Part shown: positions 1-32,729 of the stretch, piece after piece
Position numbering within the stretch: position 1 is the first letter of the stretch
How the letters are laid out: each line of letters starts with the position of its first letter
Virus record (IMG/VR): IMGVR_UViG_3300031673_000296
Location: 1 to 32,729 of that record
From: a virus
Direction: 5' to 3' (one strand)
DNA: 32,729 nucleotides
Program-made: the position numbers and the translations under genes
The notes under the pieces: model-generated
What the model saw: only the letters and a program-made list of their open reading frames with translations
What the model was told of the DNA's origin: nothing
Database searches by the model: none

Positions 1-593
1 GTGTACCTGATCTTGCTAATGTGTCCTGTCTCCAGATTCTCGATGTCCACGACGGTGATAGCTGTGGTGGGCGCGGTTACGGTGATGACAATGCTCCGCA
101 CTAAGCCATTCCCTGCGTTGTTGATCTCTCCTTCCTTTGGGGTTGTGTCGAGAGTGATCGTGTCGCTGTTTGCCGTCCCGTGCCAGATCGTATCCCCCAA
201 CTCGAAGGTCAGGGTCATCGGCTGCCAGAAGCCATGTATCGAATGAGGCGTCACTGGCTGGTCATCACACCACATTCGCGCCTTGCGCCAGCGGTAGGCG
301 GCGGCGGCGGTGCTGATGTACAGATTCGACCACTTGCCGTTCCAGGCCCTCAAAGCGTCCACGAGGGTCAGCAAAGCGGCACGGGTAGCCGCCGTGTAGC
401 TCCCCCGCGCCACGAGGATCGTTCCTTGGGGCAGGGCCTCATCAGCTCCCCAAGGATTGAACACACCCCCGCCAGGCAGTTTTATTGTGCTCGGCGTCAA
501 AGCATCCGTCATGACATTCTGGGTTGCCAGGCCGTCGGGCAGAGGAGTGCCCCCCGCGTAGGTCGCGCCGAACCGCTCCAGATATAGACTCAT
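1..593 (-). CDS. Distal tail (Dit)-like protein, 3' end outside window
   Basis: About 197 codons are visible from an ATG at 593, and the frame is still open at base 1, so the C-terminus is missing. Its ATG overlaps the tape-measure stop in an ATGA. The N-terminus begins MSLYLERFGATYAGG. Around residues 140-195 there is a beta-rich segment with a GNGLVRSIVITV-like strand and a following VVDIENLETG stretch, a pattern common in the galectin-like domain of distal tail proteins. Dit forms the hub at the tail tip that joins tube to baseplate, and in siphophages it normally follows the tape measure gene, as here. The assignment rests on position and on a loose sequence pattern; another minor tail protein is possible. 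Confidence 0.6.
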   Translation of the reverse strand, partial: MSLYLERFGATYAGGTPLPDGLATQNVMTDALTPSTIKLPGGGVFNPWGADEALPQGTILVARGSYTAATRAALLTLVDALRAWNGKWSNLYISTAAAAYRWRKARMWCDDQPVTPHSIHGFWQPMTLTFELGDTIWHGTANSDTITLDTTPKEGEINNAGNGLVRSIVITVTAPTTAITVVDIENLETGHISKIRY

Positions 594-2752
594 ATCGGCA
601 TCCCCGCTGCCCTGAGCGCCGCCAGCATCCCCGTCTCGGTGTCCCTTCTGGTTGCGCCTGGGCCATCTGTTCCTGTGACGACGACGCTCCCCGCCGCGAA
701 CACCACGGTTGCGCCATGCCCGACAGCTCCTCCGGCGATGGCTGTGGGTATTGTTTCCGTTACTGGTTCTGTCGGCACTGGCGGCTCCACCGCTCTCTTG
801 GCCTTTTCCAGGGCATCCTCGAATTGTGTGAGTTTTGTATTCACATCGTCAACGAGACTCTTCATTTTATCAAGAGGCCCAGAGGATATACCCAGAGCAC
901 TTGCAGCGCTGCTGGCTATGTCAAGGTTGCTCTTGAAGACCGGCAAGGCGTCCTTTATGGTTTCAATTGGCCCTTTCGTTGCCGCCACTTCCTTCATTGC
1001 CTCGGACGCCCCCTTGACCACATCGCCGCTGTAGCCAAGCATGAACTCGATGTCCGCTTTGGTCGCCCCCGTGCGTTTCATTGCCTCCTGGATCATCGCC
1101 TCGCGGCCAGCCTTCTCCCTCATGAATTGCTCAAAGGCCCTATCGAAGGCGTCCCAGTCGATCGCCTCTGGGATCATTCCAGCATAGAAGGCTCGCTCGG
1201 TTTCTGCTGCCCAGACCTTGATAGCATCCGCACCCTGAGCCAATACGTCCGTAGGGATCAGGTGTTTCCACGCGCTTTGCGCATCCGTGGCCGCAGAGCG
1301 TACCCGGCGGATGTACTCGTCCCATTGATCCGTGTAGGTGCCAAGCCGCGTGCGGGCCATGTCGATGTCGGTGACGGCGGTCGGCTGAAGCAAACCCTCG
1401 ACGGTTGATCGAAGCTCATCCAGGGTCTGTTTCCGTATCCGCAACATTTCTCGCCCCTGGGCCTCGGCCAGACGTAGTGCTTCAGCACCCGATTCTTGGA
1501 TGCCTTCGTTGACATCACTCATTGCTCTGTCCCATTGCTTCAGGGCTTCGATATGTTCCTCGGTGCCGAAGGTTGCTTCTGCGAGCTTCTTTCCCCAATA
1601 GACCAATTTCTCCCCGGCCGTCATATGAGAGACTTCTATATCTTCTAGTGCTACTTTCACTCTCTTCAATGCAGCCAGTTCCTCATCAATGTTGGACACT
1701 ATTTCCCAACCAGGAATCGTGAGTTTGCCCGCAGCCGCCGCGACACGAAAGATAGCATCAGACATATCGAGCAAGCTCTCGGCTGCATCCCCGGCAAGAG
1801 GAATAATCGCTGCGATGGCTGGATGCAGATTTATGAGGCCCGTGTGCAATTCATCTGAGTTGATTTTGCCCTGCATAAAAGATTGGTTGAGTACTTTGGC
1901 TGCCCATGTCAGATCATTGAACTCCTCTTTGGTCAGCACGCCTTCTTTGCGCAATTCCTGGAGAGCGTCCATAGCCAATTTGTAAGGAACTGACGGCCCC
2001 CCGCGTTCTATCAGGTATGTGATAGCATGGAGATCATCTGCCAACTTCCCTAGGAACTTTCCGGTCGGGGTTGCCAAAAGTCTCGCAAGCGCGTTCTTGA
2101 GATTCGTGAATTGCGCGGCTGCCTTTTCTGCACTACTCGCGGCATCATCGGTGAGTTTGATATTGTCCTGCAAGATCATATTCACCAAGGCCAGTCGTTT
2201 CTCCTCATCGGTTAGGGCATCCGCGCTCTTCCCAATACTGGCAGCGTAGTCGTCAAATGTTTTCTGGCCCCCAGTCAGGATTCCTATATTATCAAGAATC
2301 TTCGGGGACATTCGCCCAAGGCCAAGAACCAGCGATTCCATAGCGAATTGGGCAGTAATACCAAGGGCCTGACCACGCGCAATCGCTATCTCCGTCAATC
2401 GTGCCAGGGTCCCGGCGTCTTTCGTCACACCAAGCATCATGGCCCGGTTGGCATTCATCATCAGGCTCATGTCAGATATGGTGCCCCGCGTTGCCTCGCG
2501 AAGACGGTTAAGCATCTCGTCTGGCACGCCCCCGGTGAGACGCCGGAAACTGGTATTCAGCCGCTCGACTTCGGTTCCCAGCCGCGCAAATGCCAGCACA
2601 GTCTTGGCTAACCTCATTGCTGCATATGCAATACCGAGAGCCTTCGCCGCCTGTTTCAGCGCGGTCAGACCTTTTTCGTTCTTTTTCACAACGCCACTCA
2701 TCTGGTCTTTCACGGCCAGAATGAGCCGCAGTTCCTCTTCAGTTACGGCCAT
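590..2752 (-). CDS. Tail tape measure protein
   Basis: This 720-residue protein sets tail length and is threaded through the tail tube during assembly. The N-terminal 80 residues are helical and basic (AVKDQMSGVVKKNEKGLTALKQ). Residues 80-260 resemble the tape-measure domain with repeated helices around MESLVLGLGRMSPKILDNIG. The middle and C-terminal parts are rich in alanine and charged helices, and a proline/glycine-rich tail contains a short hydrophobic GATVVFAAGSVVVTG segment. It starts inside the end of the frameshifted chaperone reading frame, the usual siphophage arrangement. At roughly 1.5 angstroms per residue, a relation known from other phages, 720 residues would give a tail of about 110 nm. 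No lysozyme or peptidase domain is evident. Confidence 0.9.
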   Translation of the reverse strand: MAVTEEELRLILAVKDQMSGVVKKNEKGLTALKQAAKALGIAYAAMRLAKTVLAFARLGTEVERLNTSFRRLTGGVPDEMLNRLREATRGTISDMSLMMNANRAMMLGVTKDAGTLARLTEIAIARGQALGITAQFAMESLVLGLGRMSPKILDNIGILTGGQKTFDDYAASIGKSADALTDEEKRLALVNMILQDNIKLTDDAASSAEKAAAQFTNLKNALARLLATPTGKFLGKLADDLHAITYLIERGGPSVPYKLAMDALQELRKEGVLTKEEFNDLTWAAKVLNQSFMQGKINSDELHTGLINLHPAIAAIIPLAGDAAESLLDMSDAIFRVAAAAGKLTIPGWEIVSNIDEELAALKRVKVALEDIEVSHMTAGEKLVYWGKKLAEATFGTEEHIEALKQWDRAMSDVNEGIQESGAEALRLAEAQGREMLRIRKQTLDELRSTVEGLLQPTAVTDIDMARTRLGTYTDQWDEYIRRVRSAATDAQSAWKHLIPTDVLAQGADAIKVWAAETERAFYAGMIPEAIDWDAFDRAFEQFMREKAGREAMIQEAMKRTGATKADIEFMLGYSGDVVKGASEAMKEVAATKGPIETIKDALPVFKSNLDIASSAASALGISSGPLDKMKSLVDDVNTKLTQFEDALEKAKRAVEPPVPTEPVTETIPTAIAGGAVGHGATVVFAAGSVVVTGTDGPGATRRDTETGMLAALRAAGMPI

Positions 2753-2885
2753 CAGCAGCCTCTTTTATGTCCAACAGAATCGCAGCCACAACATCATCTG
2801 GGCAGTTATAGAGGTCATCATAGCTCCAATTCATGTGACGCATGATGCGCCCCTCAAACCTGGCCCGTTTCAGCCAGGCGTCATC
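2739..2885 (-). CDS. Tail chaperone frameshift extension (gpT-like)
   Basis: A 48-codon frame follows the 116-residue chaperone and has no start codon near its beginning. It encodes DDAWLKRARFEGRIM and then HMNWSYDDLYNCPDDVVAA, ending at 2739 just inside the tape measure gene. The last stop in this frame upstream lies only a few codons before the A7 run at 2886-2892, so ribosomes can enter it only by slipping in that short interval. A -2 slip on A-AAA-AAA or a +1 slip joins it to the shorter protein and gives a product of about 163 residues. Such G/GT chaperone pairs are conserved in long-tailed phages and recruit tape measure and tube subunits. An internal ATG start is the alternative, but no good ribosome site is seen. 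Confidence 0.75.
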   Translation of the reverse strand, partial: DDAWLKRARFEGRIMRHMNWSYDDLYNCPDDVVAAILLDIKEAADGRN

Positions 2886-3231
2886 TTTTTTTCTCTTCCT
2901 CTAATGCCCTTATGTGAGCCGTCAGGACAGTCTCTATCTCTTCAACCGTGTCTGGATCGAGCGAAGCGATGGCGTCCCTGGATACCTCGACCTGCTTGTC
3001 CTTCGCATCGCAGAAAGACCAATCGATGATCCAGATGCTCAAGCGGAGGATGCTGTGCGTCTCCAAGTCGAGGGAGATGTCTATCTCGCCGTCGGTGAGC
3101 TTGGGCCGCAACGCCCCCCCAGCCAACCTCTGCTGCTCTCCATAGGTCAGCCGTTTCTTGACCTCGATCCAGTCCCCCTCCGAAAGCTCCAACCGCTCTG
3201 TCTCTGGCAACACGAACCTGCTACGTCCCAT
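2881..3231 (-). CDS. Tail assembly chaperone (gpG-like short form)
   Basis: This 116-residue acidic protein sits between the tail tube gene and the tape measure gene, the standard place of the tail assembly chaperone. It starts with RFVLPETERLELSEGDWIEVKKRLTYGEQ, a pattern typical of the small chaperone, where a substitution list of charged residues replaces any enzymatic motif. It ends in a lysine run that is the slippery site for the longer product. Its start overlaps the end of the preceding 91-residue gene by 11 bases. The function is inferred from position, length and the frameshift, because these proteins are poorly conserved in sequence. Confidence 0.75.
   Translation of the reverse strand: MGRSRFVLPETERLELSEGDWIEVKKRLTYGEQQRLAGGALRPKLTDGEIDISLDLETHSILRLSIWIIDWSFCDAKDKQVEVSRDAIASLDPDTVEEIETVLTAHIRALEEEKKR
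2886..2892 (-). promoter_or_regulatory. Slippery A7 site for programmed frameshift
   Basis: On the coding strand the end of the chaperone gene reads GAG AAA AAA AGA TGA, giving seven consecutive A. The -1 frame stops after five codons, whereas the -2/+1 frame is open for 48 codons. Position and sequence fit a programmed slip site, and the overlap between the two frames is restricted to a few codons around it. Confidence 0.75.
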
Positions 3232-3496
3232 GCCTCACCTCCGGCCTTCCTCCTACCTGTGCTTTCATCTGCCCTTGGTCGATCAGCACCTCGATGCCGC
3301 GCCAGCGCCAAGTCCGCGATCCGATATTCAGAAGCAGGTCGAAACGCGGGCAATGGTCGAGCCAAAACGGATTCACTGGCTCCACCGTTGCCCGAATCAC
3401 CGAGCCGACCTCCAGATGCTCCATAGTCCAGTTGAGCAACCTGGCCGCCTCTCGCCCACCCGCCAGCAGCGTGCCGGATGCCCCTTGCAGCTTCAC
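3221..3496 (-). CDS. Small tail-module protein, unassigned
   Basis: A 91-residue protein starts 3 bases after the stop of the tail tube gene and overlaps the chaperone start by 11 bases, so it is clearly part of the tail operon. It begins MKLQGASGTLLAGGREAARL and contains a beta-rich middle (VGSVIRATVEPVNPFWL) and RTWRWRGIEVLI. I do not recognise the family. A minor tail tube-associated protein or a domain of the tube protein split off as its own gene would fit the position. Tight spacing on both sides and a sensible composition support it being real. Confidence 0.6.
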   Translation of the reverse strand: MKLQGASGTLLAGGREAARLLNWTMEHLEVGSVIRATVEPVNPFWLDHCPRFDLLLNIGSRTWRWRGIEVLIDQGQMKAQVGGRPEVRHGT

Positions 3497-3499
3497 TTG

Positions 3500-3895
3500 T
3501 TAGGCTTGTGCCCAGGAACTCGCTGCCGCCCAGTTCCCGCTTATGGTCACCGGCCCGTCCACCGGACATTCGATGCTGAAGTCGATCCAGGCAGTGCCAG
3601 ACCAGACTTTGGCTGTCGCCAGACCAGTGGGATACAGATACATCGAAATCGGACCAGTAGACCGACTTGCATCATACAGGTTGTCGTCCGTGTCGTCCCA
3701 GAACCCCGAGAGCGCTCCTACCATGTCGGGGAGACCTTGCATGTAGATTTTGTTCGTGTCCTGGAATCCGGTCACTTCCGCTTTGTCCGCGGACATGTCG
3801 ATAGTCCACGAACTCAGGGTCGCAACCGTGCTCGGCACCGCGCCGCCAGCCGTACCTAAGTAAACTACGCCACCGCGTCCATGATAACGTGCCAT
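3500..3895 (-). CDS. Major tail (tube) protein
   Basis: A 131-residue protein of the size and beta-rich composition of small siphophage tube proteins. The N-terminus MARYHGRGGVVYLGT is followed by a strand ATLSSWTIDMSADKAEVTGF, which resembles the recurring beginning of phage major tail proteins, then GALSGFWDDTDDNLYDA and a C-terminal strand pair ending SGNWAAASSWAQ. It lies directly before the small tail protein and chaperone genes. An AAGGGAAGGAG-like ribosome site precedes the ATG, consistent with high expression. Subunits would stack as rings to form the tail tube. Confidence 0.8.
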   Translation of the reverse strand: MARYHGRGGVVYLGTAGGAVPSTVATLSSWTIDMSADKAEVTGFQDTNKIYMQGLPDMVGALSGFWDDTDDNLYDASRSTGPISMYLYPTGLATAKVWSGTAWIDFSIECPVDGPVTISGNWAAASSWAQA

Positions 3896-3924
3896 TGCAA
3901 ACTCCTTCCCTTATCAGGGTTTGT

Positions 3925-4977
3925 CTAGGATTGATTCAACACTGTCAATAAATCCGTGATCCGTGCATCAAAGGTCTCATGCTCCACCAAACGTGGTAAT
4001 TGCTCTGCTATCGCTTCCCTTTCCTCGTCATGTGCCAGATAGTAGTGAATCAAATCCTCCGCCTCTTCTGGTGTCCTGAACGTCGGCACCACGTCCCCGA
4101 ACACATCCTCGATCTCTGCCCGCCAGTCGGTGATGAAGAAACAGCCTGCTGCTGCCAGCTCGTAGCATCTGGGATTCATCGACTCGGCGTCCGAAAAGTG
4201 CTCCGTGTCACGCTTGTAGTCCGCACTCGTGCGATGCAAGTTCAACCCTATCTTCGCCTTATGATAGAGAGCAACCGCCCTCTCGTTGGCTATCATGGTG
4301 CCTTTCACATACCGCCGCAGCCAATTCCGAGATCCAAGAAGCACCCAGTTCCCGTATAGCCCCAGGTCTATCCCCGCCCAGTCGATAGCCCTCAGCAGAT
4401 TGATTCGCTCAATGAAGCCTGTGCCCACGAACACCACATCGTACGAGGGAATATCAGTGATGTCTGATGGCCCAAGATGTCTGTCACCGTCTATTGCATG
4501 CTGCCAGTAATAGGTTCGCTCGCAATATGGCCTGAAAGTCTCCACCGCCGTTCGCTCGTTGGTGAATACGACATTGCACCGCTCTGCTAGTATCTTTTCT
4601 TGGATGAATGTATAGGGCGATTCCGTGAGAATGATCGCCACCTTCATTCTAGCCCTTCGCAGAAGTGCAATGCCATCCGGGTGCATGTTGCCTCCAGCGA
4701 TTATCAAGACCCAGTCGGGCATGAATCTGAGCGCCCGTTCGACAATGCCTGCTGAAGCCATGTAAACTACATCATCGACGCAGGGGGCAGATAACCTTCC
4801 CTGATGGCGACGGTACAGAAAGTCCAGGAATCGACCAGCGAACTCCAGCCGTCCATCCAGAGCGATATGTACTACCTTCACACCTGCTCGTTCCAATGCT
4901 TCTTTGATTCCCCACCATACATCCTGGGTAGCCCAGGTAGCTCCAGGGTGAACGAGTAGAATGCTCAGATCGCTCAT
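3925..4977 (-). CDS. Glycosyltransferase, GT-B type (CgeB-like)
   Basis: A 350-residue protein starting MSDLSILLVHPGATW. The reading frame is open further upstream, but the ATG at 4977 overlaps the stop of the preceding gene in an ATGA and gives a natural N-terminal Rossmann strand. The C-terminal half carries SMNPRCYELAAAGCFFITDW followed by an acidic PTFRTPEEAEDLIHYYL helix. This is the arrangement of the CgeB-like glycosyl transferase group 1 domain, where the conserved glutamate contacts the nucleotide sugar. Lying between a tail-terminator-like gene and the tube gene, it may glycosylate a virion protein; that role is inference. Confidence 0.8.
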   Translation of the reverse strand: MSDLSILLVHPGATWATQDVWWGIKEALERAGVKVVHIALDGRLEFAGRFLDFLYRRHQGRLSAPCVDDVVYMASAGIVERALRFMPDWVLIIAGGNMHPDGIALLRRARMKVAIILTESPYTFIQEKILAERCNVVFTNERTAVETFRPYCERTYYWQHAIDGDRHLGPSDITDIPSYDVVFVGTGFIERINLLRAIDWAGIDLGLYGNWVLLGSRNWLRRYVKGTMIANERAVALYHKAKIGLNLHRTSADYKRDTEHFSDAESMNPRCYELAAAGCFFITDWRAEIEDVFGDVVPTFRTPEEAEDLIHYYLAHDEEREAIAEQLPRLVEHETFDARITDLLTVLNQS

Positions 4978-5405
4978 GTCATCGTCTCGTCTTTGGAGTA
5001 CCTGAGCCGCCAGCGGCAGCCATAAGTCGCTATCCCCCCATAGCCCATTGCCAAGAGCCCGTCCACGATCATCGCCGGAGCCCCGGCCCGAACCCAACTC
5101 ACTTTGTCGTTCAAGGTCCCGTCGCCCAGCAGTTTCTTCGGGATGCTCTCCCAATAAGTCAGCACTGTTGTTGCCGCCTGTTTGATTCCCTTGTCCTGTG
5201 GCCCCGCGTGTAGGTCTATGACTATCTCGCCCACGTCCTCGATCGTCGTTCCGAATCCAGGCTGATCCCAGTTGCCCCGACCAGGATAGGCCACCACGAA
5301 GGGATAGTCGTTGATGTTGTCCGGAACGACGGCTGGCGCGCCCTTGATGCCAGAAAGCGCCCCGATGAGAGCCTGCACCCTTGTTACCGCCTCAAGAAGC
5401 GACAT
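4974..5405 (-). CDS. Tail terminator / tail completion-like protein
   Basis: A 143-residue protein whose start overlaps the GT-A glycosyltransferase end by 14 bases and whose stop overlaps the GT-B glycosyltransferase start. It begins with a helix (MSLLEAVTRVQALIGALSGIKGAP). Then come a strand YPFVVAYPGR, a strand VGEIVIDLHAG, a helix KQAATTVLTYWESIPKKLL, and C-terminal strands ending YGCRWRLRY. This helix/strand order and length match tail terminators, which sit between connector and tube genes and cap the tube. Sequence identity to named families cannot be judged here, so the name is based on position and predicted fold. Confidence 0.6.
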   Translation of the reverse strand: MSLLEAVTRVQALIGALSGIKGAPAVVPDNINDYPFVVAYPGRGNWDQPGFGTTIEDVGEIVIDLHAGPQDKGIKQAATTVLTYWESIPKKLLGDGTLNDKVSWVRAGAPAMIVDGLLAMGYGGIATYGCRWRLRYSKDETMT

Positions 5406-6063
5406 TCACAGTCTCCTGCTTTGCCAGATATTCTTTGTAAAGCGATCCATCCGCTAGACCCATAACCATTAGATGGGGAGACACGATTCCCGTATGCACC
5501 CAAATCTCATAGTCGGTTTCCTTCCTGATTCGCCGACAGAAGCTGATGTCTTCGCTGCTGTTGAGTCCCTTGTCATAGTGATTGTAGAGATACTGAAACC
5601 AAGGTGGCTTGAGTGCCTCGAATACCTCTCGGTGTATCAGGATCGCCGAGGTACTGATAGCATCGACTTGAACCAGGACGGACTCTGCTGGCGGTTTGAT
5701 GGGAACCATCTGGTGATCGCTGACGTATCGATAGGCCATCGGTTCGTGTCCCTGACCCCGACGATAGTTCATGCCGCCGACGATCTTGATTCTGGGATCG
5801 GCCATTGCGCAGGCAACCAGTCGCTCCACTATGTCCCCTGGGTGCTTATGATCGCTGTCCAGCATACACAGATAATCAATCCCTTTGTGATCTACCAACC
5901 AATGCGCCATCATGTTCCGCGCGATGTCCGTTCTGCGATAGCCGAAGTTGAACCAAGTCCAGCCATAGCGTTTCACGCGGCCAGCGATCTGTATCAGTCC
6001 GTCCAGGGCCTCTACCATGACGGCCCGTTCGCAGGGAACGCCGATCAGCACCTTGGGTATCAT
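5392..6063 (-). CDS. Glycosyltransferase, GT-A (GT2-like)
   Basis: A 223-residue protein with a GT-A type layout. It has an N-terminal strand VLIGVPCE and a helix with RRTDIARNMMAHW. A DxD-type metal and nucleotide-sugar motif follows in LCMLDSDHKHP (about residues 89-93). Later are SSEDISFCRRI, which resembles the ED acceptor-side motif, and a histidine in GIVSPHL that could be the third metal ligand. It starts in a TGATG overlap with the connector gene. It is the second glycosyltransferase among the head-tail genes, separated from the first by one gene, so both probably act on the same product. Sugar donor and target are unknown. Confidence 0.8.
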   Translation of the reverse strand: MIPKVLIGVPCERAVMVEALDGLIQIAGRVKRYGWTWFNFGYRRTDIARNMMAHWLVDHKGIDYLCMLDSDHKHPGDIVERLVACAMADPRIKIVGGMNYRRGQGHEPMAYRYVSDHQMVPIKPPAESVLVQVDAISTSAILIHREVFEALKPPWFQYLYNHYDKGLNSSEDISFCRRIRKETDYEIWVHTGIVSPHLMVMGLADGSLYKEYLAKQETVNVAS

Positions 6064-6701
6064 CAGAGTATCCCGATGTAAGGCTCAAGCAGGGCCATGA
6101 TGTGCGGGTCGCCTTTCATGGTCACCTTCAGACTGAAGCTCATGCCCATCGGCCCTGTGACGCCAAAGATCGCATCCTTCCGTTTGAACAACTGTTCTAC
6201 CGCCAGGATGCACGCCTCGGTGATTTCGTCAGGCTGGCTCCCCGTAGCACAGAAGCCGAACGAGCCAGTGACCTTGACTGATTTGGTAGCACCAATGTAT
6301 CTACCACTTCTGAGATTCGCTGGGAATAACCGAATCCCAGTGGGATGCGTCTCGATCCAACTGTAGGGCCAGCCGTTGGTCGTCGCATTGTGGGGCATGA
6401 GCAGATAGTCGGTCGTGGCCCAGGTGTCGTCGTAGTCCAGGTCGCCGTCCGGGTCGGTGTAGAGGCCCCCGTCGGTCAGTGAGAGCAGGTCGTCCACGTA
6501 GCACAGCCGCTCGTTCTCCGGCGTGTAGTAGCGCGTCTCGGTGGTGGCGTAGAACCTGTGCCCCGCGATGCTGTCTATGGCCCTACTGATCGCCTGGACT
6601 TGCTGCTCCAACGTAGAGTCGCGGGTCTCATCCTCTCCCGTCGTGAAGCTCAGGCGATAGTTCACCAGCGCCAGGGTGCAATATCCGTTGGCGATTGTCA
6701 T
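6063..6701 (-). CDS. Head-tail connector (adaptor) protein
   Basis: A 212-residue protein with the features of gp6-like connector proteins. An N-terminal segment MTIANGYCTLALVNYRL is followed by a helix EQQVQAISRAIDSIAGHRFY. Next comes a beta-rich centre with YYTPENERLCYVDDLLSL, and a C-terminal helix EITEACILAVEQLFKRKDAIFGV. Connector proteins of this type form a ring below the portal and receive the tail. Here it lies unusually far from the capsid gene, after a block of accessory structural genes, but directly before the tail genes. Length and helix placement fit the family; I have no alignment. Confidence 0.7.
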   Translation of the reverse strand: MTIANGYCTLALVNYRLSFTTGEDETRDSTLEQQVQAISRAIDSIAGHRFYATTETRYYTPENERLCYVDDLLSLTDGGLYTDPDGDLDYDDTWATTDYLLMPHNATTNGWPYSWIETHPTGIRLFPANLRSGRYIGATKSVKVTGSFGFCATGSQPDEITEACILAVEQLFKRKDAIFGVTGPMGMSFSLKVTMKGDPHIMALLEPYIGIL

Positions 6702-7007
6702 TTAGCGTCTTGCCTCCAGCTCAAAATAGCATTCGAGAATGTTGCCACCAGTGGTGAACTTGATTTCGATGCGATAGTTGTGGCCCGCCACCAGATCGAG
6801 CACTACTGGCGTCGTGATGCTGGTGGTGTCGGAGCTAGGGTCGCCCTCCAATATGTCATCGGTCACAACCGCAAACGAGTCCGACATATCGTAGGCCGTC
6901 ACCGATACGCTCGATGGGCTATCTCCCCACGGCGTAGTGGTGAGCGTATAGGCTATCTCTTCGTCTGCCCCTTGTTTGAGGCCCGTTTCGATTATTTGTA
7001 GTTTCAC
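6702..7007 (-). CDS. Small beta-sandwich structural protein, possibly fibre-tail adaptor-like
   Basis: A 101-residue protein with alternating strands and no helix-forming stretch: EEIAYTLTTTPWGDSPSSVSVTAYD, then a TTSITTPVVLDLVAGHNYRIEIKF strand pair. This is an immunoglobulin or fibronectin type III-like pattern, similar to small phage fibre-tail adaptor proteins with a thread of the kind 'introduced strand, sharp turn, long GxxYxIxI strand'. It is adjacent (one base apart) to the 919-residue repeat protein and to the connector, so it may anchor the repeat protein on the particle. The function is inferred. Confidence 0.5.
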   Translation of the reverse strand: MKLQIIETGLKQGADEEIAYTLTTTPWGDSPSSVSVTAYDMSDSFAVVTDDILEGDPSSDTTSITTPVVLDLVAGHNYRIEIKFTTGGNILECYFELEARR

Positions 7008-7008
7008 G

Positions 7009-9768
7009 CTATTCCCTCGTGGGCAGCGTCAATGCGAACGATCGCGGCTCCAGTGTCAAGGCAAATGAGCGAGATTCCAGAGTTAGGTTTGTACTACGTT
7101 CTTCCAATGTCAATGCCACCGAGCGGGATTCCAGAGTTAGGTCGGTGCTTCGGCTCTCCAGGGTCAACTGGATAAACAGGGTAAGAATGCGCGGAGCCAA
7201 TGCTTCCGCCAGTGCCTGGGCTGTTGCCGCCGATACGAGTGCCCCACCCGTGATTGTCGGAGTTAGCGCGGCGGCGATGGCTTCAGCCAAAGTTGCAGCG
7301 ATTGTGGCTCCGCCCGTGACAGTGGGCACAAGGGCGGCAGCGTCGGCTTCGGCAAGCTCGCCGCTGACTAATGCCCCACCCGTTATCGTTGGGACGATGG
7401 CCGTCGCGATTGCCTCAGCAACAACCGCGTAAACCGTAGCACCAATACCAGAAATTGCACCAGTGACAACCGGTATGAGAGCCTCTGCTATGGCAGTGGC
7501 GATCTCTGCGCTGACCGTTGCCCCGCCCGTCACTGTAGGTACTAGGGCCGCCGCAATCGCTTCTGCCAGAACCGCACTGACCGTGGCCCCTATACCACCA
7601 GTTATGACAGGCACAAGTGCCGCCGCAAGAGCAGTCGCAAGTTCCGCGCTGATGTTAGCGTCACCAGTGATTGTTGGAAGTAGTGCCGCTGCCACGGCTT
7701 CTGCCAAGACCGCGCTCACCGTCGCGCCAGTTCCGCCCGTGACGGCAGTTACAAGCCCTGCTGCTATCGCTGTGGCAAGCTCACCGCTTACCAGTGCCCC
7801 GCCCGTGATCGTTGGCAAGAATGCAGCCGCCGCAGCTTCAGCCAACTCCGCACTGACAGTTGCTCCCGTACCGCCAGTTATGACTGCTACCAATCCTGCC
7901 GCTGCCGCCTCTGCCAGAACTGCCGATACTGTAGTTCCTGTGCCCCCAGTTGCACTCGCAACAAGGGCCTCTGCAGCAGCCGTAGCGAGTACGCTTGTGA
8001 CCAGCGCCCCACCCGTGATGCTAGGAAGGAGAGCCGCCGCGACAGCTTCCGCAAGTATCGCGTTGATGGTTGCGCCTGTCCCACCTGTGACTGTCGGTAT
8101 AAGGCCAGCAGCGATAGCCTCAGCCAATACCGCGCTGATGGTTGTGCCCGTGCCACCCGTAACCGTCGGCACGAGACCTGCCGCTATCGCCGCAGCAAGT
8201 TCTCCACTAACTATTGCATCGCCTGTGATTGTTGGCAAAAGGGCCGCGGCGACAGCCTGGGCAAGTTCGGTACTGACGGTCGCTCCCGTACCCCCCGTGA
8301 TGGTTGCAACTAGCCCCGCCGCCGCTGCCGTGGCGATGACAGCATCGACTTGGGCATTGACCACGCCCTCCCCAGTAACAACCGGTATAAGGGCTTCTGC
8401 TATGGCAGTAGCGAGCGTGGTGCTGATGGTTGCGCCACCTGTCACTACAGGCACTAGGGCCGCCGCAATCGCCGTGGCAAGTTCACTGCTCACGGTGGCC
8501 CCGCCAGTTACAGTTGGTACGAGGCCCGCCGCCGCAGCCTCCGCCAGTATGGCCACGACTAGAGCGCCGCCAGTGATGGTCGGTAACAAAGCCGCTGCGA
8601 TGGCCTCTGCCAAGACCGCCGATACAGTGGTGCCCGTGCCCCCTGTAACTGTAGGCACCAGAGCCGTTGCTGGTGCTGTAGCAAGTTCACCGCTGACGGT
8701 GACTCCTGTTCCCCCGCTTACAACCGGAACAAGTCCCGCCGCCGTGGCGGTTGCGAGTTCTCCAGATACTAGGCTGCCCCCTGTAACAGTGGCCACCAAT
8801 CCTAGTGCGGTGGCCGTAGCTGTCACGGCATCTACGGTTACGCCTCCTTCCGCCGCCGTGTACGTGACCTGTATCTGCACCATGCCGACGTACATGGTGT
8901 TGCCCTTGGAGACATCGTTCTGTTCTACGTCGCAGTCGAGGGCCTGGATGTCGGACCAAGCCCATCTGAATCCAAAATCGAAAACCTGGTCGGAAACATA
9001 TGGAGACCCCCAAGTAACACCAGAATCGAGACTCTTTGTTGGATTTCCTAGCCCATATGTTCCTGTCGTCACATGTCGCCAGTGGACATCATTAGTTGCA
9101 GTGCCATCGACGGCACGGACCACTATTGCATATAGCACTCCGCTCGTCAGTTCATATGGGGTTAGGGAAATCTCATACCACTCACCAGGCGAGTCCCCTG
9201 TAAATGTATCTGCATCGATAGTTCCTGATGTAAGATCGCCCCCTGTAGGCTCTCCACCACTTGTCGCCCTGATACCAACAGTCAATGTGCCAGGACTGCC
9301 ATCGGTATACATTTTCAATTTGACGCTGGATACAGTCTGAGTAGATGGCGGTGTGAAGGTCTGCATCATCCACTCAGCCCCCCAGAGGTCTCGGGCGTTA
9401 TCATCCGCAACTAAGTAATTCCACTGACCAGGGCTATTCGGATCTCCCGTTACATCCCACCACGTCTTCCACCCCGCCGCAATCCCAGGGGCTTCTACGT
9501 GGTTGTCCCCGTCGGCACTACCACCGAACACGGGTCGCAGGATCAGTTGGTCGTCCGCGTCGGAGTAGGCGTAGGCCCGAAGCTCAACCTTGGAGATCGT
9601 GCCCAGGTCGGTGCCGATGCATTGGTTCGCCGTGAGTTTCTGGGTGTCGCCGTCAAGGGTCGTCGAGGCGTAGCTGGCCTCTGTCCCGTCCACCATCTTC
9701 TCAGGAGTAGTGGTGAACTCCTCAACTCCTGCGGCGTATCCGGTGAACTCGTAGATGACTGTACTCAT
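7009..9768 (-). CDS. Large repeat structural protein (possible virion fibre)
   Basis: A 919-residue protein in three parts. Residues 1-310 are beta-rich. They include QTFTPPSTQTVSSVKLKMY, GTLTVGIRATSGGEPTGGDL and SGVLYAIVVRAVDG, which resemble choice-of-anchor or jelly-roll modules seen in surface and phage proteins. Residues about 310-865 are some 24 tandem repeats of 22-24 residues with the pattern xxVSAxLAEAxAAALVPTxTGG(TG), alternating an alanine-rich core with a glycine turn. The last 52 residues are nine-residue LTLESRSxx repeats. There are no catalytic motifs and almost no charge variation within repeats. It lies between capsid and tail genes, so a head fibre or side fibre is plausible. 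The family is unknown to me. Confidence 0.75.
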   Translation of the reverse strand: MSTVIYEFTGYAAGVEEFTTTPEKMVDGTEASYASTTLDGDTQKLTANQCIGTDLGTISKVELRAYAYSDADDQLILRPVFGGSADGDNHVEAPGIAAGWKTWWDVTGDPNSPGQWNYLVADDNARDLWGAEWMMQTFTPPSTQTVSSVKLKMYTDGSPGTLTVGIRATSGGEPTGGDLTSGTIDADTFTGDSPGEWYEISLTPYELTSGVLYAIVVRAVDGTATNDVHWRHVTTGTYGLGNPTKSLDSGVTWGSPYVSDQVFDFGFRWAWSDIQALDCDVEQNDVSKGNTMYVGMVQIQVTYTAAEGGVTVDAVTATATALGLVATVTGGSLVSGELATATAAGLVPVVSGGTGVTVSGELATAPATALVPTVTGGTGTTVSAVLAEAIAAALLPTITGGALVVAILAEAAAAGLVPTVTGGATVSSELATAIAAALVPVVTGGATISTTLATAIAEALIPVVTGEGVVNAQVDAVIATAAAAGLVATITGGTGATVSTELAQAVAAALLPTITGDAIVSGELAAAIAAGLVPTVTGGTGTTISAVLAEAIAAGLIPTVTGGTGATINAILAEAVAAALLPSITGGALVTSVLATAAAEALVASATGGTGTTVSAVLAEAAAAGLVAVITGGTGATVSAELAEAAAAAFLPTITGGALVSGELATAIAAGLVTAVTGGTGATVSAVLAEAVAAALLPTITGDANISAELATALAAALVPVITGGIGATVSAVLAEAIAAALVPTVTGGATVSAEIATAIAEALIPVVTGAISGIGATVYAVVAEAIATAIVPTITGGALVSGELAEADAAALVPTVTGGATIAATLAEAIAAALTPTITGGALVSAATAQALAEALAPRILTLFIQLTLESRSTDLTLESRSVALTLEERSTNLTLESRSFALTLEPRSFALTLPTRE
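7012..7170 (-). repeat. C-terminal nine-residue LTLE-RS repeats
   Basis: Six consecutive 27-base units encode LTLESRSTD, LTLESRSVA, LTLEERSTN, LTLESRSFA, LTLEPRSFA and LTLPTRE. The strict nine-residue period with alternating hydrophobic positions suggests one strand or coil per unit. A 15-base identical stretch (ATTCCAGAGTTAGGT on the plus strand) recurs at two units' distance, which indicates recent duplication here, unlike the larger repeat array. Confidence 0.85.
7180..8840 (-). repeat. Tandem 22-24-residue protein repeats
   Basis: About 24 consecutive units of 66-72 bases each encode TGGxxVSAxLAEAIAAALVP-type repeats. Unit length alternates between 22 residues (ending TGG) and 24 residues (ending TGGTG), with two longer units. 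Codons differ widely between units, so the array has been kept by selection on the protein and is not a recent DNA expansion. Confidence 0.85.
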
Positions 9769-9805
9769 CGGACTATTCGGTTGTTAAGGTGCGTGGGTGC
9801 TATCA

Positions 9806-10162
9806 TCAGTCCACCCACTCTATCTTGTAGTTGCACGTCGGCGGCAGCGCGAACAGCCCGTCACGCAAAGCCTGGATGTCCTTGACGCGAGCAGGCCATA
9901 AGAGACAGTTATGCTCGTACCACACTATCTGCGCGGCAGTGATCTTGTTGCCGTTCTTATCCCGCACACGGCTGTAGTTGTCACTCACCTGCTTGATGCG
10001 GCAGTGCCCGTACCGAATGCTCGTGTCCACCGTTGCAGTGTAGAACAGGCACTCGGTATCGCCTCTTACCATGCAGGGGTTCTCCCGCATGAAGCCGCCA
10101 AGGTCTTCGTGCTTGCAGCAAACGCCGCAGTTCACGCACGAGCCAGAGACTATCCAGGGCAT
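9806..10162 (-). CDS. Cysteine-cluster protein (YkgJ-like CxxCGxCC)
   Basis: A 118-residue protein with eight or more cysteines. Near the N-terminus it has SGSCVNCGVCCKHEDLGGF, the CxxCGxCC core of the YkgJ-type zinc- or iron-chelating family. Further cysteines follow in ENPCMVRGDTECLFYT, GHCRI, HNCLLW and PTCNY, the usual spacing of the later metal ligands in that family. Members are found in bacteria and sometimes in phages; their biochemical role is unclear. It is unusual within a block of structural genes and could modify or metal-load a virion protein, but nothing in the sequence shows this. Confidence 0.7.
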   Translation of the reverse strand: MPWIVSGSCVNCGVCCKHEDLGGFMRENPCMVRGDTECLFYTATVDTSIRYGHCRIKQVSDNYSRVRDKNGNKITAAQIVWYEHNCLLWPARVKDIQALRDGLFALPPTCNYKIEWVD

Positions 10163-10176
10163 CCAATACCCCCTGT

Positions 10177-10611
10177 CTATGCTGGCGTTATCGTAGCAAT
10201 CCCGCCCGCGTTGAACGCAATCTTAAAGTCGCCTGCCGTCGAGGTCACGTCCGCACCAAAGTCGATGTACGCCAGCAGCGGCGAGGTGGCGGCTGTGCCA
10301 GTGCTCTTATAGATCACTGCTATACGGCACGTGAGCGTCGAAGATGCCCAGGTGACATCATCGGCGTCGAGCTTGCATACGTTCGTCGCTGCCGTGTAGG
10401 TGATGCTCGCGTTGACCAGCGTCGCGCCCCCAGTGGTATAGCCAGTACCACCCTCTTCGTTGGTCGCATCGTCCCAGTAGTCATCAGTGTCCTGGGCTGG
10501 CACATAGCCAACGTCATGCAGTGAAATCTTGATTGTGTCGGTGTCGAAATCGACCAGCCCATTCAACAACGATGTGAAACCAAGCCCATACCAAAAGGCT
10601 GTTACTGCCAT
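10177..10611 (-). CDS. Phage structural protein, unassigned
   Basis: A 144-residue beta-rich protein starting MAVTAFWYGLGFTSLLNGLVDFDTDTIKI. The pattern 'DTDTIKISLHDVGYVPAQDTDDYWDDATNE' and the later GGATLVNASITYTAATNV and LAYIDFGADV segments are those of a widespread phage hypothetical protein found beside fibre or head-decoration genes. An AGGAGATAGAC ribosome site lies just before the ATG. It probably is a minor virion component; there are no enzyme motifs. Confidence 0.65.
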   Translation of the reverse strand: MAVTAFWYGLGFTSLLNGLVDFDTDTIKISLHDVGYVPAQDTDDYWDDATNEEGGTGYTTGGATLVNASITYTAATNVCKLDADDVTWASSTLTCRIAVIYKSTGTAATSPLLAYIDFGADVTSTAGDFKIAFNAGGIATITPA

Positions 10612-10621
10612 TGTCTATCTC

Positions 10622-10900
10622 CTATCCCTTGAAGGCCACGGTTGCCTGGGAGCTTGCCCCGCCTAACACGCCCCAGATGCCGTTATAGACGGCGATCTTC
10701 GCGCCTGGCGACCACTCGGCATGTCCAGTCGCCACTGCCGAGAGTTTGAGTATCTCCGTGCCATTGGCGCTGTCTGGGTCATCGTAGAGAATCAGCGTTG
10801 CCGCATCCGCTCCCGCCGCGAGAACCGCGCTGACGAAGAATCCGCCTGTTGCCAGAATGACCCCAGTTGATGTGATCTTCTTTACAGCTACTATCTCCAT
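10622..10900 (-). CDS. Small structural protein, unassigned
   Basis: A 92-residue protein, starting MEIVAVKKITSTGVILATGG and with an internal LILYDDPDSANGTEILKLSA segment. It is beta-rich and without charged clusters, the style of small decoration or fibre-associated proteins in phages. It is preceded by an AAGGAGACAACT ribosome site and by a GC-rich hairpin. Ten bases separate it from the next structural gene. I do not recognise a named family. Confidence 0.6.
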   Translation of the reverse strand: MEIVAVKKITSTGVILATGGFFVSAVLAAGADAATLILYDDPDSANGTEILKLSAVATGHAEWSPGAKIAVYNGIWGVLGGASSQATVAFKG

Positions 10901-10914
10901 AGTTGTCTCCTTGT

Positions 10915-10936
10915 GGGGCGGCCTTGCGACCGCCCC
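10915..10936 (-). terminator. GC-rich hairpin between structural genes
   Basis: GGGGCGG at 10915-10921 pairs with CCGCCCC at 10930-10936 around an 8-base loop, placed between the beta-helix gene stop and the next ribosome site. No U-run follows on the minus strand, so it may be an RNA processing or stability element and not a classical terminator. Confidence 0.45.
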
Positions 10937-10956
10937 CTGTTATCCGTCAGTCGAGA

Positions 10957-11931
10957 CTAGGTTCCAGTTGATACGACTGCGATGCTACCTGCGCCACTAC
11001 CTGCTGGCTGGTTGGTGAAGACGTAAGCCTTGAGGTTCGCATCGGCCAAATCAGTCACGCCAATCGCAATGCAATCTTTCACCAGAGCATCGCCTTGCGG
11101 AGTGCCCGATACGCTTCCGACTATCATGGTATTCTCTATAGCCGCACCGCCCGCAGGAGTGCCATAGCACTCACCCTGGAAGATGCAATCCCTAAAGATT
11201 GGAAAGCAAACATCTTCTGTCGTGTCGAACTTGACACAGCCTGCCCCCGTTTCTGAGGAGTGCATTCGAATGATACAGCCCTCAAAGATCAGATCGCCTG
11301 GCTGTCCATCGATGCACAGAGCACCACGGGTAGCACCTGTCAGGGAGTAGCCAGATCCAATCATGCAATTGGTGAAGCGGTTGTACGCTCCTGTTACCAT
11401 GCAGTCATAGGCCGTAGCCACGTCCAATCCCGCGCTGCCGTTATTTCCGAGATACATTGCACAGTTCACGATCTGGTTCATGATACCCGTGACCTTGAAC
11501 GCGCCCACGCAGGCCGCATCGGTACCATAGTTGTCAAAGAAGAGGTCTTTGATGATGCACTCGTTGGCGCTCAGGGTGAACAGATCAGTGACCGCTGCGA
11601 CTGACGACTGGAACCCACCCCCACCTACGAGACCGCCAATGGCCGATGCTCCGAAAAGGTGTACTTTCTTCTTGTTCCAGTCTAGGTTGGCTGCGAGTGT
11701 CTCCTTGTTCAGAAGCACCACGCAATCATCCTGATCTGCCGTACACAGCGATAGTCCCTTGGCTGCCGTCTGGAATGCCTGTTCTCGACTATCGCCATCG
11801 TTGCCATCGTTGCCGTTCACATAGTCGCACCAGAAGACATTGTTCACGAACCACGGCAGCGAGGCTGACAGGCCATCTGCGAGGTCTCCCAGTCGCGACA
11901 CGCCTTTTCTCAAGATATATGGCCTACCCAT
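10957..11931 (-). CDS. Parallel beta-helix-like virion protein
   Basis: A 324-residue protein. After an N-terminal anchor (MGRPYILRKGVSRLGDLADGL) it contains VFWCDYVNGNDGNDGDSREQAF, the start typical of right-handed beta-helix proteins annotated as pectate lyase-like. Rung-like repeats follow: NECIIKDLFFDNY, NQIVNCAMYLGNN, YNRFTNCMIGSGY, GDLIFEGCIIRMH and CFPIFRDCIFQGE. No clear catalytic residues are visible. Such proteins are often tail spikes or fibres; here the gene follows the capsid gene, so a head-associated fibre is possible. Confidence 0.7.
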   Translation of the reverse strand: MGRPYILRKGVSRLGDLADGLSASLPWFVNNVFWCDYVNGNDGNDGDSREQAFQTAAKGLSLCTADQDDCVVLLNKETLAANLDWNKKKVHLFGASAIGGLVGGGGFQSSVAAVTDLFTLSANECIIKDLFFDNYGTDAACVGAFKVTGIMNQIVNCAMYLGNNGSAGLDVATAYDCMVTGAYNRFTNCMIGSGYSLTGATRGALCIDGQPGDLIFEGCIIRMHSSETGAGCVKFDTTEDVCFPIFRDCIFQGECYGTPAGGAAIENTMIVGSVSGTPQGDALVKDCIAIGVTDLADANLKAYVFTNQPAGSGAGSIAVVSTGT

Positions 11932-11954
11932 TTCCCTATTCTCCTTTTGCCTCC

Positions 11955-11978
11955 GGCCCCGGCAGGATTACCGGGGCC
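11955..11978 (-). terminator. GC-rich hairpin before beta-helix gene
   Basis: GGCCCCGG at 11955-11962 pairs with CCGGGGCC at 11971-11978 around an 8-base loop. It lies directly before the AAGGAGAATAGGG ribosome site of the beta-helix gene. Like the hairpin at 10915 it lacks a following U-run, and both have 8-base loops. Confidence 0.45.
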
Positions 11979-12029
11979 ATCCAGCAATCTTGTATGGGGC
12001 TATACCCCAGATGCTACTAGATACACAAG

Positions 12030-12058
12030 TTGCATAGTTGCTCCCTTTGCGGTATAAT
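12030..12058 (+). promoter_or_regulatory. Sigma70-type promoter of HNH gene 1
   Basis: TTGCAT at 12030-12035 and TATAAT at 12053-12058 are separated by 17 bases. The -10 is perfect and the -35 matches at four of six positions. A ribosome site (TTGGAGG) and the ATG follow within 20 bases, so the promoter fits the plus-strand HNH gene alone. Confidence 0.75.
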
Positions 12059-12076
12059 CCCTCTTGGAGGTGCAAG

Positions 12077-12649
12077 ATGGAAAATACCATCAAGTGTGAG
12101 CTTTGCGGTTTGGTTTGTAGTATGCAGATTTCGGGCAGCCATCTTCGAGTAGCCCACAGCATGACTACCAAGGAGTACCGAGCTTTGGGTTATAAGACCC
12201 TCAGTCCAGCACGCCTTCACCAACTTCAGCAAACCCCCGTCGCCAAGGGGAAGTTTCCTTCCCGATATGGACCAGATCATCCGAATTGGAAAGGTGGTCA
12301 TGTCGCTAGCAGTGGCTATCGCATCATCAGCAAGCGCGGAAAGCGATGTCTGTATGAGCACCGCGTCATTGCTGAAGAGATGCTCGGTCGCCCTCTTCAC
12401 TCTGACGAGGTAGTTCATCATAGAGACGGCAATCGCTCCAACAACGCGCCCGATAATCTGGTAGTGATGACACGCAAACGCCACGGCGAAACTAACCAAG
12501 GCGTGCGTCGCTACTTCCATACCAACGATGATTGTGTCGAAGCCGCGCATATTTTGCACCAGGTCGGTTGGTCTCAAAGCAAGATTAGCCGAGCCCTGCG
12601 CGTCCATCATGGCACAGTCAAAAGCTGGCTGCATAACACGTCTACCTAA
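12077..12649 (+). CDS. HNH homing-type endonuclease 1
   Basis: A 190-residue protein on the opposite strand from its neighbours. I chose the ATG at 12077 because TTGGAGG lies just upstream; the frame is open to 12038 but would overlap the promoter. Residues 1-45 contain CELCGLVC and HLRVAHSMTTKEYRALGY, a Ros/MucR-like zinc finger. The centre carries the HNH site: HRVIAEEMLGRP, VVHHRDGNRSNNAPDNLVVM. The C-terminus has a helix-turn-helix (WSQSKISRALRVHHGTVKSW). Its TAA overlaps the capsid gene's stop tail to tail (CTAA). Its own promoter and opposite orientation suggest a mobile free-standing endonuclease gene. Confidence 0.85.
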   Translation: MENTIKCELCGLVCSMQISGSHLRVAHSMTTKEYRALGYKTLSPARLHQLQQTPVAKGKFPSRYGPDHPNWKGGHVASSGYRIISKRGKRCLYEHRVIAEEMLGRPLHSDEVVHHRDGNRSNNAPDNLVVMTRKRHGETNQGVRRYFHTNDDCVEAAHILHQVGWSQSKISRALRVHHGTVKSWLHNTST

Positions 12650-14160
12650 AGCGACAGGTTGTACGAAATGCTGCTCGCCTCTGTATCCCGATAGGTCAGT
12701 CCCCACCGGGCCATTGCTACGATCTGGTTGACATCCGACTCCGGATACCGGCTGGTCTCCAAGGTTATCTGCCGCTTCCAGGCAATGGCCCACTGATCCC
12801 AACGTACCCCCAGGATTGAACCCGTGGTGTTGTTCGCCAGCGTGGTACTGTCCACATACCCAGTTGTCGTTGCCTTGAGTGCGGTCGAGACCCCAGCCTC
12901 ATCGTAGTGCATCATCCAAGAAGGTTTTACCTCATAGCCCCAAATGCGGGCCAATTGGCCTTCCTCGAGGGTCGCGTTCGGCCAGACATCTTGCGTCTTG
13001 ACCGTAGCCAGCTTCAGCGACTTCCAGTATACATTGGCGTCAGGAATGAAAGTGACCTTTCTCTGATCCCTAGCGTTCTTGCCCGCCGTGCCCATCAAGA
13101 TGGCCGTATCCAGATAGTCGTCGTCAGTCAGAGCGCCGCCGCTTCTTGCATTGGCCGTATTCGTCACCAGGGCCAACTTGCGGAATCCATCCACCAGCAT
13201 AAAGACCTCGGTTCCCGCCGGGGTTCCTGTTACGTCATTGATGTTGTGAAGCGTGGTGGTCGTAGTATCACCGTTGATGATCGCGTGTTCGAACATCTCC
13301 GCGCCACTCTCCACGATTTGCTTCCGCGCCTGAGGCACGAAGGCGATCAGGGAGTCCTCGGTCATCTCACCGCTGAACAGAGTCCGACATCCCATCTTGG
13401 CAACGGAGATCGTGCGCTGAGGCGCAGCGAACTTGCTAGAGGGGATAGTCACCGCAGGCCGATAGTATGCGCCCGCGCTTTCGGCGGTTTCCGTGGCTGT
13501 CGCCTGTGCGACTTTGTACCAGGTCGGATCGGCCCCCTCGTAGGGAATGACCCCGCTCTCGAATCCCTGCGGAATCTGTACCACCCGCCCGTCACGCATC
13601 AACCGATCAAGAACGAATGTCTCTATCCTGATCTTCTCCCATAGGTCTTGCGAATAGGCTACGCCCACCCACTCGTTCCCGTAGGTGGTCAGGGTCGAGT
13701 ACATGATCTCGTCGGCCTTCACCGGAATCGCTTTGAGAGCGTAGTTGGCCAGATTCGCCGCCTCGCCCTTCTCGGCTTCCGATGTCACCTTCAACGCGAA
13801 AGCCTTCACCATTGCGTCCGTCGGTGGCAAGTTGCCTGGTCTCGCGAACTGCCCTGACATGAGCATCCCGATCAAAAGCGCGTGCTCGCCCACGTCGAGG
13901 TTATCATAGCGTCGCGTGTCGCCATATTTGGCGATGTAGATGCCCTTGCCACGTAGCCGATTGCCCTCAACACGGGCCGTCTCTTCCCACTCCGCTCGCG
14001 CGGCCTTCACCGCCTCATCAGCGATGGCCTTATCCTGAGCCGCTTTATCCGCCGTGGCTTTGACTTCGGCATCGCGCCGTTCCTGGTCCGCCTTGAGAGC
14101 CGCAGCTACGGCCTCAGTCACGGCCCCACTTACAACTGCTTTTACCTGTTGCTCGTCCAT
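12646..14160 (-). CDS. Possible internal-start product: scaffold plus capsid (504 aa)
   Basis: Within the fusion gene, codon 268 is an ATG (MDEQQVKAVVSGAV) preceded by GGGAGA and a 7-base spacer, a good ribosome site for this phage. Translation from here would give an alanine-rich scaffold domain of about 100 residues followed by the capsid domain, the size expected for a normal HK97-type capsid precursor. This would let capsid subunits outnumber the protease, which the full fusion alone would not. It is inferred from the sequence only. Confidence 0.5.
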   Translation of the reverse strand: MDEQQVKAVVSGAVTEAVAAALKADQERRDAEVKATADKAAQDKAIADEAVKAARAEWEETARVEGNRLRGKGIYIAKYGDTRRYDNLDVGEHALLIGMLMSGQFARPGNLPPTDAMVKAFALKVTSEAEKGEAANLANYALKAIPVKADEIMYSTLTTYGNEWVGVAYSQDLWEKIRIETFVLDRLMRDGRVVQIPQGFESGVIPYEGADPTWYKVAQATATETAESAGAYYRPAVTIPSSKFAAPQRTISVAKMGCRTLFSGEMTEDSLIAFVPQARKQIVESGAEMFEHAIINGDTTTTTLHNINDVTGTPAGTEVFMLVDGFRKLALVTNTANARSGGALTDDDYLDTAILMGTAGKNARDQRKVTFIPDANVYWKSLKLATVKTQDVWPNATLEEGQLARIWGYEVKPSWMMHYDEAGVSTALKATTTGYVDSTTLANNTTGSILGVRWDQWAIAWKRQITLETSRYPESDVNQIVAMARWGLTYRDTEASSISYNLSL

Positions 14161-14961
14161 TTCGTTTTCTCCCGTATCATCCTGTTTCGCCTTGATTTCC
14201 CCTTGCCCCGCAGTCGCCGCAGACGCTACCTTTACGGTCTCTTGCGCTGCCTCTTGCGCTGCCTTTTGGGCTATGTCATCGGGCAAAGGCAATCCTGCCC
14301 GTTGATACATCGCTTTCATCGCCGGTACTGCTATCGCGTAAGTATTCACTGGCTGTCTAGTCTCGTTCATATCCAGCAAACTCAACTCCACTACCGGCCA
14401 CTCCCGTATGTGCCCGTCATCATCAACTCTCGATAAGTGCAGTGACCCCGTGCTGGCCCGCGCTACTCCTTGCTGCGCCGCCCCCCATATCCGTTTGGCC
14501 CATTCGGAGGTCTTATCCAACTGAACTTTCCACCAAATACCAGCATCATCCACCCATCGTTTGATCGTCTTGCCTAGATATTCTGGCGTTCCCTTGGGTT
14601 TCCCCGTCTCATCCCAGCCATGATAGTATGCCACTGGGGGAAGCTCTGGGAAGCCTTTGTCGAGGTTCCAGTTAGTATCTGGCGCAAAGAACTCGCCTTG
14701 GCTATCCTTGCCCTCATGTGGCCCACCATAGGGACAACCCAATACATCCAATTCCCAGTCGCCCACGGCTTTGACTGTGGCCTTGCCCCCTGGATGCTGC
14801 GTCTTGCCAGCCGCTCTTATGCAGGCGAATATGGCGTTTTGCTCCGCGTCCTCGCCGCCTTCGCGCAATACGGCATTGGCAGCCTCGGTACATTTGCGCT
14901 GCTCTTCCCCTGTCCAATTCTTCGATACCTTTGGCACGTTGTCAGGATAACTGTATGGCAT
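12646..14961 (-). CDS. ChaB-like/prohead protease/scaffold/major capsid fusion
   Basis: A 771-residue fusion. Residues 1-55 (MPYSYPDNVPKVSKNWTGEEQ) resemble a ChaB domain. Residues 60-215 look like an HK97-type prohead protease, with H114 in AYYHGWDE, S170/S173 in ARASTGSLH and E192 in VELSLLDMN as candidate catalytic residues. Residues about 240-340 are an alanine/glutamate-rich coiled-coil scaffold. The remainder is an HK97-fold capsid domain with NINDVTGTPAG, KVTFIPDANVYW and the C-terminal QIVAMARWGLTYRD. Protease and capsid are usually separate genes. An internal start at 14160 would release scaffold plus capsid without protease. Confidence 0.85.
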   Translation of the reverse strand: MPYSYPDNVPKVSKNWTGEEQRKCTEAANAVLREGGEDAEQNAIFACIRAAGKTQHPGGKATVKAVGDWELDVLGCPYGGPHEGKDSQGEFFAPDTNWNLDKGFPELPPVAYYHGWDETGKPKGTPEYLGKTIKRWVDDAGIWWKVQLDKTSEWAKRIWGAAQQGVARASTGSLHLSRVDDDGHIREWPVVELSLLDMNETRQPVNTYAIAVPAMKAMYQRAGLPLPDDIAQKAAQEAAQETVKVASAATAGQGEIKAKQDDTGENEMDEQQVKAVVSGAVTEAVAAALKADQERRDAEVKATADKAAQDKAIADEAVKAARAEWEETARVEGNRLRGKGIYIAKYGDTRRYDNLDVGEHALLIGMLMSGQFARPGNLPPTDAMVKAFALKVTSEAEKGEAANLANYALKAIPVKADEIMYSTLTTYGNEWVGVAYSQDLWEKIRIETFVLDRLMRDGRVVQIPQGFESGVIPYEGADPTWYKVAQATATETAESAGAYYRPAVTIPSSKFAAPQRTISVAKMGCRTLFSGEMTEDSLIAFVPQARKQIVESGAEMFEHAIINGDTTTTTLHNINDVTGTPAGTEVFMLVDGFRKLALVTNTANARSGGALTDDDYLDTAILMGTAGKNARDQRKVTFIPDANVYWKSLKLATVKTQDVWPNATLEEGQLARIWGYEVKPSWMMHYDEAGVSTALKATTTGYVDSTTLANNTTGSILGVRWDQWAIAWKRQITLETSRYPESDVNQIVAMARWGLTYRDTEASSISYNLSL

Positions 14962-14977
14962 GTATCACCTCCCGAAT

Positions 14978-15006
14978 ATCACAAGCACTCTTATCAGAAT
15001 TGTCAA
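14978..15006 (-). promoter_or_regulatory. Possible promoter of protease-capsid gene
   Basis: TTGACA (15001-15006) lies 17 bases from TGTGAT (14978-14983), in the short gap before the protease-capsid gene and followed by a GGGAGGTG ribosome site. The -35 is perfect and the -10 matches at four of six bases. Extra transcription of the capsid gene would make sense. Confidence 0.4.
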
Positions 15007-15029
15007 GCCCTCGATCCAGTCAGCCTTGG

Positions 15030-15512
15030 TCATGATCTCAGTATCTTCCTGATCGCTTCCTGAATCCGTCTTATCGCCTTCGGGGCCTGCCTCTTGGCCA
15101 CGTCCTGGATCGTCGTCCAGCCTCGATCCTTGTGGAATGGGGCTTGCTCACGTTCATCCTGCACGAACGGCCCATAGCTAACCTTGTTGCCCACCACGCC
15201 CCTCATGCCACCCCGTTCTACGCGGGTCGTCCAGCTACGCCCCAGTTCTTCCGACGTGGGACTCCCACCTATGCTGCCGTCCTTCCGCGCCCACCTGGAC
15301 CCGTAACCCCTCTCATACCACCTATTGACGCCCCCACTTGTGAAAGAACGCGGCTGATTGGCCTCTGTCGCCGGCGGATAGACTGCCACGTCGTCCTTGA
15401 TGTCTGCTAGGCATACTGCCATCACAGCACTCATGTATCGGTGCGGGTCAAGCGCTTCCAGTTTGCCTTGCAGCTTCTCCAAACCCTCAATGCGAATGAT
15501 AACGTCAGGCAT
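15030..15512 (-). CDS. HK97 gp10-like head/tail protein
   Basis: A 160-residue protein. I chose the ATG at 15512, which forms TAATG with the stop of the Mu F-like gene; a longer frame begins at 15548. It opens with MPDVIIRIEGLEKLQGKLEAL, the beta-strand-then-helix start typical of HK97 gp10-type proteins. The middle has AVYPPATEANQP and RSWTTRVERGGMRGVVGNKVSYGPFVQ, the usual 'xxYGxFVE' region, and a basic C-terminal helix. Proteins of this family are minor components at the head-tail interface. It lies upstream of the capsid gene and not beside the connector, so the order is not canonical. Confidence 0.7.
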   Translation of the reverse strand: MPDVIIRIEGLEKLQGKLEALDPHRYMSAVMAVCLADIKDDVAVYPPATEANQPRSFTSGGVNRWYERGYGSRWARKDGSIGGSPTSEELGRSWTTRVERGGMRGVVGNKVSYGPFVQDEREQAPFHKDRGWTTIQDVAKRQAPKAIRRIQEAIRKILRS

Positions 15513-16174
15513 TATCCCACCGATCGATGTGTAACCCAGCACCGACAACGAGGATGAGCTGGTGGTAACTCAATGGTCACTTGCCCATCTTTCGGCGCAC
15601 AGATGGAGCAAACGAGCTCGTCTCTATTCGTGTGCCAGATGGGCTCCATCACGAATCCATATTCCTGTGCCTGGGCCACTGCTACCTTCTCTCCTTCAGC
15701 AAAAGCCCTAGTCGTCTCGGTCACTGCTATCATCTGGGCTCGCATCTCGCCAAAGTGCGGCTCCAAGTCCCCCATCAAGTCGCCTATGGTTCTGCCAGGC
15801 TCCCGAATGAACAGTGCCACTTTCTCCTGCAGCACCCGTCGCGTGGTGTCTGTAAGCCCCGTCACCAGGCTGTAACTGTATTGAGAAGCCCATCGCGCCG
15901 CGTCCTCCGCAACGAGGCTCCAGTCAACACCGATCCCTGGCTCCAAGGCCATCCGTTCAGCGGCCGCCAAAGCCGCCTTCTCCAATACTGGCCGCACTGT
16001 TGCCGCCATACTCGCAGTCGTTCCCTCCCAGAAACTAGACGGTATCTTCGTCAGGTCGGGTGGGTCACCTAGCAGCTCCAGAATCTCATCAAGCTCGCTA
16101 CCGAACTCTTGCTCCAGCAACCGCATCAGTTCAGCCTCAGTCTGATCCTTACCTCGTGCGTTCGGGTCGCGCAC
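15512..16174 (-). CDS. Minor head protein (phage Mu F-like)
   Basis: A 220-residue protein that most likely starts at a GTG at 16174; no ATG with a good ribosome site is seen upstream. The C-terminal part shows the hallmark of the family: MIAVTETTRAFAEGEKVA, followed by DELVCSICAPKDGQ and PPAHPRCRCWVT, which form the Cys/His cluster. The N-terminal half is helical. Mu F-like proteins are internal minor head proteins encoded next to the portal gene, exactly as here. The 29-base gap after the portal gene is longer than most in this operon. Confidence 0.8.
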   Translation of the reverse strand: MRDPNARGKDQTEAELMRLLEQEFGSELDEILELLGDPPDLTKIPSSFWEGTTASMAATVRPVLEKAALAAAERMALEPGIGVDWSLVAEDAARWASQYSYSLVTGLTDTTRRVLQEKVALFIREPGRTIGDLMGDLEPHFGEMRAQMIAVTETTRAFAEGEKVAVAQAQEYGFVMEPIWHTNRDELVCSICAPKDGQVTIELPPAHPRCRCWVTHRSVG

Positions 16175-16203
16175 ACCATCCGTTCCGATCCGCCGTGCCT
16201 TGA

Positions 16204-17652
16204 CTAGAAAGGGCCGGCGAAGGCCGCCACCACCTCCTCCCGGCTCGTGGCCGCCTTCAGCCTGTTGCGGATAATAGCCGTCAAATCTTCTGGCAGGTAA
16301 TCGGGGCGAAACTTGGCCGCGTCAGGCCCCATCCGCTTTGTTGCGTACCTGCGCCATTTGTTCAACTCGCCCATGCGGGCCTTGACCTCTTTCTCTTCCT
16401 CGTCTTGCTCCTGTTCAGGTTGTGAGCTTTCTGGAACCGCGCCAAACCCCATTTGGCCCTTGCCAACCTCAGCGGCAAGCATAGTTCCCTTGTCGCCACC
16501 GAGGGGCTTGTCCTCATAATACTTCTCGCGCAACTCGTCGACGGTATGGACTCTGGCATAAGCGTCTTCTTCGCTAAGTTGCATGGCCCGGTCTACGATC
16601 CGAGGATCGTCAAACTCGCACACGAGGTTATCGCCGTAAACAGGCAATAGCTGTGCGCCAATCTTCTCAGCGATGGAGACCAGGTTCGGCCACACCACCA
16701 TGTCCGTGACCGTCTTGCGCCCCGTTAGTGAATTGGCCTCCGTAGCATTGATGGCCAACATGGAAGCCAAGCCGGGCGCGATGACCCCGAATATCTCCTC
16801 CTGGTTGAACTTCCTGCCCTCCAGGAACTCCATGTCCTTCTGACTGATGGTCGTCTGTATCCAGTGAATGCCACCGGCTCCTACGCCGCGCATCATGCGC
16901 AAACTGCGCCGCGTGCCCCCGTGCGCCTCCTTGAATTCCTCCTTGATGCGCTCCCAGGCCGGGTCCGCTATATGCTGCTCGAAAGCCAACACGCCAGGAA
17001 ATTTCGCGTGATCTTCGGCGAAGAAGTTGGTATTCCACTTGGCCATCTTCTGGTCGCCCTCGGCGGTGATGGCAATAGCCTCGATGTCGCTCAGACCAAC
17101 GAACTCATTCCGTGGATGGAAGTTCTTGAAGGAGATGATTTGCCAAGGTGGTAGCGTCTGGAATTGCCCGTCGCCAGGATCATATATGTAGCCCTTGATG
17201 TACATTTGCTCGTCAGGAACGGGCTTCAGTCTGTTCGTGGGGACTAGCCATATCTCATCGGGTTCCGCGTCTGAATCCGATCGGTTGAGCCACCAATAGG
17301 CCGTCCCACATAGCTTCCGATAGGCGATAGTCCCATACAACAACTCAAAACGGGACATGTTCGGGTTGGGGTTCTGCAAGAGCGATTCCAGAGGATGATT
17401 ATCCTGTTCTATCCGCTTTTCCCCCTCCAAAGCATAGACGTTGAGCTTTTGCAGGCCACACATATTGCCCACGACTTGCAAGGCAGTGTTTATCCAAGAG
17501 ATCGCCTCGTATGCCTTGGCCTGATTGGTGGCCAAGGTATAGTCTGGCATCGCCCATTTCTGCGCCCCTGCCGTGGCAAGAAGCCAGTCAGGATAAGTCA
17601 TTTGTGGTTGTGCCCGCGTCCTTCGTGCTCTGAGCCAATCAACTAATGACAC
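16204..17652 (-). CDS. Portal protein
   Basis: A 482-residue HK97-family portal protein, which forms the ring through which DNA enters and leaves the head. N-terminal helices include NQAKAYEAISWINTALQVVGN, a typical portal start. These are followed by LESLLQNPNPNMSRFELLYGTIAYRKLCGTAY and DEIWLVPTNRLKPVPD. The crown region includes FHPRNEFVGLSDIEAI, and later come GVIAPGLASM and a KTVTDMVVWPNLVSIAEKI helix. The C-terminus is a basic tail. It begins one base after a 68-residue gene downstream of the terminase, the standard gene order. Confidence 0.9.
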   Translation of the reverse strand: MSLVDWLRARRTRAQPQMTYPDWLLATAGAQKWAMPDYTLATNQAKAYEAISWINTALQVVGNMCGLQKLNVYALEGEKRIEQDNHPLESLLQNPNPNMSRFELLYGTIAYRKLCGTAYWWLNRSDSDAEPDEIWLVPTNRLKPVPDEQMYIKGYIYDPGDGQFQTLPPWQIISFKNFHPRNEFVGLSDIEAIAITAEGDQKMAKWNTNFFAEDHAKFPGVLAFEQHIADPAWERIKEEFKEAHGGTRRSLRMMRGVGAGGIHWIQTTISQKDMEFLEGRKFNQEEIFGVIAPGLASMLAINATEANSLTGRKTVTDMVVWPNLVSIAEKIGAQLLPVYGDNLVCEFDDPRIVDRAMQLSEEDAYARVHTVDELREKYYEDKPLGGDKGTMLAAEVGKGQMGFGAVPESSQPEQEQDEEEKEVKARMGELNKWRRYATKRMGPDAAKFRPDYLPEDLTAIIRNRLKAATSREEVVAAFAGPF

Positions 17653-17859
17653 TTATGACTTCTCCACATAGAAGCGACACCTTCGCGACGCGGCTGGCAA
17701 CACCGATCCTCCGCTCGGAGGCTTGCCGCCCCGCGAAGGTTGGCCTGGTTTCCCAAGCCGATATACCTCGTACTCATAGAAACCCTGCAGGGGTTCCCCC
17801 ATATAATGAAGCCGACCATCTTCGCCTATCCACTCACCACAACATAGGTTTCTCGCCAT
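17653..17859 (-). CDS. Small protein between terminase and portal
   Basis: A 68-residue basic protein ending directly before the portal start and starting 13 bases after the terminase large subunit. It contains CCGEWIGEDGRLHYMGEPLQGFYEYEVYRL, which looks beta-rich, and a glycine/proline/arginine-rich C-terminus. Tight spacing and a sensible start support it as real. No family recognised. Confidence 0.55.
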   Translation of the reverse strand: MARNLCCGEWIGEDGRLHYMGEPLQGFYEYEVYRLGKPGQPSRGGKPPSGGSVLPAASRRCRFYVEKS

Positions 17860-17871
17860 GCTTCCTCCGTC

Positions 17872-19089
17872 TCACCACACGCCAAAATCTGCGATGCTTA
17901 CGCGGCGTCCAATTGCATGGGCTGCTAGCGCGCGGGCCACCACGGTGTCATCATGACAACCTTCCGGTGCACTGAACGTCGCCCTGCCCGTCGCTGGGCT
18001 GATCTTCTGTTCATAGGCTTCAAGCTCCGCCGTCCACACCGGGTCAGCCTGCCACTGAATCTCGGCCCGCTCAAAGGCTAACTGCAACGACCGAATGATC
18101 TGCCCCTTCGTCTTGCTCGTGGTGGTGAATGCCACGACTGGCAAACCCTCCTCCTGTAGGGCCTGGACGTTGGGGGCGCCTATGCTGTTGTCCTCGGCCA
18201 GGATCATGCTCGGCTTCCACCGCTCATACAATGCCTTGAGTCGATCCCTCTGGACACTATACACGATTTGATTGAAGCGGTCACGAGCTACCTCTTGATA
18301 GCAATCCGCACATACGACAGAGATTGCAGTATGGTCCACCTTTTGAGCCCAATCTACTCCCATGACGATATTATGCCTATCATGTCCATCAAATGCAAGC
18401 GGCGCATTCATGCAGGCCGCGATGTTGCGGAACACGGCGCCCTCGGCCTCCAGGAACTCGGCGAGTATCTCCTGCTTGTAGTCAGCCTCCGACATGTCCT
18501 CGGTGATTTCAGCCAAAGCCACCTTGCTCAAATGTGGATTGTCCAAGCTAGTAAAGTGCCATTGTTTCCAACGTCCACCATCCTGTACCGTCCTAGCATG
18601 GAGCTGAAAGAAGTGGTTCTTGCGCCTCGGCGTCGAGATGAACCAAGCATCACCATCATTGTCCAGAAGCATCGGTGCGCCGACTTGCGTCCATGTGCTG
18701 GCGTCCATCAGGGCGTACTCATCCAGGACTAGGAAATCCGCGTAATCTCCCCTGAGCGTGTCCGCGTCCCAGGCGGTCTTGGCCCGGATGCGTCCACCAG
18801 TAGGGAAGTCCAATACCCGCCTTTGCTCATTCTTGTAGACATAACCGCTCTGTATTAGCGGTGCTAGCCATTCCTTGCACTTCTCCCAGAAGGCATCGGT
18901 CTGCTCTTGCGTTGGAGCCGCCAATAGTACGCGTCTGCCCTCTAGGGCTTTCTCACATGACACCATTGCCGCGAGCGTAGTCTTGCCCGCCCTGCGCCCC
19001 GCGCATATCACCTGGCGCTTGGCCGGGTGATGTTTGATTGCCCACTGTTTGGCGTGGGGCTTAGGCAGGGTCAGGGTTATCGCTGGCAT
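17872..19089 (-). CDS. terL: Terminase large subunit
   Basis: A 405-residue DNA packaging motor with both expected domains. The ATPase has Walker A AGRRAGKTT (residues 30-38) and Walker B FLVLDEYA (119-126), with a coupling STP motif at about 152-154. The nuclease domain has an RNase H-type first acidic strand at GVDWAQ (D246), an ILAEDNSIG strand near 296 and CHDDTV (D380, D381). The protein drives DNA into the portal and cuts concatemers. It overlaps the small-subunit gene by 29 bases. The length is at the short end for the family but the domains are complete. Confidence 0.93.
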   Translation of the reverse strand: MPAITLTLPKPHAKQWAIKHHPAKRQVICAGRRAGKTTLAAMVSCEKALEGRRVLLAAPTQEQTDAFWEKCKEWLAPLIQSGYVYKNEQRRVLDFPTGGRIRAKTAWDADTLRGDYADFLVLDEYALMDASTWTQVGAPMLLDNDGDAWFISTPRRKNHFFQLHARTVQDGGRWKQWHFTSLDNPHLSKVALAEITEDMSEADYKQEILAEFLEAEGAVFRNIAACMNAPLAFDGHDRHNIVMGVDWAQKVDHTAISVVCADCYQEVARDRFNQIVYSVQRDRLKALYERWKPSMILAEDNSIGAPNVQALQEEGLPVVAFTTTSKTKGQIIRSLQLAFERAEIQWQADPVWTAELEAYEQKISPATGRATFSAPEGCHDDTVVARALAAHAIGRRVSIADFGVW

Positions 19090-19384
19090 AACTTACTCTT
19101 ATCTCTAGTGGCTGGCCGCCCAATCCAGTAAGCTCCCTCCGCTCTAAAGGCTTGCCCAACAGATAATCAGCAAAAAAACGAAGCGCATACCGATCACCAG
19201 CCTCTGCAAGAGCTGCATAAGTCTGCAAACAATCGAACCAGCGTTTTGGCGGCATGGCATCTTTGATAGCGCGCAGATATGCCTCTTCTACGGAACGAGA
19301 TGGTCGACCAGTACCACCTTTATTCCCCTTGCTTATGCTATGGCCTTTGATAAATTGGCCCGCACCATTTCTACCTGTCGCCAT
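19061..19384 (-). CDS. Terminase small subunit-like protein
   Basis: A 107-residue basic protein overlapping the large terminase start. It begins MATGRNGAGQFIKGHSIS and continues to KGGTGRPSRSVEE, the 'GxFxKGxSGNxxGRP' start of DUF5681-type small terminase proteins. It ends with a helical region RYALRFFADYLLGKPLERRE common to the same proteins. Position before terL and the DNA-binding character support a role in recognising packaging DNA. The helix-turn-helix itself cannot be shown convincingly. Confidence 0.7.
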   Translation of the reverse strand: MATGRNGAGQFIKGHSISKGNKGGTGRPSRSVEEAYLRAIKDAMPPKRWFDCLQTYAALAEAGDRYALRFFADYLLGKPLERRELTGLGGQPLEIRVSYASDNPDPA

Positions 19385-19421
19385 GTCTTTTCCATCTCTA
19401 TACTTGGCTCAAACAATCCAA

Positions 19422-19979
19422 TCACGCCAGCTCACCTATTAGCTCAGGTTGAGTCAGCAAAGTAAGCGTTGTTACACAAGCTTCCTCGTACATCCAATCG
19501 CCCCAAAGAACCCAATCAACAGGCAAACGTCCCTTGCGCCGCGCCACTCCTTCCTGTTGCACAGGCAACATTGCTAACGCAGCTTGCCAGCATACATATC
19601 GCTTTTTTGCTCTTGGTAGTTCCTCAAAAACCGAAACCAAGTCAGGTCGAATATATGCGTTAAAGAACTCGTATTGCTCAACACCCGTCCCTGTACCACC
19701 TGCCTTTTGATTGGTCAGAGGCCAGTCTTGATCGTGTCCCTTGGCAATCCACAAGCCTTCTAATTCAAGGGCCGCGTCAGCCGTGGTCTCCTCCAGAATC
19801 CTCAGTGCTGGCTTCAGTCTTATAGTCTTTAGGTCATCCAGCCATGCTATCTTCTCTACGTTGGTTGTCTTATCAGAGAGATGCTGCTGAAGCCGTGCCT
19901 TGGGTTTCACAGACTGCCCAATATAACGAACAGAATCATCTCGCGGGTCTACCAGAGCATAAATATATGCCTTAGTCAT
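19422..19979 (-). CDS. GIY-YIG endonuclease
   Basis: A 185-residue protein with an N-terminal GIY-YIG nuclease domain: YIYALVDPRDDSVRYIGQS, where the two motif strands are IYALV and RYIGQS, followed by a KPKARLQQHL helix with the conserved arginine. The rest has no clear nuclease motif but includes YEFFNAYIRPDLVSVFEE and a long hydrophobic C-terminal part. Homing endonucleases of this class often sit between phage genes. It overlaps an 8-base end of a methyltransferase C-terminal fragment and precedes the terminase small subunit. Confidence 0.85.
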   Translation of the reverse strand: MTKAYIYALVDPRDDSVRYIGQSVKPKARLQQHLSDKTTNVEKIAWLDDLKTIRLKPALRILEETTADAALELEGLWIAKGHDQDWPLTNQKAGGTGTGVEQYEFFNAYIRPDLVSVFEELPRAKKRYVCWQAALAMLPVQQEGVARRKGRLPVDWVLWGDWMYEEACVTTLTLLTQPELIGELA

Positions 19980-20142
19980 CGCTCACCAGCCTAGGCTCCA
20001 GGCCCATGTCGGCGAGGCTAACATCCACTTGCCCGCACGCCTCGGTTGCCTTGCGCCAATCACCCTTCACGAATACGAGCACATTCTGGTGCGTCTTGCC
20101 CAGCTTGCGGCCCGCCTCGACTGGATATGCTTCACCCAGCAC
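19972..20142 (-). CDS. Stand-alone methyltransferase C-terminal fragment
   Basis: A 56-residue protein beginning at a GTG at 20142 with an AAGGAG ribosome site; a longer frame from the ATG at 20163 is possible. It contains EAGRKLGKTHQNVLVFVKG and DWRKAT. These are nearly identical to NAGRKLGKTHQNMLVFVKG and DWRRAV at the C-terminus of the methyltransferase ending at 28564. No methyltransferase catalytic motif is present here, so it is a fragment kept open or a small protein made from that domain. It lies beside a GIY-YIG endonuclease gene, which hints at insertion or recombination at a methyltransferase gene. Confidence 0.6.
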   Translation of the reverse strand: MLGEAYPVEAGRKLGKTHQNVLVFVKGDWRKATEACGQVDVSLADMGLEPRLVSDD

Positions 20143-20287
20143 GGCTCTCCTTTTCTGGCTCATCCTTCTGCTCTAATGTCAGAGGCTCTAACTTCTCCTG
20201 CGGCCCCAGTAGCCGCTCCAAATATCTATCCACGACCACGTACATCTGCTCGTCGCTCTGTGCTCGCTCCTCTTTCGTCATCGCCAT
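20132..20287 (-). CDS. Small protein, unassigned
   Basis: A 51-residue acidic protein starting at an ATG at 20287, five bases after the HNH stop, with AGGAAG upstream. It reads MAMTKEERAQSDEQMYVVVD and continues with a charged, lysine/glutamate-rich helix. It overlaps the methyltransferase fragment by 11 bases. No family recognised; a small coiled-coil protein linked to packaging is possible. Confidence 0.45.
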   Translation of the reverse strand: MAMTKEERAQSDEQMYVVVDRYLERLLGPQEKLEPLTLEQKDEPEKESRAG

Positions 20288-20291
20288 CTTC

Positions 20292-20576
20292 CTATGCTTC
20301 ACCGAGCGCCCCAATCCAAGGTTGGCTGTCATAGACGTAATTGTACCGCTCCCGTAGCATCGTCAGGTGTCTGCGCCTTGCGGCCTTCGTGTGGGCCTGC
20401 GAGTGATGTTCGAGGCAAAGACAGATCAGGTTCTTTGGCTGATCTCGTAATGGCTTCAGGCGGCCAGGCAACATGCTCTTCGGTATGATGTGATGCGGTG
20501 GCCCGGTCGGTCTGTTACACTCTCGACAGAGACCACCATCGCGCTCGATCACCTGCTCACAGACACTCTGTTTCAC
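20292..20576 (-). CDS. HNH endonuclease 3 (packaging-associated type)
   Basis: A 94-residue protein if started at the GTG at 20576, which overlaps the preceding stop as GTGA; the open frame reaches an upstream start at 20633. It has a CxxC pair (CRECNRPTG), then PPHHIIPKS with the first active-site histidines, and KNLICLCLEHHSQAH with the second CxxxH-type cluster. This is the typical HNH nuclease encoded near terminase genes, where it cooperates with the packaging motor in cutting DNA. Here it is separated from the terminase by a GIY-YIG gene and small genes. Confidence 0.8.
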   Translation of the reverse strand: MKQSVCEQVIERDGGLCRECNRPTGPPHHIIPKSMLPGRLKPLRDQPKNLICLCLEHHSQAHTKAARRRHLTMLRERYNYVYDSQPWIGALGEA

Positions 20577-20890
20577 ATCCCTGTCACTATCGGTGGCCTT
20601 GTCCCTTTCTCCTTGACACACCAGCAACACCATTTGTTGTTATTGGATTGAATCGTGCGGCACCAAAGACATTGCCACCACGCACGCTCCAATGGATAGT
20701 TGCCGCCCGTGGCCGATGTATCGTCTCTGCTGTGTATGTAGTCTCGCCCCGTGGCGTCTGGTGCCATACTTTTCCCCTCGCCGTCCCCACCCCGCCCTTC
20801 GCACGGCTTCCCCACTATAACTCGACACCCGCCCACTGGCGCGTTCGGTGTCGGGGCTTTAACTCCGCCGTCCCACCGACCACCCGTCAC
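20573..20890 (-). CDS. Cysteine-rich small protein, uncertain
   Basis: A 105-residue frame whose C-terminus carries WWQCLWCRTIQSNNNKWCCWC, resembling a zinc ribbon of CxxC...CxxC type. The N-terminal half is low in secondary structure and rich in glycine. Its stop overlaps a GTG start of the HNH gene. The start is uncertain because no clear ribosome site is visible near 20890. It could be a small zinc protein expressed with the HNH gene. Confidence 0.4.
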   Translation of the reverse strand: MTGGRWDGGVKAPTPNAPVGGCRVIVGKPCEGRGGDGEGKSMAPDATGRDYIHSRDDTSATGGNYPLERAWWQCLWCRTIQSNNNKWCCWCVKEKGTRPPIVTGM

Positions 20891-20920
20891 GAATGGGCAC
20901 AGCGGCTAGTTCCAGCAAGG

Positions 20921-21112
20921 CTACACCCCCCATGCTTTCAGAGCATCCATAGCTGTCAGATCAGGAACCGACACGTCCCTGTGTTCGCCACACGTGGCGG
21001 CTGCGAATAGCCGTACCGCTGCCCAAAGGATGACCCGTCTGGGCAACCGCCAGACAAACCACCGCACTGCTCGCTCCAGTAACCGTTCCATCATTCCCTC
21101 CTTCTGTTTCAT
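20921..21112 (-). CDS. Small basic phage protein
   Basis: A 63-residue protein with a WFVWRLPRRVILWAAVRLF segment followed by AAATCGEH and a short helical end (DALKAWGV). Proteins with this 'W..LPR.L..WA.IR..A.AT.G' pattern recur in many phages without an assigned role. The hydrophobic stretch is interrupted by arginines, so it may associate with membranes peripherally. The start MKQKEGMMERLLERAV has an internal second candidate start at MMERLL. Confidence 0.6.
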   Translation of the reverse strand: MKQKEGMMERLLERAVRWFVWRLPRRVILWAAVRLFAAATCGEHRDVSVPDLTAMDALKAWGV

Positions 21113-21147
21113 ATCCCACTACCCGCGCCCTGTGCGGAACTGGCCCA

Positions 21148-21441
21148 TCAAACCCCGAGGAACCCATCCAGGAAGTCCCGAAGCACCTGCACATCGTCCT
21201 TGAATAGCACCAGCTCCGTGTAGTCCCCATATCGGCTCCGGTGGCCCAGGACATATTTGACGCCGAGCCACAGACGCATCCAGAAAGGGAAAGGGCAGAG
21301 GTGTGGACTGAGATACAATTCTGCGTCTTCATCGTCAGCCCAGTAGAGAAGGTCTATCTGGTGCTCGCTCAGCCCACAGGAGCACTCTAGAATGAGACCC
21401 CGCCTATCTCCCTTGGATACAGACGTGTAAGCCGGCATCAT
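21148..21441 (-). CDS. Small phage protein, unassigned
   Basis: A 97-residue protein with a strong GAAGGAGAGGG ribosome site. It has a beta-like N-terminal half with ECSCGLSEHQI and a YLSPHLCPFPF segment, then WMRLWLGVKYVLGHRSRYGDY, a pattern often seen in phage hypothetical proteins. It is the first gene after the candidate structured RNA and would be carried on the same transcript from the promoter at 21963. No enzymatic motif is visible. Confidence 0.65.
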   Translation of the reverse strand: MMPAYTSVSKGDRRGLILECSCGLSEHQIDLLYWADDEDAELYLSPHLCPFPFWMRLWLGVKYVLGHRSRYGDYTELVLFKDDVQVLRDFLDGFLGV

Positions 21442-21956
21442 CCCTCTCCTTCAGAGAACATGCTGGTCTCCACCCGCGTCAGTCGCCCTTTGCGGAACAG
21501 CCCCCGCCCGCGCCATTCCACTACCGCAGCCCATGTCCACGTGCGGTCCCCTCGTGCCTGGGCCCTGGACGTGCTAGCCCGCTACCCAGGATTACGGCAC
21601 TACACCTCTTGACCCAGTCTCAGCGGCGAACCGCCTACAACGACTGCCCGTCAAGCCTTGTTGATTCACCTGGCATTGACACCAGACGTTACCAGCATGG
21701 CACTTCGGCCCCTGGGCAACGCCAGGGAGGTTATTATGGCTGGTGGCTTGCCCCCCGAGCGGCTAGGGTCATCAGGTCTTACATACCACCAGCAAGCCCC
21801 ATTTAGTCCCGTGTTCATGGGGCCATGCCCAGTAGCAAACCCTTGGATTAGGCCCGGGCCTGGGCATTGCCAGAGGAGATAGGGAAGACCTGACGCATCA
21901 GACCTGCCACACGGATGTATCCGAGTTTCGTCCCCTGGCAAACGCAACTACCTGCC
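21442..21956 (-). ncRNA. Candidate large structured RNA
   Basis: About 515 bases without a convincing gene lie directly downstream of a perfect consensus promoter. The minus-strand RNA has many helices: 8 bp 21825-21832/21860-21867; 7 bp 21796-21802/21817-21823; 8 bp 21739-21746/21786-21793; 10 bp with one G-U 21669-21678/21717-21726; 6 bp plus 5 bp 21608-21619/21642-21655 closing a GCGG-UUCG-CCGC hairpin at 21623-21634; 6 bp 21523-21528/21542-21547; 6 bp 21557-21562/21585-21590. A TTG-started 93-codon frame (21666-21947) crosses the region but is glycine/proline-rich and looks accidental. I could not match it to a known RNA class. GC-rich sequence forms chance stems, so covariation is needed. 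Confidence 0.6.
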
Positions 21957-21962
21957 AACCCG

Positions 21963-21991
21963 ATTATACCATAATCGATCGGCAATGTCAA
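21963..21991 (-). promoter_or_regulatory. Perfect consensus sigma70 promoter
   Basis: TTGACA (21986-21991) and TATAAT (21963-21968) are both perfect and separated by exactly 17 bases. The -35 overlaps the stop of the helix-turn-helix gene. Transcription would begin near 21956 and run into the candidate structured RNA and the small late genes. It is the strongest promoter in the window by sequence. Confidence 0.85.
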
Positions 21992-22329
21992 CCCCCCAGC
22001 GCCGGCGGCACACTCCCTATACCGTCCCGTCGCCATGGCAGCAGTTCATGTCGGGAATACTTGTGCGCCGCTTCCAGACCATGCAGCCTCACATTATACA
22101 GCGCGGTGCGATACCCCGCATCATAGCCCTCTCTGTACTCGGCGGCCTCTCTATCCTTGATGGTTCCCGGTGGTCTCCAGTCAATGCCCTGCTCAGTTAG
22201 CACCCGCTCAACGGTCATGTGAGCACAGCCAATCTGTTCCGCAATTGCCGTAGTGCCCAGGTGGGCCTCGTGCAACTCCACTATCCCCTCGACCTCTGCG
22301 TCAGTGAACTCCCTCGGTCTCCTAGCCAT
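21988..22329 (-). CDS. Helix-turn-helix DNA-binding protein
   Basis: A 113-residue protein beginning MARRPREFTDAEVEGIVELH and containing LGTTAIAEQIGCAHMTVERVLTEQG, which fits a helix-turn-helix of the resolvase/Hin type (helix, tight turn, recognition helix). A charged C-terminal helix follows (REGYDAGYRTALYNVR). Its stop lies within the -35 of the perfect promoter, so binding near its own gene could affect that promoter; this is inference. It starts in a TGATG overlap with the nuclease-like gene. Confidence 0.75.
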   Translation of the reverse strand: MARRPREFTDAEVEGIVELHEAHLGTTAIAEQIGCAHMTVERVLTEQGIDWRPPGTIKDREAAEYREGYDAGYRTALYNVRLHGLEAAHKYSRHELLPWRRDGIGSVPPALGG

Positions 22330-22628
22330 CAGTCTCCTCCTGCCATGTACTTTCGATGATTCGCCATCACGTCGGTTATCGTTCTCTCTACCTCGATCAG
22401 ACCAGGATACAGGACATGGAATTGTCGCTCATCCGCAGTCAGCCTGCCCTTGAGTCCCTTGAACTCCAACAGCACGACAACCCCGGACACAGGATGCACG
22501 GCCAAAGCGTCGGGAAAGCCTGGTATGGCCTGGGCCAGTTGGTACGTTTCGGCCACGAACCACCCCAGTTGCCGATGAGCGGATACAAGCAGGTCATGCA
22601 CCGCGTCCTTGCGACACGCTCTTCTCAT
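22329..22628 (-). CDS. PD-(D/E)xK-type nuclease-like protein (VRR-NUC-like)
   Basis: A 99-residue protein starting at the ATG at 22628, which overlaps the stop of the 28-residue membrane micro-gene (ATGA); an upstream start at 22649 is less likely. It contains IPGFPDALAVHP, then VVVLLEFKG, matching the PD...(x)EFK core of the PD-(D/E)xK fold, followed by LTADERQFH, the QxxF/H helix of VRR-NUC-type nucleases. Such proteins may resolve recombination or replication branches. The small size is usual for phage members. Confidence 0.75.
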   Translation of the reverse strand: MRRACRKDAVHDLLVSAHRQLGWFVAETYQLAQAIPGFPDALAVHPVSGVVVLLEFKGLKGRLTADERQFHVLYPGLIEVERTITDVMANHRKYMAGGD

Positions 22629-22711
22629 CTCGCCTCCATCCACCAGCACACGGCCAGAACCCCGACCAGCCAGAGTAGTAGGGCTATGGCCACCTTCAGT
22701 GCTACCATCAT
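22625..22711 (-). CDS. 28-residue membrane micro-protein
   Basis: A micro-gene encoding one hydrophobic helix: MMVALKVAIALLLWLVGV then LAVCWWMEAR. GGGGAGG lies nine bases upstream. Its start overlaps the methyltransferase stop as ATGA, and its stop overlaps the nuclease ATG as ATGA, so it is coupled at both ends. A single transmembrane helix of about 20 residues is evident; the role is unknown. Confidence 0.65.
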   Translation of the reverse strand: MMVALKVAIALLLWLVGVLAVCWWMEAR

Positions 22712-24202
22712 TCTGTTGCCTCCCCTGGTGTGTTCAGCATAATGCGTCGCCCTATCCACTCAGCTACTGGCACGCACACCGCATTGCCCAGTTGCTTGTA
22801 TCGCTTGCTGTCACTCTGGCCTGCCGTCCAATCGTCTGGGAAGCCCTGCAACCGCTCGCACTCGACGGGGGTTAGGCGGCGCACGCCGTATTGTCGCATC
22901 AGCATTTGATGCTCAGGTATACGCCCAGACCTCAAACTCCCAGCATTGTCGTACTTCTTGATTCCATATTGCGACTCTTGATAGACGACAGCAGGATACC
23001 CCTGCCCTGGCTTGCCCCCGCCGCTGGTCAGTTGCCTGCTATACGGCGTCAGGCGTAACTCTGCCCGTTGGTTCTCGCTCACCGCAAGGACAACCGACTG
23101 TGCTCTCTTGGTATCCAGCGGCAATGCCAAATCCTCGCTAGTCGGACATGACGGTGGTGCCCAGCCCGCCCCCGCCTGTGCCATACCTGCAAACGCTAAC
23201 GCAACGCACTGGTTATCTGCCTTGCCATCGTTGACTCCTGGACTCTGAGCTGAGTTGCACCGCAAGGGAGCAGCTATGTCGCCGCTTACTGTGCCCCTTG
23301 ACTTGTCGAAGCCAAGCACTACCGTCCTGTCAGTCGTTCCCACCGTTAGGGCCGTATCCGTCTCGCTCACGTACATTCCGCCCTCTGGCCTGTCCTTGCG
23401 GCGGTGCTCGCCGCCGTCGTTCTGCTGGATGTTGTAGGCAACGCCCTGATAGCTGTGGCTCGCCCCACTTCGGAGAGCTTTCATGTGGTCTGATGGAGTC
23501 AACTCGCCAGCCTTGTTTTCGTGCCAAGCCAATGTTTCTTCCACTATCATGTTTCTTGGATAGCTGTCTTTTCCCGCGCTGGCTCCGCGATGCTTTGCAA
23601 AGCTCTCAGTAAGAGGGTCGGCAACTCTCGCCCCCGCTTCTCTGCTCGGCGGAGTATCCCTTGGGCCGCACGTCGGCTCAAAGAGTACCTGCGCGGCACG
23701 TCCGTCTCCAAGATGTCCGACAATGAACACACGGCGGCGTCGCTGGGCCACTCCGAAGTATTGAGCGTCCAAGATTCTCCAGGCCGACAGATACCCGAGT
23801 TCTGCCAGCCCTCGAAGAATGAGAGCAAAATCTCTCCCCTGGCGAGAAGACAGCAAGCCTGGCACATTCTCGATAACAACCCATCTTGGCCTAAGCTCCT
23901 CAAGAACTCGATGGAACTCAAACCAGAGTCCCGACCTGCTTCCAGCCAGACCCTTGCGGCGCCCGGCCACCGATACGTCCTGACAAGGGAATCCTCCGCA
24001 AATAAGGTCAACTGGTTCAAGATTCTGCCTTCCGCATTCTCTGACATCCCCATACCTCCGCACATTCGGCCAGTGCTTCTCCAGCACCTTCAGGCAGTAG
24101 CCGTCTATCTCGCCCTGCCACTTGCAAAGCATCCCGGCTCGCTCCAGGCCCAGGTCAAAAGCCGCCGATTCCTGCGAATAGCGATCCGAAGGTCAGCGTC
24201 AT
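22708..24202 (-). pseudogene. 5-methylcytosine DNA methyltransferase with +1 frameshift
   Basis: The coding region begins MTLTFGSLFAGIGGF at 24202, with AAGGGGGTG upstream, then meets TGA at 24155-24157. The rest is in the +1 frame through 22708 and holds the other motifs: GGFPCQDVSV (catalytic Cys), ENVPGLL, QRRRRVFIVG, a long recognition region and RLTPVECERLQGFPDDW plus KQLGNAVCVPVAE. Removing one T from a run of four joins the parts into a 497-residue enzyme. The shift site TTT TGA C resembles that of RF2. It may be a programmed shift, an inactivating mutation or a sequence error. The start region has also been rearranged by the neighbouring HNH gene. Confidence 0.8.
24154..24160 (-). other. 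Frameshift site in cytosine methyltransferase
   Basis: On the coding strand the site reads GGC TTT TGA CCT. A +1 shift at TTT restores F-DLGLERAGMLCKW, the usual sequence after methyltransferase motif I. UUU UGA C differs by one base from the RF2 shift site CUU UGA C, but no clear internal Shine-Dalgarno element is seen at the RF2 spacing. Confidence 0.7.
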
Positions 24203-24231
24203 TTGGCATCACCCCCTTTTGCTGGTATAAT
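24203..24231 (+). promoter_or_regulatory. Sigma70-type promoter of HNH gene 2
   Basis: TTGGCA (24203-24208) and TATAAT (24226-24231) are spaced by 17 bases; the -10 is perfect and the -35 has five of six matches. The last bases before the -10 (CCTTTTGCTGG) resemble the same region of the HNH gene 1 promoter (CCCTTTGCGG). The promoter starts one base from the methyltransferase ATG on the other strand. Confidence 0.75.
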
Positions 24232-24258
24232 GCTGGCATCAGTGGAAAGGATGATGCC

Positions 24259-24924
24259 ATGTCTAACCAATTCACATACAATCCGCCATTTACGGAAGAA
24301 GAACTCTATGATGCTTATGTTGTTCAGGGGCTGAACCAAACTGAGGTCGCTCAAAGATTTGGCACAACTCAGAAGGTAGTTTGGCGAGCAATGCAGAAAA
24401 TGGGCATCCCTGCACGTAGAGCGGCCCCTAGAAACCAAGCTGGTTCCTTGAATAACAACTGGCGGGGAGGGCGTCTTTTGCAGGGAAAGAGAGCCGAGCG
24501 GAATCCCATCAATGATAGAGGCTATTGGTACATCTATGATCCTACACACACTCATGCTACCAAGGCTGGATACGTTGCAGAACATATTGTGATCGCCACC
24601 ACAACTATTGGTCGATCGTTGAAGAAGACTGAGTGTGTCCATCACATAAATCTCCAAAAAGAAGATAACCGAGCCGAGAATCTCATTGTGGTAACAAGAA
24701 CACAGCATGGCTTGTTGCACGCACAACTCGAAGCCGCCGCCGCCCAATTGCTCGATGCGGGCTTGGTAACTTTCAGTCTCGATAAGGGGTACAGCTTATC
24801 ACGGTGCCCGCCTATGCCAGCGAAGAGACTGCCAAAGGTCATCCCCGCCAGCACCTCCCTCGCGTCGCCCTGGACTATCGCCCACTGCTGGCCCGGGTCA
24901 CTCACGGCTCGTCGCCAGGTCTAG
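24259..24924 (+). CDS. HNH homing-type endonuclease 2
   Basis: The frame starts at the ATG at 24259 and has an AAAGGA-type ribosome site. Residues 1-55 contain a helix-turn-helix (LNQTEVAQRFGTTQKVVWRAMQKMG). An HNH domain follows: GYVAEHIVIATTTIG, ECVHHINLQKEDNRAENLIVV and RTQHGLLHAQL, with the histidine pair and asparagine in place. The last 40 or so residues are read through the antisense of a methyltransferase 5' remnant, so the original stop was probably lost or displaced at insertion. It lies opposite the methyltransferase gene, with its own promoter, and looks like a mobile endonuclease gene. Confidence 0.8.
   Translation: MSNQFTYNPPFTEEELYDAYVVQGLNQTEVAQRFGTTQKVVWRAMQKMGIPARRAAPRNQAGSLNNNWRGGRLLQGKRAERNPINDRGYWYIYDPTHTHATKAGYVAEHIVIATTTIGRSLKKTECVHHINLQKEDNRAENLIVVTRTQHGLLHAQLEAAAAQLLDAGLVTFSLDKGYSLSRCPPMPAKRLPKVIPASTSLASPWTIAHCWPGSLTARRQV
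24807..24905 (-). pseudogene. Remnant of a cytosine methyltransferase 5' end
   Basis: At 24842 an ATG with an AGGGAGGTG ribosome site starts MTFGSLFAGIGG, motif I of a 5-methylcytosine methyltransferase. The match ends at about 24807 and the sequence then becomes the complement of HNH gene 2. The frame is open upstream from a GTG at 24905 with WAIVQGDAREVLAGM, resembling the start of an N4/N6 methyltransferase. This copy differs at many third positions from the motif I copy at 24202, so it is not a simple target duplication. Confidence 0.65.
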
Positions 24925-25008
24925 CAATGCCATCAGCATCACTCCCAAGCAGAACGCCAAGAATGCCCATGACCAGTGAATCGTCTGATCCCATGACAAG
25001 CGTACCAT
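24898..25008 (-). CDS. 36-residue membrane micro-protein
   Basis: A micro-gene with a GGAGGGGTGAG ribosome site encodes MVRLSWDQTIHWSWAFLAF, then CLGVMLMALLDLATSRE. The hydrophobic stretch of about 17-20 residues is a plausible transmembrane helix. It begins just after the helicase loader stop and overlaps the methyltransferase remnant by 8 bases. The function is unknown. Confidence 0.5.
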   Translation of the reverse strand: MVRLSWDQTIHWSWAFLAFCLGVMLMALLDLATSRE

Positions 25009-25009
25009 C

Positions 25010-25831
25010 TCACCCCTCCAGTTCTGGCTTCCATTGCCTCGCCGGCCGGATGTCACCGGCCACAAGTGGCAACACTCGCGTCCATCCGTGCCTCTGTACC
25101 TGCGAACCCTCAGCCAACCGCGACCGCAAGCGCAGGTCAATCCGCTCATCCTTGAGGCTCAAGTTGGTGGTCACTACCAGCGGAAGGCGGTTGATGTAGC
25201 GATAGTCCACAAGCTCGAACAACTTTTCCCTTGCCCAGTCCGTGCCTCGTTCCGCTCCCAAGTCATCCAGTGCTAGAACAGTCACTTTCTGCAATCGCTC
25301 AAACCACTCATCGAATGAGTCGCACGAGTATGAGGCACGCAGTAAATCGAGCATGGCTGCCACGCTGTTGAAGTGTGCTGCCTTTCCACCCTTCAGCACC
25401 TCGTTGGCTATCGCACAGGACAGATGTGTTTTGCCGGATCCGACGTTGCCGATGAGCACCAACCATCCATCGGGTTTCTTTGCATACTCCTCGCAGGCCC
25501 TTTTCGCCTTGGTCATCTCCTCAAATACTTTCGTCTTGCTCATACCGTCAATCGGCACCGACCATTCTGGATGAAAGTTGCTGAACGTCAGATCGAAGAA
25601 TTGCTGATCCTGTAGACCTGACCAACGGCGCAACTCCTGGGCCCGCCGTGCCTCTATTTCGTCTGTCTTGCAGATACACGGTATGCCCTTGCCAAACAGG
25701 GGATGGCCCAAGGGGGCCTGCATCCGGTAGTACCCCAGGCTGTTACAGCAACAGGCCTTCGGTAAGGGAACATGCTTAGGGGAAAACCAGTGATCCCACG
25801 GTCGCGGCCAGGCGATGTTAGTCATGTGCAT
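25010..25831 (-). CDS. DnaC-like replicative helicase loader
   Basis: A 273-residue AAA+ ATPase. An N-terminal zinc-type cysteine cluster (KACCCNSLGYY ... GIPCICKTDE, residues 26-57) is followed by Walker A GNVGSGKTH (128-136), Walker B VTVLALDDLGAE (about 184-195) and a sensor region PLVVTTNLSLKDERIDLRLRSRL. The arrangement matches DnaC/IstB-type loaders that deliver the host DnaB helicase to a phage origin. The start overlaps the initiator-like gene by 14 bases, as expected for a replication operon. Confidence 0.88.
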   Translation of the reverse strand: MHMTNIAWPRPWDHWFSPKHVPLPKACCCNSLGYYRMQAPLGHPLFGKGIPCICKTDEIEARRAQELRRWSGLQDQQFFDLTFSNFHPEWSVPIDGMSKTKVFEEMTKAKRACEEYAKKPDGWLVLIGNVGSGKTHLSCAIANEVLKGGKAAHFNSVAAMLDLLRASYSCDSFDEWFERLQKVTVLALDDLGAERGTDWAREKLFELVDYRYINRLPLVVTTNLSLKDERIDLRLRSRLAEGSQVQRHGWTRVLPLVAGDIRPARQWKPELEG

Positions 25832-26711
25832 ATTCCTTTGTCATGGCGACAAGGTCTGCGGGTGAGAGTTGCGGACCGTCTCGCGCACGAGATCCGCCCC
25901 GTGCCCATTCGCCCACAATCCCCTCGGCGGTTTTCAGAAGGCTTTCGGGGGCACTGACGGTGAACCCGTCCAAACGCTTCCAGGCTTCATCAATCAGCCG
26001 CACTCCTTGAGCGAGATTCCAGTCGGTTAGCTCGGCCATGCGCGTCAAAGGTGCCCACCATCTCCGGCCAGCGGCTCGCTTTTGGCTGGCAGTCTTGGTC
26101 AATGGCGGTGGTAACTTCGTCTTGCTGATGAAGTGCTCCTCAAGAGCCTTGCGAATGGCGTTTTTGCTGGAACTGGGGCGCGGACGCGAAGCGGACGCCT
26201 CTCCCTTCCCTACACTACCCTTCCCTACACTACCCAATACAACCCTACCCAGAGGGGAATCTGCTTCTGTAGTGGCAATCGTTTCGGCATCTTGCGCTTC
26301 TTTACCGCAAGTTTCCGCATCTTTACCGCAATCTTCGGGAATGTCGGTATCAGGCACTTCCCCGCCATACCACGGTGGCGCTGGCAAGTGGGTCTTCCTC
26401 TGATAGCGGAGCTTCTGCCATTCAGGGAACTTCACGAGATCGATGTACTCTTGGCCGTTGACGCTGTACAGCTTCACGTTCTTGCACTTCTCGAAGATGT
26501 TATTGCGCCACGTTTCCACCTCGACCACCGAGCAAGCATCATAACCGAAGGCGTGCTTCTTCAACACTTTCGGATGTGCGGGCAACCAACCATAGTCGTT
26601 GGACAGCGACTCGTCGGTTATCATGCAGATGAGGAGCAACCGCTCGGGATAGTCTAGTTCTGCAACGGCGGTGTCATCCCAGAAGGTGGTGTCGAGTATG
26701 CGTCTGGCCAT
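25818..26711 (-). CDS. Replication initiator-like protein
   Basis: A 297-residue protein. Residues 1-120 start MARRILDTTFWDDTAVAELD and run through RLLLICMITDESLSNDYGW and VVEVETWRNNIFEKC to EYIDLVKFPEWQKL. This is the pattern of phage replisome-organiser N-terminal domains with a winged helix. Then comes a low-complexity linker (CGKDAETCGKEAQDAE, GSVGKGSVGKGE) coded by direct repeats. The C-terminal part (about 190-297) is helical. The order initiator then DnaC-like loader matches lambda-type O/P and similar modules. Sequence families cannot be assigned further. Confidence 0.75.
   Translation of the reverse strand: MARRILDTTFWDDTAVAELDYPERLLLICMITDESLSNDYGWLPAHPKVLKKHAFGYDACSVVEVETWRNNIFEKCKNVKLYSVNGQEYIDLVKFPEWQKLRYQRKTHLPAPPWYGGEVPDTDIPEDCGKDAETCGKEAQDAETIATTEADSPLGRVVLGSVGKGSVGKGEASASRPRPSSSKNAIRKALEEHFISKTKLPPPLTKTASQKRAAGRRWWAPLTRMAELTDWNLAQGVRLIDEAWKRLDGFTVSAPESLLKTAEGIVGEWARGGSRARDGPQLSPADLVAMTKEYAHD
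26206..26235 (-). repeat. 15-bp tandem repeat (iteron-like) inside initiator gene
   Basis: The 15-base sequence TTCCCTACACTACCC occurs twice head to tail (26206-26220, 26221-26235), followed by a degenerate third unit ending CTACCC at 26250. It lies in the linker of the initiator gene, where lambda-like phages place their origin. A further pair, GTTTC-GCATCTT at 26281-26293 and 26311-26323, together with TTTACCGCAA at 26301-26310 and 26322-26331, follows at once. Confidence 0.65.
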
Positions 26712-26712
26712 G

Positions 26713-27210
26713 CTATGAATCCTTTGTAGAGCTGTTCGCTGCCTTAGCTAATTTCTCACGCCACTCTAAATCCAATCTCTTGGCTTGCCATCGCCGGACT
26801 TCTAACAGAGTCTCTGCATACTCTTTCGGCGATAATGTTTTCCAGACAGTGCATTCTTTAGGACACAACCGCCGGATCCGAAACTGACTAATATCTAACT
26901 GTTGTTCATCAGCGGGATTTGGCACTTCTGCTAAGGTGTACAGGACAAGAAGTGCAGGTATATCAGCGCGTTGGGCTAATTTTCTTGTCACAGTTGCAGA
27001 CTTATAATCTTGGCCGACATCACGCGCTAGTTCAATGAGAGCAAGTGGTTCCTTGCTTGTATCATCATATTCGACCCATAGGCGGGCATCCAGGTCTATC
27101 ATAGCCAATAACTGAGCGTCTTCAATTCCTATGTGGCGAGCGATAGACAACCTGCGATGCCAAGCTGAATAAGCAAGGCTTCGTTTGCCGTATTTCTCCT
27201 CCTGCACCAT
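26713..27210 (-). CDS. Unassigned protein, possibly nuclease-like
   Basis: A 165-residue protein with SLAYSAWHRRLSIARHIG, then LLAMIDLDARLWVEY, and KEPLALIELARDVG. The order of an acidic strand (MIDLDARLWVEY), a lysine-preceded strand (PLALIELA) and a helix resembles PD-(D/E)xK-type cores, although the lysine is not in the canonical position. A helical C-terminus (EYAETLLEVRRWQAKRLDLEWREK) follows. It starts three bases after the ParB-methyltransferase gene and ends before the initiator gene. No confident assignment is possible. Confidence 0.5.
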   Translation of the reverse strand: MVQEEKYGKRSLAYSAWHRRLSIARHIGIEDAQLLAMIDLDARLWVEYDDTSKEPLALIELARDVGQDYKSATVTRKLAQRADIPALLVLYTLAEVPNPADEQQLDISQFRIRRLCPKECTVWKTLSPKEYAETLLEVRRWQAKRLDLEWREKLAKAANSSTKDS

Positions 27211-27213
27211 TTC

Positions 27214-28488
27214 TCAGATGACCTCCCATACAATGATCTCCCTGCTAATCACCAGTAACTCCTTATTCACCTTGGCCCAGTCAACTTGCTGAGCATTGGC
27301 CTGTTGCGACTCATACGGACAACTGATACGGCGCTCAAGTCGGAGCTTGTCGTTGCTTAGGCTTTGTGCGAAATGAATCACATGATCCACAATCTGACGG
27401 TCTGGCGCGTGCCACTGAGTCGGTTGCATCATCATGGCGATATGCGAGCCGTTGTGCATTTTGGCAGCACAGTCTTTGACGAACTGCACAAGCGTATCGT
27501 GGAAGTCGGCTAACGCCATATTCGCCAAATTCGTAGGTTTCTCGCTATACTTGCCCTTGGCCTGCCACCAATATGGGGGATCAAGGAACAACAAAGCAAC
27601 CTGGCCCCATCTCTTATGCAAAGGCGGTGTGCCATTACAGATGTCCCACTCGCGCATATCCAGTCGCTCAGGTACAGGGAACGCATCACTCACCCAGTAT
27701 CGGCGGAGCCGTTTCTTGCAGACATCTATCGTTGAACCTCCGCCGCCGAACGGGTCAAGCATGATGTCGAAGGGCTCCGTGTACATATAGAGCAGGTTGT
27801 CGGTGAAGCCTACCTCTGAGTTGCCAAACACTGTTGTCTTGTTGCTCTTCTGCTTGACCTTCCAGATGTTGTAGATTGGCGGCTCCCAGCCAGGCTCCTC
27901 ATAGCTAGAGAATATCCTTGATTTCTGCCAAACTGCGTTTTCCAAGGATAGGGATGGCACAAGACCTGCTATTGTTCCTTCTGGCGTCGCTAACTGCTTT
28001 CCTATCTCCTCCTCCGTCCAGCAGGCCAGCCATAGCTCGGCAATGCGACGCTCGCGCTCGGCTTTCATATCTTTGGTGCGCCGTGATAGCCATTCCTGCA
28101 CGGTGCGTAGCGGAACTCTCAAATCATCGGCGATCCCCTTCTTGTCCACATCCAATCCAGTAAACCATTGGCGCGCCTTGTGTCGCTTTTCCTCTGTTGA
28201 TAACTGTATCCCAAAGTCCGCATTGCGCCGCGCTGCCAATCGGTCAAGTTCTACGTCACTGAGTGTCGGGGTAACAGTGACGGCTATAGTCTCGGCCCCA
28301 CTTTTTTTGTGTGCTATCCATCTGTGGTAGCCGTCAATAATCTCGTTCCGCTGATTGATCTCGATTGGCGGCAGTAGTTCTATGCTTTCAGCATATTGCT
28401 GTATGCGTGCGGGGATTGGTTCAAAACGGGGATACAGGTCTTGTCGCCAAATCAGTTCAGCAACTTGTCTGGTCTCTGTTTGGCTCAC
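27214..28488 (-). CDS. ParB-like domain fused to DNA methyltransferase
   Basis: A 424-residue fusion. Residues 1-115 form a ParB/Srx-type domain: YPRFEPIPARIQQYAESI, PPIEINQRNEIIDGYHRW and a KKSGAETIAVTV strand. Residues 125-200 include helix-turn-helix segments (KKGIADDLRVPLRTVQEWL and WTEEEIGKQLATPEGTI). The C-terminal half is an N4/N6-type methyltransferase with the SAM motif MLDPFGGGGSTIDV and the catalytic motif LLFLDPPYWWQ. ParB-methyltransferase fusions occur in phages and plasmids. It starts at a GTG that overlaps the 33-codon gene as GTGA, after AAGGAGG. Confidence 0.85.
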   Translation of the reverse strand: MSQTETRQVAELIWRQDLYPRFEPIPARIQQYAESIELLPPIEINQRNEIIDGYHRWIAHKKSGAETIAVTVTPTLSDVELDRLAARRNADFGIQLSTEEKRHKARQWFTGLDVDKKGIADDLRVPLRTVQEWLSRRTKDMKAERERRIAELWLACWTEEEIGKQLATPEGTIAGLVPSLSLENAVWQKSRIFSSYEEPGWEPPIYNIWKVKQKSNKTTVFGNSEVGFTDNLLYMYTEPFDIMLDPFGGGGSTIDVCKKRLRRYWVSDAFPVPERLDMREWDICNGTPPLHKRWGQVALLFLDPPYWWQAKGKYSEKPTNLANMALADFHDTLVQFVKDCAAKMHNGSHIAMMMQPTQWHAPDRQIVDHVIHFAQSLSNDKLRLERRISCPYESQQANAQQVDWAKVNKELLVISREIIVWEVI

Positions 28489-28586
28489 TTGTCCTCCTTG
28501 GCCATGTTGGCATCCTTGACATTGTTGGCGTCCTTGGCCACCTTAGACACAAAACGCCCTCCGCTATTTTCGGCCGTCTTGGTCAT
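28485..28586 (-). CDS. 33-residue lysine-rich micro-protein
   Basis: A micro-gene that begins inside the end of the upstream methyltransferase gene and ends by overlapping the GTG of the ParB-methyltransferase gene. It encodes MTKTAENSGGRFVSK, then the repeats VAKDAN, NVKDAN and MAKED, from an 18-base degenerate tandem repeat. Coupling at both ends is its best support. It may be a leader peptide for translation of the next gene; the function is unknown. Confidence 0.45.
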   Translation of the reverse strand: MTKTAENSGGRFVSKVAKDANNVKDANMAKEDK

Positions 28587-29499
28587 TTAGCGCGGCGACC
28601 GCCCTCCGCCAGTCACCCTTGACGAAGACGAGCATATTCTGATGGGTCTTACCCAATTTGCGTCCCGCGTTGAATTGCTTGGTTATGCGGATGGGAAGTG
28701 AGCCAATCGATGTTATCAAGATTGCCTCGTTGTAGAGTCTACATCCTGCTTCGCGGAAGATTGCAATCGTATCGCTGACGAAGTTCCGATAGTAGCCTTT
28801 CCTGTCACGGATGTCGCCAACCACAACACAGGCAAACCTATGAGGTGCTAAGAGAGCGATGCTCCTTATTATGATCTGGCGATATTCGGATAAGAAGTCA
28901 TTGTAGGATGGCAATGCGCTCAACTCGCCTGGCAAATCGCTGTAGACTTCAAGGTCGTAGTAGGGTGGGCAGGTAAAGAGAAGATCATACCTTCCTGGGG
29001 CTAGGCGGGCAATGTTGCTACTATCGCCCACGATCCATTGTGGGCCTACGCCAATGGCCTTGGCTTGCGTTCTGTTGGCCAGCACCTGTTCGGTTCTCAG
29101 TTCTATTCCTACATATTCGTATCCCAGATATGCTGCTACTATGCCCCGAACGCTACCGCCCGCGAATGGGTCTAGCACTTTGCCATTTGGCGGACAGAAC
29201 CAGTGATAGATTAGCTCACATAGCACGGGGCAGAAGATACTTGTGCCAGACTGCTGTTTAGGCCCATAGGATAAGTCGCCCCGCATAAGTAGGCTACCAC
29301 CAGATATTTCTGCATCTCGCCCCAATTCACTCTGTATCCCCAGTCGTAACCACACCCGCTTGCGTTCTTGCCAATAACCTTGACGCGCATTCAGAATGCT
29401 GAAGGGCGGCACGATGAATCGCTCTTGCAAAGCGCCGATCTTGGCACGTTCCTGTAGCTCGACCGCTCCGCCCCATAGCCCGCTTTGTTGTACTACCAC
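28564..29499 (-). CDS. DNA methyltransferase, N4/N6 type
   Basis: A 311-residue methyltransferase starting at a GTG at 29499 after TAAGGAGG. The SAM-binding motif is VLDPFAGGSVRGIVAAYLG followed by VGIEL. The catalytic motif is LLFTCPPYYDLE, a CPPY variant of (D/N)PPY in which the first residue is Cys. The C-terminal RKLGKTHQNMLVFVKG motif recurs in the small gene at 19972. It is the first gene after the leader and promoter at 29718. The likely role is to methylate phage DNA against restriction, or for another purpose. Confidence 0.85.
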   Translation of the reverse strand: MVVQQSGLWGGAVELQERAKIGALQERFIVPPFSILNARQGYWQERKRVWLRLGIQSELGRDAEISGGSLLMRGDLSYGPKQQSGTSIFCPVLCELIYHWFCPPNGKVLDPFAGGSVRGIVAAYLGYEYVGIELRTEQVLANRTQAKAIGVGPQWIVGDSSNIARLAPGRYDLLFTCPPYYDLEVYSDLPGELSALPSYNDFLSEYRQIIIRSIALLAPHRFACVVVGDIRDRKGYYRNFVSDTIAIFREAGCRLYNEAILITSIGSLPIRITKQFNAGRKLGKTHQNMLVFVKGDWRRAVAALNDQDGRK

Positions 29500-29520
29500 A
29501 TTGCCTCCTTACACACAAAC

Positions 29521-29574
29521 GCCCCCGCCACGGCTCGGCTAACTGAACAGTTGAGGCCGAACCACGGCGGGGGC
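29521..29574 (-). promoter_or_regulatory. Large leader hairpin before methyltransferase
   Basis: The minus-strand RNA has a 9-bp stem GCCCCCGCC/GGCGGGGGC, an internal GU/GU loop, an 8-bp stem with one G-U pair (GGUUCGGC/GCCGAGCC) and an inner AAC/GUU-capped end. The hairpin is nearly continuous over 54 bases, ends about 11 bases before AAGGAGG and is followed by GUUUGUGUGU. It could act as terminator/attenuator, protein-binding site or RNA stabiliser. Confidence 0.65.
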
Positions 29575-29580
29575 ATACGA

Positions 29581-29639
29581 AAACCCTCCAAGCAGCTACC
29601 ATCGTACGGGCTAAGTACCACGGAACCACGGGAGGGCTT
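29581..29639 (-). promoter_or_regulatory. Second leader hairpin, terminator-like
   Basis: AAGCCCUCC and GGAGGGUUU (outer nine pairs, one G-U) enclose about 40 bases containing CCGUGGUUCC, an element also seen in the neighbouring hairpin. UUUU follows the 3' arm, so it resembles a terminator with a large loop. Together with the second hairpin it forms a structured leader of about 210 bases. Confidence 0.45.
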
Positions 29640-29717
29640 ATCGCCAATCTTATTGTGTTCTGATCGTAACTGCATTGCATGGTTCCTTATGCGTTTCGTA
29701 CCTAGCCCGACAGTCAC

Positions 29718-29746
29718 ATCATAGCATAGTTCGTTCCTGCTGTCAA
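29718..29746 (-). promoter_or_regulatory. Sigma70-type promoter of methyltransferase leader
   Basis: TTGACA (29741-29746) and TATGAT (29718-29723) are separated by 17 bases; the -35 is perfect and the -10 has five of six matches. It reads into the structured leader and the methyltransferase operon, and lies just past the stop of the secreted-type protein. Confidence 0.8.
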
Positions 29747-29748
29747 GT

Positions 29749-30246
29749 TCACCGTTCGTAGTAGTGCGCCACCCATTCGGCCTCTGTCGGCGGACGACCA
29801 GTCTGGGCCAGGAAGCCGAGAGACCATTGCCTGTCCGCAACGTCCTGGGCCTTGGGCCGCTGACTATGTACCGCGTAGAACTCCGCTTCCCATTCAGGGT
29901 CTCTCGTTGGAGCCGCGACAACGCTCTCCCTGTGCCTGTTTTCAGAGTCCAGGAACAGATGCGGGACATCCTTCTCGGACAGTGTTAGTTCTGTCGGAGT
30001 GCGCGTCGGGATGATTGGCCACGGAGTGCGTGTCGGAATAGTCGGCCACGGATAAGGTTCCGGCGATGGATACGGCCGGGGCGTAGCTGGGCCTGGATAT
30101 GGGTCAGTCGTTGGCTGAGATGATGGTACGGGGTAGGCCTCCCAATATCCAGGCGGGCGCGGTGGTACGGGCTGGGCCAGGAGATTCCTCGTGACCAGTG
30201 CCAGCAACAGCAGGGCTATCGACCATCGTATGATGCTTGTCCTCAT
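29749..30246 (-). CDS. Signal-peptide, proline-rich protein
   Basis: A 165-residue protein, with the ATG at 30246 chosen because AAGGAGAAAAGG precedes it; the frame is open from a GTG at 30267. It has a signal peptide or anchor (MRTSIIRWSIALLLLALV), then a proline-rich region with PYPGPATPRPYPSPEPYPW and IPTRTPWPIIPTRTPTE repeats. The C-terminal 60 residues include DPEWEAEFYAVHSQRP and TGRPPTEAEWVAHYY. The architecture suggests a protein exported or anchored in the membrane with a spacer. Function unknown. Confidence 0.65.
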   Translation of the reverse strand: MRTSIIRWSIALLLLALVTRNLLAQPVPPRPPGYWEAYPVPSSQPTTDPYPGPATPRPYPSPEPYPWPTIPTRTPWPIIPTRTPTELTLSEKDVPHLFLDSENRHRESVVAAPTRDPEWEAEFYAVHSQRPKAQDVADRQWSLGFLAQTGRPPTEAEWVAHYYER

Positions 30247-30263
30247 TTTCCTTTTCTCCTTGT

Positions 30264-30521
30264 TCACGACGCCGCCCAGTCGGGCATACGCAGGCCCGCG
30301 CTCACCGTGATGGTCACGTAGCAGTCCGGGTCGCTATCCAAGTTCTCCTGTATCTCCTGGATCCCCTGCCGCGTTTCCTCGGGCAAGAGGTCAGGGCTGG
30401 CGCAACGCACGGTGAGGCGGACGTACTCTGGCTTGGCGAGGTCGTCGCGTACCACGAACTCAGTCACCTCGTGGACGCCAGGCAGAGCCTCGATAGCGGC
30501 TTTGGCCTCATCCAGGGTCAT
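30264..30521 (-). CDS. Small early protein, unassigned
   Basis: An 85-residue protein with the pattern MTLDEAKAAIEALPGVHEV, EYVRLTVRCASPDLLPEET and a strand pair CYVTITVSAGLR. It may be a small ferredoxin-like fold. It overlaps the upstream 87-residue gene as ATGA (30518-30521) and ends just before the secreted-type gene. No family recognised. Confidence 0.55.
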   Translation of the reverse strand: MTLDEAKAAIEALPGVHEVTEFVVRDDLAKPEYVRLTVRCASPDLLPEETRQGIQEIQENLDSDPDCYVTITVSAGLRMPDWAAS

Positions 30522-30781
30522 TGGGGCCTCTCCTTCTGGGCGTCCAGATATGTCTCGATTGCCAGGCAGATAGTTTCCAGCAGCTCGTCGCCTTCCCGAT
30601 CATCGTGTTGCCATGTGCATTTCTCTGAATCCCAGCCCCATGAAAGCCTACACCTGTAAGGCTTGTACTTACCATCCCTCATCTGAACTGTGCTCCAACA
30701 GCCCTTGGCCCTCGCTGCCTCCAAGGCGTTCATCGCCTGGGCCTTGTCCTTGTGCGGCCACCAGCCAGAATAGTCATCCAT
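30518..30781 (-). CDS. Small protein, start next to 18-bp inverted repeat
   Basis: An 87-residue protein, with the ATG at 30781 preferred over the upstream TTG at 30796. It contains MDDYSGWWPHKDKAQAMNAL, a YRCRLSWGWDSEKCTW segment and a C-terminal helix. It overlaps the 89-residue gene by 52 bases. The 3' arm of a perfect 18-bp inverted repeat lies 12 bases before its ATG and includes the only GAGG near the start, so translation may depend on opening that hairpin. Confidence 0.5.
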   Translation of the reverse strand: MDDYSGWWPHKDKAQAMNALEAARAKGCWSTVQMRDGKYKPYRCRLSWGWDSEKCTWQHDDREGDELLETICLAIETYLDAQKERPQ

Positions 30782-30999
30782 TGTGAAAACCGCCAAAGTA
30801 CCTCAACAGGGCCATATGCACGTTTCCAATAGCTCCTCTTCCACTCCCTCATTGACCTGTTGAGGTACTTTGGGGGCACGACATCAATGTAGCTTTGTTG
30901 CTCTTCTGGGGTCAGGTCATCCCAGACAAGTAGCCCCATCAGCTCTCGCGCAATGCGCCTGACTAAACATTGCCATTCGGCGTCAGTCTTGTCTGGCAT
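30730..30999 (-). CDS. Small protein, unassigned
   Basis: An 89-residue basic protein starting MPDKTDAEWQCLVRRIAREL, with GGAAGGAGG upstream, and containing DDLTPEEQQSYIDVVPPKYL. It spans the perfect 18-bp inverted repeat and overlaps the next gene. The C-terminus is arginine-rich (GGRTRTRPRR). No family recognised. Confidence 0.5.
   Translation of the reverse strand: MPDKTDAEWQCLVRRIARELMGLLVWDDLTPEEQQSYIDVVPPKYLNRSMREWKRSYWKRAYGPVEVLWRFSQWMTILAGGRTRTRPRR
30793..30873. repeat. Perfect 18-bp inverted repeat
   Basis: CCAAAGTACCTCAACAGG at 30793-30810 is the exact reverse complement of 30856-30873, with a 45-base spacer. It lies within one small gene and next to the start of another. It could be an mRNA hairpin, a protein site, or an inverted duplication. 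Confidence 0.85.
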
Positions 31000-31041
31000 T
31001 TGGGCCTCCTTCCTTTGGTTTCCATATCCGGGCTGCTCCCA

Positions 31042-31464
31042 TCAACCGGCGGGCGGTTCGGGATAGTCCACCTCGGCCCAGTGACTGGGAGCTAAGACAG
31101 TCCCTGGTCGATAATACTTGCCTTCCAGATACCAGACTTTGCCTCTCTGCAGCCATTCGGCAATCATCGGCTTTTTTCTGCGTAGGCACTCATGCCAGCA
31201 TACCCAGTAGAGATCGGTTTTTGTTGGCCACCGCTCCTCGCACGGAATCCAGGTGACTTTGAGGGCCTCACAGAGCCTTGCTATTAGCTCGCCCTGTTCT
31301 ATGATGCGCCGCTCTAGCCTCGCTGCCGTCTCATCGACCCTCTCTCGATAAATGCTGCCGATCTTTGCATGAACATCGGCCCAGTCAATCCGCGGCATAT
31401 CGGAACATTCCTTGAGCCAAGCTGCTATGTCTTGGGCCACTCCTTCACCTCGTTTTCTTTCCAC
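31042..31464 (-). CDS. Small early protein with DUF551-like end
   Basis: A 140-residue protein. The N-terminal half is helical and charged (ETAARLERRIIEQGELIARLCEAL). The C-terminal half reads TWIPCEERWPTKTDLYWVCWH and MIAEWLQRGKVWYLEG, ending APSHWAEVDYPEPPAG, the pattern of DUF551 proteins, whose hallmark is the WxPxxERxP start and the final xTHWxxLPEPP. DUF551 proteins are common in phages and of unknown function. The start overlaps the upstream gene by 40 bases; a later start at MPRIDW is possible. Confidence 0.65.
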   Translation of the reverse strand: MERKRGEGVAQDIAAWLKECSDMPRIDWADVHAKIGSIYRERVDETAARLERRIIEQGELIARLCEALKVTWIPCEERWPTKTDLYWVCWHECLRRKKPMIAEWLQRGKVWYLEGKYYRPGTVLAPSHWAEVDYPEPPAG

Positions 31465-31721
31465 TCTGGCAAGGGCGGTTCGGGCCAGTTCGCAAGTCCG
31501 TTCCTGGCCTCGCGTAGTAAGCTGGTTGCACAGTCTACATAGGTGATAATCATGCCCAGCTTGTCGCCAATTTCATAGGGGACGCCAAACTTCAGGCTCG
31601 CAGTCGCCTCAGCCAAGTGACACATTGCCGTGCCCAGAGAAGCCCTAGCGGCCACCGCGTGGATAACGTCGAATTGCTTGAACTGAATCGCACCAGTCTT
31701 GCTACGCTTCGCTACTGGCAT
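31425..31721 (-). CDS. Small early protein, unassigned
   Basis: A 98-residue protein starting MPVAKRSKTGAIQFKQFDVI with helical segments (HAVAARASLGTAMCHLAEA) and a C-terminal WPEPPLPEWKENEVKEW. It begins inside the end of the upstream gene at one of the four similar start/stop overlaps of this region. No enzymatic motif is seen. Confidence 0.5.
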   Translation of the reverse strand: MPVAKRSKTGAIQFKQFDVIHAVAARASLGTAMCHLAEATASLKFGVPYEIGDKLGMIITYVDCATSLLREARNGLANWPEPPLPEWKENEVKEWPKT

Positions 31722-31953
31722 CGGCGGCCTCCTTCCCGAACACGGCCTGCGCTGCTTTCTGTATCGCGTGTGTCATTGCTTCCAACGCCTCGTCGGGCGA
31801 ACTCCATCCCCAGTCGCAGATAGGACAATACCATTCGATCTTTCCCCACGGGGCGGCTTGAGCTACCATCGCGCACGGCTTGGGTTTGGCTTGATTCCAG
31901 TCCGTCGGCATCAGCCGTTCGTGATGACAAATGCGTTCACTCGCTGCTGCCAT
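31702..31953 (-). CDS. Small early protein with CxxC motif
   Basis: An 83-residue protein starting MAAASERICHHERLMPTDW, with a WYCPICDWGWSSPDEALEAM segment that may bind a metal through CPIC and the CHH group. It starts and ends at two of the four repeated start/stop overlaps. Function unknown. Confidence 0.5.
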   Translation of the reverse strand: MAAASERICHHERLMPTDWNQAKPKPCAMVAQAAPWGKIEWYCPICDWGWSSPDEALEAMTHAIQKAAQAVFGKEAADASSEA

Positions 31954-32326
31954 TGACGGCCTCCTTCACGATCAGCCAGGCGTCGCCCACGCAGTCGCCC
32001 CACCGCTCCCATGGTGCCCAAAAGTATCGCTCCCCGCTAGACACCGTATCTAGAATACATTGCACTCCATCGTTGAAGGGCATAAGCAGAACCTCCAGTA
32101 CTCTGTCAGTGGCTTCGTACAGTTCGCGCAGCATGCCACTCACGCCCTCCAGCGTGCCCACGAAGTCGGGAGCGTCTAAATGTGGGTTTCCTTCTGCATC
32201 AACCCAGTGGTCAATACAAGCAAAGTTGATCTCTCCTGGCGGATTAAGTTCAATCACTGAAGCACCTTGCCGCTTCCACCCGTTCGCCAACGCGATGCGG
32301 GCGTTCCGGTCACTCGGTGCTGCCAT
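31937..32326 (-). CDS. Small early protein, unassigned
   Basis: A 129-residue protein with the start chosen at 32326, which coincides with a repeated overlap; the frame is open to 32350. It contains FACIDHWVDAEGNPHLDAPD and CVGDAWLIVKEAVNGSSE. No family recognised. Confidence 0.5.
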   Translation of the reverse strand: MAAPSDRNARIALANGWKRQGASVIELNPPGEINFACIDHWVDAEGNPHLDAPDFVGTLEGVSGMLRELYEATDRVLEVLLMPFNDGVQCILDTVSSGERYFWAPWERWGDCVGDAWLIVKEAVNGSSE

Positions 32327-32576
32327 CGTTTTCCTCTTCTGTCTCTCCACCCAGCAGTGGCAGGCCAGTAGTACCGAACTCGCAGACCTGCGAGATCAGA
32401 GTGTAATCCACAACAACCAACGCATCTGCGGTCGCTAGTGCGGCCCCACGATGATAGAACACATACGGCACGCCTCTCGCATCTTCATACCAATGACCAT
32501 CTGCTTGCGTCTCACCGATCGTCCAGACCCATACTCCCCAGGCTTTCATGTTTCTCCTCTCACTCGGTGCTGGCAT
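32310..32576 (-). CDS. Small early protein, unassigned
   Basis: An 88-residue protein starting MPAPSERRNMKAWGVWVW at a repeated overlap (32576). A second ATG at 32549 has the better ribosome site GAGAGGAG, so both starts may be used. It contains GVPYVFYHRGAALATADAL and an acidic end (GGETEEENDGSTE). Unassigned. Confidence 0.5.
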   Translation of the reverse strand: MPAPSERRNMKAWGVWVWTIGETQADGHWYEDARGVPYVFYHRGAALATADALVVVDYTLISQVCEFGTTGLPLLGGETEEENDGSTE

Positions 32577-32729
32577 CGGCGTCCTCCTCTGTTGGCGGGT
32601 CTGGCCAGGGAATCTCGGCCCAGTGAGTGACGGGATACGGGCCGATTCCCCTAGCATCAACCCAGATAGGCTCCTTCCAATTCCAATGTCCCCAAAAGGC
32701 GAAACCTCCCTCGGCGGTACACCAGGCCC
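32560..32729 (-). CDS. DUF551-like protein, 5' end outside window
   Basis: The last 56 residues of a protein that enters from the right. They include FAFWGHWNWKEPIWVDARG and TGYPVTHWAEI-like ending YPVTHWAEIPWPDPPTEED, the hallmark end of DUF551 proteins, similar to the end of the gene at 31042. Its last codons form the first of the four repeated overlaps. Confidence 0.55.
   Translation of the reverse strand, partial: AWCTAEGGFAFWGHWNWKEPIWVDARGIGPYPVTHWAEIPWPDPPTEEDADASTE

Follow-up and report, generated by a model that had tools for sequence, protein, structure and literature searches.

It has long been asked how the tiny genes that fill phage genomes are gained and lost, and the joints of mosaic phage genomes usually lie without boundary sequences (PMC3029335). 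In the small-gene arrays described here repeated joints are visible, one pair of filled and empty sites narrows a breakpoint to 14 nt, and the form of the joint suggests a route by which neighbouring genes could survive an insertion, namely that the incoming gene supplies the stop codon for the gene preceding it. The window analysed is the whole of a linear IMG/VR record (32,729 bases), probably a fragment of a phage genome, with its predicted genes on the minus strand and with proteins including a tape-measure-like protein, a portal, a large terminase, a DnaC-like helicase loader, a replication initiation protein and DNA methyltransferases. The small-gene array occupies a contig end and may extend past it, because its outermost gene, g0, is cut there. 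Listed inwards from this end, the genes are as follows.

g0, 32560..32727, minus strand: incomplete at the contig end; C-terminus like that of the DUF551-like g5; ends ...EEDADASTE.
g1, 32310..32576, minus strand: 88 aa, no assigned family; starts MPAPSERRN.
g2, 31937..32326, minus strand: 129 aa, no assigned family; starts MAAPSD, ends EAVNGSSE.
g3, 31702..31953, minus strand: 83 aa with a CxxC motif; starts MAAASE, ends EAADASSEA.
g4, 31425..31721, minus strand: 98 aa, no assigned family; starts MPVAKR.
g5, 31042..31464, minus strand: DUF551-like (E 0.003, below the gathering score); the real start is probably the GTG at 31440.
g6, 30730..30999, minus strand: N-terminal part of a TDAEW-family protein; homologous copies in related contigs (two in L104, three in L105).
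g7, 30518..30796, minus strand: the rest of the TDAEW protein, in another frame.
g8, 30264..30521, minus strand: conserved gene that closes the array in the related contigs L004, L103, L104 and L105.

For g0-g5 the coding score is positive in the gene's own frame and negative in all other frames, which indicates that the overlaps between them join real genes. Since g6 and g7 form one continuous ORF (158 aa) in L105 (7538-8014), the window bears a frameshift at this point, be it a genuine mutation or an error of sequencing. Searches of g0-g5 against PHROGs, of g4 against viral contigs, of g2 and g4 against a phage collection, and of the TDAEW family against genome contigs and the phage collection returned no informative relatives. 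Weak homologues of g3 occur in three contigs (L085 953-1090, L086 1998-2135 and L106 9535-9657) in other surroundings and without the junction described below, and from these sequences g3-like genes appear mobile. Within g1, a second in-frame ATG at 32549 with its own good SD (GAGAGGAGAAACATG) lies 27 nt past the junction start, as if the gene's own start had been retained behind the joint. Window positions 29749-30267 encode a protein of 172 aa that is hydrophobic over an N-terminal stretch, contains a long region of proline-rich repeats and has no PHROGs family match.

The original prediction held that four successive junctions at 31702-32590 join unlike small genes through a ribosome site, a start and a stop in one geometry. 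This description is confirmed: the junctions lie on the minus strand, the range given is correct, the overlaps are 20, 17, 17 and 17 nt for J1 to J4, and the gene bodies of the array are unrelated by BLASTP, g1-g4 being mutually dissimilar outside their ends. Aligned on the ATG, the junctions and a putative relic are as follows.

J4, 32560..32592, minus strand: SD GGAGG, ATG (A at 32576) and the upstream gene's TGA, overlap 17 nt; ACAGAGGAGGACGCCG-ATGCCAGCACCGAGTGA; upstream protein ends ADASTE, downstream protein starts MPAPSE.
J3, 32310..32342, minus strand: SD GAGG, ATG (A at 32326) and TGA, overlap 17 nt; ACAGAAGAGGAAAACG-ATGGCAGCACCGAGTGA; upstream protein ends NDGSTE, downstream protein starts MAAPSD.
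J2, 31937..31969, minus strand: SD GGAGG, ATG (A at 31953) and TGA, overlap 17 nt; GTGAAGGAGGCCGTCA-ATGGCAGCAGCGAGTGA; upstream protein ends VNGSSE, downstream protein starts MAAASE.
J1, 31702..31737, minus strand: SD GGAGG, ATG (A at 31721) and TAG, overlap 20 nt; GGGAAGGAGGCCGCCG-ATGCCAGTAGCGAAGCG(TAG); upstream protein ends ADASSEA, downstream protein starts MPVAKR.
Putative relic junction at the g6 start, 30983..31015, minus strand: SD, ATG and TGA spaced as in J2-J4 (17 nt); the present end of g5 lies upstream, at 31042.

Of the four, J1 has diverged furthest: it is without the common TGA, and its upstream frame closes 3 nt later. At the g6 start, the frame closing at the TGA ends in ...GGPNARQD, comparable to ...GDPDDQD at the equivalent live junction of L104, and we infer from these endings that the site is a relic. 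An out-of-frame TGA (+14/+17) is retained where the upstream gene ends elsewhere at window g6 and g8, L104 6444, L004 279, and L105 6590 and 7541, and these stops look like relics of earlier neighbours.

A blastn comparison of the 3-kb array with itself gave junction pairs as the top matches (J4/J3, 33 nt, 85%, E 5e-5; J2/J1, 34 nt, 82%), with further matches between J4/J1, J4/J2 and J3/J2 and a sole non-junction match in the DUF551-like tail (E 0.3). Over positions -16..+17 the summed pairwise identity of J1-J4 was 137, against a maximum of 121 among 200,000 random quartets drawn from 213 other SD-bearing gene starts of the window phage and related phages (0/200,000 as alike), and over +4..+17 alone, which excludes the SD and start codon, it was 61 against a random maximum of 51. 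This test is conservative, since the background probably includes pairs of homologous genes from different phages. The likeness is limited to -16..+17 around the ATG, since identity in the 30-nt flanks on either side is 5-11/30, the level of chance. The best reading of these sequences is that J1-J4 descend from one or few common sequences.

Useful arrays were found in just three relatives, which come from a single metagenome (3300031566): L004 (8 kb; a close relative, but incomplete), L104 (82 kb) and L105 (46 kb). A fourth, L103 from another sample, has the array end only. L004 was found through a search with the DnaC-like protein, which is 93% identical, and the other three by searching with the window and L004 copies of g8, the gene that the array adjoins in all four contigs. 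Genes in the relatives were called simply as ORFs that have an SD. In the fetched pieces of L103, L104 and L105, window proteins were matched by g6-g8 and by methyltransferase-like or weak matches. These contigs thus have little in common with the window beyond g6-g8, indicating that they belong to different phages and that the array has moved between phages.

Array starts in L004, L104 and L105 show a recurrent SD, an ATG and an out-of-frame stop at 14, 17 or 20 nt in one frame relation. A loose junction pattern matched only these three among 19 other records, with 0 matches for a reversed control, and among the many contigs obtained from terminase and methyltransferase searches none of those scanned has such junctions. 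The exact window form of the pattern had no match in viral contigs because the relatives bear diverged junction forms; positions +4..+17 vary by phage, being CAGCACCGAGTGA in the window and AAACTGAGTGA and AAGACTGACGCC in L104/L105/L004. A related core, GGAGGAGN2-6ATGNNNAAACTGAGTGA, had a single match across 257 Gb of contigs from bacteria and archaea (L111, Spirochaetia), which was taken as chance as it lies inside an unrelated repeated gene.

Following the junction core into related phages, as the original prediction proposed, reveals the same junction type between different genes in L004, L104 and L105, and gene order varies among them instead of being constant. For example, an 18-nt sequence (AGGAGGCCGCCGATGCCA) that joins g3 to g4 at J1 is identical (18/18) to L105 5629-5646, where it joins a 127-aa gene to a 130-aa gene and both flanks differ. 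Likewise, ATGCCAAAACTGAGTGAG is shared at 18/18 nt between L004 279-296 and L105 6035-6052, where it starts different genes.

A filled and an empty version of one site were found in L105 and L104. An 82-aa gene in L105 (6342-6590) lies between two exact copies of ATGACCAAGACTGA, the 14 nt from start codon to upstream stop, and in L104 a single copy connects the genes on either side (upstream 87%, downstream 98% to L105); L004 also carries the single-copy form, with the flanking genes joined directly. On the left, L105 tracks L104 through the end of the KLSER gene, the SD and ATGACCAAGACTGA and then passes into the 82-aa gene, and on the right it rejoins L104 at the second ATGACCAAGACTGA and continues into the TDAEW gene (98% to L104). 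The alignment switch falls exactly within the 14-nt start-to-stop overlap (L105 6342 vs L104 6980), which places at least one exchange breakpoint inside a start/stop overlap, as seen at this one junction. The inserted gene has no DNA likeness to its neighbours beyond the 14-nt repeat.

The idea that such junctions are modules for gene exchange therefore stands in part: this indel breakpoint lies exactly in the overlap and 10/20 ends of L104-L105 similarity blocks fall within 20 nt of gene starts (p 0.0002), but other breakpoints fall within genes. L105 is without the KLSEAQKR gene seen in L104 and L004 but retains the 3' tail of that gene (...REVVKELEE; REVxKELEE) fused to another gene beside the junction, the join lying ~30 nt before the start and not at the junction. 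In addition, the L105 TDAEW gene at 6587 is chimeric: its parts match two neighbouring L104 paralogues (at 98% and 91%) and meet within the gene, at a 47-nt block. Assembly error was rejected as its cause, as the same joint is present in L103, which comes from another sample. The similarity between the window and L105 (85%, 609 nt) starts at g6 codon 3, that is, at the junction.

We favour, with a probability of roughly 0.6, the reading that the small genes form an array of cassettes, each with a start and the predecessor's stop at its 5' end, which would be turned over by short-homology recombination. Small accessory genes lie head to tail, with the first 14-20 nt of each serving as its own start and, two frames over, as its predecessor's stop, and with the SD placed in the last codons of the preceding gene. 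A crossover anywhere in the overlap would supply an RBS and start to the downstream gene and still let the upstream gene finish with a sound tail and stop. Because both frames would be left sound, genes could be inserted, deleted or replaced between junction copies with their neighbours unharmed. Translation may be coupled across the junctions, as the geometry fits (SD inside the upstream gene, stop after the start), and pairing of the short repeats itself, through annealing or relaxed homologous recombination, would drive exchange. By analogy, J1-J4 may have arisen as the L105/L104 joint did, an extension made by likeness of design because the searches made returned no homologue of g1, g2 or g4.

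Several points count against exchange of this kind. Exact runs between junction copies are mostly 9-13 bp in window pairs and reach 25 bp in others (overall mostly 9-18 bp), and so mostly fall below the published lengths for efficient pairing (23-27 bp for Red-beta, 31-34 bp for RecA; PMC3945230). Given these short runs and the other breakpoints inside genes, the enzymology is one that we infer, with RecA, a phage annealing protein and illegitimate joining as candidate routes, and junction copies may have been more alike at the time of exchange. No recombinase was recognised among the scanned proteins of the incomplete window genome. Moreover, in any phage selection alone favours gene boundaries as the places where recombinants that survive are joined, and selection for intact genes would likewise place block ends near gene starts.

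The nearest described systems are the SAS elements of cluster K mycobacteriophages and boundary-sequence exchange. SAS are 13-bp sequences, GGGATAGGAGCCC with up to two deviations, located just upstream of starts, for which a use in recombination has already been proposed (PMC3203893). The junctions resemble SAS and ESAS in being short repeated asymmetric sequences with an SD core, and sometimes an upstream stop, at the starts of unrelated small genes (PMC3203893), and like SAS they precede different gene families in one genome, as g1-g4 illustrate. However, by-eye comparison shows that ACAGAGGAGGACGCCG, ACAGAAGAGGAAAACG, GTGAAGGAGGCCGTCA and GGGAAGGAGGCCGCCG share only the AGGAG core with SAS (J3 only GAGG); SAS lie upstream of the start, whereas the window block continues past the start as far as the upstream stop, within the coding overlap. 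ESAS also have inverted repeats, none of which were noticed in an unsystematic look at the window junctions.

As for boundary sequences, one sequence can stand at a gene boundary in separate phages while the genes differ on one or both sides (L105 5641/window J1; L105 6342/L104 6980; L105 6035/L004 279), and for one junction, the L105/L104 site, a breakpoint was seen to fall inside the sequence, within ATGACCAAGACTGA. Island3 gene 68, a small additional gene that Brujita does not have, follows the same filled/empty logic as the L105/L104 site, its 3' end being a repeat (~50 bp) of that of the gene upstream (PMC3029335). That case is a single site with a C-terminal repeat, whereas here one array has several junctions and the 14-nt ATG..TGA overlap itself serves as the breakpoint. 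PeSL cassettes of T4-like phages, as summarised in PMC4503421 (Arbiol 2010, Comeau 2014), are also repeated elements tied to gene shuffling between related phages; in that summary they comprise a promoter and a stem-loop, whereas the window junctions, as identified by reading frames and SD, are coding overlaps. What sets these arrays apart is that the repeated joint is the translational overlap itself, recurring through an array common to different phages.

An alternative that we consider unlikely is that the junction is a translation-control element, kept SAS-like by selection for a set level of coupled initiation, with gene exchange as a side effect. This would accord with the SD and start always falling within the block, with a stop at +14/+17/+20 in one frame relation in all arrays seen, with the confinement of the likeness to the translation start, and with SAS too preceding genes of different families (PMC3203893). 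However, no 16S pairing role is known for the conserved +4..+17 stretch, which varies from phage to phage; the window phage and its relatives otherwise have overlaps that are mostly 4 or 8 nt and without the junction sequence; and the breakpoint of the filled/empty site is not predicted. Start sequestration by RNA structure was also rejected as a coupling device, the predicted mean unpaired values of the SD-ATG stretch (0.35-0.74) being unremarkable as judged without a background set.

Tandem duplication followed by divergence, in which the genes would be ancient paralogues now alike at their ends only, strikes us as improbable. True tandem paralogues do adjoin (the TDAEW family of L104 and L105), and g0 and g5 have similar DUF551-like tails, but the junction likeness falls to chance at the block edges with no fading, the g1-g4 proteins are mutually dissimilar outside their ends, and the DNA of the gene inserted in L105 is unlike its neighbours beyond the 14-nt repeat. 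Chance or convergence of strong ribosome sites and short overlaps is scarcely credible, for although an SD and an ATG are common to any start, the quartet test with and without them already contradicts it, as do the 18/18-nt match to the junction of another phage and the rarity of the related core.

Returning to the favoured array of cassettes with start/stop joints, a broader version, in which the overlap is a general-purpose joint such that any gene with this 5' end would fit anywhere by short-homology recombination, an integrase-free cassette system common to otherwise different phages, is offered tentatively and is on balance doubtful.

Further possible traces of rearrangement were observed in these contigs. 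A 19-aa frame in L004 (232-291, MARTVPRSGAIAKEGQCQN) is like the beginning of window g4 (MPVAKRSKTGAIQ), with similar DNA before L104 6444, and may from its sequence be a g4 remnant. L004 845-1774 contains a GIY-YIG/NUMOD3 homing-type endonuclease gene (1058-1774) directly behind a 16-residue TDAEW remnant (MPKTDAEWR...), and in L004 4731-5375 pieces of the DnaC-gene end and the next gene (window 24855-25096) are repeated or rearranged. Window positions 20021-20120 match methyltransferase-gene regions of many contigs (L005, L006, L009, L012, L019 and L062) at up to 92% over part of the stretch and are probably a leftover methyltransferase-gene fragment, distinct from the intact copy at 28564-29499. 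Nearby lie genes of the GIY-YIG (19422-19979) and HNH (20292-20633) types.
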